The notes under the pieces are model-generated. The model was not told the origin of the DNA and did no database searches. It saw only the letters and a program-made list of their open reading frames with translations. DNA of 64,000 nucleotides from Streptomyces sp. NRRL S-455 (GTDB lineage Bacteria > Actinomycetota > Actinomycetes > Streptomycetales > Streptomycetaceae): assembly GCF_000717875.1 (NCBI RefSeq), contig NZ_JOCT01000016.1, positions 1 through 64,000 on the forward strand. Reading direction: 5' to 3'. This document shows positions 1 to 64,000 of the stretch, piece by piece; position 1 is the stretch's first letter; each line of letters opens with the position of its first letter. A program made the translations under genes and the position numbers.

Positions 1-22
1 GGGCGGCACGGGTGGGCGTGGG

Positions 23-66
23 GGTCCCCCCTGTTCGAGCGAAGCCGAGAACTTGGGGGAGGCACC
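23..66. repeat. Intergenic inverted repeat / terminator-like hairpin
   Basis: GGTCCCCC at 23-30 and GTTC at 33-36 can pair with GAAC at 49-52 and GGGGGA at 55-60, giving a long GC stem with a CGAGCGAAG-type tip. I recall very similar elements scattered between genes in many Streptomyces genomes, where they probably act as terminators. There is no coding signal from 1 to 229, so this hairpin is the only structured element before the first gene. Confidence 0.5.
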
Positions 67-229
67 CCGCACCGCCGGGCTGCGGACCCACCCGGCCCCG
101 GCACCAACGCCGAGCACCCCCCTGTCACAGATGATCGACAAAGCCGGGGCCACCACCTCACGGGGGTTACCCTCACGCAAGGGACGGCCACCGGGTCGTC
201 GAACTCCGGACCGGTGGGGGACACACCGA

Positions 230-976
230 ATGCGCGCACTGCGAATACTGCTGATCTTCGTCGTGATCCTCGGCGGACTCTTCGTGATCGCCGACCGCCT
301 CGCCGTCAACTTCGCCGAGGACGAGGCCGCGGACCGCCTGAAGACCACCGAGAACCTCGCCGCCACCCCGGACGTGTCCATCAAGGGCTTCCCGTTCCTC
401 ACCCAGGTCGTCGGTGGTTCCCTGGACGACATCGAGGTCGGCATCAAGAACTACGAGGCGGCCACGGGCAACGGCGACGGCGCCCAGAAGATCCGTATCG
501 ACGACCTCCGCGCCGACATGAAGGGCGTCGAGTTCTCCGGCGACTACAGCTCCGCCACCGCCACCAGCGCCACCGGCACGGCGACCATCGCCTACGACGA
601 GCTGCTGAAGACGGCGAAGTCGGAGCCCACCCAGGTCGCCCCGGGCGTCACCGCCAACGTCGTCGGCCTCTCCGACGGCGGCAACGGCAAGATCAAGGTC
701 ACGGTCGAGGCCACCGTCCTCGGCAACGAGCTGCCGGAACCCGTCTCCGTGCTCAGCTCGGTGACCGTCGTCGACGGCGGCACCGTGCGGGTGAAGGCCG
801 ACGGCCTGCCGAAGTTCGCCGGAGTCGACCTCGCCGAGAACCGGGTCCGGTCCATCACCGACTTCCAGCAGAAGATCGACGGCCTCCCGGGCGGCATCCA
901 GCTCGACCAGGTCCAGGCCGCCCCGGACGGCGTCGAGATCACGGTGAAGGGTTCCAACGTCCGCCTGGCCGGGTAG
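230..976 (+). CDS. LmeA/DUF2993-family secreted lipid-binding protein
   Basis: The protein has 248 residues. The chosen ATG is followed by MRAL and a hydrophobic stretch (residues about 4-20, ILLIFVVILGGLFVIA), which is a signal anchor. The reading frame stays open upstream but is low-complexity and has no membrane segment. After the anchor comes FAEDEAADRL, then a repeated GFPFLTQVVGG-type segment and alternating beta strands typical of DUF2993, the family of mycobacterial LmeA, a periplasmic phospholipid-binding protein linked to mannan elongation. In Streptomyces it is probably an envelope lipid-binding protein. It stands alone, 200 bases before the cys leader peptide. Confidence 0.75.
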   Translation: MRALRILLIFVVILGGLFVIADRLAVNFAEDEAADRLKTTENLAATPDVSIKGFPFLTQVVGGSLDDIEVGIKNYEAATGNGDGAQKIRIDDLRADMKGVEFSGDYSSATATSATGTATIAYDELLKTAKSEPTQVAPGVTANVVGLSDGGNGKIKVTVEATVLGNELPEPVSVLSSVTVVDGGTVRVKADGLPKFAGVDLAENRVRSITDFQQKIDGLPGGIQLDQVQAAPDGVEITVKGSNVRLAG

Positions 977-1177
977 GAACGCGCAAGGCGGCGGACCAGC
1001 AGTGTCCGGTGGGTGAGACAGCGGCGTCCGCGGCTCAGATGTGATGGTCGGTCCTTTGGGCTCCGGCCCTCGTGCTGAGCCCCCGTACACCCTTCCGGTC
1101 CCACATTTCGGATCATCTCGTCTCAGTATGCGACACGCCGGTGACACGCGCACCCTGGCGTCCCTACGATCGACGGC

Positions 1178-1258
1178 ATGAAGCGACAGGCGGATCTCAC
1201 GAAGCGGCGGGCAGTAGACCTGTGCCGCGTCGCCGCCATGCTCTGTCGCACCTTCTGA
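1178..1258 (+). CDS. Cys-rich leader peptide upstream of cysA (Ms5788A type)
   Basis: A 26-codon ORF begins MKRQADLTKRRAVDLC and ends MLCRTF-stop, with Cys at residues 16 and 23. It lies 137 bases before cysA. Streptomyces and mycobacteria have a known family of short Cys-containing leaders (called Ms5788A) in front of sulfur-assimilation genes. The proposed role is attenuation, where ribosome stalling at Cys codons reports cysteine supply. Size, Cys placement and the gene that follows all fit. No clear Shine-Dalgarno is seen, so the leader may be translated from a leaderless or nearly leaderless transcript. Confidence 0.8.
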   Translation: MKRQADLTKRRAVDLCRVAAMLCRTF

Positions 1259-1395
1259 GCGATCGCGTCGGCCGTGGCGCCGACGCGCGCATCCCCGCCG
1301 CCCTGCATCAAGGGCACCCGTGCGCCGCCCTGGTCATGGGCGCGTGCCCGCAGACCTCGTATGCCCCGCCGTAACTGCCCCGGAGGAGAAACAGC

Positions 1396-2241
1396 ATGAG
1401 CCGCAGCGACGTCCTGGTCGACGCCGACTGGCTCCAGGAGCACCTGGACGACCCGACCATCGCCATCGTCGAGGTGGACGAGGACACGTCCGCCTACGAG
1501 AAGAACCACATCAAGAACGCGATCCGCATCGACTGGACCCAGGACCTCCAGGACCCGGTGCGCCGTGACTTCATCGACCAGGAGGGCTTCGAGAAGCTCC
1601 TGTCGGAGAAGGGCATCGCCAACGACCACACGGTGGTCCTGTACGGCGGTAACAACAACTGGTTCGCCTCGTACGCGTACTGGTACTTCAAGCTGTACGG
1701 CCACGAGAACGTCAAGCTCCTCGACGGCGGCCGCAAGAAGTGGGAGCTCGACGCGCGCGAGCTGGTCGCCGGCGACGAGGTGCCGGAGCGCCCGAAGACG
1801 GACTACAAGGCCAAGGCCCAGGACACGTCCATCCGCGCCTTCCGCGATGACGTGGTGGCCGCCATCGGTTCGCAGAACCTCGTCGACGTGCGCTCGCCCG
1901 ACGAGTTCTCCGGCAAGCTGCTCGCCCCGGCCCACCTGCCGCAGGAGCAGTCCCAGCGCCCCGGCCACGTGCCGAGCGCCCGCAACATCCCGTGGTCCAA
2001 GAACGCCAACGACGACGGCACCTTCAAGTCGGACGAGGAGCTCAAGGCCCTCTACGAGGAGGAGAGCGTCGACCTGGCCAAGGACACCATCGCCTACTGC
2101 CGTATCGGTGAGCGCTCCGCGCTGACCTGGTTCGTGCTGCACGAGCTGCTGGGTGTGGAGAACGTCAAGAACTACGACGGCTCCTGGACCGAGTACGGCT
2201 CCCTGGTGGGCGTGCCGATCGAGCTCGGCGCCAACAAGTAA
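1396..2241 (+). CDS. cysA: Thiosulfate sulfurtransferase (rhodanese, SseA/CysA type)
   Basis: The 281-residue protein has two tandem rhodanese domains, the usual length for SseA-like sulfurtransferases. The active-site loop CRIGERS is in the C-terminal domain with the catalytic Cys at 235. The N-terminal domain (about 5-125) has lost its Cys, as is normal. It transfers sulfane sulfur from thiosulfate to cyanide or a thiol acceptor in the cytoplasm. A strong GGAGGAG ribosome site lies 9 bases before the ATG. It follows the Cys-rich leader and precedes the DUF1416 gene by 41 bases, so the two are probably one sulfur-regulated transcript. Confidence 0.92.
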   Translation: MSRSDVLVDADWLQEHLDDPTIAIVEVDEDTSAYEKNHIKNAIRIDWTQDLQDPVRRDFIDQEGFEKLLSEKGIANDHTVVLYGGNNNWFASYAYWYFKLYGHENVKLLDGGRKKWELDARELVAGDEVPERPKTDYKAKAQDTSIRAFRDDVVAAIGSQNLVDVRSPDEFSGKLLAPAHLPQEQSQRPGHVPSARNIPWSKNANDDGTFKSDEELKALYEEESVDLAKDTIAYCRIGERSALTWFVLHELLGVENVKNYDGSWTEYGSLVGVPIELGANK

Positions 2242-2282
2242 GCAACCCGACCGACCTTTCCAGACGACCTCAGGAGTACGAC

Positions 2283-2570
2283 ATGTGCGGTGCGAAGGCC
2301 GGCGGCCCCGACGCCTCGACGATCAAGCCCGGTGAGACCACGATCCAGGGTCAGGTGACCAAGGACGGCGAGCCCGTGGTCGGGTACGTCCGTCTGCTGG
2401 ACTCGACCGGTGAGTTCACGGCCGAGGTGCCCACCTCGGCGACCGGACAGTTCCGCTTCTACGCGGCCGAGGGCACCTGGACGGTCCGTGCCCTCGTGCC
2501 CGGCGCCACCGCCGACCGCACGGTCGTCGCCCAGCAGGGCGGACTGGCGGAGGTCGCGATCGCCGTCTGA
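2283..2570 (+). CDS. DUF1416 protein, cysA partner
   Basis: The protein has 95 residues, starts MCGAKAGGPDAS, and then folds as a carboxypeptidase-regulatory-like/Ig-type beta sandwich (TTIQGQVTKDGEPVVGYVRL, then FYAAEGTWTVRAL). This is the DUF1416 family, almost always encoded directly behind actinobacterial thiosulfate sulfurtransferases. Its biochemical role is unknown. Cys2 near the start is conserved as far as I recall and could be a sulfur acceptor (inference). The ribosome site is AGGAG before ATG. The operon ends at the hairpin just downstream. Confidence 0.85.
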   Translation: MCGAKAGGPDASTIKPGETTIQGQVTKDGEPVVGYVRLLDSTGEFTAEVPTSATGQFRFYAAEGTWTVRALVPGATADRTVVAQQGGLAEVAIAV

Positions 2571-2592
2571 CGGCGACGAGCAGGGCCAGTAG

Positions 2593-2631
2593 GGGCCGCA
2601 CCCCCCGGGTTGGACGCCTGGGGTGCGGCCC
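2593..2631 (+). terminator. Terminator of the cysA operon
   Basis: GGGCCGCACCCC at 2593-2604 pairs perfectly with GGGGTGCGGCCC at 2620-2631 around a 15-base loop, 23 bases after the DUF1416 stop. There is no U tract, as is usual in Streptomyces. Confidence 0.8.
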
Positions 2632-2660
2632 TTCGGCCTGCCCGGACCTACGCTGGACAT

Positions 2661-2921
2661 ATGTACGCACGGCGGCGGCGGAGCTACTTCGTGATGATGG
2701 GCTGCTGCATCGCGCTGTTCGTCCTGGCGTGGGGTGTCGTGCGGCTGTGGTCGATCCCCGTGGCCGTGGGGATGTGTGTCGTAGCCATGGTCATCCCGCC
2801 CGTCGCGGCCATGGTCGCGAACCGGCGGGGGCCCGAGGACCGCTGGTGGGACGACCCGTCCGGGGATCCGCAGTCCGACGAGTGGTGGGACGAACTGGAC
2901 GGCAAGAAGCGGCCGCGGTGA
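2661..2921 (+). CDS. DUF3099 small membrane protein
   Basis: The 86-residue protein starts at an ATG inside CATATG, opening MYARRRRSYFVMM. A basic N-terminus is followed by two hydrophobic segments (about 10-28 and 32-50) and an acidic, Trp-rich tail (EDRWWDDPSG, DEWWDELDG). This is the DUF3099 pattern and the function is unknown. An in-frame start 51 bases upstream would lie inside the terminator region, so the later ATG is preferred. Confidence 0.75.
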   Translation: MYARRRRSYFVMMGCCIALFVLAWGVVRLWSIPVAVGMCVVAMVIPPVAAMVANRRGPEDRWWDDPSGDPQSDEWWDELDGKKRPR

Positions 2922-2959
2922 GCGGCGTCGTCTTGTCCGCGCGGGGTATCCGGGCATCC

Positions 2960-3351
2960 ATGAGGCTGACAGCGGCGGTTCTGGACGCGCCGAACGCACG
3001 GGAGCTGGCCGCCTTCTATCTGCGGCTGCTGCCCGGATGGGGCGTCTGGCGGGACGAGGACGGCCCGGACTGGGTGCACATCCGCCCGCCCGACGGCGGT
3101 ACGGGGCTGTCCTTCCAGACCGAGCCCGCCTACGTGCCGCCCGTCTGGCCGAGCGGCCCGGACCGGCAGCAGATGATGGTCCACCTCGACATCGAGGTCG
3201 ACGATGTGGAGCGGGAGACCGCGCGGGCCGTCGCCGAGGGTGCACGGCTCGCCGACTTCCAGCCGCAGGCTCACGCCGGGTGCTGCTGGACCCGGCGGGT
3301 CACCCCTTCTGCCTCTACACGGAGGCGACCAAGGGCCCGCAGGCTCAGTAG
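2960..3351 (+). pseudogene. VOC (glyoxalase-fold) protein, frameshifted
   Basis: The first frame reads MRLTAAVLDAPNARELAAFY, WVHIRPPDGG and HLDIEVDDVERET, a typical vicinal-oxygen-chelate domain, up to about base 3280. The expected C-terminus (VLLDPAGHPFCLYTEATKG) continues in the next frame to a stop at 3349-3351. A single missing base near 3283 explains both halves, which together are the normal 120-130 residues. It is either a recent pseudogene or a sequencing error in GC-rich DNA. The 3' end overlaps the convergent DsrE gene. Confidence 0.75.
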
Positions 3352-3707
3352 ACGAGCGCCTGTGTCCCGTCCGCCAGCGCCTCCTGGACGAAGACCTGCG
3401 CGCCCGCGATGCGGACGCCGTCGATGACGTCCTTCTCCGTGATCTCGCGCCGGGCCGCGCACTGGGTGCACAGCGTGATGCGGCCGGCCGCCAGGACCGA
3501 GTCCAGCAGGTCCGGCAGCGGGGCCGCGTGCGGCAGCTCGAACTCGGCGGCGCGGCCGGGCAGCGCGAACCAGGAGGACTCGCCGGTCAGCCACAGGGAG
3601 ACGTCGACGCCGCTGGCGACCGCCACCGCCGCCACCGTGAACGCCTGCGAGCACCGCTCAGGGGCGTCGGCCCCTGCCGTCACCTTGATCACCAGCTTCT
3701 TCGCCAT
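3345..3707 (-). CDS. DsrE/DsrF-like family protein
   Basis: The 120-residue protein reads MAKKLVIKVTAGADAPERCS, then VSLWLTGESSWFALPG and ITLCTQCAARREI. Length and the alternating strand/helix pattern fit the DsrE fold of small sulfur-relay proteins. The CTQC motif near residue 77 has two candidate persulfide cysteines. The start is the ATG that begins the conserved domain; the in-frame sequence upstream has no family features. The role is unknown, and proximity to cysA makes sulfur handling plausible (inference). Confidence 0.65.
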   Translation of the reverse strand: MAKKLVIKVTAGADAPERCSQAFTVAAVAVASGVDVSLWLTGESSWFALPGRAAEFELPHAAPLPDLLDSVLAAGRITLCTQCAARREITEKDVIDGVRIAGAQVFVQEALADGTQALVY

Positions 3708-3791
3708 AGCCGGAATCGTAGTGCCGAAGGCGTCCGCGTAAGCTGGCCCCCGGCCCTGTGCACACATCCGCACCCGCTCAAGGAGCACCCC

Positions 3792-3890
3792 GTGGAGCTT
3801 TTCTTCGAAATCCTGTTGGTCCTGGTCGCCGTCGGCGTCATCGCCTTCGCCGGACTGACCGTGAAGAAGCTGTACCAGGGCCAGCGCTGA
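3792..3890 (+). CDS. 32-residue single-span membrane peptide
   Basis: A GTG start 6 bases after an AAGGAGC ribosome site opens a 32-codon frame, VELFFEILLVLVAVGVIAFA then GLTVKKLYQGQR. Residues 3-24 form one transmembrane helix, followed by a short basic cytoplasmic tail. It ends 20 bases before the nitrobindin-like gene, so the two are probably co-transcribed. Its function is unknown. The clear ribosome site and membrane design support it being real. Confidence 0.7.
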   Translation: MELFFEILLVLVAVGVIAFAGLTVKKLYQGQR

Positions 3891-3910
3891 CCCACGTCTA
3901 GGAAGTTCCC

Positions 3911-4486
3911 ATGATCGAGATCCCGTCCGACCTGCACAAGGACCTCGTCCCGCTCGCCTTCCTGCTCGGCAACTGGGCGGGGGCCGGGGTGCACGACTTC
4001 CCCGGCTCCGAGAAGTGCAACTTCGGCCAGGAGGTCACCTTCACCCACGACGGCCGGGACTTCCTCGAGTACCACTCCCATTCCTGGGTGCTGGACAAGG
4101 ACGGCAACAAGGTCCGGCCGCTGGAGTCCGAGCACGGCTTCTGGCGCATCGACGCCGACCGCAAGGTCGAGGTGACGATGACCCGCGACGACGGCGTCAT
4201 CGAGATCTGGTACGGCGAACTGGCCGACCAGAAGCCCCAGATCGACCTCGTGACGGACGCCGTGGCCCGGACGGCCGCGTCCCAGCCCTACAGCGGCGGC
4301 AAGCGGCTGTACGGCTACGTCAAGAGTGACCTGATGTGGGTCGGCGAGAAGCAGACCCCCGAGGTCGAGCTGCGCCCCTACATGTCGGCCCACCTGAAGA
4401 AGGTCGTCACCCCGGAGGAGGTCGAGCGCTGGGCCAAGGCCCTGCCCGACGACATGCCGGACGACGGCATCGCCTTCTTCAAGTAG
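3911..4486 (+). CDS. Nitrobindin-like heme-binding protein (FABP family)
   Basis: The 191-residue protein contains GNWAGAG (residues about 20-26), which matches the GxWxGxG signature of nitrobindins. These are ten-stranded beta barrels that bind ferric heme and react with nitric oxide or peroxynitrite. The rest is beta-rich (FTHDGRDFLEYHSHSW, GFWRIDADRKVEVTM). Many Streptomyces genomes call this an FABP family protein. It sits between the small membrane peptide and nur, pointing the same way. Confidence 0.82.
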   Translation: MIEIPSDLHKDLVPLAFLLGNWAGAGVHDFPGSEKCNFGQEVTFTHDGRDFLEYHSHSWVLDKDGNKVRPLESEHGFWRIDADRKVEVTMTRDDGVIEIWYGELADQKPQIDLVTDAVARTAASQPYSGGKRLYGYVKSDLMWVGEKQTPEVELRPYMSAHLKKVVTPEEVERWAKALPDDMPDDGIAFFK

Positions 4487-4529
4487 TCTCCGCCCACGTT
4501 GTGCAGGGCCCCGGCCTAGACTGGACGCC

Positions 4530-4967
4530 GTGGTGAGCACCGACTGGAAGAGCGATCTGCGGCAGCGCGGCTACCGGCTGACCCCGCAGCGGCAACTCGT
4601 GCTCGAAGCCGTGGACACCCTGGAGCACGCGACCCCCGACGACATCCTCGTGGAAGTGAGGAAGACGGCGTCGGGGGTCAACATTTCCACGGTGTACCGG
4701 ACGCTGGAGCTCCTGGAGGAGCTCGGGCTGGTCAGCCATGCGCATCTGGGGCACGGGGCGCCGACGTATCACCTCGCGGACCGGCACCACCACCTCCACC
4801 TGGTGTGCCGGGACTGCCAGGAGGTCATCGAGGCGGACGTCGCCGTGGCCGCCGAGTTCACCGACAAGCTGCGGCAGACGTTCGGGTTCGACACCGACAT
4901 GAAGCACTTCGCGATCTTCGGCCGGTGCGAGGACTGCACGCTCAAGGCTTCAACTACCGAGTCGTAG
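4530..4967 (+). CDS. nur: Nickel-responsive Fur-family repressor Nur
   Basis: The 145-residue Fur-family regulator has a winged helix (RGYRLTPQRQLVLEAV, then NISTVYRTLELLEELGLV). Metal ligands fall at the positions reported for S. coelicolor Nur: His33, His86, His88 and His90 for the M site, and His70, His72 and His126 for the nickel site. The zinc-type pairs C93/C96 and C133/C136 are also present. Nur represses sodF and nickel uptake genes and thereby controls the choice between the Ni and Fe superoxide dismutases (known from S. coelicolor). The start is GTG, and ygfZ follows after 10 bases. Confidence 0.9.
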   Translation: MVSTDWKSDLRQRGYRLTPQRQLVLEAVDTLEHATPDDILVEVRKTASGVNISTVYRTLELLEELGLVSHAHLGHGAPTYHLADRHHHLHLVCRDCQEVIEADVAVAAEFTDKLRQTFGFDTDMKHFAIFGRCEDCTLKASTTES

Positions 4968-4977
4968 GCTTAGGGAT

Positions 4978-5943
4978 ATGAAGAGCCCCCTGCTGACCCT
5001 GCCCGGCGCCGTCCCCGCCGAGGGCGCGGACGAAGGTGTCGCCGCCCACTACGGTGACCTGTTCCGCGAGCAGCGTGCCCTCGCCGACGGCACCGGTTTC
5101 GTGGACCTCTCGCACCGGGGGGTCGTCACCGTCACCGGCGAGGACCGGCTGGCCTGGCTGCACCTGCTGCTCACCCAGCACGTGAGCGAGCTCCCGGCGG
5201 GCCGGGCGACCGAGGCGCTGATCCTCTCCGCGAACGGCCACATCGAGCACGCGCTGTACCTCGTCGACGACGGTGACACGGTCTGGGCCCATGTGGAGCC
5301 GGGCACCCAGGACGCGCTGATCGCGTACCTGGAGTCGATGAAGTTCTTCTACAAGGTCGAGGTCACCGACCGGACGGACGGCATCGCGGTGGTGCACCTG
5401 CCGGCCGGTTCGATCGCCGAGGTGCCGGAGGGCGTCGTCGTACGGGAGACGCCGTACGGGCGTGATCTGTTCCTGCCGCGCGCCGAGCTGGAGACGTACG
5501 CGGAGCAGGCGGGGCCGCCCGCCGGGATCCTGGCCCACGAGGCGCTGCGCGTGGAGCAGCACCGGCCCCGGCTCGGTTTCGAGACCGACCACCGCACGAT
5601 CCCGCACGAGCTGGGCTGGATCGGCTCGGCGGTGCACCTGCAGAAGGGCTGCTACCGGGGGCAGGAGACGGTCGCCCGGGTGCAGAACCTGGGCAAGCCG
5701 CCGCGCCGGCTGGTCTTCCTGCACCTGGACGGCAGCGAGGTCCACCTGCCGGCCGCCGGCACCGAGATCCGCCTCGCGGACGACGGCCCCGACGGCCGGA
5801 AGGTCGGTTTCATCACGACCTCCGCGCGCCACCACGAGCTCGGGCCGGTCGCCCTCGCCCTGGTGAAGCGGAACGTGCCCGTGGACGCGCCGCTGGTGGC
5901 CGGGGACACCGCCGCCGCCCAGGAAGTCGTCGTCGAGCCGTAG
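4978..5943 (+). CDS. ygfZ: YgfZ/GcvT-domain folate-binding protein
   Basis: The 321-residue protein carries the YgfZ signature KGCYRGQETVAR (about residues 222-233), with the conserved Cys that distinguishes YgfZ from GcvT. YgfZ proteins bind tetrahydrofolate and help assemble or repair iron-sulfur clusters. The N-terminal part (DLSHRGVVTVTGEDRLAWLH) is the usual folate-binding core. It lies 10 bases downstream of nur and is probably read through from it. Confidence 0.85.
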   Translation: MKSPLLTLPGAVPAEGADEGVAAHYGDLFREQRALADGTGFVDLSHRGVVTVTGEDRLAWLHLLLTQHVSELPAGRATEALILSANGHIEHALYLVDDGDTVWAHVEPGTQDALIAYLESMKFFYKVEVTDRTDGIAVVHLPAGSIAEVPEGVVVRETPYGRDLFLPRAELETYAEQAGPPAGILAHEALRVEQHRPRLGFETDHRTIPHELGWIGSAVHLQKGCYRGQETVARVQNLGKPPRRLVFLHLDGSEVHLPAAGTEIRLADDGPDGRKVGFITTSARHHELGPVALALVKRNVPVDAPLVAGDTAAAQEVVVEP

Positions 5944-5982
5944 GGCCTGTTCTACGGCTTTGACGCTTGTAGACCTTTCGGG

Positions 5983-6408
5983 TCAGATTTCGATCTGCAC
6001 GGTGAACGGGCCGTCGTTCGTGAGCGATACCCTCATCGCCGCGCCGAAGCGGCCCGTCGCCACCGTCGCGCCCAGGGAGCGCAGCTGGGCGACCACCTCG
6101 TCGACCAGCGGTTCGGCGACATCGCCGGGGGCGGCGGCGTTCCAGGTGGGGCGGCGGCCCTTGCGGGCGTCGCCGTAGAGGGTGAACTGGCTGATCACCA
6201 GGAGCGGGGCGTCGATGTCGCTGCAGGACTTCTCGTCGTGCAGCATGCGGATCGACCACAGCTTCCGGGCCAGCTGGGCGGCCTTCTCCTTGGTGTCCTC
6301 GTGGGTCACGCCGACCAGGACGCACAGCCCCTCGCCCTCGATCGCGCCCACCGTCTCGCCGTCCACGACGACGCTCGCGCCGTCCACCCTCTGCACCACT
6401 GCTCGCAT
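5983..6408 (-). CDS. dtd: D-aminoacyl-tRNA deacylase
   Basis: The 141-residue protein begins [20 protein letters not shown]. It has the two family motifs SQFTLYGD (about 78-85) and the C-terminal NDGPFTV that builds the Gly-Pro cross-subunit site. It hydrolyses D-Tyr and other D-aminoacyl-tRNAs, and also Gly-tRNA(Ala), in the cytoplasm as a homodimer. Length is standard. The gene is convergent with ygfZ, with 39 bases between the stop codons. Confidence 0.93.
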
Positions 6409-6620
6409 ACGTCCATCATGCAGGGCGGTGAACGCGAGGCCCGGGGCGGTTTGCTCATGGCACGAACGGGTGGTTTGCATCGGACGCCAACAGGCCGCGC
6501 GCGGACGTATTTTGCTGCCTATCCGCCCATCTGGGGTCTATCGGGGGCACTCGTTCCCATAGCGGCCACTTGGGGTGGCACGATGCTTTCACACACCGGT
6601 CGAGGGGACGGTTGAGGCAC

Positions 6621-7253
6621 ATGAGCACATCAAGCACCGGGCAGCAGTCGGGGGCTGTCTGGTCGACGTACACGGGGATCGCGGCGACGGAGTACCACCG
6701 GCCGCCCACACAGCGCACCGACAGCCCGCGGCTGCCCTCGGACGCTCCCGAGCGCGAGCTGGCCGCGATGGACCTGCCCGAGCTGCGCACGCTGCGCCGC
6801 GACGCCCAGCGGGACGAGGCCGACCTCAGCTACGTACGGCGGCTGCTCCAGGGGCGGATCGACATCCTGCGGGCCGAGCTGGAGCGGCGTGCTCCGGCCG
6901 GTCCGGTCTCCGCCGACGTGCCCGCGGAGGCGTCCGTGGTCGAGCGGCTGGCGGAGATCCTGCGGGACGCCCCCGCCCGGACCCGCTCCTCCGCACGTCA
7001 CGTGACCCTGGGCACGCCGCAGGGCGAGGAGTACCGGCGGCTGGCCGCGGAGGCGCTCGCCGAGATCGAGCTGTCCGATCTCCCCTCGCGCACGGACGCC
7101 GAGCTGAACGCGGCGATGGGGCGGCTCGTGCGCTACGAGCAGCAGATCTCCCGGCGGCGGCAGCGGCTCCAGCGCACCGCCGACGAGTGCGGCGCGGAGG
7201 TCGCGCGGCGGTACCGGGAGGGGGAGGCGCAGGTCGACGACCTGCTGGTGTGA
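6621..7253 (+). CDS. rsiG: c-di-GMP-dependent anti-sigma factor RsiG (antagonist of WhiG)
   Basis: The 210-residue helical protein has two copies of the E(X)3S(X)2R(X)3Q(X)3D c-di-GMP signature, one on each strand of a predicted antiparallel coiled coil. They are E66-S70-R73-Q77-D81 and E173-S177-R180-Q184-D188. This duplicated motif defines RsiG of Streptomyces venezuelae, which holds the sporulation sigma factor WhiG inactive when loaded with c-di-GMP. Residues 1-50 are a Ser/Pro-rich disordered tail. The ATG at 6621 is chosen because the conserved protein starts there. Regulation is mainly by the second messenger. Confidence 0.9.
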   Translation: MSTSSTGQQSGAVWSTYTGIAATEYHRPPTQRTDSPRLPSDAPERELAAMDLPELRTLRRDAQRDEADLSYVRRLLQGRIDILRAELERRAPAGPVSADVPAEASVVERLAEILRDAPARTRSSARHVTLGTPQGEEYRRLAAEALAEIELSDLPSRTDAELNAAMGRLVRYEQQISRRRQRLQRTADECGAEVARRYREGEAQVDDLLV

Positions 7254-7330
7254 GCGCCCAGGGGGGCTCACGGCGAAGGCCGGTCGGATATTCGGGCGAC
7301 ACCGATCGGCCCTCCGCCTAGCGTGAGCTC

Positions 7331-8593
7331 ATGCCCGCCATTCCCCGAGCCGACATCGACGTACGCCCCGTCACCGAGGCCGAGTTCGCCGACTGGCTGC
7401 GTGCTGTGAAGACCGGCTTCCTGCAGACGCCTGTCGTGTTGGAGGAGGAGGTCGAGGAACGCCGCCGCGGGCGGTTCGTGCCGGGCCGCTACCTGGGTGC
7501 CTTCGACGGCGGCCGGTGCGTGGCGACCTTCCGGTCCTTCGACCAGCGGCTCACGGCCGTGGGCGGGGCGGCCGTCCCCGCCGATGCCATCTCGGGGGTC
7601 ACCGTCACCGCCACGCACCGCCGCCGCGGGCTGCTCAGCCGGATGATGGCGCGGGACCTGGCGGCCGCGAAGGAACGGGGGGACGTCGTCGCGACGCTGA
7701 TCGCCGCCGAGTACCCGATCTACGGCCGGTACGGCTTCGGGCCGGCCACCTGGATGTCCGAGTGGACGGTCGACGTGCCGCGCGCCGGCCTGGACGCGCG
7801 CCGGGCGGGGCCGGCGGACGGCGGGCGGATCGACCTGGTGGACGGGGAGGAGGTCCGCGAGCTCGGCCCCGAGCTGCACGAGCGGCTGCGCCGTGTCCTG
7901 CCCGGTGCCGTCGACCGCGACGACCTGTGGTGGCGGCTGGCGACCGGCGCCGTGCGGTTCGACCCGTCGTGGAAGCAACCCTTCTTCGCCGTGTACCGCT
8001 CGTCGTCCGGCGAGGTCGAGGGCATGGCCGCGTACGTGGTGGAGGACAACTGGGGCGACGGCAAGCAGCCGTTGAACACGGCGACCGTGAAGTGGCTGTC
8101 CGGCGTGACACCGGCCGCCGAGCGTGCTCTGTGGCACTACCTCTGTTCGATCGACTGGGTCGCGACGGTCAAGAGCGGCTGGCGGGCGCCCGACGATCTG
8201 CTGCCGCACTTCCTGCCGGACCCGCGGGCGGCCAGGATCACATCGCTGGCGGACTGGCTGTGGGTGCGGATCCTGGACGTCGAGCGGGCGCTTCAGGCGC
8301 GGACGTACACGGGGGAGGGGACGCTGGTGCTGGAGGTCGCCGGCGTGGACGGCCTGACCGGCGGGCGTTACCGGCTGGATGCCTCGGCCGACGGGGCGTC
8401 CTGTACGCCGACCACCGAGAGCGCGGACATCACCTTGGGACTGGGCGATCTGGGGGCGCTGTGGCTCGGGGACGAGTCGGTGGTGCGGCTGACGGCGCTG
8501 GGGCGGGTGCGGGAAGAACGAGCGGGCGCCGCCCGGAAGGCCGACGCCCTGCTGCTCACGTCCAGGCGGCCTTGGTGCCCGGACATGTTCTGA
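7331..8593 (+). CDS. Eis-like GNAT N-acetyltransferase
   Basis: The 420-residue protein has the acetyl-CoA loop [18 protein letters not shown] (about residues 89-106), a second degenerate GNAT region and a C-terminal sterol-carrier-like domain. It ends in Phe (WCPDMF). In mycobacterial Eis the C-terminal carboxylate acts as the catalytic base, so the conserved end is meaningful. Eis enzymes acetylate aminoglycosides and other amines at several positions. The native Streptomyces substrate is unknown. Confidence 0.82.
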
Positions 8594-8691
8594 ACCGCTC
8601 CTTTCCGCCCGTGGGCAGGGACCCGCATCCGTAGCGAGCTGTTCGGTTGTGGTTGTTGTGCGGTGCTGCTCCGGCCGAGCGGGGCTCCCGG

Positions 8692-8709
8692 CTCCCCTCC
8701 GGAGGGGAG
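8692..8709. repeat. Perfect 18-base palindrome between eis-like gene and devE
   Basis: CTCCCCTCCGGAGGGGAG is fully self-complementary with no loop. It lies about 100 bases after the eis-like stop and 150 bases before devE. It may be a protein-binding site or part of a terminator. The rest of 8594-8858 has no coding signal and presumably carries the devE promoter. Confidence 0.45.
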
Positions 8710-8858
8710 TCCCGTGGCGGGTGGCCAACCGTTGAAGGTCCTGACCATGTCGCTCGAGTTGGCGACCAACTTCACTGTACTTATCTCCGCTTGGAAGCGT
8801 CTCATAACCACCTTTCGCTGAACTGCCGGAAGATGGCGGGAAGTTGTACTGTTCATAT

Positions 8859-9761
8859 GTGGACCCGGAACACGCCCCCGTCACTGGACGGAAGAGGTCG
8901 CAACGGCCACAGAGAACACATCACGAGGTGGCCGACGAACTGCGCGCGCGGATCAGTTCAGGAGTGCTGCGGCCGGGTGAGCGCATGCCCACCCAGGCCC
9001 GGCTGGCCCAGGAGTTCGGGGTGGAGCGCGGTGTGGTGCGCCAGGCGCTGCGCGTCCTGCAGTCCGAGCGACTGCTCACCAACATGTCCAAGGGCGTCCC
9101 GGCGACCGTCGCCCCCGGCCCCGCCAGGGCGCTGACCGGCCCGGGGGCTCCGCCCCTGCCGACGACGGTGGCCCTCGCGCCCCGGATCGCGACGGCGTTC
9201 GCGGCCGAACACGTCGAGATCGACGCCGTGTGCCTGACCGCCATCTCCCTCACGCTCGCCATCGGTGAGCCCCTGCGGCAGATCCACGCGGGACGGCTGA
9301 AACCGGCCAAGGTCGACGTCCGGGTCCTGCTGCCGAGCCGGGACATCGACCTCGCCTTCCCGGTGCCGGTCGAGGGGCGCGGTGACGACTGGGTGCACGA
9401 GCGGTGGCTCGCGATGCGCAACGCCCAGGGACAGGTGCTGCAGCACAACCTGCTGGCCCTGCGCGCCACGCACGGCATCGACGTGCACGTCACGTTCCGC
9501 GCGCTGCCCTTCACTCCGCCGGTGAAGCTGTACCTGCTCAACGGTGCGGAGGCGCTGTTCGCGTACTACACGCTGACGCGCCGGGAGGCCGAGATCGACC
9601 ACGAGCAGATGGAGATGTACGACGCCCAGGGCACCCGGTCGATGCTGTTCTCCTTCGGGCAGGGGCCCGGCCTGCGCGACACGACGTTCGTCGAGCAGTC
9701 GCACCTGTGGTTCAACGCACTGTGGGAGACGATCAGTTCGGAGCTGGTGCTCACGAGCTGA
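8859..9761 (+). CDS. devE: GntR/HutC-type regulator, DevA paralogue DevE
   Basis: The protein has 300 residues from the GTG at 8859; a TTG five codons upstream is possible. It has an N-terminal GntR winged helix (HEVADELRARISSGVLRPGE, RMPTQARLAQEFGVERGVVR). A long C-terminal domain contains IGEPLRQIHAGRLKP, LPSRDIDLAFPVPVE and RALPFTPPVKLYLLN. The same blocks appear almost unchanged in devA 1.1 kb downstream, so this is a tandem duplicate. In S. coelicolor the corresponding pair is SCO4188 (devE) and SCO4190 (devA), both affecting aerial development. The ligand is unknown. Confidence 0.82.
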   Translation: MDPEHAPVTGRKRSQRPQRTHHEVADELRARISSGVLRPGERMPTQARLAQEFGVERGVVRQALRVLQSERLLTNMSKGVPATVAPGPARALTGPGAPPLPTTVALAPRIATAFAAEHVEIDAVCLTAISLTLAIGEPLRQIHAGRLKPAKVDVRVLLPSRDIDLAFPVPVEGRGDDWVHERWLAMRNAQGQVLQHNLLALRATHGIDVHVTFRALPFTPPVKLYLLNGAEALFAYYTLTRREAEIDHEQMEMYDAQGTRSMLFSFGQGPGLRDTTFVEQSHLWFNALWETISSELVLTS

Positions 9762-9799
9762 CGTCTCCCACGGTGGTTGATCAGGGGCGGCGCGGTGAC

Positions 9800-9988
9800 T
9801 CATAGGGCGGGCCCCGTCATCAGCAGCGCGAGCACGACCGCTCCGGCGGAGCTGACCGCCGGGCTCTTGGCCTTGATGCCCACGGTGAGAAGGATCAGGC
9901 CGACGAGGCCGGCCGGACCGTACTTCCACTCGACGAGCTGCTCGAAGAGGACGACGAAGGCGGCGGAGAGGAGAGCGAGGGCGGGCAT
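9800..9988 (-). CDS. Small membrane protein between devE and devA
   Basis: The 62-residue protein begins MPALALLSAAFVVLFEQLVE and has two or three hydrophobic segments joined by WKYGPAG and IKAKSPAV. The ATG is preceded by GAAGGGGGAACGCCC. The frame stays open upstream, but that part covers the devA operator repeats, so the short form is preferred. It is transcribed divergently from devA and shares its 153-base regulatory region. The function is unknown, and conservation of the arrangement with the dev genes would suggest a developmental link (inference). Confidence 0.65.
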   Translation of the reverse strand: MPALALLSAAFVVLFEQLVEWKYGPAGLVGLILLTVGIKAKSPAVSSAGAVVLALLMTGPAL

Positions 9989-10000
9989 GGGCGTTCCCCC

Positions 10001-10130
10001 TTCGGAAGTTCGGAAGTAAAACTTCCGCCAACTCTGGAAAGTTGGCAACCAACTCTGATTTAGTTGTCCCCACTTGGTGGGTGGTAATAAACAACTTTCA
10101 AACAACTCCCGCCAGATGGATCAGAGTTGT
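10001..10130. promoter_or_regulatory. Repeat-rich devA operator region
   Basis: A chain of inverted repeats fills this divergent promoter. CGGAAGT (10011-10017) faces ACTTCCG (10021-10027). CCAACT (10028-10033) faces AGTTGG (10040-10045). CAACT (10050-10054) faces AGTTG (10062-10066). Further CAACTT/CAACTC units follow at 10091-10109 and AGTTG near 10126. The recurring half-site is CAACT/AGTTG. DevA is reported to repress its own gene, so these are good candidates for DevA (and DevE) sites; that assignment is inferred. Confidence 0.6.
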
Positions 10131-10141
10131 AGCGTTTGGTC

Positions 10142-11029
10142 GTGACCCAGGAGAGCGTGACGGAGAACGTGGCAGCGAACGGCAGCAGAAGGCTCTCGCC
10201 CCAGGAGATCGCCGACAGCCTGCGGGAACGCATCCGCACCGGCGAGCTCAAGCCAGGGGACCGCCTGCCCACCCAGGCCGAACTCGCGGAGGAATTCGGC
10301 GTGGAACGCGGCACCGTCCGCCAGGCCGTGCGGGCACTCCAGCAGGACGGACTCCTCGCCAACGTCAGCAAGGGCAGCCCGCCGACGATCGCGGCGCCCG
10401 CCCCGGCGCGGGGGGAGCCGCAGCCGACGATGGTGGGGCTCGCTCCACGGTTGACGGAGGCGTTCTCGGCGCGGCGCGTGCGCGTGGATGTGGTCTGCCA
10501 CACCGCCGAAACCCTGATGGTCGCGATCGGTGAACCGCTCCGGCTGATCCACGAGGGCCGGATCCGTCCCGAGGCGATCGACGTCCGCATCCTCGTCCCC
10601 TCCCGAGACATCGAACTGGCATTCCCCGTGCCCGTGGAGGCCCACGGCGACGACAACCCCGTCCACCAGCGCTGGCTGGCCATGCGCAACGCCCAGGGGC
10701 AGGTCCTCCAGCACAATCTGCTGTCCCTGCGCTCCACCCACGGCATGGACGTACGGGTCCGCTTCCGCGCGCTGCCCTTCACACCGCCGGTGAAGCTGTA
10801 CCTCCTCAACGAGGAGGAGGCGCTGATCGGCTACTACATGCTGACCAGGCGCGAGGAGGAGTGGGGCAGCCAGACCCTGGACATGTACGACGTCCTGGGC
10901 TCCCAGTCGCTCCTCTTCTCCTTCGTGAAGCGAGCGGGTCAGCGGGATGCGGCGTTCGTGAAGGAATCCCAGAAGTGGTTCGACGCCCTCTGGGAAACCA
11001 TCACGTCGGACCTGACACTCTCCTCGTGA
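10142..11029 (+). CDS. devA: GntR-family developmental regulator DevA
   Basis: The protein has 295 residues from the GTG at 10142; a TTG two codons upstream is the alternative. It has a GntR winged helix (QEIADSLRERIRTGELKPGD, RLPTQAELAEEFGVERGTVR) and a HutC-like effector domain, with the same blocks as devE (IGEPLRLIHEGRI, VPSRDIELAFPVPVE, RALPFTPPVKLYLLN). In S. coelicolor, DevA is needed for proper aerial hyphae and spore septation and is autoregulated. Its stop codon overlaps the devB start (GTGA), so the two are translationally coupled. Confidence 0.88.
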   Translation: MTQESVTENVAANGSRRLSPQEIADSLRERIRTGELKPGDRLPTQAELAEEFGVERGTVRQAVRALQQDGLLANVSKGSPPTIAAPAPARGEPQPTMVGLAPRLTEAFSARRVRVDVVCHTAETLMVAIGEPLRLIHEGRIRPEAIDVRILVPSRDIELAFPVPVEAHGDDNPVHQRWLAMRNAQGQVLQHNLLSLRSTHGMDVRVRFRALPFTPPVKLYLLNEEEALIGYYMLTRREEEWGSQTLDMYDVLGSQSLLFSFVKRAGQRDAAFVKESQKWFDALWETITSDLTLSS

Positions 11030-11772
11030 CTTCTGATGCGAAGCAGACTGGTTCGGTGACAGTCGAGACCGAGAACGAGACGCACGAACTCCGGACTCTG
11101 ATCCGACGCGCCCGGGTGGTGCTGTGGGACTTCGACGGGCCCATATGCCGGCTGTTCGCCAACCACTCGGCGGAACGGGTGGCGAGCGATCTGGTGTCCT
11201 GGCTGGAGGGGCGGGGCCTGCACGGCCTGCTGTCGGAGACCGAGCGAGAGTCCCTCGACCCGCATGTGGTGCTGCGCGCCGTCGACCGTCGGCACCCCGG
11301 CAGCGATCTCGTCACCGACCTGGAGGAACGCCTCACCCAGGAGGAACGGCAGGCCGCGTCTTCGGCGATGCCGACCCCGTACGCGGACCCACTGATCCGC
11401 ACCTGGACCGCGGTGGGCGCCCGGCTGGCGATCGCCACCAACAACTCCCCGCGCGTGGCCGTCGAGTACCTCACCGGCCGCGGCATCGTGTCCTGCTTCC
11501 ACCCGCACATCTACGGCCGCACCCAAGACCTGCATCAGCTGAAGCCGGACCCGCACTGCCTCAACCGGGCGCTGAGCGCGATGGGAGCCGCTCCGTCCGA
11601 CGCCCTGATGATCGGAGACACGCCCTCCGACCGCGAGGCCGCGGGACGGGCGGGGGTGCCGTTCCTGGGCTACGCGCGCAACGAACGGAAGGCCAAGGCG
11701 CTGCAGCAGGCCGGAGCCGATGTGGTCCTGGAATCCCTGGAGCCGCTGCTGAAGCTGCTGCGCGGAGCCTAG
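11026..11772 (+). CDS. devB: HAD-superfamily phosphatase DevB
   Basis: The 248-residue protein starts at the GTG that overlaps the devA stop; a second GTG ten codons on is possible. HAD motif I is DFDGP (nucleophile Asp near residue 36), motif II is ATNNSP, and motif III/IV are KPDP and MIGDTPSDREAA. It looks like a complete phosphoglycolate-phosphatase-type hydrolase. In S. coelicolor the devA-devB pair (SCO4190-4191) is an operon and both mutants are blocked in development. The substrate is unknown. Confidence 0.85.
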   Translation: MTSDAKQTGSVTVETENETHELRTLIRRARVVLWDFDGPICRLFANHSAERVASDLVSWLEGRGLHGLLSETERESLDPHVVLRAVDRRHPGSDLVTDLEERLTQEERQAASSAMPTPYADPLIRTWTAVGARLAIATNNSPRVAVEYLTGRGIVSCFHPHIYGRTQDLHQLKPDPHCLNRALSAMGAAPSDALMIGDTPSDREAAGRAGVPFLGYARNERKAKALQQAGADVVLESLEPLLKLLRGA

Positions 11773-12069
11773 TCAGTCACCTTGTCGGTCCACTTGCCTG
11801 CTCGTGCCGGCGCGGAAAACGCGGGAGAGACGTGAGGGGGCCGTGTGGCGGCCGGGGTGTAGCATTCCGGCACCGCGCACGGAATGAGCAGACGCTCACT
11901 CCCGTTCGTATAGGGAGGGGCCAACCGGCCACCATCGAACGGGTTCCCGCAGTCTCCTGCAGATGGGTGGCAAACCACCCTCAATGGCTCACTCCGCGAT
12001 GCGCGGTGCCGGCCGCGAACCTACCGTTTGCCATATCGTCCCCCCCTTCTCGTACCTCCGGAGCGGCCA

Positions 12070-14307
12070 GTGGGCGCATCCCCTCCTCCCCGTCCCTCAC
12101 CCGGGGAGCGCGCCTCACACGACGCCACGTGCCGGGCCTTCGTCAGACTGGCCGCCGAACTGGGGCAGGCGAGCAGCGGCCATCACCACCGGAACCACGT
12201 CCTGCCGTTGACGGAGCCCATGGCCCGGCTGGTCGGGCGCGAGGCCGGGACCTCCGTCATCGTCCGTGTCCGGCGACCGGACGCGCTGCCCGTGGTCATC
12301 CGGACCTGGCGGAACGAGGCGGAGATCCTCGAGGCGGTGCGGCGAGTCCTGCCGCTCGCGCCGGAGTGCCTGGTCAGCGGGGACGACTTCGCGGTCCACA
12401 GCTTTGTGGAGGGCGTGCCGCTCTCCAGCGTCTGCGACAACGGCAAACCCGTCGACACCCTCCTCGTCAAGGCGCTGGCCGGTCTGCTCGCCCGGATGGC
12501 GCAGGTGCGGCGGGGTGCGCTGCCCGCCCTGCCGCCCGTCTGGCCCCGTAACGCCATGGACAGCCAGGGTTTCCTCCGGACGCTGGTCCACTTGGCCGAC
12601 CGGCAGATCAGGCGGCCGAACTGGTCCGCCTTCGGGGGTCTGTTCGCGGCGCTGGGCATCCGGGAGGACGCGCTCGCCGGACTGGCCGGACGGGTCCCGG
12701 CCATGGCCCGGCGGCCGTACAGCCTGCTCCACGCCGATCTGCACCGCGACAACGTGATCGTGTCGTCCGCGGACGACCCCCTCATCTCGGACGACCCCCT
12801 CATCTGCGTCGACTGGGAGCTGGCGACCTACGGCGATCCGCTGCACGATCTCGCGACGCACCTCGTCCGCATGCGGTATCCGGCCCATCAGTGGGCCGAG
12901 GTGGTCGACGCGTGGGCCGAGGCCATGCAGGAGGTCCGTCCGGCCGCGGTCAACGGCCTGGCCAAGGACCTCCGGCACTACCTGGCCTTCGAGCGGGCCC
13001 AGTCGGTTTTCCCGGACGTGATGCGGGCCGCCCGGTCCATCGAGGAATCGTTCACGCAGACGAGCCTGGACGAGGCGACGGCTCAGGTGCGGCGGGCCCT
13101 CGAGGCGGCGGCGGAACCGCTGCGGCTCGGCGGTGTGCCGGGGGAGGGCGAGATCAGGCGGGTCCTGTTCCGGTGGCTGGTGTCGCGGACGAACGGGGAC
13201 ATCAGCGGCCGGGCCTGGATCGCGAAGGCGTTCGAGTGGCGGCCCGACCGGCGGGTGCCGGAGCGTCCCGACTTCCCGCCCACCGCGGTGCGCGAGGCCC
13301 TGCTCGCGGAGGGAGCGGCCCCGGCGAGCAGGGTGTTCAAGGGGACCGCGCACCTGAACACGGTGGTGTCGGTGCCCGGCTTCGACTCGCCCGTGGTCGT
13401 GCGGAGGAAGCTGCCCGAGGTGTGCCGGCGGGAGCGCGGCTTCCTCAGCGAGCACGCCGTGCTGCACGCGATCGAGGAGTCCTCCACGGGCGTGGCGGCT
13501 CCGAGGGTGCTGGCGCTGGGCGAGACCTTCCAGGGCGACACCATCGCCATCCACACGTACGTCGGACCCGGTGACGTCGGCCGGCCGCCCGACCATCCCG
13601 TGCACGGCCTGCTGCCGCACGAGGCGGACTGCCTGGTGGACCAGCTGTGCGCCCTCACGCGGGTGCGGTACAAGCAGGTCGACCCGGCCGCCGGTGAGGG
13701 CGGGTTCCACCGCTGGCTGCGGGACCAGCTCATCTCCCTGGTGCGTGACCTGCCGAAGGAGTCGCAGCAACTGGCCCGGCACCTGGGGCTGCCCGACGCG
13801 GACCGGCTGCGGCTGATCCTCTCCCGGCACGAGGTGAGTCACCGGGAGCCCGCCCTGCTGCACGGGGACCTGAATCCCTGGAACCTCGTACGGCGCGACG
13901 ACGGCCTGGCTCTGACCATCATCGACTGGGAGATGGCCGTGGTCGGTGACCCCCTGTACGACCTCGTCCGGCACATGCACCTGACGCCGACCCGGCCGGA
14001 GATCCGGGACCGCATGTTCCGCCGCTGGGAGCGTCGGCTGCCCGCCGAGTACACCCGTGACTGGCGCCGTGACTGGCGGGTCTACCGCTGGCTGGAGATC
14101 GTGCGGTCCGCGTACGTCGACCTGGACCGCCTGGTGACCGGCGCGAGCCTGGACGCCCCCAACGTGCGGCGGGCCGTGGACTCGTACGCCATGACCCTGG
14201 CCGCCGCCACCGCCTCCCTCGGCCTCCCGGCGCGCTCCACCGCCACCCCCTGCCTCGCCCGCGCCCTCGCACAACCGCCGACCGCCCCTCTGCCCGCCGC
14301 TGCGTAG
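12070..14307 (+). CDS. Protein with two tandem aminoglycoside-phosphotransferase (APH) folds
   Basis: The protein has about 745 residues. The GTG at 12070 has GGAG 8 bases upstream, and a TTG at 12028 would add 14 residues. Two kinase-like domains lie in tandem. The first has HADLHRDNV and CVDWELATYGDPLHDLA, the second HGDLNPWNL and IIDWEMAVVGDPLYDLV. Each pair supplies the catalytic HxDxxxxN loop and the metal-binding Asp, so both sites look active. Single-domain APH enzymes are about 300 residues. Substrates could be aminoglycosides, choline-like alcohols or homoserine; none can be chosen from sequence. It follows devB by 297 bases. Confidence 0.8.
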   Translation: MGASPPPRPSPGERASHDATCRAFVRLAAELGQASSGHHHRNHVLPLTEPMARLVGREAGTSVIVRVRRPDALPVVIRTWRNEAEILEAVRRVLPLAPECLVSGDDFAVHSFVEGVPLSSVCDNGKPVDTLLVKALAGLLARMAQVRRGALPALPPVWPRNAMDSQGFLRTLVHLADRQIRRPNWSAFGGLFAALGIREDALAGLAGRVPAMARRPYSLLHADLHRDNVIVSSADDPLISDDPLICVDWELATYGDPLHDLATHLVRMRYPAHQWAEVVDAWAEAMQEVRPAAVNGLAKDLRHYLAFERAQSVFPDVMRAARSIEESFTQTSLDEATAQVRRALEAAAEPLRLGGVPGEGEIRRVLFRWLVSRTNGDISGRAWIAKAFEWRPDRRVPERPDFPPTAVREALLAEGAAPASRVFKGTAHLNTVVSVPGFDSPVVVRRKLPEVCRRERGFLSEHAVLHAIEESSTGVAAPRVLALGETFQGDTIAIHTYVGPGDVGRPPDHPVHGLLPHEADCLVDQLCALTRVRYKQVDPAAGEGGFHRWLRDQLISLVRDLPKESQQLARHLGLPDADRLRLILSRHEVSHREPALLHGDLNPWNLVRRDDGLALTIIDWEMAVVGDPLYDLVRHMHLTPTRPEIRDRMFRRWERRLPAEYTRDWRRDWRVYRWLEIVRSAYVDLDRLVTGASLDAPNVRRAVDSYAMTLAAATASLGLPARSTATPCLARALAQPPTAPLPAAA

Positions 14308-14316
14308 GCTCGCCGT

Positions 14317-14946
14317 ATGAGCGAGATCGGGCTGCGGGAGCGCAAGAGGCAGCGGATGTACCAGGTCGTGTCGGACGTCGCGATCCGGCTCTTCCTGGAG
14401 AAGGGGTTCGACGCGGTGTCCGTGGCCGAGGTGGCGGCGGCGGCCGAGATCTCGAAGCCGACGCTGTTCCGGTACTTCCCGGCCAAGGAGGATCTGGTGC
14501 TGCACCGGATCGCCGACCACGAGGGCGAGGCCGCGCGGGTGGTGGCGGAGGCCCGGGGCGCGCCGGTGGAGGCGTTGCGGCGGCACTTCCTGGCGGGGCT
14601 GGAGCGGTGTGATCCGGTGACCGGGCTCAATGACGATCCCGGGGTGCTCGCCTTCCACGGCCTGCTCTACGAGACGCCCTCCCTGGTCGCCCGGGCGCAC
14701 ACGCACCAGGAGCGGTCCGAGGCCGCGCTCGCCGAGGCGCTCGGGGGTGATCTGGACGCGCGGCTGGCGGCGGGGCAGATCATGGCCGTGCAGCGGATCC
14801 TCGCGATGGAGAACTGGCGGCGGATCGCCGCCGGTGAGCGGGTGGCGGACGTACGGGCCGACGCGGTGGCGGCGGCGGAGCGGGCCTTCGGGTGGCTGGC
14901 GGAGGGGCTGCCGCCGGGCCTCCGGGGCGGCACACGAGCCGACTGA
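14317..14946 (+). CDS. TetR-family regulator
   Basis: The 209-residue protein has an N-terminal TetR helix-turn-helix (VVSDVAIRLFLEKGFDAVSV, then ISKPTLFRYFPAKEDLV) and an all-helical ligand domain. It starts 10 bases after the tandem APH gene ends and may be co-transcribed with it or control it. No ligand can be inferred. Confidence 0.85.
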   Translation: MSEIGLRERKRQRMYQVVSDVAIRLFLEKGFDAVSVAEVAAAAEISKPTLFRYFPAKEDLVLHRIADHEGEAARVVAEARGAPVEALRRHFLAGLERCDPVTGLNDDPGVLAFHGLLYETPSLVARAHTHQERSEAALAEALGGDLDARLAAGQIMAVQRILAMENWRRIAAGERVADVRADAVAAAERAFGWLAEGLPPGLRGGTRAD

Positions 14947-14961
14947 TACACGGTAATAAAT

Positions 14962-14990
14962 TTAACTCGGTTACGTTTTTCGCGTACGCT
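14962..14990 (+). promoter_or_regulatory. Candidate promoter of the HelD-like gene
   Basis: TTAACT (14962-14967) and TACGCT (14985-14990) are 17 bases apart in an unusually AT-rich stretch, 7 bases before the ATG. This is a plausible housekeeping-type promoter giving a very short or leaderless transcript. I saw no copy of the rifamycin-associated palindrome that precedes some helR genes. Confidence 0.4.
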
Positions 14991-14997
14991 CGGTGGA

Positions 14998-17013
14998 ATG
15001 ACGTCGACCGAGCCTGCCCTCCAGCGCGTACTCGACCGGGAACGCGCCCATCACGAGCGCTGCCGGGACGCCCTCGCCGCGATGGTCGAGGGCGCCGGTG
15101 AACAGGTCGTCACCGGGGAGGACGTCTCCGCCTCCGGTGCCGATGCCGAGGTCCTCGGATACCGGCTGCGCAGCCGGGCCAAGGCGCTGCGGGAACTGCC
15201 CGAGGGGCCGTTGTTCTTCGGGGCCCTGCGGGGCGAGGAGGGGGAGTTGCACATCGGGCGGCTGCGGATCTCCGAGCACCCGGCCGAGCCGCCCCTCGTC
15301 GTCGACTGGCGCGCACCCGTATCGCGCGCCTTCTACCAGGCCTCCGCGCGTGATCCGCAGGGCGTCGCCGTGCGCCGGCGGTTCGGGTGGGCGCCCGGCA
15401 GCCGGGGCGACTCCGCCGACCTCACCGGCCTGGAGGACGAGCACCTGGGGCAGGGGGAGACGCGGACCAGTGAGATCGTCGCGCGGGAGATCGAACGGCC
15501 CCGCGTCGGGCCCATGCGGGACATCGCCGCGACCATCCAGCCCGAGCAGGACGACCTGGTACGAGGAGACCTGGCGATGTCGGTGTGCGTGCAGGGGGCG
15601 CCCGGCACCGGCAAGACCGCCGTGGGCCTGCACCGGGCCGCGTACCTCCTCTACACCCACCCGCAGCGCATCCGGCGCGGCGGTCTGCTGATCCTTGGCC
15701 CCAACCGCACGTTCCTGTCGTACATCGCGGAGGTTCTGCCCGCCCTCGGTGAGACGGGTGTGCGGCAGTCGACGCTCGCCGAGGAGATCGCCCGGTGGCC
15801 GGTCCGCGGTGCCGACGACGAGTCCGCCGCCGTCGTCAAGCACGACGCCCGGATGGCGGAGGTGCTGCGGCGGGCGCTGTACGCGCGGGTGCGCACCGAG
15901 GGGGCCGGTCCGCTCGCCGTGCCGGACGGGTCGTACCGCTGGCGGGTGCCGGAGGCCGAACTCGCGAGGATCGTCACGGACGTCCGTGCGGAGGAGCCGC
16001 CGTACGGGGTCGGGCGGGAGCGGGTGCGGGCACGGATCGTGCGGTGTCTGCGGGAGCAGGCGGAGCGTCGGGCCGGGCCGCCCCCGAACGCCTGGGTACG
16101 GCGCGTCGAGCGGGCCCGGCCGGTGTCCGCGTATGTCGACGCCGTCTGGCCCCGGGTCCGGCCCGAGGAGGTCCTGGCCGAACTGCTCGGCGACGAGGGG
16201 GCGTTGGCGGAGTCCGCCGAGGGGCTGCTGGACCCGGCTGAGCAGGAGGCGCTGCTGTGGCGGAAGCCGCCCCGGTCGTGGAAGTCGGCGCGCTGGTCGG
16301 CCGCCGATCTGGTGCTCCTCGACGAGGTCGCGGGCCTGATCGGGCACCCGGAGGGGTACGGGCATGTCGTCGTCGACGAGGCGCAGGACCTGTCCCCGAT
16401 GGAGTGCCGGGCCGTCGCCCGCCGGGCTCGTTTCGGCTCGCTGACGGTGCTGGGCGACCTGGCTCAGGGGACGACGCCCTGGGCGGCACGGTCGTGGCGG
16501 ACGGTCCTCGCGCACCTCGGCAAGCCGGACGCGGCCGTGGTCACGCTGACCACCGGCTTCCGCGTGCCGCAGGCGGTCGTCGGGCTCGCCAACCGGCTCC
16601 TGGAGCGGCTGGACGTGGACGTGCCTGCGGCCCGTTCGCTGCGCCGGGACGGGGAGTTGCGGATGCGGGAGACGACCGCGGACGGGGTGCCCGCGGCCGT
16701 CGTGGAGGCCGTACGGGAGGCCCTGGGGCGCGAGGGCTCGGTCGGGGTCGTCGCGGCGGACGCGGACGTGCCCCGGGTGCGGGCGGCGCTGGACGCGGCC
16801 GGTATCGAGGCGGCGGGCCCGGAGGAACTCGGCGCGCGGCTGTCCCTGGTCCCGGCGAGCGTGGTCAAGGGACTCGAGTACGACCATGTCGTGGTCGTCG
16901 AGCCGGCGGCCATCGCCGCGGCGGAGGAACGGGGCCTGCACCGGCTGTACGTGGTGCTGACGCGGGCGGTGTCGCGGCTGGAGGTGGTGCGGGGGAGGCC
17001 GCTGCCGTTCTGA
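14998..17013 (+). CDS. HelD/HelR-type RNA polymerase-associated ATPase
   Basis: The 671-residue superfamily-1 ATPase has Walker A GAPGTGKTAVGLHR (about residues 201-214), Walker B VVVDEAQDLSP, motif III GDLAQG, the arginine motif TTGFRVPQ and a C-terminal VKGLEYDHV. A helical N-terminal extension (RVLDRERAHHERCRDALAAM) and the VDWRAPVSRAFYQ block mark the HelD group rather than true UvrD helicases. HelD proteins insert arms into RNA polymerase and release it from DNA. HelR of Streptomyces also displaces rifampicin. Which role this copy has cannot be told here. Confidence 0.8.
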   Translation: MTSTEPALQRVLDRERAHHERCRDALAAMVEGAGEQVVTGEDVSASGADAEVLGYRLRSRAKALRELPEGPLFFGALRGEEGELHIGRLRISEHPAEPPLVVDWRAPVSRAFYQASARDPQGVAVRRRFGWAPGSRGDSADLTGLEDEHLGQGETRTSEIVAREIERPRVGPMRDIAATIQPEQDDLVRGDLAMSVCVQGAPGTGKTAVGLHRAAYLLYTHPQRIRRGGLLILGPNRTFLSYIAEVLPALGETGVRQSTLAEEIARWPVRGADDESAAVVKHDARMAEVLRRALYARVRTEGAGPLAVPDGSYRWRVPEAELARIVTDVRAEEPPYGVGRERVRARIVRCLREQAERRAGPPPNAWVRRVERARPVSAYVDAVWPRVRPEEVLAELLGDEGALAESAEGLLDPAEQEALLWRKPPRSWKSARWSAADLVLLDEVAGLIGHPEGYGHVVVDEAQDLSPMECRAVARRARFGSLTVLGDLAQGTTPWAARSWRTVLAHLGKPDAAVVTLTTGFRVPQAVVGLANRLLERLDVDVPAARSLRRDGELRMRETTADGVPAAVVEAVREALGREGSVGVVAADADVPRVRAALDAAGIEAAGPEELGARLSLVPASVVKGLEYDHVVVVEPAAIAAAEERGLHRLYVVLTRAVSRLEVVRGRPLPF

Positions 17014-17048
17014 CCGCAGGGCCTCCCCGGGCCCGCCGTGCGGAGGCC

Positions 17049-17978
17049 TCACCGCCGCCCGATGACCTCCGCGATCCGGATGAAGCCGTCCTGCCCGTGC
17101 CCCAGCCCGATGGCGCGCCGGGCCATGCCCTCGGCCGCGCGCATGACGCCGGCGTCGATGCCGTGGGCCTCGGAGACGTGCACGATGTGGGCCATGGACG
17201 ACACGGCCGAGGTGAGCGGATTGCCCTCGCCGGAGTAGGTACCGGTGTCGACGTCCGCCGCGGTCTCGGCGAACAGCGGGGGGAGGATCGCGCCGATGCC
17301 CTGCGCGAAGGGGGCGAGTTCGCCCGCCGGGACGCCCTCGGCGCGGGCCACCGCCAGGGCGTGCGCGTAGCCCGCCATCGCCGTCCAGAAGATGTCGAGC
17401 AGGGCGATGTCGTAGGCCGCGGCCCGGCCCGGGTCCTCGCCGAGGTGGGTGTGGGTACCGCCCAGCGCCTCCCGTACGGGCGCCAGTTCCTCGTAGAGAC
17501 CGGCAGGTCCGCTGTGCAGGAACACGGCGTCGGGTGTGCCGATGGTGGTCGTGGGGGTCATGATCGCGCCGTCCAGGTAGCGGATGCCGTGGGCGGCGGC
17601 CCAGTCGGCGGTGCCCCTGGCCCGGTCCGGGGTGTCGGCGGTCAGGTTCACGACGGTACGGCCCTTGAGGGCGGTGGCGACCTCGTCCTGGCGCAGGACG
17701 GCGTCGGCGGCGTCGTAGTTCACCACGCAGACGACGGTCACCTCGCTCGCGGCCACCGCCTCCGCCACCGACGCGGCGCCCGCCGCACCGCGGTCGAGGA
17801 GCTCCCCTTCCCGTCCCGGTGTGCGGTTCCATACGGTGGTGCGCAACCCCGCGTCCAGGAACGCTCCGGCCAGTGCCCGGCCCATCGGGCCCAGCCCGAG
17901 GACGGTGACCGTGGCGGTGGTGCCGGCGGGCTGGTTGCCGGAATAGCCCGGGGACGGGGGCGTGCTGTACGTGGACAC
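17049..17978 (-). CDS. NAD(P)-dependent oxidoreductase, imine-reductase / 6PGDH-like
   Basis: The 309-residue protein is numbered from a GTG preceded by GAAGGAGT. It has an N-terminal Rossmann motif TVLGLGPMGRALAGAFL (about 23-39), followed by TTVWNRTPGR, VNLTADTPD and ALLDIFWTAMAGYAHAL. The last block is the interdomain helix of imine reductases and beta-hydroxyacid dehydrogenases. The residue normally Lys or Asp in this helix appears as Asp in LLDIFW, which favours an imine-reductase-like enzyme (inference). It is divergent from the HxlR gene with only 31 bases between starts, so that regulator very likely controls it. Confidence 0.8.
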   Translation of the reverse strand: MSTYSTPPSPGYSGNQPAGTTATVTVLGLGPMGRALAGAFLDAGLRTTVWNRTPGREGELLDRGAAGAASVAEAVAASEVTVVCVVNYDAADAVLRQDEVATALKGRTVVNLTADTPDRARGTADWAAAHGIRYLDGAIMTPTTTIGTPDAVFLHSGPAGLYEELAPVREALGGTHTHLGEDPGRAAAYDIALLDIFWTAMAGYAHALAVARAEGVPAGELAPFAQGIGAILPPLFAETAADVDTGTYSGEGNPLTSAVSSMAHIVHVSEAHGIDAGVMRAAEGMARRAIGLGHGQDGFIRIAEVIGRR

Positions 17979-18009
17979 GCTGGGACTCCTTCGAGTGCGA
18001 TGACCTTGG

Positions 18010-18378
18010 ATGACGAATGGGGCGAAGATGACCCGACGGCGCCTGGACGCGGACGTCTGCGGAGTGACTGCCGCGATCGCCGTGATCGACGGCAAGTGGA
18101 AGACAGCCCTGCTGTGGCTGCTGGAGTCGGGCCCGCACCGACCGGGGGAACTGCGCCGGCAACTGCCCGGGCTCACCGAGAAGGTGCTGACACAGGCGCT
18201 GCGCGAGATGGAAGCGGACGGGCTGGTGCACCGGGAGGTGTACGACGTGCTGCCGCCGAAGACCGAATACTCCCTGACCGGGTTCGGCCGTGAACTCGCC
18301 GAGGCGCTGGCCCCGTTGTCCGACTGGGGCCACCGTCGCCTGGAGAAACTGGACGAGGCCGCCCGGCCGGCCTCCTGA
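18010..18378 (+). CDS. HxlR-family regulator
   Basis: The 122-residue winged helix has the HxlR hallmark GKWKTALLWLLESGPHRPGE and LRRQLPGLTEKVLTQALREM. An early Cys (residue 17, DADVCGVTAA) sits where redox-sensing HxlR proteins place one. It is divergent from the imine-reductase-like gene. HxlR regulators often sense electrophiles or oxidants and act on the next gene. The ATG at 18028 is an alternative start. Confidence 0.85.
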   Translation: MTNGAKMTRRRLDADVCGVTAAIAVIDGKWKTALLWLLESGPHRPGELRRQLPGLTEKVLTQALREMEADGLVHREVYDVLPPKTEYSLTGFGRELAEALAPLSDWGHRRLEKLDEAARPAS

Positions 18379-18504
18379 TGTACGCCACCTCCGTCCTCGC
18401 CCGCTCCGGCGTCTCGCTTCTCGGCTGCCGCTCCGCGACCAGCTTCCCCCGGGTGGCCGGGCGTTGCCCAGTACCCACAAAAAAGTGGGTGTTCGCCCGG
18501 CCGC

Positions 18505-19698
18505 CTACGCGGTGAGGTCCCGCGGTACCGCGAAGGCCCCTTGCTCGCCGAAGGCCAGTTCGCCGAAGCGTTCGCCGATGTGGCGGTGGGTGGCGGCGTC
18601 CGGGTGGACGTTGTCGGGCAGCGGGAGTCGGGCCGCGTCGGACTCGCCGTACAGCTCGAGGCCGTCGAGGTAGTGGAGGTTCGGGTCGTCGGCGGCGCGC
18701 CGCCGCACGATCCGGGAGAGTTCCTCCCGGATGACACCGAGCGTGAGCTTGCCGGCGGCCTTCTCCGCCGGGTCGCCCATCGCGGCGAAGACCAGCCGGC
18801 CCTCGCCGAGTGCGTCGCGGTCCGGAGCGGTGGGTCCGGGCGTGTCCTCGTGGATGGCGCAGTGGATGGGGGAGACGAGCAGCAGCGGCGTGTCGGGGTG
18901 CCCCTCACGGATCGTGTCGAGGAACCCGTGCACGGCCGGGGTGAAGGCGCGCAGCCGCATCGCGTCCTGGTTGACGATGTTGATGCCCATCTTGACGCTG
19001 ATCAGGTCGGCCGGGGTGTCCCGCATGGCGCGCGCGGTGAACGGGTCGAGCATCGCGCTGCCACCGAGGCCGAGGTTGATCAGTTCCACGCCGCCGCGGG
19101 ACGCGGCGATCACGGGCCAGATGGCCGTGGGGCTCGCGGCGTCCGAACCGTGGCTGATCGAGCTGCCGTGGTGCAGCCACACCCGGCGCCTCCGGTCCGG
19201 CACGGGTGCCACGGGGGCGTCCGTGCGCAGGGCGACGAGCTCCGTGGTCTCGTTGTGCGGCAGCCAGATCTCGACGTCCTTGTCACCCGCGGGCAGGCCG
19301 GTGAAACGGACGGTGCCGATCGGGCCGGGTGTGACCTCGCCCTCCCAGGTGGCCAAGTCGACGGTGAGGACGTTGCCGCCGGTCCCGGCGGCCTGACCGG
19401 CCGGACGGCCGTCGACGCGCAGGTCGTACAAGCCGTCCGGGCGCGGCGGGAAACCGGCGTAGTCGCGCTTGGTGCGCAGCGTGTCCAGCTCGATGGCGGT
19501 CGCGGCGGTACGGAAGGCCAGGCGTACGCCCGAGGGCTGGGCCTCGGCCATCGCCAGCTGCGCGTTGGTGTTCTGCGCGCGGGCCCGGGCGGGGAGCCGG
19601 TGGGGGAGCAGGCCGTGCTCGGTGCGCTCCGCGTCGAGGGCGCCGCGCAGCAGGTCCGCCGTGAGGGGGGTGGTGATCCAGTCGTGCTCGGTGTGCAT
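18505..19698 (-). CDS. SGNH/GDSL esterase with N-terminal beta-sandwich domain
   Basis: The protein has 397 residues. Residues 1-170 form a jelly-roll-like domain. The catalytic SGNH part starts at WLHHGSSISHGSD (nucleophile Ser in GSS), continues through NLGLGGSAMLDPF and GINIVNQ, and closes with LPDNVHPDAATH, which supplies the Asp and His. There is no signal peptide, so it acts in the cytoplasm, possibly as a carbohydrate or small-molecule esterase. It follows the TetR gene on the same strand by 4 bases and is probably in its operon. Confidence 0.78.
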   Translation of the reverse strand: MHTEHDWITTPLTADLLRGALDAERTEHGLLPHRLPARARAQNTNAQLAMAEAQPSGVRLAFRTAATAIELDTLRTKRDYAGFPPRPDGLYDLRVDGRPAGQAAGTGGNVLTVDLATWEGEVTPGPIGTVRFTGLPAGDKDVEIWLPHNETTELVALRTDAPVAPVPDRRRRVWLHHGSSISHGSDAASPTAIWPVIAASRGGVELINLGLGGSAMLDPFTARAMRDTPADLISVKMGINIVNQDAMRLRAFTPAVHGFLDTIREGHPDTPLLLVSPIHCAIHEDTPGPTAPDRDALGEGRLVFAAMGDPAEKAAGKLTLGVIREELSRIVRRRAADDPNLHYLDGLELYGESDAARLPLPDNVHPDAATHRHIGERFGELAFGEQGAFAVPRDLTA

Positions 19699-19702
19699 GG
19701 GG

Positions 19703-20290
19703 TCAGCCTCGGGGATCGGTCGGGGCCGCGGGCCAGTTCCGCAGCAGCGTGTCGAGGGCGTCGAGGATCCGGGCCCAGGTCTCCTCGGTGTCCGGTGCGC
19801 TGTGGCTGAAACCGCCGCCCAGCTCCAGGCTGACGTAGCCGTGGAAGACGCTGCCGAGCAACCGGACCGCGTGGGTCTGGTCCGGTTCGGTCAGGTCGTA
19901 GCCGCGCAGCAGCGCCCGGGTCATCCGCGCGTGCTGGACACCGGCGCTCGCGGCCGCGGTCTCCGGGTCGAGCCGCAGCTGGGCCGCGGCGTACCGGCCG
20001 GGGTGTTCCCGGGCGTAGTCGCGGTAGACGTTCGCGAGCGCGGCCAGGGCGTCCTTGCCGGCCCGTCCGGCCAGGGCTTCGGCGGCCCGGTCGGCCATCT
20101 CGGCGAGCGCGAGCAGGGCGATGCGGGTCCTGAGGTCCTGAGAGTTCCTGACGTGCGAGTACAGGCTCGCGACCTTGACGTCGAACCGGCGGGCCAGCGC
20201 CGAGACGGTGACCTGGTCGAAGCCGACCTCGTCGGCGAGTTCGGCGCCGGCCCGGGTGAGACGTTCGGTCGTCAGTCCGACGCGTGGCAT
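19703..20290 (-). CDS. TetR-family regulator (TetR-like C-terminal domain)
   Basis: The protein has 195 residues from the ATG preceded by GGGAGAAGCCC. The DNA-binding domain is AGAELADEVGFDQVTVSALA then FDVKVASLYSHVRNSQDL. The C-terminal part (LLGSVFHGYVSLELGGGFSH) belongs to the WHG-type TetR ligand domain. It is encoded directly before the SGNH esterase and divergent from a methyltransferase, with a palindrome between. Confidence 0.83.
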   Translation of the reverse strand: MPRVGLTTERLTRAGAELADEVGFDQVTVSALARRFDVKVASLYSHVRNSQDLRTRIALLALAEMADRAAEALAGRAGKDALAALANVYRDYAREHPGRYAAAQLRLDPETAAASAGVQHARMTRALLRGYDLTEPDQTHAVRLLGSVFHGYVSLELGGGFSHSAPDTEETWARILDALDTLLRNWPAAPTDPRG

Positions 20291-20326
20291 TGGGCTTCTC
20301 CCTACTTCCATAAGGGATTGTGTATC

Positions 20327-20345
20327 TGCCTAAAGGCTATAGGCA
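20327..20345. promoter_or_regulatory. Probable TetR operator
   Basis: TGCCTA (20327-20332) and TAGGCA (20340-20345) form an inverted repeat with a 7-base centre in the 91-base divergent region between the TetR gene and the methyltransferase. The position suits autorepression and control of both directions; binding is inferred. Confidence 0.5.
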
Positions 20346-20381
20346 AGCCCAGGGTGTCATGCTGTCGGCTAGCTTCGCGGC

Positions 20382-21035
20382 ATGACCGAGCCCTCTCATG
20401 TCACCGCGGTCCGGGAGTCCTACGACACCGTCGCCGCCGATTACGCCCGAGTGGTCAAGGAGCCCACGGAGCTGGACCCGGTGTCGCGGGCGATGCTGGC
20501 CGCCTTCGCCGAACTCGTACGGTCCTCCGGCGCGGGGCCGGTGGCCGACCTGGGCTGCGGTCCGGGAAAGGTGACGGCGCACCTGGCCGCCCTGGGCGTG
20601 CCGGTGTTCGGCGTGGACGTCTCGCCGAAGATGATCGAGCTGGCGCGGGCGGCGTACCCGCAACTCCGCTTCGCCGTCGGCTCGATGACCGCGCTCGAGA
20701 TCGGCAGCGGCGAACTCGGCGGCGTCCTGGCGTACTACGTCACCCACCACACCCCACCGGAGTGGCTGCCGACCGTGTTCGCCGAGTTCCACCGCGCCCT
20801 CGCCCCCGGTGGCGTACTGATGCTGGCCGGCCACGTGGGCAACGGCGAGCACCTGCGTCCGACGCACGCCTACGGCGGCCATCCGGTGTCCTACGAGTCG
20901 TACCTGCTGCCTCCGGACCGGATCGCCGAACTCCTCCACCGGGCCGGGCTGGTCGTCATGACACGTGTGGTGCAGGAGCCGGAGGACGGGGCCAAGCGGC
21001 AGTACGGCACGTTCCTGGCGTCCAAGCCGCGGTAG
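20382..21035 (+). CDS. Class I SAM-dependent methyltransferase
   Basis: The 217-residue protein has motif I VADLGCGPGKVTAHLAALGV (about 53-72), the acidic ribose residue in VFGVDVSPKMIELA, and SMTAL for motif II. The opening RESYDTVAADYARVVKE is typical of small-molecule methyltransferases. A relative with the same opening, motif I and GYGGHP/AYGGHP block lies at 39464-40108. The methyl acceptor is unknown. It is divergent from TetR 19703-20290 across a palindrome. Confidence 0.83.
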   Translation: MTEPSHVTAVRESYDTVAADYARVVKEPTELDPVSRAMLAAFAELVRSSGAGPVADLGCGPGKVTAHLAALGVPVFGVDVSPKMIELARAAYPQLRFAVGSMTALEIGSGELGGVLAYYVTHHTPPEWLPTVFAEFHRALAPGGVLMLAGHVGNGEHLRPTHAYGGHPVSYESYLLPPDRIAELLHRAGLVVMTRVVQEPEDGAKRQYGTFLASKPR

Positions 21036-21059
21036 AGGGGCGTCGTCCCCGCGGGTGTG

Positions 21060-21791
21060 CTACCCGTCGCGCAGCCACACCCGCAGCGCGCCGGCCGGCT
21101 CGAAGCCGTGCCGGACGGCCGCCGTCAGGTCGTCGCCCTGTTCGTAACCGACCACAGGCAGGGCGGGAAAGAGCCGGTCGAGCGCGGACAGCACCGTCGA
21201 CCAGGCCGCGTCGGGCCCGAGGCCGCCCCCTGCGAAGACGTTGGACACGCCGACCACCCGCTCGCTACGGGTGGCCACCGCCCCGGCGACCACCCGGCCA
21301 CCCGCGGACCGCCCCGAGATCACGAACGTCTCCGGGTCGGCGAGCAGCCCGTCCCGGAAGAGACTCGCGTCGCCACCCCCGTCGTCCCAGGCCAGTGCCC
21401 AGTCCCGCAGCGCGTCCCGATCGCCCGCCACCTCCCACGCGAGACCCGCCGGCTCCGGCGCGGTACGGGGCGCCGCGGCGCCCGCCGGGCGGTGGATCCA
21501 CTGGGCGTCGAACAGCACATGGAATCCGGCCGCCGCCAGATCGAGATCGGCGAAGCTGTCCTTGACCGCGGCGCCGGGGGCTGCCGTATCGACCCGCGCC
21601 ACGAGCGCCTCCCGGTCGGCGCCGGGCTCCAGCGTCACCGCGTCGGGGTAGTACGACGGCGTCCGTCCCGCAGCGACCCAGGCCTCGCCCCCGAACTCAC
21701 TCGCCACCCCATGAGCCCGGCACATCGCCGCACACCACTCGGCGTTGTTACGGGCGGCGTACCGGACCAGGGCTTGCTGCGGGGTCGTCAT
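21060..21791 (-). CDS. GNAT-like acetyltransferase, divergent
   Basis: The 243-residue protein has the C-terminal pattern of a GNAT fold (GRVVAGAVATRSERVVGVSN, then a helix and YEQGDDLTAAVRHGFEPAGA). The usual RxxGxG/A acetyl-CoA loop is replaced by AGGGLGPDAAW. The N-terminal 100 residues resemble the first half of two-domain GNAT proteins. The function is unknown and substrate binding may be altered. Its ATG is 88 bases from the divergent DUF6817 gene. Confidence 0.6.
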   Translation of the reverse strand: MTTPQQALVRYAARNNAEWCAAMCRAHGVASEFGGEAWVAAGRTPSYYPDAVTLEPGADREALVARVDTAAPGAAVKDSFADLDLAAAGFHVLFDAQWIHRPAGAAAPRTAPEPAGLAWEVAGDRDALRDWALAWDDGGGDASLFRDGLLADPETFVISGRSAGGRVVAGAVATRSERVVGVSNVFAGGGLGPDAAWSTVLSALDRLFPALPVVGYEQGDDLTAAVRHGFEPAGALRVWLRDG

Positions 21792-21878
21792 GAGTGCAGA
21801 TCAAATCGATGGCGGCCCCGCTCCGTCCACCGGTTTGATGGTTGCCGACCCCGACCACCGCCGGAAGGACACCACGCT

Positions 21879-22424
21879 GTGCCTGTCTCCCCTGCGGCCT
21901 CCGGCCCGGCCGTCGCGCTTCTGCGCGAGTTCGGCGCGGCGGACATCGCTCATCCGGGCGGAACCCTCATCGCCCATCTCCAGCGCGTACAGGGGCAACT
22001 TGCCGCCTGGGGCGCACGCCCGGCCCTCCAACTGGCGGGCCTCTGCCACGCGTTCTACGGAACGGACGGCTTCCCCGACGCCCTGTTGCCCTTGGACCGC
22101 CGTAGCGAACTCGCGGCGGTTGTCGGGGCCGAGGCCGAGTCCTTGGTGTACCTGTACGCCTCCTGCGATCGCGCGGCCACTTATCCGACGCTCGCGGACA
22201 CCGACGGGCCCTTCCACGACCGGTTCACCGGCCTGAGTCACACCCCGGATCCGCAGGCGCGGCGAGACTTCGCCGAGTTGACCGCCGCCAACGAACTCGA
22301 CCTCGCCCGCGACCCGGCCTTCCGCGACCAGTGGGGCCCTGAACTCCTCAGCCTCTTCACCCGCATCCGACCCCTGCTGAGCAGGCCTGCCTGGTCGGAC
22401 TGTCAGGAGGTCCTCCCCGCGTGA
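21879..22424 (+). CDS. DUF6817-type protein (HD-like, possible hydrolase)
   Basis: The protein has 181 residues from a GTG with GGAAGG 8 bases upstream. It carries ALLREFGAADIAHPGGTLIA, then HLQRVQGQLAAWG and LCHAFYGTDGFPDAL. Spaced histidines within helices (HPGG, HLQRV, LCHAFYGTD) recall HD-domain phosphohydrolases, although the classical HD pair is not clean. This matches what is now called DUF6817. Its stop overlaps the next gene start (GTGA). Confidence 0.6.
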   Translation: MPVSPAASGPAVALLREFGAADIAHPGGTLIAHLQRVQGQLAAWGARPALQLAGLCHAFYGTDGFPDALLPLDRRSELAAVVGAEAESLVYLYASCDRAATYPTLADTDGPFHDRFTGLSHTPDPQARRDFAELTAANELDLARDPAFRDQWGPELLSLFTRIRPLLSRPAWSDCQEVLPA

Positions 22425-22795
22425 AGTTGAGCGCGATCACCCTGGACTGCGCGGATCCGCTCGCGCTCGCGGCCTTCTATCAGCAGGCCACCGGCCTCGA
22501 ACCGCATCCCAAGTCGAACGCCGAGTTCGCCTCCCTGGGCGGCAGTGAGGGCGGGCTCTCCATCGGCTTCCAGCGCGTCGACGGCTACCGGGCACCGAGC
22601 TGGCCCGACCAGCAGGTACCGCAGCAACTGCACTGCTGCTTCCGGGTCTCGGACCTGGACGAGGCCGAGGCGCGGCTGGTGAAGCTGGGTGCGGGCAGGC
22701 CGGAGTACCAGCCGAACGTGGACAGGTGGCGGGTGCTCACGGATCCGGCGGGACATCCCTTTTGCATCATCCGAGAGCCGGGTCCGACGGTGTGA
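22421..22795 (+). CDS. VOC-family (glyoxalase-fold) protein
   Basis: The 124-residue single VOC domain reads MKLSAITLDCADPLALAAFY, then CFRVSDLDEAEARLVKLGAG, and ends VLTDPAGHPFCIIREPG. The TDPAGHPFC end block is the same one that is frame-shifted away in the relic at 2960-3351. The GTG start is 4-base coupled to the DUF6817 gene. Members are often dioxygenases, lyases or antibiotic-binding proteins; this one cannot be specified. Confidence 0.82.
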   Translation: MKLSAITLDCADPLALAAFYQQATGLEPHPKSNAEFASLGGSEGGLSIGFQRVDGYRAPSWPDQQVPQQLHCCFRVSDLDEAEARLVKLGAGRPEYQPNVDRWRVLTDPAGHPFCIIREPGPTV

Positions 22796-22963
22796 CGCCC
22801 CCCGTCCCTCTGCCCTGCACGGCCAGCCCGCGTGCGGGTCAGAGGGCTGACACGGTCGAGGTCCGGGACGGCCTCAGTGCACGAGCCGCGCGCACAGATT
22901 CTCCAGTCGACCACGTGATGATTCGAGCAGCTCCTGGTCGTCGACCTGCGCCGGAGCGTCGGT

Positions 22964-23677
22964 TCAGCGGCCTTCGGCCTGCGGCGGTTCCCAGACCGAG
23001 CAGTCGTGGGCGAAGAGCACACGTCGTGGGTCGAAGTCCGCGAGTCGGTCGAGCCACTGCCGATAGGGAGGAAGTGGCTGCTCCACGCCATGCAGTGCCG
23101 CGTGACGGGCCAGCTGCTCGGACGCGAAACGGGAAGCGAAGTCGTGTGCCTGGCCGGCGAGAACCACGGTGCCGTCACCTTGCCTGAGGACCAGCGACTG
23201 ATGCCCTCGGGTGTGCCCGGGCGTCGGGATGATCCAGACTCCCGGCCAGACCTCGGCTTCCCCGGCGACTTCCTCGTACGTGGCGCCGGGAAAGTCGATC
23301 AGTTCATCGACGGTGTAGTCGCCCCGACGGGCTGTGGCCAGTTCGACGTCCTGAACCAGGATGGGCTTGCCGCGCAGGAGCGGATTCCCGCCGCAGTGGT
23401 CGAAGTGAAGGTGGCAGTTCACGACCAGCGAGATGTCGTCAAGGGCGACTCCCGCCGTTGACAGGGCTTCCTGCAACGCCCGGCGTCGGGGCCGGTAGTG
23501 CGCTTCGGTGTCGGGCCCTGCCTGGCCGATGCCGGTATCGAAGAGGATCAACCCCTGGTCGTGTCGCACCAGGTAGGCAAGGACAGGTTCGACCCGCGGT
23601 TGCGGGCCGCCCGTCTCCGACGCGGGCCGGATGAAGTACCCCAGATCGAGTCGACGCACCGCTGCGTTCTTCCCCAT
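22964..23677 (-). CDS. Metallo-beta-lactamase-fold lactonase-like hydrolase
   Basis: The 237-residue protein has the zinc motif CHLHFDHCGGN (HxHxDH), a downstream His in IPTPGHTRGHQS, Asp in VVLAGQAHD and a final FAHDCS. Layout and length match N-acyl-homoserine-lactone lactonases (AttM/AiiA type). It is one of three MBL-fold genes within 6 kb. The likely role is hydrolysis of a lactone or ester. It is the first gene of the accessory segment. Confidence 0.78.
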   Translation of the reverse strand: MGKNAAVRRLDLGYFIRPASETGGPQPRVEPVLAYLVRHDQGLILFDTGIGQAGPDTEAHYRPRRRALQEALSTAGVALDDISLVVNCHLHFDHCGGNPLLRGKPILVQDVELATARRGDYTVDELIDFPGATYEEVAGEAEVWPGVWIIPTPGHTRGHQSLVLRQGDGTVVLAGQAHDFASRFASEQLARHAALHGVEQPLPPYRQWLDRLADFDPRRVLFAHDCSVWEPPQAEGR

Positions 23678-23799
23678 GTGGCCATGCTGGTGGGGGTGCG
23701 GTGTGACATCCAGCCGGTCTGCCGACAGCAGAACCGCTATGGACTCACCTTCAGGTTTTCGGTTCGCTCTCTTCCGGCCCGGAGCGTGGGTCGTCCGGG

Positions 23800-24144
23800 T
23801 CAGCCCGCGTCGGGGAGGTCGATGATGTTGCCGTCCTTGTCGAGCGTATGGGTGTCCCAGTACACATCCCACGTGTCGTCGACCTGCTGCGGCACCTTGC
23901 CCTTCGGGTATCGCACGAATCCCGCCGGCGGCTCTTCCTTGTCCGACACGCAAGCGGAGCCGGTATCGCCTACGGCCAGAACGGGGTACTCGCCGCCGCT
24001 GCAGATGTCCTCCTGGTACTCGAAGCCGGCACATCCGGTGAGTGCCACGACTGCGGCCCCGCTCGCGAGAGCAGCAACGATGATGCGAACCCTTTCGGGT
24101 CGGAAGGCAGTGGCGGCTCGGTTCATTCTGCCGGGCAGGTGCAT
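23800..24144 (-). CDS. Small lipoprotein
   Basis: The protein has 114 residues from an ATG preceded by GGAGACGATC. A signal peptide leads to the lipobox VALTGC-AG, so the mature lipoprotein begins at a Cys near residue 38. The exported part (YQEDICSGGEYPVLAVGDTG, then EEPPAGFVRYPKGKVPQQVD) is like a family of short Streptomyces lipoproteins I recognise without a known function. It contains two further Cys that may pair. Confidence 0.72.
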   Translation of the reverse strand: MHLPGRMNRAATAFRPERVRIIVAALASGAAVVALTGCAGFEYQEDICSGGEYPVLAVGDTGSACVSDKEEPPAGFVRYPKGKVPQQVDDTWDVYWDTHTLDKDGNIIDLPDAG

Positions 24145-24365
24145 GATCGTCTCCAGTCGCTTGGTCTGCCGCCCAGTCTTGCCGCCAGGGAGCTGCCGTG
24201 CCGTGAGTACGCGTACTCAGCTCTGCACGCGTGGATACCCAAACCGCCGTATTCCTGGGGCATTTGAGAGCAGGACCTTCGCCGGGTCGTGGACGGCCCG
24301 TTGCTTGCGCGACGGGGTGAGCGCACCTCGAACAGTCCGCTTCGTGAAGGCGCGAGGCTGGTGCT

Positions 24366-24977
24366 GTGACCATCAAATCCTCCCTCAGTGGGTGCTCCCT
24401 CATCCGCAGGGCGGATACGGTCCGCCGTAGCGGACGAAGCGTGGCGGCCATGTCCAGGGCCAGCATGTATGTCATGACGCCAGCGACCGCCCCTCTCCCT
24501 GCCTCCGCACCTGCGCCTGTCTGGACTCGCCGCGCCGCCCACGCCATCGCTCTGTGCGCCGTCCCGTCCGGCCTGTGGCGCATCGCCATGGCATCCGGTG
24601 TCTATGTGGGTTACAGCGACCAAGTGCTGCGCGATGTCTTCGACATCCCGGGCTGGGGCATCGCATACGTCGTCGGCCTCTCCGTCCTCACTGAGCTGGC
24701 CGCTCTGTTCCCGCTGCTGCTCGTGAGCGACCGGTGGAGGCCGCTGCACCCCCGGGTCCTCGCCCCGCTTGCTTGGGCTGCCTCGGGCGTCCTGGTTCTG
24801 GTGGCACTGTGGCAACTCGTGGTCGCTTTCGCCGTCGAGAGCCAGACGTACATGTCGAGCGGTACGGCACAGACCGTCTGGGGGTTCGCTTTCGCCCCGC
24901 TGTTCGCCATACCGGCCCTGATGACCGCGGTGACCTGGTCGTACGCAAGGCGGCACCGGGCACGGGGACGGGCATAA
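24366..24977 (+). CDS. Multi-span membrane protein of unknown function
   Basis: The protein has up to 203 residues. Four hydrophobic segments are visible: about 57-75, 95-120 (WGIAYVVGLSVLTELAALFP), 132-152 and 172-192. The first 36 residues are basic and poorly conserved-looking; in-frame ATGs at 24450 and 24474 are credible alternative starts, and no start has a good ribosome site. No family is recognised. Confidence 0.55.
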   Translation: MTIKSSLSGCSLIRRADTVRRSGRSVAAMSRASMYVMTPATAPLPASAPAPVWTRRAAHAIALCAVPSGLWRIAMASGVYVGYSDQVLRDVFDIPGWGIAYVVGLSVLTELAALFPLLLVSDRWRPLHPRVLAPLAWAASGVLVLVALWQLVVAFAVESQTYMSSGTAQTVWGFAFAPLFAIPALMTAVTWSYARRHRARGRA

Positions 24978-24989
24978 TCCCCACCACGT

Positions 24990-25258
24990 CCCTGACATCG
25001 GCCAACCCTGGCCACCGCTTCCGGGCCCGACAAGCGTGGCCGATGGAGGAGCTGCCGCGGCGCAGGTCCCGCACAGGTGTCCCAGTCGGCCCGGACCAGC
25101 TGCGTGATCAACGGGACGCGGTTCCCTCCGGCGGAGGCCGGCAGCATCATCGCCCGGCGGTAGCGCACCGAGCTGGTACTGCCCCGGCGCACGATCTGCT
25201 GCAGCTTCTGCCCTTCCTGGTCGGTCAGTCTGCGTACCCGTACAGGCCCGGCCACCAC
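24990..25258 (-). pseudogene. IS630-family transposase fragment
   Basis: From a GTG with GGAGG upstream the frame reads VRVRRLTDQEGQKLQQIVRR then GSTSSVRYRRAMMLPASAGG and VPLITQLVRAD, the N-terminal helix-turn-helix of actinomycete IS630 transposases. After about 75 residues the match breaks into frameshifted scraps and the DDE domain is missing. It is a dead remnant between the membrane protein and the RNase Z-like gene. Confidence 0.6.
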
Positions 25259-25328
25259 ACCTCCAGGGTCGGAATGGACGCCGCCGCCCATCGAACCTCC
25301 AACCCGGCGAACCCATGTGGCCACAGCA

Positions 25329-26099
25329 CTAGCCGATCGAGAAAGTGGCACCGGGTGCGGCATGGTCGACGGGACCGTCGAACCGGGCCGAGGCGCGTGC
25401 CACCGCCTGTTGCGGGGTGAGGAATCGGCCGACGTGGGTGACGATCAACCGGCCTGCCCGGGCAGCGCCGGCCGTGTCGCCGGCGTCTTCGGGCGTGTGG
25501 TGGACCTGTTCACCCTCGGTCGGGGCCTGGGCGCTCTCGGCCTCGCACAGCAGCACGTCGCATCCCTCGGCCAGCCGTGTGAGGTTCGCGCACGGTGCTG
25601 TGTCTCCGGAGTAGACCAGCGATCGGCCCTCGGCCTCGATGCGCACGGCGAAGGCCGGTATGCCGTGTGCCACTGCCCGGCTGGTCATGGTGAGTGCGCC
25701 GACGCGCGCTTGGTGTCCGTCGTCCAGCTCATGGACCGCGAAGGCGCGCTCGACCGGGCTGCGCGTCGAGCTGTTGGTGAGGAAGTGGGCCAGCCGGTCA
25801 GCGATTCCCGGCGGCCCGTACAGGGGAATGGGCGCGGCGAGTTCAATGTCCGCGTAGAGCGCCGCGTAGTAGGTGGTGAGCAGGTCCGCACTGTGATCGG
25901 CATGCAGGTGCGAGATCCAGATCGCGTCCACCTCGTCGATCCTGACATGCCGCTGAAGCTGTGCCAGCGTCCCGCTACCCGCATCAACCCAGACCCGGGT
26001 GCCACCGCTGGACACCAGGTAGCCGGAGCACGGGTTGTCCACGCTCGCATAGGGTGTCGCGCAGCCCAGGACGGTGAGACGGAGAAGATCGCTGCTCAT
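25329..26099 (-). CDS. MBL-fold hydrolase, ribonuclease Z/arylsulfatase-like
   Basis: The 256-residue protein starts MSSDLLRLTVLGCATPYASV. It has the zinc motif SHLHADHSADLLT, LVYSGDT, LLCEAESAQ and VTHVGRF near the end, a set typical of the RNase Z/ElaC-related group of MBL enzymes. It is shorter than true RNase Z and lacks the exosite arm, so a small-molecule phosphodiesterase or esterase is more likely. Confidence 0.75.
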   Translation of the reverse strand: MSSDLLRLTVLGCATPYASVDNPCSGYLVSSGGTRVWVDAGSGTLAQLQRHVRIDEVDAIWISHLHADHSADLLTTYYAALYADIELAAPIPLYGPPGIADRLAHFLTNSSTRSPVERAFAVHELDDGHQARVGALTMTSRAVAHGIPAFAVRIEAEGRSLVYSGDTAPCANLTRLAEGCDVLLCEAESAQAPTEGEQVHHTPEDAGDTAGAARAGRLIVTHVGRFLTPQQAVARASARFDGPVDHAAPGATFSIG

Positions 26100-26334
26100 C
26101 GGGGAAGTCTATAGAGCCCTTGATCTAGAGCTGCTTGACATTTTGTCCGGTCCGCCGCCGCAGTAACACTGGTTCCGAGTCGTTGCCGACGGACGTCGAT
26201 TCCGAGCCGTATGCGCTCGCGGCCGATGACTTTCCTCCGGAGTGTCGGTCTTCCACGCGAACGCCCGTGCCGGACAGCGCAGTCGGCCCGGGATCGACGT
26301 CGGAGTACGCCCCTGTGACAGGAGATCTCCCCCT

Positions 26335-27000
26335 ATGACTGACCCGGCAGTGACAGCGCCCCGCGGCCGCAGTGCCGATGCCTGGCCTCTGATCCGCGCT
26401 GAGCGAGCGGCGCTGGCGGCCGATCTCGCAGACATGACGGATGAGCGGTGGGAAACGCCTTCGCTCTGTGCTGGTTTGACGGTGCGTGAGGTGCTCGCAC
26501 ACCTCACCGCGGGTGCGAGCCTCAACGCCGTGCGCTGGATGGCGGGGGTGATCCGCTGCCGGTTCGACTTCGACAAGCAGGTGGCCATGCGGCTGGCCGA
26601 GCAACTGGGAAGCACTCCCGCCGAGACTCTTGAGCGGTTCCGGCGCGTCGTCCCGAGCACCACCAAGCCCCCGTTGCCCGCCATAGCCATGCTGGGCGAG
26701 ACGATCGTGCACGGAGAGGACATCCGGCGGCCGCTGGGCATTCGTCGCGATTACCCGATCGAGGTCGTCACTCGGCTGGCCGAGTACTACCAGGGCTCGG
26801 ACCTCGTGGTCGTCGCCAAGGGGCGCATCGAAGGGCTGAAACTCGTCGCGGAGGACGGTCCTTTCACGACGGGCTCGGGACCCGTCGTGTCCGGTCCCAC
26901 CCTGGCCTTGGTGATGGCCATGACCGGACGTGCGACGTACTGCGGTGAACTCGAAGGTGACGGTGCGGAGCTACTCCGCAGCCGGTGCGGGGCAGAGTGA
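26335..27000 (+). CDS. Maleylpyruvate-isomerase-family, mycothiol-dependent enzyme
   Basis: The protein has 221 residues from an ATG 8 bases after AGGAG. The N-terminal DinB-like four-helix bundle reads WPLIRAERAALAADLADMTD, LCAGLTVREVLAHLTAG (metal His) and LGETIVHGEDIRRPLG (second metal His). This is the MDMPI pattern, used by many mycothiol-dependent transferases. The specific substrate is unknown. Confidence 0.78.
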   Translation: MTDPAVTAPRGRSADAWPLIRAERAALAADLADMTDERWETPSLCAGLTVREVLAHLTAGASLNAVRWMAGVIRCRFDFDKQVAMRLAEQLGSTPAETLERFRRVVPSTTKPPLPAIAMLGETIVHGEDIRRPLGIRRDYPIEVVTRLAEYYQGSDLVVVAKGRIEGLKLVAEDGPFTTGSGPVVSGPTLALVMAMTGRATYCGELEGDGAELLRSRCGAE

Positions 27001-27060
27001 CGTGGCGGAGCAGACCTTGCCGTAATTCCCGGGTGCGGTGCGGCGTCCACCCGTGATGGG

Positions 27061-27915
27061 ATGCGCCGCATGAGTGACTCGCTGCGGGCCCGCATCGAGC
27101 AGTACTACGCCACTGTGCCGTTGCTGTTCTCCGAGGCCGAAGAGTTCGGTCCGTTACGGCTGTTCGTGCGAAGGAAGCCGGGTGCCCCGTATTACGGCGG
27201 TCCCAGCCATGCCCAACCCACCGCGGGCGGGGCGTCGGCGGTCACCGCCGCTGACATCGCCCGGGTCCGGGCCCGGCAGCGCGAACTCGGCGTGCCGGAG
27301 GCCTTCGAATGGCTGGCCGAGGTGGCGCCGAGGCTGCGTTCCGGTGTCGAGGCCGCGGGCCTGCCCGTGGCGGAACGTCCGCTGATGGTTCTGGATCCGC
27401 ATCATCAACTCCAGCCGCAGCCGTTGCCGGAGGGGGTGACGCTCCGGGCGCTGACGGCCGACGACCCGGCGTTGCCCGCAGCTCTCGCCCTTCCCCGCCT
27501 GGCCTTCGCGAAGGAGGGCACTGCGGTTGGCCCGGCAGGCCGCAAGGAGCTGTCGGAGGTGGCCGGGGAACTTACGGAGAACGGCACCGTGGCGACGGTC
27601 CGCCCCACCATCCGCGCCGGGCACAAGACGCTCGTCGCCGCCCTCGCCCCCGACGGCACCCCACTGGCCGTCGGCCACTACCACCCGGCGAACGCCACCA
27701 CTGAGATCGGCGGCATCGGCACCCTTCCCACCGCCCGCCGCCAGGGCCTGGCCGCCGCCGTCACGGCGGCCCTGGCCGCCCACGCGCGTGACCACGGAGT
27801 GAACACCGTCTTCCTCGCCTACGCGGAGGACGCCGTCGCTCGCATTTACTCGCGCCTGGGATTCCGTCCCGCCGGCAGCACCCTTCTGATCGCCAACCAA
27901 CCCGCGCGGTCATAG
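27061..27915 (+). CDS. GNAT-family N-acetyltransferase
   Basis: The protein has 284 residues; an ATG three codons later (27070) is equally likely. The C-terminal half is a standard GNAT domain with GGIGTLPTARRQGLAAAVTA as the acetyl-CoA loop and VFLAYAEDAVARIYSRLGFR at the end. The N-terminal half (ADIARVRARQRELGVPEAFE, WLAEVAP) is the degenerate partner domain common in actinomycete two-domain acetyltransferases. The substrate is unknown. Confidence 0.8.
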   Translation: MRRMSDSLRARIEQYYATVPLLFSEAEEFGPLRLFVRRKPGAPYYGGPSHAQPTAGGASAVTAADIARVRARQRELGVPEAFEWLAEVAPRLRSGVEAAGLPVAERPLMVLDPHHQLQPQPLPEGVTLRALTADDPALPAALALPRLAFAKEGTAVGPAGRKELSEVAGELTENGTVATVRPTIRAGHKTLVAALAPDGTPLAVGHYHPANATTEIGGIGTLPTARRQGLAAAVTAALAAHARDHGVNTVFLAYAEDAVARIYSRLGFRPAGSTLLIANQPARS

Positions 27916-28198
27916 CGCCGCTCGGCCAGGCCTGGACGCGCTGACACCACTGCGTCTGTCCGGTCGGGCTGTCAGCCGGGGGACGGTGGGCGCTGATGGC
28001 GTGCGGATGTGGCGATGGGAGTGGAGCGCCTGGGCCACGAAGTCTCCCCAGACCTCTGCTGATGCGCCGAAGCTTGGCCCAAACGCTCCACTTGCCGTTC
28101 CCGGTCCCCGAGTCGGTCTCGGCTCGTGCCGGTCGGCCTGGGAGCGGCCGCGGCGACGGCCGGGTTCCGGGGCCGCTGCCGTCCTGTCGGCCGCATCC
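27916..28198. other. Gene-free stretch
   Basis: No frame here shows convincing codon bias with a start and ribosome site. Short stretches on the minus strand have moderately biased codons and could be a decayed gene, but I recognise no family. Confidence 0.4.
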
Positions 28199-28906
28199 TC
28201 AACTGCCGCTCGGGGAAGCTGCCGCAGCCCGCAGAGCCGCCGAAGCCGATCCCACAATCGCCTCGCCGTGGCCGAAGCAGGCCACCTCCGCATCCAGTCG
28301 GCTCAAAGCCCTCAAGGATTCCAGTGCACGAGAGCGGTCCGTGTTGAACACGCCGACCATGGTCTTGCCTCCCACGTTCGCTGCAGCGTCGCCCAGGAAG
28401 AGCACCCCGAAGGCAGGGAGATGAAACGCGGTGCTGCCCGGAGTATGACCCGGCGCGGCCACCACACGAGCCCCGCCGCCGAAGGGGAGTACATCTTGAT
28501 CACCGACCTCGTGGTCCACCGGCACCGGCGGTGCGGGTGGCAGCTTCGGCTTGCTCTCGAACAAGGCACGTTCCCAGTCCGGAGCATCCGTGAAGACCGG
28601 TGGCGGAGCCGGTGACTCCCCGCGGATCACCCCGGCGTCCAAACGGTGCGCGAACACCTCGACCCCTCCCCACGCGGCGATCTCGGCAGCACCGCCGGTA
28701 TGGTCCTCATGAAAGTGGGTGAGCACGACACGCCGCAGGTCCCCGGGCTTCGAGCCGATGCTCAGAATGGCATCGGCGACTGCCGGACCGGCCCCCGCAA
28801 CCCCGGAGTCGATCAATGTGAGCCCATCCGCGTCACGCCACAGATACGCCTGCCCGACCTCGAAACGGAGCATATGCAGCTCCGGCAGCAGCTCGACGAT
28901 CTCCAT
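28199..28906 (-). CDS. Metallo-beta-lactamase-fold hydrolase
   Basis: The 235-residue protein has the zinc motif THFHEDHTGGAAEIAAWGG, the distal His in VVAAPGHTPGSTAFHLP, Asp in FLGDAAANVG and a final CFGHGEAI. The E in HFHEDH is a normal variant. It resembles glyoxalase-II-like and lactonase-like hydrolases. It is the third MBL-fold gene of this accessory stretch and is unrelated in detail to the other two. Confidence 0.78.
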   Translation of the reverse strand: MEIVELLPELHMLRFEVGQAYLWRDADGLTLIDSGVAGAGPAVADAILSIGSKPGDLRRVVLTHFHEDHTGGAAEIAAWGGVEVFAHRLDAGVIRGESPAPPPVFTDAPDWERALFESKPKLPPAPPVPVDHEVGDQDVLPFGGGARVVAAPGHTPGSTAFHLPAFGVLFLGDAAANVGGKTMVGVFNTDRSRALESLRALSRLDAEVACFGHGEAIVGSASAALRAAAASPSGS

Positions 28907-29084
28907 ACGGACAACCTAGGCACCGCCGAAGCCTCCCACTCGCCGCTTCGCCGTCAGCAGATGACAACGTGCCCGGTCGCAAGCTCCGTCGCCACCAACC
29001 GGAGTCAACCCAGGACGAGTTGGGGCCGGAAAACCGGGGCCCAGACGGCCTCGGACAGAAGCCGACGGTGACGCGCCCATGTGA

Positions 29085-29420
29085 GTGACTGACGACACCT
29101 GGCCCTACCGGCCCGAACACGACCTCATCGTGACCTCGCCCACCGGGGAAGTCGTCGCCTACTGCCAGGGCTGGTACGACCCGGACAACCGCACCGGTGA
29201 GTTCGAACCCGTCGGCACCCACCCCGACCACCGCCGCCTCGGCCTCGCCCGAGCCGTCTGCACCGCGGTGCTGCACGCTTTCGCCGACGCCGGCGGACAA
29301 CGAGCCGTCGTCTACTCGCGCGGCGACGCCGCCTATCCCATTCCCAAGCGGCTCTACGAGTCCATGCACTTCACCGCGTACACCCGCACCCACACCTACG
29401 TCGGCACACCGACCGGCTGA
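29085..29420 (+). pseudogene. Truncated GNAT acetyltransferase (C-terminal half)
   Basis: The 111 codons read WPYRPEHDLIVTSPTGEVVA, EFEPVGTHPDHRRLGLARAV and AAYPIPKRLYESMHFTAYTR. This is the C-terminal half of the two-domain GNAT proteins common in Streptomyces, including the acetyl-CoA loop. The N-terminal 150 or so residues are missing and no good ribosome site precedes the GTG, so it is probably a leftover. Confidence 0.65.
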
Positions 29421-29777
29421 GGAGGCCGGCAGAGAGCCGCCGATCAGAACGGCCACGAGGACGCCTGGGGACCCCAACCGCCGGTGGCCGGCTATGTGCA
29501 TCGGCTGATGGTGGACCGCAGCAGCGCCCAGCCGGGGACGGGGCGGTTTCTGCTGCGTGCTGCGGAGCGCCGCGTCGCAGCGACGGGGCGGGCGCTCGTG
29601 CGTCTGGACTGCCTGGCCGACAACGCGCGTTTGAACACCTACTACTTGAACGCCGGCTACCGGGTTGTCGGCCACAAGGCAGGCAAGCCGCAGCCGGGCG
29701 GTGCGCCCAAGTCGTTCACCCTCCTGGAGAAGACCTGCGAGCCGGCCGCGAGGGCTGAGCGGCTGTGGCCAGGGTGA
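29421..29777 (+). pseudogene. Second truncated GNAT acetyltransferase
   Basis: An open frame without a proper start reads PVAGYVHRLMVDRSSAQPGT, then FLLRAAERRVAATG and RLDCLADNARLNTYYLNAGY. This is the C-terminal half of a different, single-domain GNAT enzyme. A GTG at 29484 opens 97 codons but lies inside the domain. It sits 1 base behind the previous relic, so two unrelated GNAT fragments are placed end to end. Confidence 0.6.
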
Positions 29778-29876
29778 CACGCCCGCTTGTGAAACGGAAA
29801 GCACGCCCTACCGTCCTGGTCGGCATCCAGACGCTGAAGGTCGATGTCCGACTCGTCCTGGTCGGCGGCCAACCCC

Positions 29877-29900
29877 AAAATAATATTGCGGTACTATTTT
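29877..29900. promoter_or_regulatory. AT-rich operator/promoter of the TetR gene
   Basis: AAAATA (29877-29882) mirrors TATTTT (29895-29900) around a TATTGCGGTA core, all within 27 bases of the TetR ATG. A TACTAT at 29892-29897 could be the -10 box, which would make the mRNA nearly leaderless and place the operator on the promoter. Such AT-rich DNA is unusual in this genome. Confidence 0.5.
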
Positions 29901-29903
29901 TTT

Positions 29904-30494
29904 ATGACGCAACACGCCGACGCTGACACGAGACGCGGCCAAGTCGCCTCCGCGCTGATAAGCGTGGTCGCCGAACGGGGACTGGCGCGGACCACCCTCG
30001 CTGACGTGGCGCGGACGGCGGGTGTGTCCGTCGGACTCGTCCAGCGCTATTTCCGCTCGAAGGACGAGCTGCTGAGGTTCGGGATCGAGTATGTCTACCG
30101 GCGCGCCGAGGAGCGCATCGCCGCCATCCCGGTCGAGCCGCCGGTCCGGGAGTTCGTCGTGCGGTTGATGGAGACGTTCCTGCCGCTGACGGCCGAGCGC
30201 CGCGCCGAGCTGCGGGTCTGGCTGAGCTTCGTGCAGGCGTCGCTTACCGACGCCGACATGGCTGCGACCCACCGGGACGCTACCGAGCGGCTCCTGCAGG
30301 GTGTCGAGGAGGCATTGCGCGGCGCGCAACGGGCCGGCGAACTCGCCGCGGACGTCGACACCGAGGCGGAGGCGGCGGCACTGGTCGCGTTCGTGGACGG
30401 ACTGTGCCTGCACCACGCGGCGACCGGTAACAGGTTCGGCGCCTCCCGCATCAGCGCCGCGCTGGACGCCTACGTCGACCGGCTGTTCGACTGA
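29904..30494 (+). CDS. TetR-family regulator (BetI-like)
   Basis: The protein has 196 residues. The helix-turn-helix is VASALISVVAERGLARTTLA then AGVSVGLVQRYFRSKDELLR, and the C-terminal domain (AELRVWLSFVQASLTDADMA, LVAFVDGLCLHHAATGNRF) is TetR_C_6/BetI-like. Its stop codon shares one base with the start of the following GAP protein gene, so the two form an operon. The likely role is a local repressor of that membrane protein. Confidence 0.85.
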   Translation: MTQHADADTRRGQVASALISVVAERGLARTTLADVARTAGVSVGLVQRYFRSKDELLRFGIEYVYRRAEERIAAIPVEPPVREFVVRLMETFLPLTAERRAELRVWLSFVQASLTDADMAATHRDATERLLQGVEEALRGAQRAGELAADVDTEAEAAALVAFVDGLCLHHAATGNRFGASRISAALDAYVDRLFD

Positions 30495-31252
30495 TGAGCG
30501 CGACGCTGGCGCTGGCGCTGGCCGGGCTGGGGCTGCTGGACAGCACAAGCTTCGGCACCCTGCTGATCCCGATCTGGCTGTTGCTCACCCCGGGGCGGGT
30601 GCGCGCCGGCCGGATCGCCATCTACCTGGCTACCGTTGCGACGTTCTACTTCTGCGTTGGCGTCCTCCTGGTGCTGGGGGCCGATGGGGTGCTGCAAACC
30701 GCCCGGGCGGCCTTCACCGACGTCGCCCCGACGCACCTCCGGATCGGGCAGCTCATCCTCGGTTTGATCGTCATTGCCTTGAGCTACCGGCTGGAGGCCC
30801 GCGCCCGAAGCCGGTCGGGCAGACCGGGCCGACTGCAGCGCTGGCGGACCGCGGCGATGTCGGGTGCCGTGCCGGACGGCCAAGGTCTGGACGGCCGGGA
30901 CACGCGGGGCGGAGGCGTGCGCGGCCTGATGAGCCTCGCGTTGGTAGCCACCGCCCTGGAGGTCGTCACAATGGTGCCCTACCTGGCGGCCGTCGGCTTA
31001 CTCGCGAACGCCGATCTGACCTGGCAGGCCATCGGCGGGGCGCTGGCCGGCTATTGCGTCGTGATGATCCTCCCGGCGGTTCTCCTCGGCGCCGTCCGGA
31101 TCGCCGCGCACGACCGGGCCGAGCCAGTGCTACAGCGGATCAACGACTGGTTCACCCGCAACAGCGCCAAGGCGTTCGGCTGGACCGTCGGGGGAATCGG
31201 CATCGGAATGGTCCTCAACGCCGTGATCGCCCTTCTCACCGATCCCGCCTGA
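30494..31252 (+). CDS. GAP-family (Sap-like) membrane protein
   Basis: The 252-residue protein has six hydrophobic segments (about 5-30, 41-62, 82-99, 141-163, 176-200 and 227-248). The opening ALAGLGLLDSTSFGTLLIPI and the second-half GLMSLALVATALEVVTMVPY are the paired repeats of the GAP/Sap family (glycopeptidolipid and sulfolipid addressing proteins), related to LysE-type exporters. It probably exports a small lipid or metabolite sensed by the upstream TetR. Confidence 0.75.
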   Translation: MSATLALALAGLGLLDSTSFGTLLIPIWLLLTPGRVRAGRIAIYLATVATFYFCVGVLLVLGADGVLQTARAAFTDVAPTHLRIGQLILGLIVIALSYRLEARARSRSGRPGRLQRWRTAAMSGAVPDGQGLDGRDTRGGGVRGLMSLALVATALEVVTMVPYLAAVGLLANADLTWQAIGGALAGYCVVMILPAVLLGAVRIAAHDRAEPVLQRINDWFTRNSAKAFGWTVGGIGIGMVLNAVIALLTDPA

Positions 31253-31769
31253 ACCCGCGTCAGACTTCGAGGATCTCCAGCTACTTCAACTTCCGAAACA
31301 CGCCTCAGCGCGGTACTGGGCATCGCTGTGTCCGTGCTCGAAGCCCGCGACAACAACTGGACAGAGCGAGTGCTACGCCCGTTCTACGACGCCGCCCTCG
31401 CATTGAACCGGGACACCTTCCGGCGCCTTGCACGCCTCCCCGGCACATCCCTTGCGCTGCAGCAGGTGCTCGGAGTCGCAAAGGAGACAGCGGACACTCC
31501 GAGCCCCTGCGGCCCTGGTTCCCTCCAGGACAGGATGGTGGGTGGAACGTTGCGTGTCGGTGTTCTGCTGAGTCATGCCGCCCCCTTGATCGAAGTCGGA
31601 CAAGTGCGCTTCGAATATCGAAGCACTGTCGCAGGCTGGGCACCGTCGCTTCGAAATTCGAAGCAAAAAGGATTGGCGGAGGTTTCGCGCCTGCCCCCGG
31701 CGCTCGGCCGAGCCACGGCAACCTCGTGACCCCCGCGGCCCCGCCCCGCCTCCGATCCGAGGCGGGGCG
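31253..31769. other. Degenerate stretch with possible short genes
   Basis: On the minus strand an ATG at 31576 with AAGGGGG 5 bases upstream opens 67 codons (to 31373) starting MTQQNTDTQRSTHHPVLEG. It lies directly downstream of the operator pair 31608-31664, so the 5' end of a regulated gene survives here, but the later codons look out of frame. On the plus strand, 31328-31729 has some codon bias (RVLRPFYDAALALNRDTFRR). Neither matches a family I know. The region is probably a decayed target gene of the HxlR regulator. Confidence 0.4.
31608..31664. promoter_or_regulatory. Tandem palindromic operators, copies 1 and 2
   Basis: GCTTCGAATATCGAAGC (31608-31624) is a perfect 7-base inverted repeat with a 3-base centre. 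GCTTCGAAATTCGAAGC (31648-31664) is a perfect 8-base inverted repeat around one base. The two start 40 bases apart, about four helical turns. Near-copies lie in front of the HxlR gene at 32225 and 32258. Confidence 0.7.
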
Positions 31770-32195
31770 TCAGTCCGCGGAGCCCCTCTCCGGCGCCCCG
31801 TCGCCCAATGTGTCCGGATGTGAGACGCGGCCGGCGGACTGGTCGTCGGCGTGGTCCGCCCCTTGCGGGTCGATCGTGGCCGCCCAGCGTTCCGCCCAGC
31901 GGGCGAGGGGGTTCAGGGCGTGGCGCGCCTCCTGTCCCAGCGGGGTGAGCTCGTAGCGGCTGTCCGGTAGTTGGTGAATCACCTGGGCATCCAGCAGTTC
32001 GGTCAGGCGCTGCCGCATCACGCTGGAGGACATGTCGTCGCACCGCTTCTGCAAGGGGCGGAATCCAAGCGGACCCGCGCGAAGCTCCCACAGGATGCGC
32101 AGACTCCACCGCCGCCCGAACAGGTCGAGTGCGGCCATGAGGGGGCGGCCTGTGGTCGAGCCGCGAACAGGACTGCCAGGTCTGGGTGTTGCCAT
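31770..32195 (-). CDS. HxlR-family regulator
   Basis: The protein has 141 residues from ATG 32195. The winged helix reads ALDLFGRRWSLRILWELRAG, LGFRPLQKRCDDMSSSVMRQ and YELTPLGQEARHALNPLARW. A Cys in KRCDDM lies in the recognition area. It is flanked by four copies of a GCTTCG-palindrome, two in its own promoter, so autoregulation and control of a neighbouring gene are likely. Confidence 0.8.
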   Translation of the reverse strand: MATPRPGSPVRGSTTGRPLMAALDLFGRRWSLRILWELRAGPLGFRPLQKRCDDMSSSVMRQRLTELLDAQVIHQLPDSRYELTPLGQEARHALNPLARWAERWAATIDPQGADHADDQSAGRVSHPDTLGDGAPERGSAD

Positions 32196-32224
32196 GTCGG
32201 GATGTCCCGCTCTCCAGGGTTGAT

Positions 32225-32274
32225 GCTTCGAATTCCGACACGCTAGCATCGGTGACCGCTTCGGAAATCGAAAC
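32225..32274. promoter_or_regulatory. Tandem operators, copies 3 and 4, in the HxlR divergent promoter
   Basis: GCTTCGAATTCCGACAC (32225-32241) and GCTTCGGAAATCGAAAC (32258-32274) are imperfect versions of the perfect palindromes at 31608 and 31648. They start 33 bases apart, about three helical turns, and lie between the HxlR ATG (32195) and the divergent GTG at 32286. Confidence 0.65.
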
Positions 32275-32285
32275 GGAGGGCTGTT

Positions 32286-32453
32286 GTGGCACCTGCCCTG
32301 ACGACCTGGGTGAGAGGCGTTCCTGAAGCCCGAGTCGACGGAGGCGAGACCGGCTGGGAGGACCATTACATGCGCAGGTGCCCCGAGTTCGACGTCGGCG
32401 CCGAGTCGCACGGACGGCTCACCCGGAACCTGTTCGTGGCGGGGGACGGGTGA
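32286..32453 (+). CDS. 55-residue protein divergent from HxlR
   Basis: A GTG 5 bases after GGAGGG opens VAPALTTWVRGVPEARVDGG, then ETGWEDHYMRRCPEF and a stop at 32451-32453. The ribosome site and codon use are good, and copy 4 of the palindromic operator ends 11 bases upstream, so it should be a target of the HxlR regulator. I do not recognise a family. It may be the N-terminal stub of a longer enzyme. Confidence 0.5.
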   Translation: MAPALTTWVRGVPEARVDGGETGWEDHYMRRCPEFDVGAESHGRLTRNLFVAGDG

Positions 32454-32523
32454 CCGGCACGCGGGAGATCGAGGTCAGCGGTTGCCGCCACCAAGCCAAC
32501 GTCCACTCAGAGCTGGAGACCAG

Positions 32524-33417
32524 ATGACCACGACCGAGTTTCCCTCGGCGGCAGCACGGGCCGCCGCCGCTGCCGCCCTGGCCGAGGACGCGTCAGGGAA
32601 GGACATCACCACCGAGTGGAGCGTTCCCGAGGACCTGGCGGCCACGGCCGAGATCCGCACCCGGCAAAGCGGCATCGCCGCCGGCCTCCCCGTGGTTGCC
32701 GAGGTCTTCGCGCAGGTCGACCCCGAGGTCAAGGTCGAGCCGGCCGTCGCCGACGGCGCCCGACTGGCCGATGGTCAGGTCCTGGTGCACCTATCCGGTT
32801 CGGCGCGCAGCCTGATCACCGGGGAGCGTGCGGCGCTGAACTTCCTGCAGCGCATGTGCGGCATCGCGACGCTGACCGACCGCTACGTCCAAGCTGTGGC
32901 AGGGACCAGGGCGCGCATCCTGGACACGCGTAAGACGGCGCCGGGCCTGCGCGCCCTGGACAAGTACGCGGTCACCGCCGGCGGCGGCCACAACCACCGC
33001 CTCGATCTTGCGGCGATGGTCCTGCTCAAGGAGAACCACATCGCCGCGGCGGGCGGGGTGACCGGCGCGATCGAGGCGGTCAGGCGCGGGATGGCGCGCA
33101 CCGGGCAGACCGTGGAGAGCGATGTCGAGGTGCAGACCGTCACACAGGCCGTCGAGGCCCTCGACGCCGGAGCCCGCTGGATCATGCTCGACAACATGCC
33201 GGTGGCCGACATCGAGCAGGTCGTGAAGCTCCGGGCCGGGCGGGCCGACGCTTCCCGGATCCTGCTGGAGGCCTCGGGCACCATCCGCCTGGACACAGTT
33301 CTCGCCATCGCCAGGACGGGCGTCGACCTCATCTCGGTCGGGGCGTTGACGCACAGCGCGCCCGCACTGGACCTGACCATGCTGCTGACCACCGGCCCGG
33401 TGCCGTGTCCGAGGTAG
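32524..33417 (+). CDS. nadC: Nicotinate-nucleotide pyrophosphorylase (carboxylating), accessory copy
   Basis: The 297-residue protein is a full-length quinolinate phosphoribosyltransferase. ERAALNFLQRMCGIATLT, ILDTRKTAPGLRALDKYAV and GGGHNHRLDLAAMVLLKENH are the quinolinate/PRPP site motifs, and LLEASGTIRLDTV with LISVGALTHSAPALDLTMLL closes the barrel. It makes NaMN from quinolinate and PRPP. Streptomyces normally keep nadC with nadA and nadB elsewhere, so this looks like a second, mobile copy. Its 3' end overlaps a broken phzF. Confidence 0.87.
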   Translation: MTTTEFPSAAARAAAAAALAEDASGKDITTEWSVPEDLAATAEIRTRQSGIAAGLPVVAEVFAQVDPEVKVEPAVADGARLADGQVLVHLSGSARSLITGERAALNFLQRMCGIATLTDRYVQAVAGTRARILDTRKTAPGLRALDKYAVTAGGGHNHRLDLAAMVLLKENHIAAAGGVTGAIEAVRRGMARTGQTVESDVEVQTVTQAVEALDAGARWIMLDNMPVADIEQVVKLRAGRADASRILLEASGTIRLDTVLAIARTGVDLISVGALTHSAPALDLTMLLTTGPVPCPR

Positions 33418-33740
33418 CGGTCGTCGACGCGTGTCGGCGAGACGGCGCGGGGGCAGCCCGACCGCCGTTCTGGAAGATGCGCCGTTCACCGACGAGGAGC
33501 GATGCCGCATTCCCACGGAGTTGGGAACATCGCACGCCGTCTTCCTCCGCGCGACCGGAATCGAGCGTGGTCAGCCCGCGTACACACTGCGGTTCTTCAC
33601 CGCCCAGGACGAACTGCCCGCCTGCGGCCACGGCACCGTCGCCGCCCTCGCCGTGCTCGCCGAACGGGAAGGCGGCGACCACGACTACCGCGCCGTCCTG
33701 CGTACAGCCCACCGCAGCTTCGATGGTCGGGCAAGCCGAA
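33405..33740 (+). pseudogene. PhzF-like epimerase/isomerase, broken
   Basis: A GTG at 33405, overlapping nadC by 13 bases, opens SEVAVVDACRRDGAG. The protein continues one frame over as GGSPTAVLEDAPFTDEERCR, IPTELGTSHAVFLRATG and RFFTAQDELPACGHGTVAAL. These are the hallmark blocks of the PhzF family, including the CGHGT active-site loop. A frameshift lies near 33460 and everything after about residue 100 of the usual 270 is gone. Confidence 0.7.
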
Positions 33741-33774
33741 ACGGTGACGGCCCTGACGGCGTCGTTCGGTCGTC

Positions 33775-33850
33775 CGACTTCGACGCCGTCTCCGTCGGCT
33801 CGCTGACCCACAGCGCGCCGGCGATGGATCTGAGTACGTTTCTGGTGATC
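33775..33850 (+). pseudogene. 3' tail of another nadC
   Basis: In the same frame as the phzF remnant the sequence becomes DFDAVSVGSLTHSAPAMDLS. This closely matches the C-terminal block of the intact nadC 450 bases upstream (VDLISVGALTHSAPALDLTM) but is not identical at DNA level. It indicates that a second nadC once stood here and was deleted into phzF. Confidence 0.6.
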
Positions 33851-33872
33851 AATTCCGAACACAGGAGGAACC

Positions 33873-34169
33873 GTGGCCAAGGGCTACTGGGTCAGCGTCT
33901 ACCCCACCATCACAGACCCTGAGGGGCTTGATGTCTACAACGAACTGGCCGGTCTGGCCGTCAAGGCCGCAGGCGGGCGGGTGCTCGCCGGCATCGGCAG
34001 CCGGGTCGTCGCACACGAAGCCGGAATCGCCGAGCGCGTTGTCCTGATCGAGTTCGACAGCTTCGAACAGGCGGTCGCCGCATACGAGAGTGCGGCCTAC
34101 CAGAAGGCGCTGGCCGAACTCCCCGACGGCTTCGAGCGCGACTTCCGCATCATCGAAGGCCTCGACTGA
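33873..34169 (+). CDS. DUF1330 protein
   Basis: The protein has 98 residues from a GTG with AGGAGG upstream. The small ferredoxin-like fold reads AKGYWVSVYPTITDPEGLDV, then VVLIEFDSFEQAVAAYESAA and a C-terminal FRIIEGLD. This is a standard full-length DUF1330 protein; such proteins are of unknown or stress-linked function. It is one of few intact genes in the 33-35 kb decay zone. Confidence 0.83.
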   Translation: MAKGYWVSVYPTITDPEGLDVYNELAGLAVKAAGGRVLAGIGSRVVAHEAGIAERVVLIEFDSFEQAVAAYESAAYQKALAELPDGFERDFRIIEGLD

Positions 34170-34199
34170 CGACCGATGCTGCGTCAGGGAGGAACACGA

Positions 34200-34935
34200 T
34201 GCCGGCTGCGGGACTCACCTCGGCTCGTCAGCGCACCGCACCGTCGCGAAAAGCGTCAGGCCGGTGGCATCGGCGGTGATGTCCAGTCCGGCGACGGTTC
34301 CCGGCGGCGCGGCGGCGCGGCGGCTCGGACGTCGGCCTTGATGTCGGCTGGGGTGCGTTCGACGAGGTTCCAGCGGCCGATGTGGGGCATCACGGCGGCG
34401 TACGGGTTCGGGGTCGCGATGTTGGAGAAGTGGAACGCGCCTCCGGGGCGGCACAGCCGGGACAGGGTGGCGCGGATCAGGGCTCGGGCGAAGCGTTCTT
34501 CGAGGTAGTCGAAGAGGCCTCCGGCCAGAACCAGATCGAAGGGGCCGTGGTCGGCGGCCAGGTGGGCGGCGGTGCGCAGGACGTTGCCGGGGGCCGCGGC
34601 GGTCTGGGCGCGGGTCGCGGGCGGCAGGTGTGTGAGGGCGTGCTGGAGGGCGTCGGGGCCGACGTCGTTGAGGACCAGGCGGTCAGCGGGGTGCAGGAGA
34701 GCCGGGTCGACCCGGCGCAGGTCGGCGGCGCCTCCGGACGCGAGCAGCAGGATGCGGCGGCCGGTGGCGCGCGGGGGCCGTGCTCGGGACGTCCGCCGGG
34801 TCGCTCCCGAGTGCGGACTCGATGAGCGCGGCCTGGTGGGCGATCTTGTTGCGGTGCTGGTCGGTGATGGGAGCGTGCAGGAGGTAGTCGTCGAAGTGGT
34901 GGCCCCAGGTGCCGGGCACGCCAGGTGACCTCATC
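34200..34935 (-). pseudogene. SAM-dependent methyltransferase with several frameshifts
   Basis: Read across frames, the minus strand gives VPGTWGHHFDDYLLHAPITD, QHRNKIAHQAALIESALGSD, then RILLLASGGAADLRRVDP (motif I), LVLAGGLFDYLEERFARALI and GLDITADATGLTLFATVR. At least two shifts are needed: near 34780, and in the GCCGCCGCGCC run near 34310 where slippage is likely. It is an actinomycete class I methyltransferase beyond simple repair. Confidence 0.6.
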
Positions 34936-35094
34936 GGGATCGGGGACCACGGCGTCCGGCACCACGGCTTCGTGCACGCCGAGCCAGTGAGGGCTCAAGC
35001 CGCTGCGGTTGATGAACGTGAACAGCAGGCGCGGCAGCGCACGAATGCCCAGCTCTTCGGCCAGCTCCCGCGCGGCGGCCTGTTCATAGGACCC
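34925..35094 (-). pseudogene. Nudix hydrolase fragment
   Basis: The minus strand reads GSYEQAAARELAEELGIRAL, PRLLFTFINRSGLSPHWLGV and VVPDPDEVTW. The first block holds the REx2EExG core of a Nudix box without its leading part, and DEVTW is the usual downstream strand. It has no start and is fused directly to the methyltransferase relic. Confidence 0.55.
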
Positions 35095-35384
35095 TCGGCG
35101 ACCCGCGGAGGCCAGCCCAAAATGTCCCGTCTCGCTGAAGGTGAGGCAGGGCAGCGCGCTGACCTGGGGTGCCTCAGACAGAGCGAGATGTTGGGTGTTC
35201 GTCGGGTCTCGCTCAACCTGAGGTTTTCCGTCACGATTCCCTGGGCTTGTCGGCCAGGAAGAGACCCTGCTGGCTCGGTCAGGGTTTCTCGCTCTCGTCG
35301 GGTGTGCGGACCATTGGGGCGCCCAAGACGAGGCCAGCTTGCTTCTACATCAAGTCTGGCCGTGTTGCCTTCGCCCGTTACCCG

Positions 35385-36215
35385 TTACGCACGGTAGAGA
35401 GATGCGAGGGATTCAGCTCCAGCGCATAGCCCAATCAGGTCATCAAGAAAGTAGCTCATTGCGGCCATGGTTGACCCGTCTCTGCCGTTGTCCGTTTGCT
35501 GAGCTCGCGGCTTCCAGGGGTTACGACCCTCCATAAAGAGCCACCTGGCGGCCTGTCGCACATCAGATGCCCTGTTCTGCGCCAGCCAGGGCAACCCATA
35601 GTCGGTGACGCGCGGACGGACCTCCTCGTCCAGAATGCGGCACTGGGACGTTACGCGTGTCTGCCACTTGCGCATCGTCGTCCATTGCGATGTGTACCGA
35701 TGCATGGTGGAGAAGCTGTCAATCGGCCTGCGTGCGGAAGGGTTGGGCACCAGGTCGTTGAACTGCATGAAGAAGGTGGCGACCGCCTCCTCCCGCTCGG
35801 CATCTGCCATGCGCACCGTCCGCACCGTTCTCAGGTTGGCACGCATGCCTCGCAGCTTGGACCCCAACTGTTGGATGTCTGTTGCATTGAACGGCTCCAG
35901 GAGGGCCGAGGTGAACTCGTTGATCTCCTGAACGGCGTGAGCTCGTGCGCGAGTTTTCTGGCGTGCCTCTTCCTGGGCCTGCCCGAGGTGACTGAACACC
36001 AGCAGAGCCGCGGGAACACCGAAGCACAGCGAGGTAAAGCTGGAGACGAGATTGGTGAGGAACTCGTGGCCTTCCCACCATCCCCGCATGTCGGACCACA
36101 GCCCGAGTGCCAGGAGCAGGAATCCGAACAGCAACAAGGCAATGGACCATCGGCGGATCAGTCTGGGTGTCTCCAGCCACCAAGTCTGTGCTCTGAAGAG
36201 TCTTCCCTGTGCCAT
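35385..36215 (-). CDS. Two-span membrane protein, unknown function
   Basis: The 276-residue protein has two transmembrane helices near the N-terminus: WSIALLLFGFLLLALGLWSD (about 23-42) and FLTNLVSSFTSLCFGVPAAL (about 52-71). A charged, largely helical cytoplasmic part follows (QAQEEARQKTRARAHAVQEI, and TMRKWQTRVTSQCRILDEEV). No enzymatic motif is seen. Codon use is less biased than in the core. I know no family. Membrane anchor plus helical effector is a layout also seen in defence proteins, which is only suggestive. Confidence 0.6.
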   Translation of the reverse strand: MAQGRLFRAQTWWLETPRLIRRWSIALLLFGFLLLALGLWSDMRGWWEGHEFLTNLVSSFTSLCFGVPAALLVFSHLGQAQEEARQKTRARAHAVQEINEFTSALLEPFNATDIQQLGSKLRGMRANLRTVRTVRMADAEREEAVATFFMQFNDLVPNPSARRPIDSFSTMHRYTSQWTTMRKWQTRVTSQCRILDEEVRPRVTDYGLPWLAQNRASDVRQAARWLFMEGRNPWKPRAQQTDNGRDGSTMAAMSYFLDDLIGLCAGAESLASLYRA

Positions 36216-36812
36216 TCAGCCCTCCGTGATCGTCTACCAATCGAAGGTAGCCCACAGGAACAGAGGCTTAGCAGGGTTCCAGGGAACTACTCCGCTGAGG
36301 CAACCTGCCGTGAACGGCAGGGCCGCGCCGCCCTCCAGATCAGGCCGGCGAGGATCTTGGCGACTTCGAGTGGCAGGAACTCGGGGGTGGACAGTGAGCG
36401 TCTCCTTTTGGGAGCACGGGGCCACGCAGCGGTGGGTGACGAGTGCGCACCTGCACCATCACGGCGGGGCGGGCGTCGGCCAGCGGCCTGCCGGGCGATG
36501 GACGGGCGCGGCCAGTGCTCGGGCCGCTGCAGGCTGGCGCGGCCGCGCCGTGTCCTCGCACTTCTGTGTCCATCCTGGGTTATTGCCAGCAGGGAGGAAA
36601 CATCACGGTTAGTTGACCGTCGGACCGTAGCGGAACTCCGACCAGCAGACGGAATGGCGCGCACCTTATGCAGGCAGCCCGCAGCCTTGGCCGCGGCCAC
36701 CGTGCGATGCATGGCCACAATCGAGTATTGACCGGCCGTTCTTCCGCCACATCAATCCAGCTTGCCCGAGCCTGGACAGCACTTGCAGATCACCGGGACA
36801 AGCGATGCAATC
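36216..36812. other. Gene-free stretch between membrane-protein and HEPN genes
   Basis: There is no frame with a start, ribosome site and codon bias. The DNA is mixed in composition, with GC-rich 36440-36560 and moderate elsewhere. It presumably holds the promoter for the minus-strand membrane protein and decayed coding DNA. Confidence 0.4.
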
Positions 36813-36840
36813 AGGGCTGCAACAGAACTGTTGCAGCCCT
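36813..36840 (-). terminator. Terminator of the TauD-HEPN operon
   Basis: AGGGCTGCAACA (36813-36824) and TGTTGCAGCCCT (36829-36840) make a perfect 12-base stem with a GAAC/GTTC loop. It overlaps the last bases of the HEPN-like gene and separates it from the membrane protein gene 600 bases further on. Confidence 0.8.
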
Positions 36841-37774
36841 AATCATTGCCGTACTCGGACTCGGCACGGATGTACTCGTCGATGTCACCTTGAACATCGA
36901 AAACGATATTCAAGCCGACTTGCTTGAGCAGCTCATAGCCGTTGAGTACGAGCTGACACCCTGGGCAGCTGAAGTGGTCGGCTGCGATGCTCAGGGTCAC
37001 CGAGCCATCGCCCCATTGGTCTCCATCTTCCGTGACAGAAAGGGCCGAAGGGTAGTGGACCTCCTCATTGACCAATTCGTCACCTTCGAGAAGCCCAGTT
37101 GAGCCGCAGGCCGGGCAGTCTGCAGCCACGCTGTGGTCCAGCGTCGCTGATAGGTACTGTCCGGTCTTCCACTCGGCAGCAACCTTCGCAGGTAGGGTTC
37201 CGTCGAGCCATTGCCGGCGACGCTGCTTCGCCCTCTCAAGCAAGGCTTCGACGCGCTGTTCGATGTTCTTGGCATTCTGCTCAAGATATTTAACGACCAC
37301 GGGCTCACGGTGGCTGCCCACCAACTCGTCGAGGTCGCGGTCGAGAGCTGTGACCAAGATCGCGGCTTGGGCCCAGTATCTGGGCCACCAAGCCTGAGGC
37401 GGGATGGCCATGAACCCGGCGCCACTGCTGTGCAGGTACTCATTACGACCATTGATGATCTTCATGGCCTCTGACTGGTCGAAGGGCTTGAATGCCTTGT
37501 GGCATCGAGCCATCAAGGTCTTGGCTCGGACGGAGGTGAACCTCGCGTCGCCCTTGACTAGTCCCGTGGCGATGAGGAGATTGGTGCCTTCTTCGTTGGG
37601 TTCCGCGATCAGAAGTGGGGAGACCCGCGCGAGGGCAGCCTTGGCCAGAAGCTCGAGTGCCAGGGCAGCCCAGAGTGCCTGTTCGTCGAATGATCTGGGG
37701 TCGTCGTCCATGGCACGGTTCAGAAAGAGCTTGGCCTTCGTCCAGAGTGCCTCGTGATCGAATGGCCTACTCAT
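36839..37774 (-). CDS. HEPN-like protein with C-terminal zinc ribbon
   Basis: The protein has 311 residues. Residues 1-155 are helical, with ALWAALALELLAKAALARVS and then IINGRNEYLH, where R110-(x)4-H115 fits the Rx4-6H motif of HEPN ribonucleases. A helical linker (EQNAKNIEQRVEALLERAKQ) leads to a split zinc ribbon, C220/C223 (CPACG) and C270/C273 (CPGC). HEPN proteins act as RNases in toxin-antitoxin and phage-defence systems, and the ribbon could bind nucleic acid. The ATG overlaps the stop of the TauD-like gene (ATGA), so translation is coupled. The family call is mine from motif and topology. Confidence 0.55.
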   Translation of the reverse strand: MSRPFDHEALWTKAKLFLNRAMDDDPRSFDEQALWAALALELLAKAALARVSPLLIAEPNEEGTNLLIATGLVKGDARFTSVRAKTLMARCHKAFKPFDQSEAMKIINGRNEYLHSSGAGFMAIPPQAWWPRYWAQAAILVTALDRDLDELVGSHREPVVVKYLEQNAKNIEQRVEALLERAKQRRRQWLDGTLPAKVAAEWKTGQYLSATLDHSVAADCPACGSTGLLEGDELVNEEVHYPSALSVTEDGDQWGDGSVTLSIAADHFSCPGCQLVLNGYELLKQVGLNIVFDVQGDIDEYIRAESEYGND

Positions 37775-38421
37775 GATGCCTCGCGGTTCAGGTGGAAGGT
37801 GAGCCGCTGGATCTCTCGGTCAGGTTCATGTGCTGCGGAGGCCCGAGCATGCAGCACGCGACGATTGTCGATCAAGAGCACTTGGGCTGGCTCGCACCAT
37901 TGGTGCTCTTTGGTCTCCCGTTCCGCGAAGAACTGCACTGACTGCCGCGCGCGGGCGTCGCAGGGGATCATGCAGCCCGGGTCGTAACGCAGGTGGCCAC
38001 CCTCTATTGCCGTAGCGAAGAAGCTGTCGTTTCCGCTAGTGATCAGGAAGACGCCGTGGTGGACGAACTCCGGCAGTCCTCCAATGAAACGACCGTAGCG
38101 GTTCGTGGACCACAGGCGGGTGGGGGTCGTGCTGGTGGTTTCGCATGCCAGAACCACGATGTCTGGGGGGTGGCGGAGATGGGCCCCGTCGGTGTGCAAG
38201 GGCTGGGCGCCCTTCCCGTAACGTGCGCTGAGCGAATTGGGCTCCGCCTCGGTTCGACCGACTGGGCGCAGAGTGTTGAGAGCCGGACCACCTCGTCGCG
38301 TCGGCACTTCAGCCCACTTGAGCCGGGTCGCGTCGCGCCTCACCTGGGCCAGGTCCGCCTGCCCGACGGCCCAGCCCCGCGTTTCGCTCTCTTTGAGCAG
38401 GTTCTCCAGCATCCGTGCCAT
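37771..38421 (-). CDS. TauD/TfdA-like Fe(II)/2-oxoglutarate oxygenase
   Basis: The protein has 216 residues. Iron ligands are H76 and D78 in LHTDGAHLRHPPD and H191 in LLIDNRRVLHARA; R206 in IQRLTFHL would bind 2-oxoglutarate. The facial triad is complete although the protein is shorter than the usual 280-320 residues; the N-terminal cap is small. It has no ribosome site at its ATG and the frame stays open upstream into dehydrogenase-like sequence, so it may have lost its native start. It is translationally coupled to the HEPN-like gene. Confidence 0.7.
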   Translation of the reverse strand: MARMLENLLKESETRGWAVGQADLAQVRRDATRLKWAEVPTRRGGPALNTLRPVGRTEAEPNSLSARYGKGAQPLHTDGAHLRHPPDIVVLACETTSTTPTRLWSTNRYGRFIGGLPEFVHHGVFLITSGNDSFFATAIEGGHLRYDPGCMIPCDARARQSVQFFAERETKEHQWCEPAQVLLIDNRRVLHARASAAHEPDREIQRLTFHLNREAS

Positions 38422-38463
38422 GTCGCATTGTCTACTGCCTCGGGGCTCGGCCCCGCCACCGGA

Positions 38464-38592
38464 TTCGGACCTCTCAGTACGCTGCCGCAGGACGGCCTCG
38501 GCCCAGGAGTGCTCGGACTCGAAGCCGAGGACGAGCCGGTCGGGGCGGAGGGTGTCCTCGATGGCGAACGACTCACGCAGGAACTCGAATCC
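38464..38592 (-). pseudogene. UDP-sugar dehydrogenase fragment fused ahead of the TauD-like gene
   Basis: In the same minus-strand frame as the oxygenase, but upstream of its ATG, the codons read GFEFLRESFAIEDTLRPDRL then VLGFESEHSWAEAVLRQR. This matches the PEFLREGFAVxDTLxPDR block of UDP-glucose/GDP-mannose 6-dehydrogenases. No start codon exists in this frame back to a stop near 38616. It is a piece of a lost gene joined in frame to the oxygenase. Confidence 0.55.
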
Positions 38593-38742
38593 AGTCGGGG
38601 CGTGCCAAGGACTACGTAAACGAGTTCAACGCGGCCCTGGCCCCCTGGCGGCGCGAGCCGACCGTCCACGAGTTCGTCCAGCGGACCGCAAGGAGTTCGG
38701 CGTCGCCGCATGATCTGAATACTGTCTGCGGCAGTCTCGGTC

Positions 38743-39276
38743 TCAACGCTGTGGGGGCGACAGCGCTGAGCGCTGTGGCAGCACCCGGACTGTGCCTTCT
38801 CTGGCGCCGGATGTGCTCTTGACGTTGTCGTTCTCCACTTCCAGGACGTGGATGATGCGGACGAGTCGCTTGATCTCCTCGCGTAGCTCGTTGTGCTCTG
38901 GCGGGCCTCTTCAGAGCCTCCGCGAGTTCGTCGCGCTCTTGCTGGAGCCGCTCGGTGTCCTTTGGGTGGATGTTCTGGGCTCGCACCAGGGCATAGAACA
39001 GGTCTTTGAGTCCGTGAGCTTGTTGCGCTTCAAGCCCGCTTGCTCGGCGAGCGACTTGATCGTCAGCTGGCCGTCGGACCGCAGGTGAACTCCGGGCAGC
39101 AGCCGCACCATCGCATCGGTGATCGCCTGGATCTCGTCGGTGTCGTCCGGCCACTGGGGCCGGGCGGCTTTGGCGGCGAGGCCGAGCGCCGAGGGGATGA
39201 TCTCCGTCAGCTGCCCGGACGGTTCCTTAACTGCGGCGTCCTCCGGCTCGTCGGCGAGTGCTGGGGAACCGGTCAT
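38743..39276 (-). pseudogene. Coiled-coil DNA-binding accessory protein, frameshifted
   Basis: From ATG 39276 the frame reads MTGSPALADEPEDAAVKEPS and MVRLLPGVHLRSDGQLTIKS then LAEQAGLKRNKLT. It shifts to GLKDLFYALVRAQNIHPKDT and ERLQQERDELAEAL, and shifts again to ELREEIKRLVRIIHVLEVEN before the stop at 38743. The assembled protein would be an N-terminal helix-turn-helix plus a long coiled coil, like accessory proteins (TnpC/DUF6262 style) encoded beside recombinase genes. Two shifts make it non-functional as read. Confidence 0.55.
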
Positions 39277-39463
39277 CGGTTGTCCGCTGTCCTCGGCTCG
39301 GGAACGATGCGAGTGGCTTCGTGCTCGTTGATGCTCGATTCCAGCATCTGGTCGTGTTGGCGGAGCCGCTGGGCCACCGGAATGGGGTTGAGGCCGTCGG
39401 CGAACTCTTCGGTAATGGCCTGCCGTGCCGCTTCGGCCCACTCGACACGGACTGCTGGCTGAG
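39273..39463 (-). pseudogene. C-terminal fragment of a gene upstream of the coiled-coil relic
   Basis: An open frame without start reads VEWAEAARQAITEEFADGLN and PIPVAQRLRQHDQMLESSIN, ending EPRTADNR. Its TGA overlaps the ATG of the next gene (ATGA), the signature of a former operon. I do not recognise the family. It is cut off at the methyltransferase stop codon. Confidence 0.45.
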
Positions 39464-40108
39464 TTAGGGCTGACGGTGTGTGAAGAGGACCGCCCCTGGA
39501 ACGCTCTCGTCGAGGTCGAGGAGCATGTGGGCCTCGACCGTGAAGCCAGCATCGCGAAGCCAGGTTGTCACTTGGTCAGGTTGGCGGTGGTGGACGTAAA
39601 CGTTCATCGGGTGACCGCCGTAGCCCTGCGTCTTCAGCCTCGACTCGTCGCCGACGTGAAAGCCGAGCAGCAGTGGTCCGCCAGGGCGTAGCACCCGGTG
39701 GAAGTGGCTGAAGACCGTGGGGACAGCATCGTCGGGGACGTGTATCAACGACCAGAAGGCGAGCAGGCCGGCGAGCGAAGCGTCGGCGAGGTGGACATCC
39801 GTCATCGAGCCGACTTCGAACCGCAGGCTGGGGTGGTCGCGCCGCGCGAGGTCGATCATCGCGGGTGAAAGATCGATGCCGAACGCGTCCACGCCCAGCT
39901 CGTGCAGGTGAGCGGTGACGTGTCCAGGTCCGCAGCCCACGTCCGCCACCGGCCCGCCGCTGGTGGCGTGCACCAACTCGGCGAACAACGCCAGAGCTGC
40001 TCGAAGGTAGGGCTCCCCGGCCAGAGCCTCGCGCAGCTGGTCGGCATAGCTGACCGCGACCGTGTCGTAGGACGCGCGGGTGTCTGCTAACCACTGGTCC
40101 GTGTTCAT
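39464..40108 (-). CDS. Class I SAM-dependent methyltransferase
   Basis: The 214-residue protein opens ADTRASYDTVAVSYADQLRE. Motif I is VADVGCGPGHVTAHLHELGV, the acidic residue sits in FGIDLSPAMIDLA, and then SMTDVHLADASLAGLLAFWS. It is clearly related to the methyltransferase at 20382-21035. It is a typical small-molecule methyltransferase and the acceptor is unknown. It is an intact gene inside decayed surroundings. Confidence 0.82.
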   Translation of the reverse strand: MNTDQWLADTRASYDTVAVSYADQLREALAGEPYLRAALALFAELVHATSGGPVADVGCGPGHVTAHLHELGVDAFGIDLSPAMIDLARRDHPSLRFEVGSMTDVHLADASLAGLLAFWSLIHVPDDAVPTVFSHFHRVLRPGGPLLLGFHVGDESRLKTQGYGGHPMNVYVHHRQPDQVTTWLRDAGFTVEAHMLLDLDESVPGAVLFTHRQP

Positions 40109-40254
40109 GCCTCGACACAGTAGCCCCAGTGATCAGGATGTCGTGCAGAGTCGGTGTGACGGATGATCACCGCCGACGAACCTGAACAACTCCGTGAGGT
40201 CCTTTCGTCCCTGACGCCGGACAGGTAGCGCCTCGACCTCGACCGCGTGGTGTT

Positions 40255-41256
40255 TCACCGTGCATGAGAGGGGGTGTGTCGCAGAAGTCTGCGCATGATG
40301 AGTGGAGGCCACCACTCTGGCGTGCCGGGTGCAGCCGACGCCACCCGCATCAGTTGACGTTCCTGTTCGTCCATCCGTTCATTGATCCTTTCCGCGACCC
40401 GTGTGATTTCGCTTGTGAACCATGGGATGGCGGTCGTTCTCAGCCGTCGTTCGGGAGGCAACCGCCGCTCGAACTCTCGGTGAAAGAGCTGAACATCGCG
40501 GGGGCTGCCGAGAGCTCGGTGGCGCCAGACCGGAGACGCGTAGATCCCCAGGACTTCGACGAGGTCTGGCAGGAGAGCGGCCTCGCGCATCGCGTAACTT
40601 CGGCGCGCAAGGGGCTCGTTGGGAGCGATGAGGTCGAGAAGGCGTTCGGTCCTGTTGACGGCATATCCGTGCTTGGCCAGCTCGCGCCAGAAGTCGACGC
40701 ATTCCTGGTAGGCAGCGAGAACCCTTCGGGGTGTCCGCCGCCGAAAGAGCCGGTGGAGTCTCCGCTGCGCATGGACGATCTCAGGGGCTCGGTTGAGGCT
40801 GAACTGTCCGTCGATGGGGCCGGCGAAGTTGGCCATGTAGTGCCCGTGGTGGGTGCCCGTCCATCGGCGGTGTTTGACACAGAGGTGATGGTGTCCACTG
40901 ATGACCCAGATTTCGACTTTCCAGTCGTCCCGTCCGGTGCGGGCCGCAACGCAGGGATGGCAGGCCCAGCTGCGGGCGAGACCTTCGTACTGCTCGTGGG
41001 GCCAGGGGCCTGGAGTGGCCAGCTCGGGCAATTTTCGCATCAGCAGAAGAGGGGCCTGCCCGCTGCGCGTGGCTAGGAGTTTCACGTTGTCTTGGGGCGA
41101 TTCCGCTGTGTAGAAGCGGCGGAGTATGCGTTCGGGCGGCAGCCTGTTGAGCAGGGCGAGCCGTGCAATGTAGGACCGCAGGGTCTCGTTCGGGAAGGGG
41201 GTGGTGGTCAGGGGGAGCGGCCAGGCTGGTCCGTAGAGGTCCGCGGAGGGGGTCAT
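40255..41256 (-). CDS. TniQ-family transposition protein
   Basis: The 333-residue protein opens WPLPLTTTPFPNETLRSYIA then RLALLNRLPPERIL, the conserved TniQ start. LARSWACHPCVAARTG and HHHLCVKHRRW give the Cys/His zinc-binding block. The C-terminal part (LPDLVEVLGIYASPVWRHRA) is helical. TniQ guides target choice in Tn5053 and Tn7-like elements. Its ATG overlaps the tniB stop (ATGA). No transposase gene accompanies it, so it cannot transpose alone. Confidence 0.8.
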   Translation of the reverse strand: MTPSADLYGPAWPLPLTTTPFPNETLRSYIARLALLNRLPPERILRRFYTAESPQDNVKLLATRSGQAPLLLMRKLPELATPGPWPHEQYEGLARSWACHPCVAARTGRDDWKVEIWVISGHHHLCVKHRRWTGTHHGHYMANFAGPIDGQFSLNRAPEIVHAQRRLHRLFRRRTPRRVLAAYQECVDFWRELAKHGYAVNRTERLLDLIAPNEPLARRSYAMREAALLPDLVEVLGIYASPVWRHRALGSPRDVQLFHREFERRLPPERRLRTTAIPWFTSEITRVAERINERMDEQERQLMRVASAAPGTPEWWPPLIMRRLLRHTPSHAR

Positions 41257-42017
41257 GCCGATGTCCGGTAGGCGCTCTCGCTGGCGTGGTCGACGTGAAT
41301 GGTGTGCAGCTGGCGGCGGGTGATCCGCTCGCTGCCGTCGAGGATTGCCGAGATGGCGGCGGCCCGGATCAGGTGAGAGAGGCTGCCGATCATGCCGCCG
41401 GTGCGTTGGTGGAGGTAGGCGTGCAGCTTGGCCAGGGTTCCTGGAATGTGGTGATGGAGGGGGAGGGTGTCCTCCATGGTCGCCACCAGCCCTTCCCACT
41501 CCGCTCCGGGCGGGAAGGGGCCGGTGTGCAGGAGTGTGCAGCGGCCAGCGATCTGGCCGCCCCGGATTCCGGCGAACAGCCCGGAATGCTCGACGTCGAT
41601 GCCCGCATAGACGAATGTGGCGGGCAGGTGCTCGGTGAAGTACTTCAGATGGTCGGACAACTCCTCACCCGCAATGGTGGCGAGGTTCATCAGGTGGATC
41701 TCATCGACCAAGACGAGATCGGTGCGGGCCTCCGTAAGCACTTGGCAGACGGAGCTGGTGATGTCGGCGGTGTTGTGCCTGGGGGAAATGGTCGGCAGCT
41801 TGAGGAACCGGGCGAACTCCAGCGCGAGCTTGCGGGCCGAGCCCTTGGGCGGGGCTGTCACGTAGACCACCGGGATGCGCCGGCTGTCTCCGTAACGCTG
41901 CCGGATGCGAAGCTCGTGTAGGCGGCCGAGTTGCCGCAGTGCGGTGGTCTTCCCGGTGGTGCGTTCCCCGGAGATGATCAGGCCGCGGCGGGCGCCGTGC
42001 TCGCGCCGGTTCAGCAC
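41253..42017 (-). CDS. TniB-like AAA ATPase, 5'-truncated
   Basis: The 254-residue protein has Walker A ISGERTTGKTTALRQLG at residues about 15-31, Walker B DLVLVDEIHLM, and TFVYAGIDVEHSGLFAGIRG as sensor region. Full TniB proteins have 60-80 residues before LLNRREHG. Here an in-frame TGA lies just upstream of the GTG, so the N-terminus that contacts transposase is gone. The start is probably accidental. The truncation lies about 70 bases from the resumption of core sequence. Confidence 0.72.
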   Translation of the reverse strand: MLNRREHGARRGLIISGERTTGKTTALRQLGRLHELRIRQRYGDSRRIPVVYVTAPPKGSARKLALEFARFLKLPTISPRHNTADITSSVCQVLTEARTDLVLVDEIHLMNLATIAGEELSDHLKYFTEHLPATFVYAGIDVEHSGLFAGIRGGQIAGRCTLLHTGPFPPGAEWEGLVATMEDTLPLHHHIPGTLAKLHAYLHQRTGGMIGSLSHLIRAAAISAILDGSERITRRQLHTIHVDHASESAYRTSA

Positions 42018-42091
42018 CTTAACTTCTCAGAGACAGGTCAACAGGTCACGTGCTCAGGCTCAAACCGCCAGACGGGTGGCGTGGCGCACTC

Positions 42092-42118
42092 TTGCAAGCA
42101 AGTGCTTGCAATAGTTAG
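42092..42118 (+). promoter_or_regulatory. Palindromic operator and promoter of the XRE gene
   Basis: TTGCAAGCA (42092-42100) and TGCTTGCAA (42103-42111) form a perfect 9-base inverted repeat with a 2-base centre. TAGTTA at 42113-42118 is a plausible -10 box. The position, 30 bases before the ATG, fits autoregulation by the XRE protein it precedes. The core genome begins here. Confidence 0.65.
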
Positions 42119-42140
42119 CGGGGTGCGGCACTGTGGAGGC

Positions 42141-42695
42141 ATGGCAACCCTCAACGTCGGCAATCTCGGTGACTACCTGCGCGAGCAGCGGCGCAACGCG
42201 CAGCTGTCGCTCCGGCAGCTGGCCGACGCCGCAGGGGTGTCCAATCCGTACCTGAGCCAGATCGAGCGTGGGCTGCGCAAGCCGAGCGCGGAGGTGTTGC
42301 AGCAGGTCGCCAAGGCTCTGCGGATCTCCGCCGAGACGTTGTACGTCCGGGCCGGCATCCTCGACGCCGAGCGGGACCGGGACGAGGTGGAGACGCGTGC
42401 CGTCATACTCGCGGACCCGACGCTGAACGAGCGGCAGAAGCAGGTGCTGCTCCAGATCTACGAGTCCTTCCGCAAGGAGAACGGGTTCGGGGACGGGAGC
42501 GGGGACGGTGACGCTCCGGGCAGTGCCACCGGCGGCGTCGCCGGTGCCGGCGCCGAGATACGCCCGGCCCGCACGGTCGACGACGGTCAGCCCGTCGAGC
42601 GCCGTATCCGCGACAACGGCGGTACGTCCGCCACCCGCCGCACCCGTAAGGGCAGCGGCCGCAGTGACACCGACCCGCAGCAGACGGCCGGCTGA
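42141..42695 (+). CDS. XRE-family DNA-binding regulator
   Basis: The protein has 184 residues. The helix-turn-helix reads LGDYLREQRRNAQLSLRQLA, DAAGVSNPYLSQIERGLRKP and VLQQVAKALRISAETLYVRA. A helical segment follows (LADPTLNERQKQVLLQIYES), then a disordered basic Gly/Arg tail. The start is the ATG after GTGGAGGC. This resembles the S. coelicolor SCO4198-type regulator. The next gene, an HBHA-like protein, is a natural target. Confidence 0.83.
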   Translation: MATLNVGNLGDYLREQRRNAQLSLRQLADAAGVSNPYLSQIERGLRKPSAEVLQQVAKALRISAETLYVRAGILDAERDRDEVETRAVILADPTLNERQKQVLLQIYESFRKENGFGDGSGDGDAPGSATGGVAGAGAEIRPARTVDDGQPVERRIRDNGGTSATRRTRKGSGRSDTDPQQTAG

Positions 42696-42774
42696 GCCGG
42701 ACCAGGGCACCGGCCGTTCCGCTGCGGATCACACAAAACCCTCAGCCGAAACAGAATCCGGGAGGACCATCACC

Positions 42775-43509
42775 ATGGCCATCACCGACGACCTGCGCAA
42801 GACCCTCAGCGACCCGACTCCGCTCTACTTCGCCGCAGGCACCGCCGACCTCGCCCTCCAGCAGGCCAAGAAGGTGCCGGGCCTGGTGGAGCAGCTGCGC
42901 AACGAGGCCCCGGCGCGGTTCGAGGCCGTGCGCAACACCGACCCCAAGGCCGTCCAGGAGAAGGCGTCCGCCCGCGTCAAGGAGACGCAGGAGACCCTGC
43001 AGGCCAAGGTCACGGAGTTCATCGGCTCCATCGACGTCGACATCAAGAAGCTCGGCAGCACGATCGACGCGGACCTGAAGAAGATCGGCGAGAGCGCCCA
43101 GGACTTCGCGCTGCGCGGGGTCGGCGTGGCCGCCGAGTACGCCGTCAAGGCCCGGGAGACCTACGAGAAGGTCGCCGAGCACGGTGAGCAGGCCGTGCGT
43201 ACCTGGCGCGGCGAGGCCGCGGAGAGCATCGAGGACGTCGCCGAGGGCGTCGAGGAGCTGGCTGTGGCCGTCGAGCCGAAGCCGAAGCCGGTCGAGGTCA
43301 AGACGGAGCCTGTGAAGCCCGCTGCCTCCGCCGCCCAGGCGAAGCCCGCCGCCACGCAGGCCCCCGCGGCGAAGAAGCCCGCCGCGCCCGCCAAGAAGGC
43401 CCCGGCGAGCAAGACCACCAACGGCAAGACCGCGAGCGGCAAGACCACCGGCGCTCAGACCACCAGTGGCCAGAGCACCGCGAAGAAGACCACCCCGCCG
43501 GCGAAGTAG
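42775..43509 (+). CDS. HBHA-like coiled-coil protein with Lys/Ala-rich tail
   Basis: The protein has 244 residues. Residues 1-165 are a long amphipathic helix region (DDLRKTLSDPTPLYFAAGTA, KKVPGLVEQLRNEAPARFEA). The rest is Lys/Ala/Pro/Thr-rich low complexity (KKPAAPAKKAPASKTTNGKT). This is the architecture of mycobacterial heparin-binding haemagglutinin. In Streptomyces it could be a surface, DNA- or membrane-associated structural protein. A GGAGG site precedes the ATG, and a perfect terminator follows. Confidence 0.72.
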   Translation: MAITDDLRKTLSDPTPLYFAAGTADLALQQAKKVPGLVEQLRNEAPARFEAVRNTDPKAVQEKASARVKETQETLQAKVTEFIGSIDVDIKKLGSTIDADLKKIGESAQDFALRGVGVAAEYAVKARETYEKVAEHGEQAVRTWRGEAAESIEDVAEGVEELAVAVEPKPKPVEVKTEPVKPAASAAQAKPAATQAPAAKKPAAPAKKAPASKTTNGKTASGKTTGAQTTSGQSTAKKTTPPAK

Positions 43510-43535
43510 GACGGCGGACGGCGGAGAGCGATCAA

Positions 43536-43568
43536 ACGGGCCGGGCACCCTGGGGGTGCCCGGCCCGT
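43536..43568 (+). terminator. Terminator after the HBHA-like gene
   Basis: ACGGGCCGGGCACCC (43536-43550) pairs over all 15 bases with GGGTGCCCGGCCCGT (43554-43568) around a 3-base loop, 27 bases after the stop codon. Confidence 0.85.
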
Positions 43569-43607
43569 TGTACGGGTACGGTGACGGCGTAGGACGAGCC
43601 GAGTCTG

Positions 43608-43958
43608 GTGGTGGACGTTGTGCTGATGCAGGGCTTCGCAGGGTTGATGTGGCTTCTGAGCATGGCCCTGATCGTTTTCAGCGGCTTCGCGTTGATCGAC
43701 GCGGCCGTGCGCCGCGAGGACGCGTACCGCGCGGCGGACAAGAAGACCAAGCCGTTCTGGCTGATCATCCTCGGGCTCGCCTTCGTGGTGAACCTGCTCT
43801 TCCCGATCCTGTCGTTCCTGCCGATCATCGGACTCATCGCGACGATCGTGTACATGGTCGATGTACGTCCCGCCATCCGGGCGCTCCCGGGCGGAGGCCG
43901 CAGCCAGCGTGGCTCCAGCAGCGACGGTCCGTACGGGCCCTGGAACGGCGGCCGGTGA
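43608..43958 (+). CDS. DUF2516 membrane protein
   Basis: The protein has 116 residues from GTG 43608; ATG 43626 is possible. There are two transmembrane helices, GLMWLLSMALIVFSGFALID (about 11-30) and PFWLIILGLAFVVNLLFPIL (about 49-68), with a third weaker segment at LPIIGLIATIVYMV. A Gly/Arg/Ser tail follows. It matches DUF2516, an actinobacterial family of unknown function. Confidence 0.8.
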   Translation: MVDVVLMQGFAGLMWLLSMALIVFSGFALIDAAVRREDAYRAADKKTKPFWLIILGLAFVVNLLFPILSFLPIIGLIATIVYMVDVRPAIRALPGGGRSQRGSSSDGPYGPWNGGR

Positions 43959-44077
43959 CCCCGCCCGGCCGGTGACCCCGCCTCGTGACCCGTAGCCCGT
44001 AACCCGGAAGCCGGGTGACCCCGTGCCCCTTGAGCCGGTCACCCCGCCCTGCTCCGGCAGGCCGAGGGCCAGGGAGA

Positions 44078-45430
44078 CTACGGCACCCGGTCCAGCAGCA
44101 GTACCGCCACGTCGTCCGTCAGCTCGCCACCGTTGAGGTCGCGCACCTCGTTCACCGCCGCCCGCAGTAGCGCCTCGCCCCGCAGGCCCTCGGCGAACTG
44201 GCGGCGGACCATCTCCGTCATGCCCTCCTGGCCGAGCCGCTCGCGGCCCTGGCCGATGCGGCCCTCGATCAGACCGTCGGTGTAGAGCATCAGGCTCCAC
44301 TCGGCCCCCAGCTCCACCTGCGTCCGCGGCCAGCGCGCGCCCGGCAGCAGTCCGAGGGCCGGACCGTTGTTGTCGTACGGCAGCAGACGGGCCGGTTTGC
44401 CCGGGCGGGCCAGCAGCGGCGACGGATGGCCGGCCAGGCACAGGCCGGCGCGGCGGCCGTCCGGCGCGATGTCCACCGTGCACAGGGTCGCGAAGATCTC
44501 GTCGTCGGCCCGCTCGTGCTCCAGCACCTGCTGGAGCGTGTTCAGCAGCTGGTCGCCGCACAGGCCCGCCAGGGTCAGCGCACGCCATGCGATCCGCAGC
44601 TCCACACCGAGGGCGGCCTCGTCCGGGCCGTGCCCGCAGACGTCACCGATCATGGCGTGCACGGTGCCGTCCGGTGTGCGCACGACGTCGTAGAAGTCGC
44701 CGCCGAGCAGGGCGCGCGAGCGGCCCGGGCGGTAGCGGGCGGCGAACCGGAGCGGGGAGCCGTCCAGCAGCGGGGTCGGCAGCAGTCCGCGCTCCAGGCG
44801 ACGGTTCTCCTGGGCCCGCAGCCGGCCCTCGGCGAGCCGGCGCTCGGCCGACTCGGAGCGCTTGCGCTCCACGGCGTAGCGGATCGCGCGGCTCAGCAGC
44901 CGGCCGTCCAGTTCGTCACGGAAGAGGTAGTCCTGGGCACCCACGCGCACCGCCTCCGCGCCGCGCTCGGCGTCGCCCGAGGCCGTCAGTGCGAGGACGG
45001 CATGCCTCGGCGCGAGCTCCAGCACGTGCCTGAGCACGGCGAGCTCGTCGTCGCTGTCGCTGCGGCCGGGCGCCGGCAGCGCGAGGTCCAGCAGGATGCA
45101 GTGGACGTCGTCGGTCAGCAGCCGCCCGGCCTCCGTCAGGTTGCGGGCCGTGCGGACGCGGATCGGCTTGCCTGCCTGGTCGAGCATGTCCGGCACGATC
45201 GGCGAACCGGCCGGGTCGTCCTCGATCAGCAGCAGCGTCAAGTTGGTGTGGGTGGTGTTGTTCTCCACCTTGTCCGTGGTGTTTCCGGCGGTGTCCGGCG
45301 TGCGCCGGGCCGTTGCCGAGGCGTCCTTGGCGGAGTCCTCGGCCTGGCCGTCGCCGCACGGGGACGCCGCCTGCGCCTGACCACTCTCCACGGCCGGGAT
45401 CGCTCTCTGCCGCGGTATGGGTACGGGCAT
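44078..45430 (-). CDS. Response-regulator receiver fused to PP2C/SpoIIE phosphatase
   Basis: The protein has 450 residues from an ATG 7 bases after GAAGGAACC. After a 60-residue disordered head comes a receiver domain: acidic pair in LLLIEDDPAGS, phospho-acceptor Asp in CILLDLALPAP, Thr in LALTASGD. The switch Lys position reads YLFRDEL, so Lys is replaced by Arg. The C-terminal PP2C/SpoIIE domain has GGDFYDVVRTPDG, MIGDVCGHGPDEAA and LMLYTDGLIEGR, with the metal-binding Asp residues present. It is probably an anti-anti-sigma-factor phosphatase controlled by its receiver. No histidine kinase is adjacent. Confidence 0.85.
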   Translation of the reverse strand: MPVPIPRQRAIPAVESGQAQAASPCGDGQAEDSAKDASATARRTPDTAGNTTDKVENNTTHTNLTLLLIEDDPAGSPIVPDMLDQAGKPIRVRTARNLTEAGRLLTDDVHCILLDLALPAPGRSDSDDELAVLRHVLELAPRHAVLALTASGDAERGAEAVRVGAQDYLFRDELDGRLLSRAIRYAVERKRSESAERRLAEGRLRAQENRRLERGLLPTPLLDGSPLRFAARYRPGRSRALLGGDFYDVVRTPDGTVHAMIGDVCGHGPDEAALGVELRIAWRALTLAGLCGDQLLNTLQQVLEHERADDEIFATLCTVDIAPDGRRAGLCLAGHPSPLLARPGKPARLLPYDNNGPALGLLPGARWPRTQVELGAEWSLMLYTDGLIEGRIGQGRERLGQEGMTEMVRRQFAEGLRGEALLRAAVNEVRDLNGGELTDDVAVLLLDRVP

Positions 45431-45789
45431 CGTCTTGGGTTCCTTCCCTCCCCCCGAGGGCATGGTGGGTGCGAGGGACCTCGACCCACCGACGGGGACC
45501 ATAGCGGGTGTCGGCGCCGCATTGGAATGGTGTGAGCCACGCCGCTGTGCCGTCGGCCAGTGTCATATGCCGCGATATGTGCCGCAGTTGGACACGGCTG
45601 GGATGCCGTGGGGATGACGAACGTCACGCCCGCGCGTTGTCCGGCAGGAGATTCGGGGTGGGGCAGGTCACGTGGTCCAGGTCACTTGCGAGTTCGCCGC
45701 CTCTGGCGCCATGGCCCGCTGTCCGTTACTCGTTACTCGTTACTCGATACCCGCTGACCGATACCTGACGTCCGGTGTCCGGTGTCCGC
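45431..45789. other. Intergenic stretch with short direct repeats
   Basis: There is no gene. At 45724-45745 TTACTCG-type units repeat three times, and at 45771-45787 GTCCGGT repeats. The part next to 45430 is the promoter side of the phosphatase gene. Confidence 0.45.
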
Positions 45790-46914
45790 TCAGCCGTCCT
45801 TGGCACTGGCACTGGCATCGGTACCGGTGTCGGCGTCTGCGTCCGGGCGTACCACCCCGAGGATGGGCATCGACCCGGCCCCCGCGAGCGTCACTTCGCG
45901 CCCGGGCCGCGGTGCGTGCACCATCGTGCCGTCTCCCACGTACATCGCGACATGGCTGGCGTCGTCGAAGTAGATGATGAGGTCGCCGGGCCGCATGTCC
46001 TGGACGTCGATGTGGCGCAGCCGCTTCCACTGCTCCTGCGAGGTGCGTGGGATGCCGCGCCCCGCGGAGATCCAGGCCTGTGAGGTGAGCCCGGAGCAGT
46101 CGTAGCTCTTCGGGCCCTCGGCGCCCCATTGGTACGGCTTGCCGATCTGGGCCGTGGCGTACGCGACCGCCTTCCTGCCCTGCGCGGACGCCGTCCCGGT
46201 GATCTCGTCGAGGATGCCGGAGTCGAGCCAGGCGGTCTGCGCCTTGTGCGCGGCCTCCTTCTCCAACTCGGCGAGGCGTTCCTGCTCCTCCTTCTGCAGT
46301 TCGGACTCGAGCTTCTCGGCCTGCGCGATCTGCTTCTCTGTCTTCTTCTGGGCGGCGGCCTTGGCCTTGCGGCTCGCCTCCAGCTTCTCCCACTGAGCGG
46401 AGGCGTCCTTCGCGTACTGCTCCAAGTCCTGCTGGGCCCGGGTCAGTTCGCCGAGCAGGCCCTTGGTCGCGTGCTGGCCCTGGCGCACCCGGCCCGCGCC
46501 GTCGAGGAACTCCTGCGGGTCGTCGCTCAGCATCAGACGGGCCTCGGGCGGCAGTCCGCCGCCGCGGTACTGGGCTGCGGCCGCGGCGCCCGCGCGGTCC
46601 TTCAGCTCGGCAAGCCGCTCCTTGCCCTTGACGATCTTCTCGGCGAGTTCGACGATCTCGGCGGACTGCTGGTCGGCCTTCTCCTTGGCGGCGTTGTACT
46701 CGTCGGTGGCACGGGCCGCCGCGCGGTAGAGCTTGTCGAGTTTCTCGCGTACGGCCTCGAGGTCCTTCCCGGGCGCGAGTGTCGGACCCGCGCTCGGTGT
46801 GGAGGTGGGGGTGGGGCTCGGGCTGGCGAACGCCGTGCCCGGTGCGGTCAGCAGGGTGACCGCGCAGACCACGGCCGCGGCCGTCGCGATCAGGCTGCGC
46901 CTGCCCGTACCCAT
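45790..46914 (-). CDS. Secreted NlpC/P60 peptidoglycan hydrolase
   Basis: The protein has 374 residues. A signal peptide (LIATAAAVVCAVTLLTAPGT, ending AFA-SPS) and a Pro/Ser/Thr linker are followed by a long coiled coil (about 50-235, EKLDKLYRAAARATDEYNAA to LAELEKEAAHK) and a C40 peptidase domain. The catalytic Cys is in YDCSGLTSQAW, a His in ASHVAMYVGDG and a further polar residue in VHAPRPG. The coiled coil is typical of RipA-like enzymes that need activation by FtsEX-type complexes. It cleaves stem peptides in the wall during growth or sporulation. Confidence 0.88.
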   Translation of the reverse strand: MGTGRRSLIATAAAVVCAVTLLTAPGTAFASPSPTPTSTPSAGPTLAPGKDLEAVREKLDKLYRAAARATDEYNAAKEKADQQSAEIVELAEKIVKGKERLAELKDRAGAAAAAQYRGGGLPPEARLMLSDDPQEFLDGAGRVRQGQHATKGLLGELTRAQQDLEQYAKDASAQWEKLEASRKAKAAAQKKTEKQIAQAEKLESELQKEEQERLAELEKEAAHKAQTAWLDSGILDEITGTASAQGRKAVAYATAQIGKPYQWGAEGPKSYDCSGLTSQAWISAGRGIPRTSQEQWKRLRHIDVQDMRPGDLIIYFDDASHVAMYVGDGTMVHAPRPGREVTLAGAGSMPILGVVRPDADADTGTDASASAKDG

Positions 46915-47119
46915 ATCTCAGCCCCCACCTGATTAATCATCAGTAACATCCGGCACGCCTGGGGATGCTGCCACGTCGGCGCGCGAAACGACAGAGGTAG
47001 TGCTTCCCGCCGTCCCCGCACCGGCATGCCCCGGCATGACGATCTCCCCGCCTGTGTGACGAACGACTCAAAGAGATCGTTCCCGGCGGGTTCCGGTCCG
47101 GCCCGGCGGGTCCTTGCCG

Positions 47120-47941
47120 TCAGGGCGAGACGCGCGGCGCCAACGCCTCCCACCGCACCGTCACTTCGCCCTGGCGCCACCGCGCCGGCCCGTCCGTCAC
47201 CGGCCAGTCGGCCGTCAGCTCCCGGACCGCACGGATCCAGCGCTGACGGGCGCCGTAGGAGGCGTAGGGCGCGGCAGCGGCCCAGGCGCGGTCGAAGTCG
47301 CGCAGGAAGGCGTGCACCGGCTCGCCCGGGACGTTGCGGTGGATCAGCGCCTTCGGCAGGCGTTCGGCCAGGTCCGAGGGGCGCTCCAGAGAGCCGAGCC
47401 GGGTCGCGAAGGTGACCGTACGCGGTCCCTCCGGGCCGAGTGCGACCCACACGTGCCGCCGGCCGATCTCGTCGCAGGTTCCCTCGACCAGCAGCCCGCC
47501 GCGTGAGCCGGTGGCCGGATCGGCCGGCGCCAGCCGGGCGCACAACCGCTCCCACACGGCCGCGACCTCGCCCTCCTCGTACTGCCGCAGCACGTTCGCC
47601 GCCCGGACGAGCAGGGGGCGCTGCGGGACCGGGATCTCGAATCCGCCATGGCGGAAGGCGAGCCCGGCCCGCTCGTACGGCAGCGCCGCCGCGACCCGGG
47701 CCGGTTCGATCTCGACGCCCACGACGCGCGTGCGTGGTGCGACCGTACGGAGGCGGTGCAGCAGCTCGACGGCGGTCCAGGGCGCGGCGCCGTACCCGAG
47801 GTCGACCGCCACGGGATCGGCGGCACGGCGGAGCTCCGCGCCGTGCGTGGCGGCGATCCAGCGGTCCATGCGGCGCAGGCGGTTGGGGTTGGTCGTCCCG
47901 CGCGTCACCGTTCCCACGGGGCGGGTCGCGCGGGATGTCAT
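47120..47941 (-). CDS. Class I SAM-dependent methyltransferase-like protein
   Basis: The protein has 273 residues. Motif I is VAVDLGYGAAPWTAVELLHR (the usual GxGxG is GYGAAP), and the acidic residue is in VVGVEIEPARVAA. TTNPNRLRRMDRWIAATHGA at the front is characteristic of this actinobacterial family next to mshA. The target is unknown; the altered glycine loop makes activity uncertain. Confidence 0.72.
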   Translation of the reverse strand: MTSRATRPVGTVTRGTTNPNRLRRMDRWIAATHGAELRRAADPVAVDLGYGAAPWTAVELLHRLRTVAPRTRVVGVEIEPARVAAALPYERAGLAFRHGGFEIPVPQRPLLVRAANVLRQYEEGEVAAVWERLCARLAPADPATGSRGGLLVEGTCDEIGRRHVWVALGPEGPRTVTFATRLGSLERPSDLAERLPKALIHRNVPGEPVHAFLRDFDRAWAAAAPYASYGARQRWIRAVRELTADWPVTDGPARWRQGEVTVRWEALAPRVSP

Positions 47942-47962
47942 GCGTACGAGGGTAAGCGGCGC

Positions 47963-48607
47963 TCAGGGGGTGTCCGGCAGGCCCTGAGCCCCGCCCCCGC
48001 TCCCACCCCCGTACGTCCCGAACTCGGGCACCCCCGCCGACTCGTATACGTGCACCGACAGCCCGCCCGGTGTCGTCCGGTGCTCGACGAGCCGCAGCCC
48101 GGCCGGTGCGCCGCCGTCCGGGAGGAGGCGACGGCCCTGGCCGACGACGACCGGGGCGATCACCAGCCGCAGCATGTCGACGAGCCCGGCGGCCAGCAGG
48201 GACTGGGCGAGCCGGGCGCTGCCGTGGATCTGCAGCTCCCGGCCGGGCCGCCGCTTCAGCTGCGCCACCTGGGCGGGGACGTCACCGGACAGGATCGTGG
48301 TCGGGTTCCATCCGGCGGTGGTCAGGGTCTGGGAGGCGACGTACTTCGGCAGGCCGTTCATGATCCCGGCGAGGGGATGGTCGGTCATCGCCGGCCAGTC
48401 CCGGGCGAAGTTCTGGTACGTCCGGCGCCCGAACAGGAGCCCGTCCGCCTCGCCGAGCCAGCTGCCGGCCAGGCGCTCGAACTCCTCGTCCAGATGCGGC
48501 ACGAACCAGCCGCCCCGCTCGAAACCGTCGCTGGTGTCCTCGTCCGGGGACCCCGGCCCCTGCGAGACACCGTCGAGTGACAGAAACTCCTGCACCACCA
48601 GCTTCAT
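47963..48607 (-). CDS. Dihydrofolate-reductase-like (RibD C-terminal) protein
   Basis: The protein has 214 residues from ATG 48607. It reads MKLVVQEFLSLDGVSQGPGS, then LLFGRRTYQNFARDWPAM (NADPH loop), ELQIHGSARLAQSLLAAGLV and DMLRLVIAPVVVGQGRRLLP. This is the DHFR/RibD-C family of NADPH-dependent reductases common in actinomycetes, usually without folate function. Its upstream region contains a 19-base tandem repeat. Confidence 0.82.
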   Translation of the reverse strand: MKLVVQEFLSLDGVSQGPGSPDEDTSDGFERGGWFVPHLDEEFERLAGSWLGEADGLLFGRRTYQNFARDWPAMTDHPLAGIMNGLPKYVASQTLTTAGWNPTTILSGDVPAQVAQLKRRPGRELQIHGSARLAQSLLAAGLVDMLRLVIAPVVVGQGRRLLPDGGAPAGLRLVEHRTTPGGLSVHVYESAGVPEFGTYGGGSGGGAQGLPDTP

Positions 48608-48650
48608 CGCGCACCACTCTCTTCTCGCTGATCGCCGCGACTTCTTCGGG

Positions 48651-48712
48651 CACCGGTCACTTCTGCAGACACCGGTCGCTTCCTCAGGCACCGGTCACTT
48701 CTGCAGACACCG
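48651..48712. repeat. 19-bp tandem repeat upstream of the DHFR-like gene
   Basis: Units start at 48651, 48670, 48689 and 48708, exactly 19 bases apart. The first and third are identical (CACCGGTCACTTCTGCAGA), the second is diverged (CACCGGTCGCTTCCTCAGG) and the last is partial. The region is 44 bases upstream of the minus-strand start at 48607. Confidence 0.75.
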
Positions 48713-48777
48713 TGGGGCGCGGAAAGTCATCGGTCGTGGCCACCACCGACGGTCCTGATCCCCGGGGGTGAGACCTG

Positions 48778-49647
48778 TCAGTCCTGACGGACGATGTTCC
48801 TGCCCGGGCCGCCGGAGAGTGTGTCCGCGCCGGGGCCGCCGTACAGCTCGTCGTCGCCGCTGTTCCCCCACATCCGGTCGTCGCCGCTGTCGCCGTGCAG
48901 GATGTCGTTGCCCCGGCCGCCGTACAGCTCGTCGTCGCCGGCCCCGCCGTAGACCGTGTCGTCACCGTCGTCGGCGCGCAGGATCTGGTCGCCCGCGCCG
49001 CCGTGCAGGATGTCGTCACCCGCGCCGCCGTCCACGATCTCGTCGCCGGTGCCGGCGTAGAGGGTGTCGTCGCCGTCACCGCCGCCGGCGTACCCCAGAG
49101 CGCCCACCGTGATGACGTCGTCGCCCGCGCCGCCCCGGACGCCGGCGCCGTCGACCCGGCCTCCGGTCGTGCCGGTCCACGTGTCGTCGCCGTCGCCCAG
49201 CTCGACCGAGGTGAAGTAGTAGACCTGGTCGGTCGCGTTGTCGAAGGAGGCGGTGTCGGCGCCGTCGGCCAGGTCCACCGCCATGGAGTTGAGCGGTGAC
49301 TGGCTCTCAGGGGTCTCGACCGTGCAGGAGATCCTGGTGTCGTCGGCGCTGTCGGGGTGGCTGCAGCCGTTCCCGGCGTCGATCGGGACGACGTCGTCGA
49401 TCACATAGGTGAACCGCGAGCGGTCGCCGGTGTAGGACTGGGTGATCGCCACCTTGTTGGCCTGCCCGGGGGCGGCCGTGTAGGTGAGGTGCCAGCCGTA
49501 CTCGTTCACCGTGGCGGTGGCCGCCGGTCGCGCGGCGCCCGCCGGGGCGGCCAGGGCGACCGGAACAGCCAGGGCCATGCCGAGAACCGGTGTCAGAACC
49601 GATGTGGCGCGTAACAGCCGGCGGCGGCTGACGAGGCGAGAGGGCAT
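48778..49647 (-). CDS. Exported RTX-like calcium-binding repeat protein
   Basis: The protein has 289 residues. A twin-arginine-like signal (SRRRLLRATSVLTPVLGMAL, cleavage near AGA) precedes a beta domain (50-165). About eight GGxGDDxL/I nonapeptides follow, such as GGAGDDVITVG, GGAGDDILHGG and GGRGNDILHGD, which form a calcium-binding beta roll. Unlike Gram-negative RTX toxins there is no type I secretion gene nearby, and Tat export would fit folding before export. It is probably a secreted surface protein. Confidence 0.82.
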   Translation of the reverse strand: MPSRLVSRRRLLRATSVLTPVLGMALAVPVALAAPAGAARPAATATVNEYGWHLTYTAAPGQANKVAITQSYTGDRSRFTYVIDDVVPIDAGNGCSHPDSADDTRISCTVETPESQSPLNSMAVDLADGADTASFDNATDQVYYFTSVELGDGDDTWTGTTGGRVDGAGVRGGAGDDVITVGALGYAGGGDGDDTLYAGTGDEIVDGGAGDDILHGGAGDQILRADDGDDTVYGGAGDDELYGGRGNDILHGDSGDDRMWGNSGDDELYGGPGADTLSGGPGRNIVRQD

Positions 49648-49968
49648 TGCGTACCTCCGTGAGGCAGACGTGGACCTTTCGCCTGTTGTGATTCACGGGG
49701 CAGGCGCCCGGTTGCCCCCGGCAACGGTGCCGTCTGCCTTTTCACGTCGAAGACAGCACGTGTGACCTGCGTCTTCCGGCCGCGTTCACCTGCCCGTCAC
49801 GCGGGGATCCGCACTCCCGCCACCCTCGAACGGTTGAGCGAGGAGTGGTAATGATTCGGTAAAAGTCGCGAATGGGGAAATGGAGTTCCTTCTTCCGGTG
49901 TTCCCCTCCTGCAGGGCACGGCACGTGCGCCCTGCGTGAGGCATGCCCGGAGCGAGGAGGAACGCCAC
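49648..49968. other. Divergent promoter region of the RTX gene and mshA
   Basis: There is no coding signal across these 321 bases. TTGAGC at 49834-49839 followed by an AT-richer segment (TAATGATTCGGTAAAAG, 49849-49865) is the best promoter candidate for mshA. Confidence 0.4.
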
Positions 49969-51306
49969 GTGAGCCACTACATCGGCAGGCTCGGGCGGCG
50001 CTCCGCGTCCGCCCCCGCGCGTCTGCGACTCCACCGCAGGCCCCGCCGCGTCGCCATGCTCTCCGTGCACACCTCCCCGCTCCACCAGCCGGGCACCGGA
50101 GACGCCGGCGGCATGAACGTCTACATCGTGGAGCTCGCACAGCGCCTCGCCGCGATCAACGTCGAGGTCGAGATCTTCACGCGCGCCACCGCCGCCGCCC
50201 TCCCGCCGACCGTCGAACTGGCCCCGGGCGTCCTCGTCCGGCACATCGACGCGGGCCCCTACGAAGGCCTCAACAAGGAGGACCTCCCCGCCCAGCTGTG
50301 CGCCTTCACGCACGGCGTCATGCAGGCCTGGGCCGGTCACCGCCCCGGCCACTACGACCTGGTCCACTCCCACTACTGGCTCTCCGGCCACGTCGGCTGG
50401 CTCGCCGCCCAGCGCTGGGGCGTGCCCCTGGTGCACGCCATGCACACCATGGCCAAGGTCAAGAACGCCAACCTGGCCGACGGCGACACCCCCGAACCGG
50501 CCGCCCGCGTCATCGGCGAGACCCAGATCGTCGCCGCCGCCGACCGCCTCATCGCCAACACCACCGAAGAGGCCGACGAACTCGTACGGCACTACGCGGC
50601 CGACACCGACAAGGTCGCCGTCGTCCACCCGGGAGTGAACCTCAGCCGCTTCTCGCCCGCCGACGGCCGCGCCGCCGCCCGGGCCCGTCTCGGCCTGCCC
50701 CAGGACGCCCTGATCCCGCTCTTCGCGGGCCGCATCCAGCCCCTGAAAGCACCGGACGTGCTGCTGCGGGCCGTCGCCGTCCTGCTCGACGAGCGCCCCG
50801 ACCTGCGCTCGCGCATCCTCGTCCCCATCGTCGGCGGCCCCAGCGGCAGCGGCCTCGCCAAGCCCGAGGGCCTGCAGAAGCTGGCCGCCCGCCTCGGCAT
50901 CGCGGACGTCGTACGGTTCCGCCCGCCGGTCGGCCAGGACCAGCTCGCCGACTGGTTCCGCGCCGCCTCCCTCCTGGTCATGCCCTCCTACAGCGAGTCC
51001 TTCGGCCTGGTCGCCATAGAGGCACAGGCGGCAGGCACCCCGGTGCTGGCGGCATCGGTCGGCGGACTGCCGGTCGCCGTACGCGACGGACACACCGGCT
51101 TCCTCGTGCAGGGCCACGATCCCGCCGACTACGCGCGCGTGCTGGGCGACTTCGCCGACGACCCGCACCTGACGCCCCGGCTCGGCGCGCAGGCCGCCCG
51201 GCACGCCCAGTCCTTCGGCTGGGACACCGCGGCCGCCGCCACGGCGGACGTCTACACGGCCGCGATGCAGGCGCACCGCCGTCGCGTACGCTCGCACCAT
51301 GGGTGA
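49969..51306 (+). CDS. mshA: D-inositol-3-phosphate glycosyltransferase (mycothiol synthesis)
   Basis: The protein has 445 residues. A GTG 11 codons upstream exists, but GTG 49969 has GAGGAGG 6-12 bases before it. This GT4 enzyme has HTSPLHQPGTGDAGGMNVYI at the N-terminal donor side, LVHSHYWLSGHVGWLA, GRIQPLKAPDVLLRAV and the EX7E motif in MPSYSESFGLVAIEAQAAGT. It joins UDP-GlcNAc to inositol-3-phosphate, the first committed step of mycothiol. It overlaps the YbjN gene by 8 bases, so the two are translationally linked. Confidence 0.93.
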   Translation: MSHYIGRLGRRSASAPARLRLHRRPRRVAMLSVHTSPLHQPGTGDAGGMNVYIVELAQRLAAINVEVEIFTRATAAALPPTVELAPGVLVRHIDAGPYEGLNKEDLPAQLCAFTHGVMQAWAGHRPGHYDLVHSHYWLSGHVGWLAAQRWGVPLVHAMHTMAKVKNANLADGDTPEPAARVIGETQIVAAADRLIANTTEEADELVRHYAADTDKVAVVHPGVNLSRFSPADGRAAARARLGLPQDALIPLFAGRIQPLKAPDVLLRAVAVLLDERPDLRSRILVPIVGGPSGSGLAKPEGLQKLAARLGIADVVRFRPPVGQDQLADWFRAASLLVMPSYSESFGLVAIEAQAAGTPVLAASVGGLPVAVRDGHTGFLVQGHDPADYARVLGDFADDPHLTPRLGAQAARHAQSFGWDTAAAATADVYTAAMQAHRRRVRSHHG

Positions 51307-51817
51307 CGCGGCGAAGACGGAAGCGGAAAAGACGGCAGCACAGGTCATCGAAGCTGCTCTGAAAGACGCGGACCTGGAGTGGGAGAGCCCGGAGCCCGGC
51401 GCCTACGTCGCACAGCTCCCCGGCACCCGCAAGCTCAAGACGACGGTCTCCCTGATCGTCGGCCGCCACTCCCTCTCCCTGAACGCCTTCGTCATCCGCC
51501 ACCCCGACGAGAACGAGCAGGCCGTCCACCGCTGGCTCCTGGAGCGCAACCTCAAGCTCTACGGCGTGAGTTACGCCGTCGACCGGCACGGCGACGTCTA
51601 CGTCACCAGCCGGCTGCCCCTGTCCGCCGTCACCGCCGACGAGATCGACCGCCTGCTCGGCCAGGTCCTGGAGGCCGCGGACGGCAGCTTCAACACCCTC
51701 CTGGAACTCGGCTTCGCCTCCGCGATCCGCAAGGAGTACGAGTGGCGGGTCTCCCGCGGCGAGCCGACCCGCAACCTGGACGCCTTCGCCCACCTGACGC
51801 AACGCCCGGAACACTAG
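51299..51817 (+). CDS. YbjN-domain protein
   Basis: The protein has 172 residues. ALKDADLEWESPEPGAYVAQ, TTVSLIVGRHSLSLNAFVIR and HRWLLERNLKLYGVSYAVDR are the YbjN fold, related to type III secretion chaperones and found as a chaperone or regulator. In actinobacteria it follows mshA consistently, as here with an 8-base overlap. The role is unknown. Its 3' end overlaps the convergent AraC gene by 4 bases. Confidence 0.85.
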   Translation: MGDAAKTEAEKTAAQVIEAALKDADLEWESPEPGAYVAQLPGTRKLKTTVSLIVGRHSLSLNAFVIRHPDENEQAVHRWLLERNLKLYGVSYAVDRHGDVYVTSRLPLSAVTADEIDRLLGQVLEAADGSFNTLLELGFASAIRKEYEWRVSRGEPTRNLDAFAHLTQRPEH

Positions 51818-52620
51818 GAAGCTTTCCGGTAACGGCCCGGCGGCACGCCCACCAGCTTCCGGAAGTGCCGGGTGAGATGCGACTGGTCGTAGAACCCGGT
51901 CGCCACCGCCACCTCGCTCGGCGACCGCCCTTCCAGTAGCAGCCGCCGGGCGCGGCCCACCCGCAGGGACGTCAGGTACTGGTGCGGGGCGATGCCGTAA
52001 GCGGCACTGAACGCCCGTACCAGATGGGCGGGATGGGCCCCCACGAGCCCGGCCGCCTCCCGCAGCCCGACACCCTCGACGACCCGCTCGTCCAGCAACT
52101 CGCGCAACCGGCGCGCCAGAACGGGATCGGCCGGCCGAGGGGCAACGGGGTCGCCCGAGTCGCCCCGCAGATGCCCGCGCAACCGCTCCCCGACGAACAA
52201 CAGCCGGCTCTCGGCCTCCAGCTCCTCCCCGGGCCGCACCAGCGCGCCGTGCAGCTGCCCCACGCGCCGTCGCAGCAGCGGATCACGCAGATCGGGCCGG
52301 TCGACGGCGGCCCCGATGAGCTCGTCGGCGAGATACGTCCCGTCGAGATACAGCACCCGCTTGCGGAAGCCCTCCGCGGTGACCGGGGAGCCGTTGTGCG
52401 GGACGTGCGGGGGCAGCAGCGACACGGTGTCGTGCGGGGTGCCGTGCTCGTGCCGGTCGAGGTCGTACCGTACGGCGCCGGTGTCGACGATCAGCAGCGT
52501 CCAGGCCTCGTGGACGTGCATCGGATACGCGTACTCGGTGAAACGGGCGTGGAAGACCTCGACGACACCCGGGACGGCGGGCCGCCAGGCGGAGACGATC
52601 CGGGCGGGCTGAGAGGCCAT
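51814..52620 (-). CDS. AraC-family regulator
   Basis: The protein has 268 residues from ATG 52620. The N-terminal cupin domain reads FTEYAYPMHVHEAWTLLIVD and SLLPPHVPHNG, with two metal-type His. Two C-terminal helix-turn-helices follow: VGLREAAGLVGAHPAHLVRA and SPSEVAVATGFYDQSHLTRH, then FRKLVGVPPGRYR. It is divergent from the DUF2000 gene with 49 bases between starts and probably regulates it. Confidence 0.86.
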   Translation of the reverse strand: MASQPARIVSAWRPAVPGVVEVFHARFTEYAYPMHVHEAWTLLIVDTGAVRYDLDRHEHGTPHDTVSLLPPHVPHNGSPVTAEGFRKRVLYLDGTYLADELIGAAVDRPDLRDPLLRRRVGQLHGALVRPGEELEAESRLLFVGERLRGHLRGDSGDPVAPRPADPVLARRLRELLDERVVEGVGLREAAGLVGAHPAHLVRAFSAAYGIAPHQYLTSLRVGRARRLLLEGRSPSEVAVATGFYDQSHLTRHFRKLVGVPPGRYRKAS

Positions 52621-52669
52621 GCAAAGAACGTACAAGACCCCGGCGAGCACTGCCGGGCACGCTCGGATC

Positions 52670-53116
52670 GTGAACACGCACACCGAACCGCCGGGACCGG
52701 AACCGATCCGCTTCGACACGAAGATCGCCGTATTGCTGCGCGACGACCTCGAGCCGTGGCAACGCCTCAACGTGACGTCGTTCCTGGTCAGCGGCCTGGG
52801 AACGCAGGTACCCGAGGTGATCGGCGAACCGTACGAGGACGCGGACGGCGTGCCCTACCTGCCGATGTTCCGCCAGCCGGTCCTGGTCTTCGAGGCCACC
52901 AAGGAAACCCTGACCACGGCCCACACCCGCGCCTTGTCCCGCTCCCTGCCCCGTGCGCTCTTCACCTCCGACCTGTTCGCCACGGGCAACGACCGCGACA
53001 ACCGAGCGGCCGTACGGGCGGTGCCGACGGCACAGCTGGATCTGGTCGGGCTCGCGGTCTACGGCCCGAAGAACGCGGTGGACAAGGTGGTGAAGGGGGC
53101 GCGGATGCATCCCTGA
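52670..53116 (+). CDS. DUF2000 protein
   Basis: The protein has 148 residues from GTG 52670. It contains IRFDTKIAVLLRDDLEPWQR, FLVSGLGTQVPEVIGEPY and LPMFRQPVLVFEATKETL, the DUF2000 fold resembling peptidyl-tRNA hydrolase 2. Neighbouring DUF2000 genes are often controlled by a divergent AraC regulator, as here. The function is unknown. Confidence 0.78.
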   Translation: MNTHTEPPGPEPIRFDTKIAVLLRDDLEPWQRLNVTSFLVSGLGTQVPEVIGEPYEDADGVPYLPMFRQPVLVFEATKETLTTAHTRALSRSLPRALFTSDLFATGNDRDNRAAVRAVPTAQLDLVGLAVYGPKNAVDKVVKGARMHP

Positions 53117-53209
53117 AACCAAAGTCGGAGGCGGGTAGACCAACGGCTGATGACAGGGCGGACGGCCCTTCCCGAGACTCGTCCCATGGAGGAAGCCAGG
53201 AAGGTTCGC

Positions 53210-53935
53210 ATGGGAAAGAGGCCCGTTCCGCCCCGGCCGACGGGCCGGGCCACCGAACTAGCGGAATCGGCATGGGCCATCGTGCTCTTCTGCGTGGCCT
53301 GTGGTGCCGTCGCCGGCGCGCTGCTGCCGCTCCTCGCCCGCTGGCTGCTGACCCTGCCGTGGGCACCGTTCGAAGGCCCGGCCGAACTGCTGACCTCGGT
53401 CCCGGAACCCGCCCTCACCCTCGGCACGGTCGCCGTGGGCGTCCTCGGCGGCCTGCTGCTCGGCTTCACGGCGGCGCACGACTCGCTGTCGGTCGGCATC
53501 TCCGGCACCCAGGTGACCCTGACCATCAGGGACAGCTCCCAGGAGTTCCCCCGCGACGAGATCTCCGTGCTGTTCCGGGACGGCAAGCAGCTCGTTCTGC
53601 TCGGCCCGGACGGCATGGAACTGGCGAGGGAGCAGTGCGGCCTGCCCTGGCAACGCCTCGCGGACGCCTTCGCGGACCACGGATACGCGTGGGTGGAGGA
53701 GGACCCGTACCGCGCCGAGTTCCGCCGCTGGGTCCCCGGCACCCCCGGCCTGCCCGAGGGCGCGGACGCCCTGCTGAGGGCACGCGCACAGGCCCGGAAA
53801 CACCAGGACGACGCCAAGGACGCCCGGGAGTTGCGCGCAGAGCTGCTGCGGCTCGGGGTGGTCGTACGGGACGAGGAGAAGCGGCAGTACTGGCGGCTGG
53901 TGCGGCGGGCCGGCGCGGAGGGCGAGGGAGCTTGA
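53210..53935 (+). CDS. YqeB-type membrane protein
   Basis: The protein has 241 residues; ATG 53210 is chosen for the GGAAGG 7 bases upstream, with ATG 53186 as alternative. There are two transmembrane helices, WAIVLFCVACGAVAGALLPL (about 22-41) and TLGTVAVGVLGGLLLGFTAA (about 71-90). A cytoplasmic PH-like part follows (SVGISGTQVTLTIRDSSQEF, EISVLFRDGKQLVLLGPDGM) and a helical tail. It matches the YqeB family, of unknown function. Confidence 0.72.
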   Translation: MGKRPVPPRPTGRATELAESAWAIVLFCVACGAVAGALLPLLARWLLTLPWAPFEGPAELLTSVPEPALTLGTVAVGVLGGLLLGFTAAHDSLSVGISGTQVTLTIRDSSQEFPRDEISVLFRDGKQLVLLGPDGMELAREQCGLPWQRLADAFADHGYAWVEEDPYRAEFRRWVPGTPGLPEGADALLRARAQARKHQDDAKDARELRAELLRLGVVVRDEEKRQYWRLVRRAGAEGEGA

Positions 53936-53969
53936 CCGGGGTGGCTGGGAGAGGGACCGTAGGCCCGCG

Positions 53970-54416
53970 TCAGGGGGCGCAGGCCTCGGCGATCGACAGG
54001 CTGTTCTCGTAGAGGTGGTGCCGGGCGATCCGGCCGTCCTCGACGGTGAGCCGCAGCGCGAACGGCCCCTCGAACGACTTGCCCGTCGCCCGTACGGTCC
54101 CCGAGAGGTGCCCCATCAACACGGCGTCGTTCCCGTCGACGAGGAAGGTGTCGACGGACGCACGGGCATCCTCCGGCACGGTGTACTCCATCAACTCGGC
54201 GCCCTGCGCGGCACATTCCGCGGCGGTGGACCGCGGCCGGATCCACGGCACACCCGGGTTCTCGGCGAGCAGCCAGTCGACCTCGTCGGAGAACAGCGCG
54301 GTGAGCTTCTCGGTGTCCCCGGCCAGCCGGGCGGCGAGGAACTCCTTCACGACGGCCCGGGTCGCATCAGCGACGGAAGCCGGGTTCGTGGAAGTGGAGG
54401 CGGAGATGACGGACAT
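53970..54416 (-). CDS. SnoaL/NTF2-like protein
   Basis: The protein has 148 residues from ATG 54416 with GGAGA upstream. It reads TRAVVKEFLAARLAGDTEKL, TALFSDEVDWLLAENPGVPW, VLMGHLSGTVRATGKSFEGP and FALRLTVEDGRIARHHLYEN. It is a cone-shaped NTF2-like fold with the typical acidic and His residues of ketosteroid-isomerase-like enzymes. The substrate is unknown. Confidence 0.82.
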   Translation of the reverse strand: MSVISASTSTNPASVADATRAVVKEFLAARLAGDTEKLTALFSDEVDWLLAENPGVPWIRPRSTAAECAAQGAELMEYTVPEDARASVDTFLVDGNDAVLMGHLSGTVRATGKSFEGPFALRLTVEDGRIARHHLYENSLSIAEACAP

Positions 54417-54567
54417 GGGCACTCTCCACGCGACTGGGCCGGGTGCGACCCGCGTTTCCTGCGGACAGGGCCGATCCTGCCGGGGGAGCGGAGGGCCGGT
54501 CGATTACCCGACGGGTAAAGCGAGAGGTGATGAACGGGCCGACCGAGGCCCCGCCGTGCAACCTCGC

Positions 54568-54603
54568 GGTGTCCTCAACGGTGTCCTCAACGGTGTCTTC
54601 AGT
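54568..54603. repeat. 12-bp tandem repeat at the 3' end of the MarR gene
   Basis: GGTGTCCTCAAC is repeated at 54568 and 54580, followed by a diverged third unit (GGTGTCTTCAGT) at 54592. It runs across the MarR stop codon at 54599-54601, so repeat number could alter the protein end only if the stop were lost. Confidence 0.6.
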
Positions 54604-55057
54604 GGTGCCATGCCCGCCCGCCCGTGTTGTGGATGAAGCGCTGCAGCACCTTGAGGGTGGTCAGGTACTCCTCGTCGGAGACGCCCGCGTGCCGCTCCGC
54701 CCACAGCTCCTCCTGGAGAGCCGCGGCCTTGTCGTAGAACGCCCTGCCCTCGGCCGTGGCACCCAGTCGCCCCCCGGAGTCCTCGGTGATCCAGCCCTGG
54801 GCGATGGTCCGGTCGATCTCCTGCCCGATGCCCTCCGAGCCCACGTCCAGGTAGCCCCGCAGCAGACGGGACACCTCGTCGCGCGTCTTCACGGTCTCGG
54901 CGCGTGCGACCTGCGCGAGGACCCACCACTGCGGCTGGGTGATGCCGATCTCGGCGAGCGCGGCCCGGGTGCGGGTGACGACCGCCTTGTAGGCGGCCCA
55001 GCTCCAGTAGCCGATGGGCTGGCGGATCAGTTCGGCGTCGCTGTGCGAGTACTGCAC
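54599..55057 (-). CDS. MarR-family regulator
   Basis: The protein has 152 residues from a GTG with GGAGGG 8 bases upstream. The winged helix reads ALAEIGITQPQWWVLAQVAR, then EVSRLLRGYLDVGSEGIGQE and GWITEDSGGRLGATAEGRAF. This is standard MarR length and order, with dimerisation helices at both ends. It has no close divergent partner; the adjacent minus-strand region upstream carries only relics. Confidence 0.82.
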   Translation of the reverse strand: MQYSHSDAELIRQPIGYWSWAAYKAVVTRTRAALAEIGITQPQWWVLAQVARAETVKTRDEVSRLLRGYLDVGSEGIGQEIDRTIAQGWITEDSGGRLGATAEGRAFYDKAAALQEELWAERHAGVSDEEYLTTLKVLQRFIHNTGGRAWHH

Positions 55058-55136
55058 GGTCGGTCCCTCCGTCTGCGCGTGATCTGCTTCGACGAGACCG
55101 ACCGTAGAAGCTCAATCAAACTTGAGGTCAAGGCCG

Positions 55137-55230
55137 TCACTGCCCGACTCGGCCGTCGACCCGCTCGCGCAGAAGGTCGGCGTGGCCGCAGTGGCGGGCG
55201 TCCTCCGCGACCGCCGGGTCGGCCACAGTG
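55137..55230 (-). pseudogene. DinB/DUF664 C-terminal fragment
   Basis: The minus strand ends VAEDARHCGHADLLRERVDG then RVGQ and a stop at 55137. This is the closing helix of DUF664 DinB-type proteins, including the last metal-ligand His (HxGHADLLRE). Nothing earlier in the family can be followed in one frame. It marks the edge of the second disturbed region. Confidence 0.5.
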
Positions 55231-55400
55231 CCGCTCCTCGGGCAGGGGGCGGACCAGCCCCAGCAGCGACATCGTGGTGCTCGTCCGAGACCACGGGGGC
55301 ATGGTGGACGGGGCGGGATGGCTCCACCACCCGGCGTCCGGACACGAGGATGCCTGATTCCGCGCATCGCGCCAGAATGCCGAACCGTGAAACGCGTTGA

Positions 55401-55730
55401 TCACGCTCTGCCGCGCAGCTGCAGAGCCGCCGGGTTCCGGTAGGAGTGCTCGCCGTCGTTGATCCAGACGGTGTCGGCCGACCACCTTGCGCCGCTGAGC
55501 ACGGCCGAGCAGGCGATGAGCAACACGCTCACGAACGGGTGAGGCCTCCCGCGCCGGTGGCGCGGGGTCAGCCAACGTGGCCAGCTGGGGTAGTCCGGGC
55601 AGTGCGCGGTGCTGACGCGAGGGCGACTTGATCTCTCGCCCACTCCAACCGGAGCTTCGATATGTACGGGACGGGCCCACCGGCGGTCGTCACACCACCG
55701 TGACTTGCAACCATTCGACCCCGCCAACAC
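55401..55730 (-). pseudogene. ISAs1-like transposase fragment
   Basis: In the middle of a 109-codon frame the minus strand reads YPSWPRWLTPRHRRGRPHPF then VSVLLIACSAVLSGA. This is the N-terminal DPRxxRGxRHP..VLLxAxxAVLxGA block of ISAs1-family (H-repeat) transposases. The flanks do not fit and the DDE domain is absent. Confidence 0.45.
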
Positions 55731-55812
55731 TTTGCAACCGCCCTGGGTGAGGCCCCGACCACCACTTGGGAGGTGTCGGGGGTCATACGCTTTCGCGAGC
55801 CTTCAGGGAATC

Positions 55813-56298
55813 CTACGAATGATTCTTCTTCTCGACGTAGTAGGCGTAGGCATATCCACCGCTCGTGCCGTCAGCAGTAACAGCCGAAAATTCGACAGGA
55901 CCCGACTCGGCTGTGTTGATGCTTTGTTGAAAAATGGACCCGTCGCATACAAGGGTGCCCGAGGCGGCGTCCTTGCCCGCAGTGGTGAGCGTCAGTTTCA
56001 CCTTTTCGCCACCCGTGCAAGTGAACGCGAATGCCAAGCTCAATACGTTGTCGGGCACGGATGCCAGCGAGTTCCCGAAGTTCCGCTCCAGCATGCCAGA
56101 CCCGTCACTCAGCGACTCCATTTCGATAATGCCCTTCTCCAGCACTGACTTCGCCGCTTCTGCCCCGTCCGAAGCGGAGGTCTTCGAAGTCGAGGCCTTC
56201 GGGGGGGACGGCTCGCTGGAGCTGCAAGCCCCCACAGCGAGCGGCATGGAGATGCCCATGCAAATGGAGAGATATCGGACGCGCCTGCCGATGATCAT
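55813..56298 (-). CDS. Lipoprotein of a two-gene secreted operon
   Basis: The protein has 161 residues. The signal peptide runs MIIGRRVRYLSICMGISMPL to the lipobox LAVGAC-SSS, so it is lipid-anchored at Cys near residue 24. A Ser/Thr linker precedes a compact exported domain (VLEKGIIEMESLSDGSGMLE, LSLAFAFTCTGGEKVKLTLT, GYAYAYYVEKKNHS). The start shares one base with the preceding stop (TAATG), so it is coupled to the secreted protein gene. No family is recognised. Confidence 0.68.
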   Translation of the reverse strand: MIIGRRVRYLSICMGISMPLAVGACSSSEPSPPKASTSKTSASDGAEAAKSVLEKGIIEMESLSDGSGMLERNFGNSLASVPDNVLSLAFAFTCTGGEKVKLTLTTAGKDAASGTLVCDGSIFQQSINTAESGPVEFSAVTADGTSGGYAYAYYVEKKNHS

Positions 56299-56939
56299 TA
56301 CGAGTTCTTCCGCCCGATCGAAATGTCGCCCTTCCTGGGGGCCTTGATGACGATGGTCTTCTTCTTGACGTTGCAGGGCGGAGCAATCCACGTCTTGGTG
56401 GCCGTGAGCTTCCATCCCTGCTGGCCGAGCACTGCCCGGTACCCCTTCGTTGTGGTGTTCTTGTCGGTGACGGTCTGCGTACCGGACCATGTCCACTTGT
56501 TGCTGATCTTGGTATCGACAGAGGTCTTGGCCCTCGCCAGAATGACCCCGGCCTCGGCTTCCGCGCTGGCGCCGATGTCCCAGGTGAATTCATAGCTGTC
56601 GGTCAAGGCCCAGGACACGCTCTGGCCGGGCAGCAGCCAGGTCGACTTCGGCGGCTTGCTGGCTATGAAGTACGGCGATCCCTTGACTGTGTACTTCGGC
56701 TTGTCGTTCACCTCAGGGCACGCGCTCGCGCTTCTGCCATCACTCGCTTTCTCGGGCTCCTCTTCGAAGGTGAACGTGACCTCGTCACCAAAACCGATGA
56801 CACGCCCATCGTTCAGGACAATCCCGCCGCCATCAGCGGGAGTTGTCTCATCTTCCCCGCTATTGGCGTGCGCACTAGTCGACATACCAACCACCGCAAC
56901 TACGGTGGCAGCGGCGAGGATCCGTATCTTGCTGCGCAT
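56298..56939 (-). CDS. Secreted beta-rich protein, possible pore-former-like fold
   Basis: The protein has 213 residues from ATG 56939. The signal peptide IRILAAATVVAVVGMSTSAHA ends near residue 25. The mature part is beta-rich: VIGFGDEVTFTFEEE, WLLPGQSVSWALTDSYEFTW, then an amphipathic Ala/Val/Thr stretch (DIGASAEAEAGVILARAKTS) and KISNKWTWSGTQTVTDKNTT. Alternating Ser/Thr/Ala strands recall secreted aerolysin- or sialidase-binding-like modules, but I cannot assign a family. It is coupled to the downstream lipoprotein. Codons are less GC-biased than in the core. Confidence 0.65.
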   Translation of the reverse strand: MRSKIRILAAATVVAVVGMSTSAHANSGEDETTPADGGGIVLNDGRVIGFGDEVTFTFEEEPEKASDGRSASACPEVNDKPKYTVKGSPYFIASKPPKSTWLLPGQSVSWALTDSYEFTWDIGASAEAEAGVILARAKTSVDTKISNKWTWSGTQTVTDKNTTTKGYRAVLGQQGWKLTATKTWIAPPCNVKKKTIVIKAPRKGDISIGRKNS

Positions 56940-57038
56940 GAGTGCGCCCCATGTTTTGTGTGTTGCCTCCAGCCGGGTTGGTCGCTTCCCGGCTGCGATC
57001 ATCACCTCACCACGCGTGAAGCAAGCGTCACAAGCGCA

Positions 57039-57407
57039 TCAACGAAGACTTGAGGAACAACTGAGCAAGAAGCCGTGAGCGCCGAAGACCCCCGACTGCG
57101 ATGGGCACGCCAGGGGCCGCGTCTGCCCGAACGAAGTCGCGTTGCGTTTGCCAGCGGGCGCGTGACCCTGCGACGAACTCCGGCTTCGCACTGTCTGGTT
57201 GATGAACTGCACGTACGCCTTTTTGCGCGCCGTGCGGCACTGGTCCTGTCTAGTCTCTGATCGCTCCGAGTCCGTCAACCGTTCCTGGTGTCGAGTCTGG
57301 TGACGGTGCGTTAGAAAGCTCAGCCAACTAGCAATGCCATCACCCGCAGGAGTTGACAGTGCAGTGATCAGTAGAACTGCTAACGAAATGAGGTGCCGTC
57401 GGCTCAA
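57039..57407 (-). CDS. Doubtful small membrane-anchored protein
   Basis: A TTG opens 122 codons with a hydrophobic start (LISLAVLLITALSTPAGDGI) and then a charged helix (RHQERLTDSERSETRQDQCR, ARKKAYVQFINQTVRSR). That is the pattern of a common actinomycete family of anchored proteins of about 180 residues. The last 45 codons look random and no ribosome site is seen. It is probably the 5' remnant of such a gene or not expressed. Confidence 0.3.
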   Translation of the reverse strand: MSRRHLISLAVLLITALSTPAGDGIASWLSFLTHRHQTRHQERLTDSERSETRQDQCRTARKKAYVQFINQTVRSRSSSQGHAPAGKRNATSFGQTRPLACPSQSGVFGAHGFLLSCSSSLR

Positions 57408-57440
57408 CGTGGTCCGACGGCACTGTGTGTGGTCCAGGCG

Positions 57441-58157
57441 TCATTGCCCCAGAGATTGAACTCGGAATGACAGCCCTTCTGGGCTGTGCAGTCTCAGATT
57501 GGACTGGTTGGTCTCTCGGATCCAGGTAGCGAGACTCTGGCCACCGCCACCGATCTGCACGCGGGAGATGACGCCATCCAGGTCATCGACCCCGACGGTA
57601 AGTTCCCACTGCGGGGTAGCGATGGGTTCACGCGCCGCGATGAACGCGGCAGCCGCCAAAGGGGTGCCTGTCAACTGGTGGTAGAAGTCCCGGGCCCGGT
57701 CCGGTTGGTCGCAGGCCAGGACCATGTGGTGTGGTGCGCCTGCCAAGCGGGGCGGGAACTTCCACCCGGTGAACCCATGGGGTTGCCACAGGGAGAAAGC
57801 GGCACCCACCGGGTCGATCAGCGTCGCCGTACGGCCCTGATCGCCCGCGTCAAAGGGAGCCACGACAAGACGCGCGCCGTTCGCCGTCGCGGCTTCGGCG
57901 CGGCGGTCGACGTCGTCAACGGCCAGGTAGTAGGCGACGTGGGCGGGCGTGTCCAGTGGGTAGATCGGGTTCGCAAGGTCGCTGACGCCGCCGATCTGGT
58001 ACCCGCCGATGGTTATCTTGGTGGCCTGGCGCCAGTCCTCCTCATCCACTGCAAAACACCAGCCCAGTGCCTGCGATAAGAAGGCAGCGGTACCGGATGG
58101 GTCGCGGGTTTTCAGGTCCATCCAGCAGAACTCGTTCAACGAACCGAGGGGGGTCAT
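57441..58157 (-). CDS. Two-domain VOC-family protein
   Basis: The protein has 238 residues from an ATG with AAGGAGG upstream. The first VOC domain reads LNEFCWMDLKTRDPSGTAAF, VAYYLAVDDVDRRAEAATAN and TATLIDPVGAAFSLWQP; the second reads HHMVLACDQPDRARDFYHQL to SPEGLSFRVQSLGQ. Such two-domain VOC proteins are frequent in Streptomyces and often annotated as glyoxalase or hydroxylase. It lies between two IS relics but is intact. Confidence 0.8.
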   Translation of the reverse strand: MTPLGSLNEFCWMDLKTRDPSGTAAFLSQALGWCFAVDEEDWRQATKITIGGYQIGGVSDLANPIYPLDTPAHVAYYLAVDDVDRRAEAATANGARLVVAPFDAGDQGRTATLIDPVGAAFSLWQPHGFTGWKFPPRLAGAPHHMVLACDQPDRARDFYHQLTGTPLAAAAFIAAREPIATPQWELTVGVDDLDGVISRVQIGGGGQSLATWIRETNQSNLRLHSPEGLSFRVQSLGQ

Positions 58158-58219
58158 CGTGTCCTCCTTGTCTTTCGAGTGCTGGGTATCGGCTCGCCGG
58201 GCGACTGCGCAAGCGGGTT

Positions 58220-58755
58220 TCAGCTGCCAGCCGTGCGAGAGCTCCGGCGGGAAGCCGCAGGTCTGTGCTGCGCATGCAGTGACACCAGCCGTCTCCAGCA
58301 GATGAGAGCGCATCCGAGGGTGAGGAACGCTTCGTGGATGTCGTCGCGTAATCTCCCAGCGAATCCGCAGGCGGCGGAACCAGCGCAGGTGAGCGAATGC
58401 ACGCTCGACGACCCAGCGTTGGGTGCCGAGTCCGGAGCCGTGTTCGGTGCCGCGGCGGGCGATCAGCGGCCTCACGCCGAGGGCCCGGACCAGACGGCGG
58501 TACTTGTCGTGGTCGTAGCCGCGGTCGGCAAGGATCACGTCCGGGCGGTGCCGGGGCCTGTCACTTGCCTCGCACCGGCGGCACGGCCTGGAGGAGCGGG
58601 ATCAGCTGGGTGACATCGTTGCGGTTGCCACCGGTCAAGGCGGCAGCAAGCGGGATGTCGGTGGCGTCAGTGATCAGAAGATGCTTACTGCCCGTCCTGC
58701 CCCGGTCAACGGGGCTTCGTCCGGTCTTGGCTCCCCCTTTACGCTCCCCGCGCAC
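58220..58755 (-). pseudogene. IS5-family transposase remnant with frameshifts
   Basis: The minus strand gives, in three frames, GGAKTGRSPVDRGRTGSKHL then LAAALTGGNRNDVTQLIPLL, next ILADRGYDHDKYRRLVRALG and TQRWVVERAFAHLRWFRRLR, and finally DDIHEAFLTLGCALICWRRL. These are the DDE-domain blocks of actinomycete IS5/IS1182-like transposases. Two shifts (near 58560 and 58350) and loss of the N-terminal 110 residues leave it dead. Its 5' end abuts the integrase remnant. Confidence 0.75.
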
Positions 58756-58944
58756 GCACTACTCCGGCCGGCACTCGCGGACGGCGCCCCCGCCATCTCG
58801 GAGCCTGAGCGCCCCCGCCGGAGGCATGCTTTGAGCGTTGCCGCGCTCCGCGGTTCTCGACTCATGGTCCCCGGTCCGTCCCACATGTGGGCGCGCGTCG
58901 GCGCAGCCCGGGCGGAGCGGGCCGAAGGCAGGAGCGGCGCCCGG

Positions 58945-59960
58945 ATGGCGCCCGGGCAGTACATCGACCCGCGCGCGGCACGGATCACGTTCCAGCAGTA
59001 CGCCGAGAACTGGGTGACTCACGCACCGGATCCGAACACTCAGGCGTCGATGGAGTCGCAGCTTCGGCTGCACGCGTTTCCTTACCTGGGGTCATGTCCT
59101 CTGGGCTCCTTCCAGCCCGCTCACATCCGTGACTGGGGGAGGCAGTTCCAAGAGAACGGCGTCCGTGGTTCGTACGCTCGGACGATCTACTCCAATGGCG
59201 GGCAGCTCTGAGCGCAGCCGTGGACGATGGGCACCTTCCCCGGAACCCGTGTGCTGCTCGCTCGGTCCGGCCGCCGACCGTGGACAGCAAGCGAGTGGTC
59301 CCATGGACGGCAGAGCGGGTCTTCGCCGTACGGGCCGGCATGCCCGAGCGGTACCAAGCCATGGTCGACCTGGGCGGCTGCGGTCTCCGCCAGGGGGAGA
59401 TCCTTGGCATCGCCGTCGACGCGATCGACTTCGCGGCGGGCACGCTCCACGTGGTCCAGCAGCTCAAGCTGAGCCGTAGCAAGCCCGTGTTCGCCCCACC
59501 CAAGGGTGGCAAGCTGCGGGACGTGCCGCTGCCCGGCCCGGTCGCTGATGCCCTCCGGGACCACATGAAGCGGTTCCCGCCGGTGGAGATCACCTTGCCG
59601 TGGAAGGTGGCGGGTGGGCCTCCGGTGACCAAGCGGCTAATCTTCACCGGCCCGCGTGGCGGTCATGTCTGGCGGACGTCCCTCAACGAGGAAGTTTGGA
59701 AGCGGGCGCTTGCCTCGGCCGGAGTGATCCCTGAGCGGAAGCCGGGCGAGTCCTGCGCAGAGTCCCGCGAGAACGGCATGCACGCCCTCCGGCACTTCTA
59801 CGCCTCAGTGCTCCTGGACGCCGAGGAGAACATCAAGGCCCTGGCCGAGTACCTCGGCCACTCGGACCCGGGCCTGACGCTCCGCGTGTACGCGCACCTG
59901 ATGCCGTCCAGCCAGGAACGGACCCGCAAGGCTGTGGCTTCGGTCTTCGAGCATCGCTGA
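58945..59960 (+). pseudogene. Tyrosine site-specific integrase, frameshifted
   Basis: The N-terminal SAM-like/core-binding part reads [20 protein letters not shown] and MESQLRLHAFPYLGSCPLGS up to a stop at 59209-59211. The catalytic part continues one frame over from LSAAVDDGHLPRNPCAARSV (59218 on). The active-site set is complete: Arg in GCGLRQGEILGI, HALRHFYAS for H-x-x-R, LGHSDP for the second His and Tyr in LRVYAHL. One base change near 59200 would restore about 340 residues. The far N-terminus is lost at the IS5 relic. It is the probable integrase of a former integrative element or prophage. Confidence 0.75.
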
Positions 59961-60107
59961 GATGAACGCTGTAATCAGAGATCGGTACTCCGCTAGCCGC
60001 ATGAGGAGTGAGTGAAGAAGCTCTCTGACAGACGCACAGATCAGAGTTAGCGGACAAGCTCGTAAAGTTGATTCGAGACCTCACGCGTGAGAGATTGAAG
60101 TCCAAGC

Positions 60108-60162
60108 TCTAGAGCCATCTAGCTGGCTCTAGATGGCTTACGGAAGTTCTAGGAGACTCTAG
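60108..60162. repeat. Helically phased TCTAG array with inverted repeat
   Basis: TCTAG occurs at 60108, 60118, 60128, 60148 and 60158, always at multiples of exactly 10 bases, with one skipped position at 60138. CTAG is normally scarce in Streptomyces DNA. Within it AGCCATCTAG (60113-60122) and CTAGATGGCT (60129-60138) form a perfect 10-base inverted repeat with a 6-base loop. It lies 148 bases behind the integrase stop, so arm-type integrase or excisionase sites are the obvious guess. Confidence 0.75.
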
Positions 60163-60217
60163 GACGACCGAGGACCTGGATCCGGCTGCAACCAGACCCA
60201 GGCCCTCATGCAGTCAA

Positions 60218-60250
60218 CGAGCCCGGTCGCTCACCAGCAGACCGGGCTCG
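60218..60250. terminator. Terminator after the integrase
   Basis: CGAGCCCGGT (60218-60227) pairs perfectly with ACCGGGCTCG (60241-60250) around a 13-base loop. It can serve the integrase on the plus strand and the small membrane peptide on the minus strand. Confidence 0.7.
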
Positions 60251-60299
60251 CTGCATGTACAGCTGCTCCCAGTCGCGACCGTCCTCGCGCGTGACTCGC

Positions 60300-60419
60300 T
60301 CATCGAGCGAACTGCATCACGCCGGTAGCGATGGCCACCAGTAGACCCGCTCCCGTAAGCCAGACCTGCCACCTCTCGGCGCTGGTCCACCTACGAGGCT
60401 CGTCCTTCTCAAGGCTCAC
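60300..60419 (-). CDS. 39-residue membrane peptide near the integrase
   Basis: A GTG with GGAGG 8 bases upstream opens VSLEKDEPRRWTSAERWQVW then LTGAGLLVAIATGVMQFAR and a TGA. A charged N-terminal half precedes one transmembrane helix (about 20-36). Peptides of this design (RRWTSAERWQV plus one helix) occur beside integrases in Streptomyces mobile elements, as far as I recall. It is convergent with the integrase across the terminator. Confidence 0.65.
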   Translation of the reverse strand: MSLEKDEPRRWTSAERWQVWLTGAGLLVAIATGVMQFAR

Positions 60420-60625
60420 CTCTACCGCCTCCCTTCCTCCTTCAACCGGCCCGCTAGTCGGACCGGTGCCTAGGAACTCACGCGCCGATGGGCGGAGTTC
60501 AGGGAAGGATCAGGTGAGGCGCGACCAGCATACCGGTCATGTTGTTATTCACCGAGGGACGACAGAAGGCTTGACAGCGGCCCCAAATGCCTTTCACGGC
60601 CCAGCGACGGCCCCAGTGCATCAAC

Positions 60626-60664
60626 AAGCCCCCTACTCGCGGAAAAACCGCAGGTAGAGGGCTT
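60626..60664 (-). terminator. Terminator of gpmA
   Basis: AAGCCCCCTACTCGCGG (60626-60642) faces CCGCAGGTAGAGGGCTT (60648-60664) with a 5-base A/T loop and a few mismatches. It is 12 bases past the gpmA stop codon. Confidence 0.75.
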
Positions 60665-60676
60665 GATGGCGTCGGC

Positions 60677-61438
60677 TTACTTCTTCTTGCCCTGGTTCTT
60701 GACCGCCTCAATGGCCGCCGCGGCCGCCTCGGGGTCCAGGTACGTGCCGCCCGGGTTCAGCGGCTTGAAGTCGGCGTCGAGTTCGTAGGACAGCGGGATG
60801 CCCGTCGGGATGTTGAGGCCCGCGATGTCCGAGTCGGAGATGCCGTCCAGGTGCTTGACCAGGGCGCGCAGCGAGTTGCCGTGGGCCGCGACCAGGACCG
60901 TCCGGCCCTTCAGCAGGTCCGGGACGATGCCGTCGAACCAGTACGGGAGCATGCGGACGACGACGTCCTTCAGGCACTCCGTCTGAGGCCGCAGCTCCGG
61001 CGGGAGGGTCGCGTAGCGCGGGTCGGAGAACTGGGAGTACTCGGCGTCGCGGTCGAGCGGCGGCGGCGGGGTGTCGTAGGAACGGCGCCACAGCATGAAC
61101 TGCTCCTCGCCGAACTCGGCGAGCGTCTGGGCCTTGTCCTTGCCCTGGAGGGCGCCGTAGTGGCGCTCGTTCAGGCGCCAGGAGCGGTGGACCGGGATCC
61201 AGAGGCGGTCCGCGGCCTCGAGGGCCAGCTGGGCCGTGCGGATCGCGCGCTTCTGGAGGGACGTGTGGACCACGTCGGGGAGGAGATCGGCGTCCTTCAG
61301 GAGCTCGCCACCGCGGACTGCCTCCTTCTCGCCCTTCTCGTTCAGGTTCACGTCCACCCAGCCGGTGAACAGGTTCTTCGCGTTCCACTCGCTCTCGCCG
61401 TGGCGGAGGAGGATCAGCTTGTACGGTGCGTCGGCCAT
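60677..61438 (-). CDS. gpmA: 2,3-bisphosphoglycerate-dependent phosphoglycerate mutase
   Basis: The 253-residue protein reads [20 protein letters not shown] (phosphorylated His in RHGES), [29 protein letters not shown] with the catalytic Glu, and [17 protein letters not shown] with the second His. It interconverts 3- and 2-phosphoglycerate in glycolysis. Length and all motifs are normal. The Lys-rich end (KNQGKKK) is typical of Streptomyces. Confidence 0.95.
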
Positions 61439-61597
61439 GCCCCAGAGCGTAATCCACGCATTCGCCCGTTCGCGTGGCTGCCCGACAGGCGGACGTTTGA
61501 CGGGTTCTGTTAATTGAGTGGCCCCCGACAAGCGCCGACTTGTAATTTGCGCATACCGACCACGCCACTTACATCGCTTTCTCGGGGGAGTCCGTCC

Positions 61598-62869
61598 ATG
61601 CCGTACGCCACGCGTGCCCGACGCGCCGTCCAGGAGACGGTCTCCGGGCTCCCCCGCGAGTTCTGGTGGCTGTGGACCAGCACGCTGGTCAACCGGCTCG
61701 GCGCCTTCGTCGCCACGTTCATGGCGCTCTACCTGACGCTCGACCGCGGCTACTCCGCCACGTACGCCGGTCTGGTCGCCGCCCTGCACGGCCTCGGCGG
61801 CGTCGTCTCCTCGCTGGGCGGCGGGGTGATGACCGACCGGCTGGGCAGGCGGCCGACGCTGCTGATCGCGCAGGCGTCGACCGCCGTGTCCGTCGCGCTG
61901 CTCGGGTTCGTGCGCGACCCGGTCGCCATCGCCGGTGTCGCCTTCCTCGTCGGCGCGGCGAGCAACGCGTCCCGGCCGGCCGTGCAGGCGATGATGGCGG
62001 ACATCGTGCGGCCGGAGGACCGTATCCGCGCCTTCTCCCTCAACTACTGGGCCATCAACCTCGGCTTCGCGATCTCCTCCATGGCCGCCGGATTCATCGC
62101 CGAGGTCAGCTACCTCGCCGGGTTCCTGATCGAGGCGGGGATGACGATGGTCTGCGCGATCGTCGTCTTCCTGAAGCTGCCCGAGTCCAAGCCCGCCGAG
62201 GTCGCGACGACGACCGCACGGGACGACTCCGTGGGCCTGGGTACCGTGCTGCGCGACGGGCGCTTCATGAGCGTCGTCGGGCTGTCCTTCCTCGTCGCGT
62301 TGATCTTCCAGCAGGCGTCTGTGGGACTGCCGGTGGCGATGGGTGAGGCCGGGTTCACGCCGGCCGAGTACGGCATGGCGGTCGCCGTCAACGGCGTGCT
62401 GATCGTCGTACTCCAGATCCCGGTCACGCGGTTCATCGAGCACCGGGATCCGCGGCGGCTGCTCGTCGTCTCGTCGGTCCTCGCGGGGTACGGGTTCGGG
62501 CTGACCGCCTTCGCGGGGTCGGTCGGCGTCATCGCCCTCACGGTGTGCGTGTGGACGCTGGCGGAGATCGTCAACGCGCCGACGCAGACGGGCCTCGTCG
62601 TCCGGCTGTCCCCGCTGCACGGGCGTGGGCGCTACCAGGGCATGTACACCATGTCCTGGTCCGTCGCGGCCCTCGTCGCCCCGCTCATGTCCGGGTTCGT
62701 CATCGACCGGTTCGGCGCTGAGTGGCTGTGGGGGCTGTGCGCCGTGGTCGGAACGGTGGCCGGGCTGGGCTACCACGTGCTGATGCGGCGGCTGCCGGAG
62801 GAGGAGGCGCCGACGCCGGTCGAGCCTGACGTGGGCGTGCGGTCGCAGCCGGAGGTCGGTGCGGGGTGA
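61598..62869 (+). CDS. MFS transporter
   Basis: The protein has 423 residues from an ATG with GGGGGAG upstream. There are twelve hydrophobic segments. The inter-helix signature [20 protein letters not shown] (about residues 74-93) is the canonical MFS loop 2-3, with motif C-like [15 protein letters not shown] and the second-half copy [20 protein letters not shown]. It is a drug/metabolite proton antiporter of the DHA1 kind by length and motifs. The substrate is unknown. It is divergent from gpmA. Confidence 0.86.
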
Positions 62870-63037
62870 GCCGAGCCGGAGGCGCGGCCGCCGCCGGCCG
62901 CGCCCGGCGTCGGTGGCGAGCGCGACCGGCGGCAGCGGGGTGACGACCTGACCGGCACCTGACCTCACCGGACCGCTACCCGACTCAGCGATCAGGACCC
63001 CGGCCCGGCAACGCCCGGGCGAGGGCCCTGTTCCGTG

Positions 63038-63289
63038 TCACTGCACGATCAGCGGCACCGGATGGATCTCGTCCGCCTTGTGTCCCGCGCGTTCGTGGAT
63101 GCGCTGGACCGCCTCCGCCGAGGGGGCCTCCGAGAGGCAGTAGACCAGGCCGGACTCCGGGTCCGCCCAGGCCTTCTCGAAGTGGACCCGCTCGTCTCCC
63201 TCTATGGCGAGGTCCGCGTTGTGGGCCTCGCGCAGCTGCTCCTCCGTGATGCCCTTCATGCTGTGGTGGACATCCATGAACTTGGCCAT
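63038..63289 (-). CDS. SCO4226-family nickel-binding protein (DUF4242)
   Basis: The 83-residue protein reads MAKFMDVHHSMKGITEEQLR, then ERVHFEKAWADPESGLVYCL and SEAPSAEAVQRIHERAGHKA. It is a ferredoxin-like fold dimer. The HH and C/H residues are those implicated in nickel binding in S. coelicolor SCO4226, the structural prototype. The role in nickel storage or sensing is not proven. It sits close to phoU as in S. coelicolor. Confidence 0.82.
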   Translation of the reverse strand: MAKFMDVHHSMKGITEEQLREAHNADLAIEGDERVHFEKAWADPESGLVYCLSEAPSAEAVQRIHERAGHKADEIHPVPLIVQ

Positions 63290-63440
63290 GACCCCACGCC
63301 TCCTTCCCGGTACGGCGCTGTGTGCCTTGCCTACCTTCCATGGTCCGCCCGCACGGGCACGGAGGCGACCACAGCACAGCAGGGCCCCGGCGACGAAACA
63401 CCACCGGAGCCCTGTCGCATGCCGTACGCGTCCGCCGGCG

Positions 63441-63596
63441 TCAGCCGCACTGGCATGGGCTGCCCGACTGACACCCGCAGCCGCAGCCGGAGCCGCAGCC
63501 GCACGCGGCGATCAGGGGCAGGTTCCTGATCCCGGCGGGCTGCTCGGTCTCGCTCTGCCGCGTGGGGTCGGGCGTGCTGCTCGGGGATTCGGCCAT
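63441..63596 (-). CDS. 51-residue Cys/Gly-rich peptide
   Basis: The ATG at 63596 follows GAGGAGGG by 4 bases. The first 33 residues are Ser/Thr/Pro/Glu-rich and the tail reads IAACGCGSGCGCGCQSGSPC, giving seven Cys within 20 residues. A Cys-Gly alternation like this suggests metal binding or a modified peptide. I know it only as a conserved small Streptomyces protein near phoU. No modification enzyme is adjacent. Confidence 0.65.
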   Translation of the reverse strand: MAESPSSTPDPTRQSETEQPAGIRNLPLIAACGCGSGCGCGCQSGSPCQCG

Positions 63597-63706
63597 GGGT
63601 CCCTCCTCGGGGCTGGTGCCTGTGCCCATTGGACGCCCGCTCGGCTGGGCGCATCAACGGCGCACTGGGGCGCCCGCGCGCCCGAGGCGAATCCCGCGCG
63701 TCCGGC

Positions 63707-64000
63707 TCAGGCGCCCTCTGACCCCGTCACCGCCTGGATCTCCGGCTGCACGTCCGTCTGGAGCTCGTCGGCGTGCTCGCCCGTCACCAGGTACACCACC
63801 CGCTTGGCGACGGAGACCGCGTGGTCGGCGAAGCGCTCGTAGTAACGGCCCAGCAGCGTGACGTCCACGGCCGTCTCGATGCCGTGCTTCCAGCGGTCGT
63901 CCATCAGGTGCCGGAAGAGGGTGCGGTGCAGCAGGTCCATCTCGTCGTCGTCCTGCTCCAGCTGCAGCGCCAGGTCGACGTCCTTGGTGATGATCACCTC
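63707..64000 (-). CDS. phoU: Phosphate-transport regulator PhoU, C-terminal part (cut by window end)
   Basis: The frame runs off the right edge with EVIITKDVDLALQLEQDDDE then MDLLHRTLFRHLMDDRWKHG and LLGRYYERFADHAVSVAKRV. These are the second PhoU repeat, whose E(R)xxDHA metal motif is seen in YERFADHAVSV. About 97 C-terminal residues are present of the usual 215-225. PhoU links the Pst transporter to the PhoR-PhoP system and keeps the phosphate regulon off when phosphate is plentiful. Confidence 0.92.
   Translation of the reverse strand, partial: EVIITKDVDLALQLEQDDDEMDLLHRTLFRHLMDDRWKHGIETAVDVTLLGRYYERFADHAVSVAKRVVYLVTGEHADELQTDVQPEIQAVTGSEGA

Follow-up and report, generated by a model that had tools for sequence, protein, structure and literature searches.

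Behind the remains of an integrase gene in Streptomyces sp. NRRL S-455 the pentamer TCTAG recurs in a 10-bp register, and the question raised by this locus is whether the array is bound by a protein and, if so, by what kind of protein. An initial annotation proposed cooperative binding by an integrase, an excisionase or a repressor of the element, and we have compared the 64,000-nucleotide stretch of DNA that carries the array (the window) with related loci in other Streptomyces genomes. The array has the look of a set of protein-binding sites, preceded by a probable promoter and part of a small gene module that a decayed mobile element left behind, more than of a site for the integrase of that element. 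The argument turns on the following features.

58945 to 59960, plus strand: decayed tyrosine integrase gene, residues 1-66 missing, the rest in two frames
60068 to 60096, plus strand: promoter-like block, TTGATT-17-GAGATT, the second hexamer directly preceded by TG; most copies conserve it at this position
60108 to 60162, plus strand: TCTAG array, five copies in 10-bp register with a degenerate slot at 60138 (from sequence and shuffles)
60113 to 60138, no strand: perfect 10-base inverted repeat covering copies 2 and 3, arms separated by 6 nt (from sequence)
60170 to 60207, no strand: hairpin 1, fold preserved although the sequence varies between loci
60206 to 60257, no strand: hairpin 2, arms 60215-60228 and 60240-60253, highly conserved
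60300 to 60419, minus strand: gene for a 39-aa peptide, GTG start, one hydrophobic stretch, convergent with the array side
60596 to 60613, no strand: att-like core ACGGCCCAGCGACGGCCC beside gpm
60677 to 61438, minus strand: gpm, the chromosomal neighbour, histidine phosphatase family PF00300

Phasing of the array and its occurrence in Streptomyces

On the plus strand TCTAG starts at 60108, 60118, 60128, 60148 and 60158, exactly as had been claimed, and the slot at 60138, where a copy had been said to be missing, reads TTACG. Successive copies are one or two helix turns apart and the array units read about TCTAGANNGC at 10 bp. The phased score of a 170-bp region was 10 at period 10 and at most 4 at periods of 7-9 and 11-14, and it was matched by 0 of 1,000 dinucleotide shuffles. 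CTAG, which the initial annotation had described as strongly under-represented in Streptomyces, is scarce in the window, with 25 occurrences compared with 42.8 expected from trinucleotide counts, and TCTAG was found 12 times on both strands (7 of them inside the array) compared with 31.3 expected. The perfect 10-base inverted repeat that had been said to overlap copies 1-3 exists, with arms at 60113-60122 and 60129-60138, but it covers copies 2 and 3 and merely abuts copy 1; a 92% inverted repeat (60108-60120 and 60121-60133) extends to copy 1.

In the 8.2-Mb genome to which the window belongs, the single TCTAG triple with gaps of 2-8 is the present array, and three of the five exact TCTAG pairs at 10 bp lie within it. 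Triples of this kind, at some spacing, were detected in 57 of 392 Streptomyces genomes, where they consist partly of plain tandem repeats and partly of motifs recurring in several genomes at other spacings; among the matches listed, 10/10 spacing occurs in six genomes, in two of which (the window's genome and G044) it is found at the present locus. That phased triples of many periods are spread across the genus in this way speaks for a drifting tandem repeat, according to which slippage copied a 10-mer near TCTAGTTAGC that is now decaying and is read by no protein. As a separate observation, a motif near TCTAGACC-N5-TCTAGACTGAAAATCTAG with 13/13 spacing recurs in several Streptomyces genomes (e.g. 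L054, L063, L074, L079), and other TCTAG-triple motifs such as TCTAGACCCGACTCTAGGTTCTAG likewise recur in several; these motifs may be operators of their own.

The host element and the array in its relatives

The description of the integrase as dying was borne out, as the part matching residues 1-66 is absent and the remainder is split over two frames. The att core beside gpm is marked by an imperfect direct repeat, 16-21 bp long, that includes ACGGCCCAGNGACGGCCC; a left copy was identified in six of the 16 stretches with gpm (L033, L035, L037, L038, L041, L045) but not for the window. When 392 genomes were searched at the DNA level, eight loci (L002-L009) proved to share the block adjoining gpm, which we take to encode phosphoglycerate mutase, and 20-kb stretches were read for these and for further loci. 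Pfam detected RepSA in L035 and L038, an FtsK/SpoIIIE gene and a DUF2637 protein in L035, and an HTH_17 excisionase with a tyrosine integrase in L038, and tblastn revealed relatives of Xis and Int in the annotated stretches. In L035, Int, Xis, RepSA and an FtsK-type Tra lie between att repeats, as in a pSAM2-type AICE; in the window itself, int remnants and the core are what was identified of an AICE. Judged by this gene content, the element of the window is a remnant whose relatives are pSAM2-type AICEs, with which they share RepSA, FtsK-like Tra, DUF2637, HTH_17 Xis, tyrosine integrase and an att-like direct repeat. The element differs in its position beside gpm, whereas the excerpts of PMC3218068 and PMC9513070 speak mainly of tRNA genes; no tRNA gene was found in the window, and a tRNA attachment site was rejected on this ground. 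In the open-licence literature, no paper combining AICE, phosphoglycerate mutase, integrase and Streptomyces was found. Before the integrase remnant, at 57441-58538, a frame fuses a weak piece of a DDE transposase (below the Pfam cut-off) to a glyoxalase-like domain.

In order to follow the array itself, phased TCTAG was scored in 13 relative segments. It was matched by at most 1 of 1,000 shuffles in six of them (L005, L006, L007, L008, L009, L108) and by 25 of 1,000 in L080, and it was not significant in the remaining six (L002, L003, L004, L088, L166, L017). Because L002, L004 and L088 retain an open integrase, the block, the hairpins and the peptide without a significant array, the array is dispensable. 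Block, hairpins and peptide are also kept where no integrase was found within 20 kb (L003, L008, L009) or where C-terminal pieces alone remain (L005), and the best-scoring array after that of the window, in L008, stands in a 20-kb stretch without a match to the full-length integrase. An early link between the array and a broken integrase was dropped, since in L006, L007 and L108 an array occurs together with an open integrase. In plasmid L032 and in L017, which belong to a separate lineage without this integrase, GTGAGAGATTG precedes a pair of CTAGs spaced by 10 bp, after which come the hairpins.

From the alignment of the copies, it is evident that the array changes faster than its flanks, and in L006 the CTAG spacings are 6, 14, 6 and 27, with no strict 10 throughout. 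When nine relatives were aligned with the register taken from the right (3') flank, identity within the array was 0.53 over TCTAG (phases 1-5) and 0.37 over the linkers (phases 6-10), compared with 0.25 for shuffles; the window row, which is one base out of register, was excluded, and L006 and L080, partly out of register, were retained. The value of 0.53 was reached by 0 of 2,000 shuffles, and phases 1-5 were the best of ten circular windows, the next best reaching 0.50. TCTAG is best kept and the linkers are also above shuffles, so the whole 10-mer is repeated, TCTAG most. This bears on two readings at once. Linkers repeated along with TCTAG, as in a plain tandem repeat, count against an operator and for a drifting repeat, as do presence and copy number that vary from relative to relative; patchiness among the relatives, repetition of the linkers and rapid change are accounted for nearly as well by a drifting repeat without function as by an operator. 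On the other hand, under a drifting repeat it would be less expected that TCTAG is better kept than the linkers in a register set by the flank, that this register persists in diverged copies, and that the position relative to the block recurs, also in L017 and L032. As the array is absent from six of the 13 relatives, we consider a drifting tandem repeat to be nearly as likely as an operator.

Candidate proteins for the array

The proposal that the array consists of attachment sites for Int or Xis has in its favour that it sits in the gap between int and att and that Xis is an HTH_17 protein, a class of known directionality factors that use repeats spaced by one turn (excerpts of PMC7498355 and PMC11963761). 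However, 434 bp separate the array from the att-like core, an interval in which the hairpins and a gene are located, and in L008 the array stands without int. In addition, the repeat does not follow the cognate Xis. L092 and the array-bearing L100 are 97% identical over the N-terminal 170 residues of Int and 89% identical in Xis, yet L092 has a different, 13-bp repeat, whereas L100 and L108 share the TCTAGTTAGC unit though their Xis proteins are only 72% identical. According to the initial annotation, its reading would be refuted if related integrases lacked the array, and largely they do lack it: among the best 80 of 162 related integrase loci, screened with 10 shuffles per locus, five have the module (L080, L081, L088, L100, L108) and only L100 and L108 have a clear array, and in at least 18 of the best 80 the integrase stops directly at the att core. 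As most related integrases lack the array and L092 has a different repeat beside a near-identical Int and Xis, we consider an integrase or excisionase site very unlikely. Of the binding proposed originally, a cooperatively bound array stands, by a small margin, as the best reading, an element repressor may be its ligand, and integrase and excisionase are improbable.

The gap after int can contain other repeats, the unit being 13 bp long in L092 and 12 bp in L114, and both have the words AGCTC and TAG in common with the 10-bp unit (by eye). The shared words can be counted for an Int or Xis site, and they also favour a drifting repeat, since the unit length may itself drift; the occurrence in this gap of tandem repeats with units of 12-14 bp, seen in other elements at the gpm site, points the same way. 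Together with linkers above chance, the words shared by the 12-bp and 13-bp repeats shift the balance slightly from an operator towards a drifting repeat. It was also observed that in L092, L114, L119, L122 and L157 short-period repeats (12-14 bp) just after int are followed by more repeats or hairpins, and that these loci have a different small membrane frame, in several of them ending at the att core (by eye).

A GntR/HutC-type repressor was considered as a further candidate, either DasR, whose sites contain TCTAGA according to the excerpt of PMC4398421, or a GntR protein encoded inside the L037 element. In L037 (reverse complement, 4801-4845), CTAG-N4-CTAG operators lie directly before the start codon of the GntR-family gene, and they are kept in four further inspected loci of at least 89% identity (L169, with three of four CTAGs, L170, L172, L173). 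Nevertheless, the GGTCTAGACC of the DasR consensus is absent from the array units, and these do not form the A(G/C)TGGTCTAGACCA(G/C)T palindrome by which a dre site is defined (excerpt of PMC4398421), the spacing of the L037 operators is 8/11/8 and not 10, and eight further GntR loci of 44-47% identity are without upstream CTAG, including the best match in the window's genome (44%) and not counting L174. A GntR-type operator appears even less probable than a site for Int or Xis. In L193, L194 and L209, TCTAGTCCTTTCTAG-like pairs spaced by 10 bp resemble the DasR site for chI of S. coelicolor as given in the same excerpt (PMC4398421). DasR was rejected because the TCTAG 10-bp pairs elsewhere in the window's genome and in S. 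africanus (L209, L193) resemble this chI site and the array does not (PMC4398421, as excerpted), and the Tra-linked GntR genes of L033, L035 and L037 were rejected because other palindromes and scattered single CTAGs, and no CTAG array, lie near them (by eye).

The FtsK/SpoIIIE gene of the relative L035 raises the idea that the array represents clt-like recognition sites for an FtsK-type transfer protein, TraB. A clt site is bound by TraB and is required in cis for transfer, and short repeats in non-coding DNA that vary from element to element would suit such sites. Yet clt repeats are 8-bp G+C-rich words, and the good array of L008 has no integrase within 20 kb. We regard this as the least probable of the readings considered.

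One-turn direct repeats are, nonetheless, a familiar kind of operator, and the statement of the initial annotation that no known terminator, attP core or iteron looks like this was too strong, as such repeats are usual for RDFs and BldC in the excerpts cited here. RDFs occupy tandem repeats spaced by one turn in a highly cooperative, head-to-tail fashion, and Apl acts in addition between promoters as a transcription regulator (excerpt of PMC7498355); RdfS of a Mesorhizobium ICE oligomerises in a similar manner (excerpt of PMC11963761). The operators of Apl of phage 186, lambda Xis and P2 Cox are direct repeats one DNA turn apart, as are the repeats in the window and in six relatives, L006 departing from strict spacing; an array between promoters that is used for transcription control is in particular a feature of Apl (PMC7498355, as excerpted). 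The present array, to which binding is putative, differs in lying 434 bp away from the att core rather than in an att arm near it and in not tracking the sequence of Xis. BldC, a regulator of the Streptomyces host, likewise binds head to tail on direct repeats at promoters, with about one turn per subunit (excerpt of PMC5859096), and its operators at whiI and smeA-sffA resemble the array in this arrangement. They differ in their consensus, given in that excerpt as AATTNNNN(C) at 9 bp, and repeats of this type are not present in the array. As far as consensus sequences allow a judgement, none of the compared proteins (BldC, DasR) matches the array.

The adjoining module of hairpins and membrane peptide

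The local anatomy was read from an alignment of twelve copies. From left to right, the end of int is followed by the promoter-like block, the variable array, a conserved ACGACCGAGGACC leading into hairpin 1, hairpin 2 and the convergent 39-aa frame. The hexamers of the block, at 60068-60073 and 60091-60096 in the window, follow the pattern AAAGTTGATT-N-CGTGAGAGATTG, and in most copies TTGA and GANANT are 17-18 bp apart (by eye); L004 has TTGC, and L008 departs from the pattern in that the first hexamer is not kept. This conservation and spacing suggest that the block is a promoter, and a strict sigma-70 promoter scan returned none at the block. From the second hexamer to the first array unit the distance is 11 bp in the window and also, by eye, in L002, L005, L080 and L088, and 4-9 bp in L007, L008 and L108; the array would thus start about 5 bp after the inferred transcription start. 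Hairpin 2 is possibly a shared terminator. The single Rfam match (E 0.79, 18 bits compared with a gathering score of 90) is far below threshold, and a known RNA family was rejected for this reason; in the phage collection, the 731-bp region had no match. In L166, where the DNA match is confined to the hairpins, a second two-hairpin copy was observed elsewhere in the same genome (G023), with a degenerate block and repeats.

If the block is a promoter, the repeats might act in the RNA, forming a 5' stem-loop of the hairpin transcript. Compared with shuffles, the array does show stronger folding in the window (z -4.0), L009 (-5.3), L088 (-4.2) and L017 (-3.8), but nine of the 13 folded segments showed no excess (z above -2; L006, in which the block pattern was not found, was left out), and a stem does not need a 10-bp period. 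A role in RNA is thus quite unlikely, though less so than a site for Int or Xis.

The peptide has one hydrophobic stretch of 19 residues with a mean hydropathy of 1.66. Among 12 copies, mean dN was 0.091 and mean dS 0.267, with dN below dS in 65 of 66 pairs, and by this measure the peptide is under purifying selection. A Pfam search returned no family for it, it is a hypothetical protein wherever a source names it, and homologues were found at many loci. A profile search located it in 25 of 199 Streptomyces genomes at 30 places, two of which have an in-frame stop. At 21 of the 30 places the frame was recovered by a motif scan; 18 of the 21 carry hairpin 2 by pattern, and the remaining three (L228, L233, L240) have a variant hairpin with paired changes (by eye). 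The peptide is also encoded on plasmids (L031, L032, L189, L190 and L192, not L191), and behind a MoaA-like gene in L014 and, by eye, in L024. Two hairpins accompanied by a convergent peptide about 34-42 aa long, with one hydrophobic stretch, were seen repeatedly on Streptomyces chromosomes and plasmids (L010-L032, L189, L190, L192, L211-L240).

The geometry and the conservation of peptide and hairpins make it possible that the hairpins and the convergent peptide (60170-60419 in the window) are a type I toxin-antitoxin-like unit. In the type I toxin-antitoxin pairs Fst/RNAII and TxpA/RatA, the two genes converge and overlap at their 3' ends. The present module resembles them in that a short one-helix membrane peptide faces a convergent hairpin region, on chromosomes and on plasmids; the short hydrophobic peptide gene expected of such pairs is here and is under selection, and for an antisense RNA promoter there are the conserved block and hairpins, in which the strict scan saw no promoter. 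It differs from these pairs in that its toxicity and both of its transcripts are putative. Shared repeats of the Fst kind between the array and the peptide leader were rejected, because the longest word in common has 6 letters, which is at shuffle level (P 0.58).

Taken together with the array, this anatomy leads to the reading that we prefer, tentatively and at somewhat less than even probability: the array would be a cis-regulatory operator for a head-to-tail regulator with one turn per subunit, which controls the hairpin transcript. The module, carried by a pSAM2-type AICE at its end nearest gpm, would comprise promoter, array, two hairpins and the convergent gene for the 39-aa membrane peptide. 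The direct repeats just downstream of the promoter would be occupied head to tail by a small protein that binds DNA cooperatively and that we do not name, and synthesis of a short structured RNA directed towards the 3' end of the peptide gene would thereby be switched off or adjusted. The agreement of the geometry with that of the one-turn head-to-tail operators in the excerpts cited above argues for this operator, as do the phased TCTAG of several relatives, the better preservation of TCTAG than of the linkers, the recurring position behind the block, the retention of block, hairpins and a selected peptide where the integrase is missing, and the paired CTAGs of L017 and L032. Against it count the dispensability of the array, its rapid change, the irregular spacing in L006 and the negative strict promoter scan, and no regulator gene tied to the array was found. 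A more specific proposal goes further, namely that the array is the operator of an undescribed actinobacterial type I toxin-antitoxin-like module, that its sites, one turn apart and filled cooperatively, set the level of an antisense (antitoxin) RNA of the membrane peptide, and that the module spreads with AICEs, plasmids and chromosomes and persists after its element has lost the integrase; in its entirety we consider this proposal unlikely, if somewhat less so than a role of the repeats in RNA.

If the array is an operator, repeats spaced by one turn in the gap between int and att are not necessarily att sites, and the operator would serve a small accessory module of an AICE. The adjoining peptide-hairpin module is a more consequential lead than the array. 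According to the excerpt of PMC12390103, type I toxin-antitoxin systems had previously been described in Proteobacteria, Firmicutes and Tenericutes only, to which that paper adds Cyanobacteria, and among the matches listed in the open-licence literature, as excerpted, there was none on a Streptomyces type I system.
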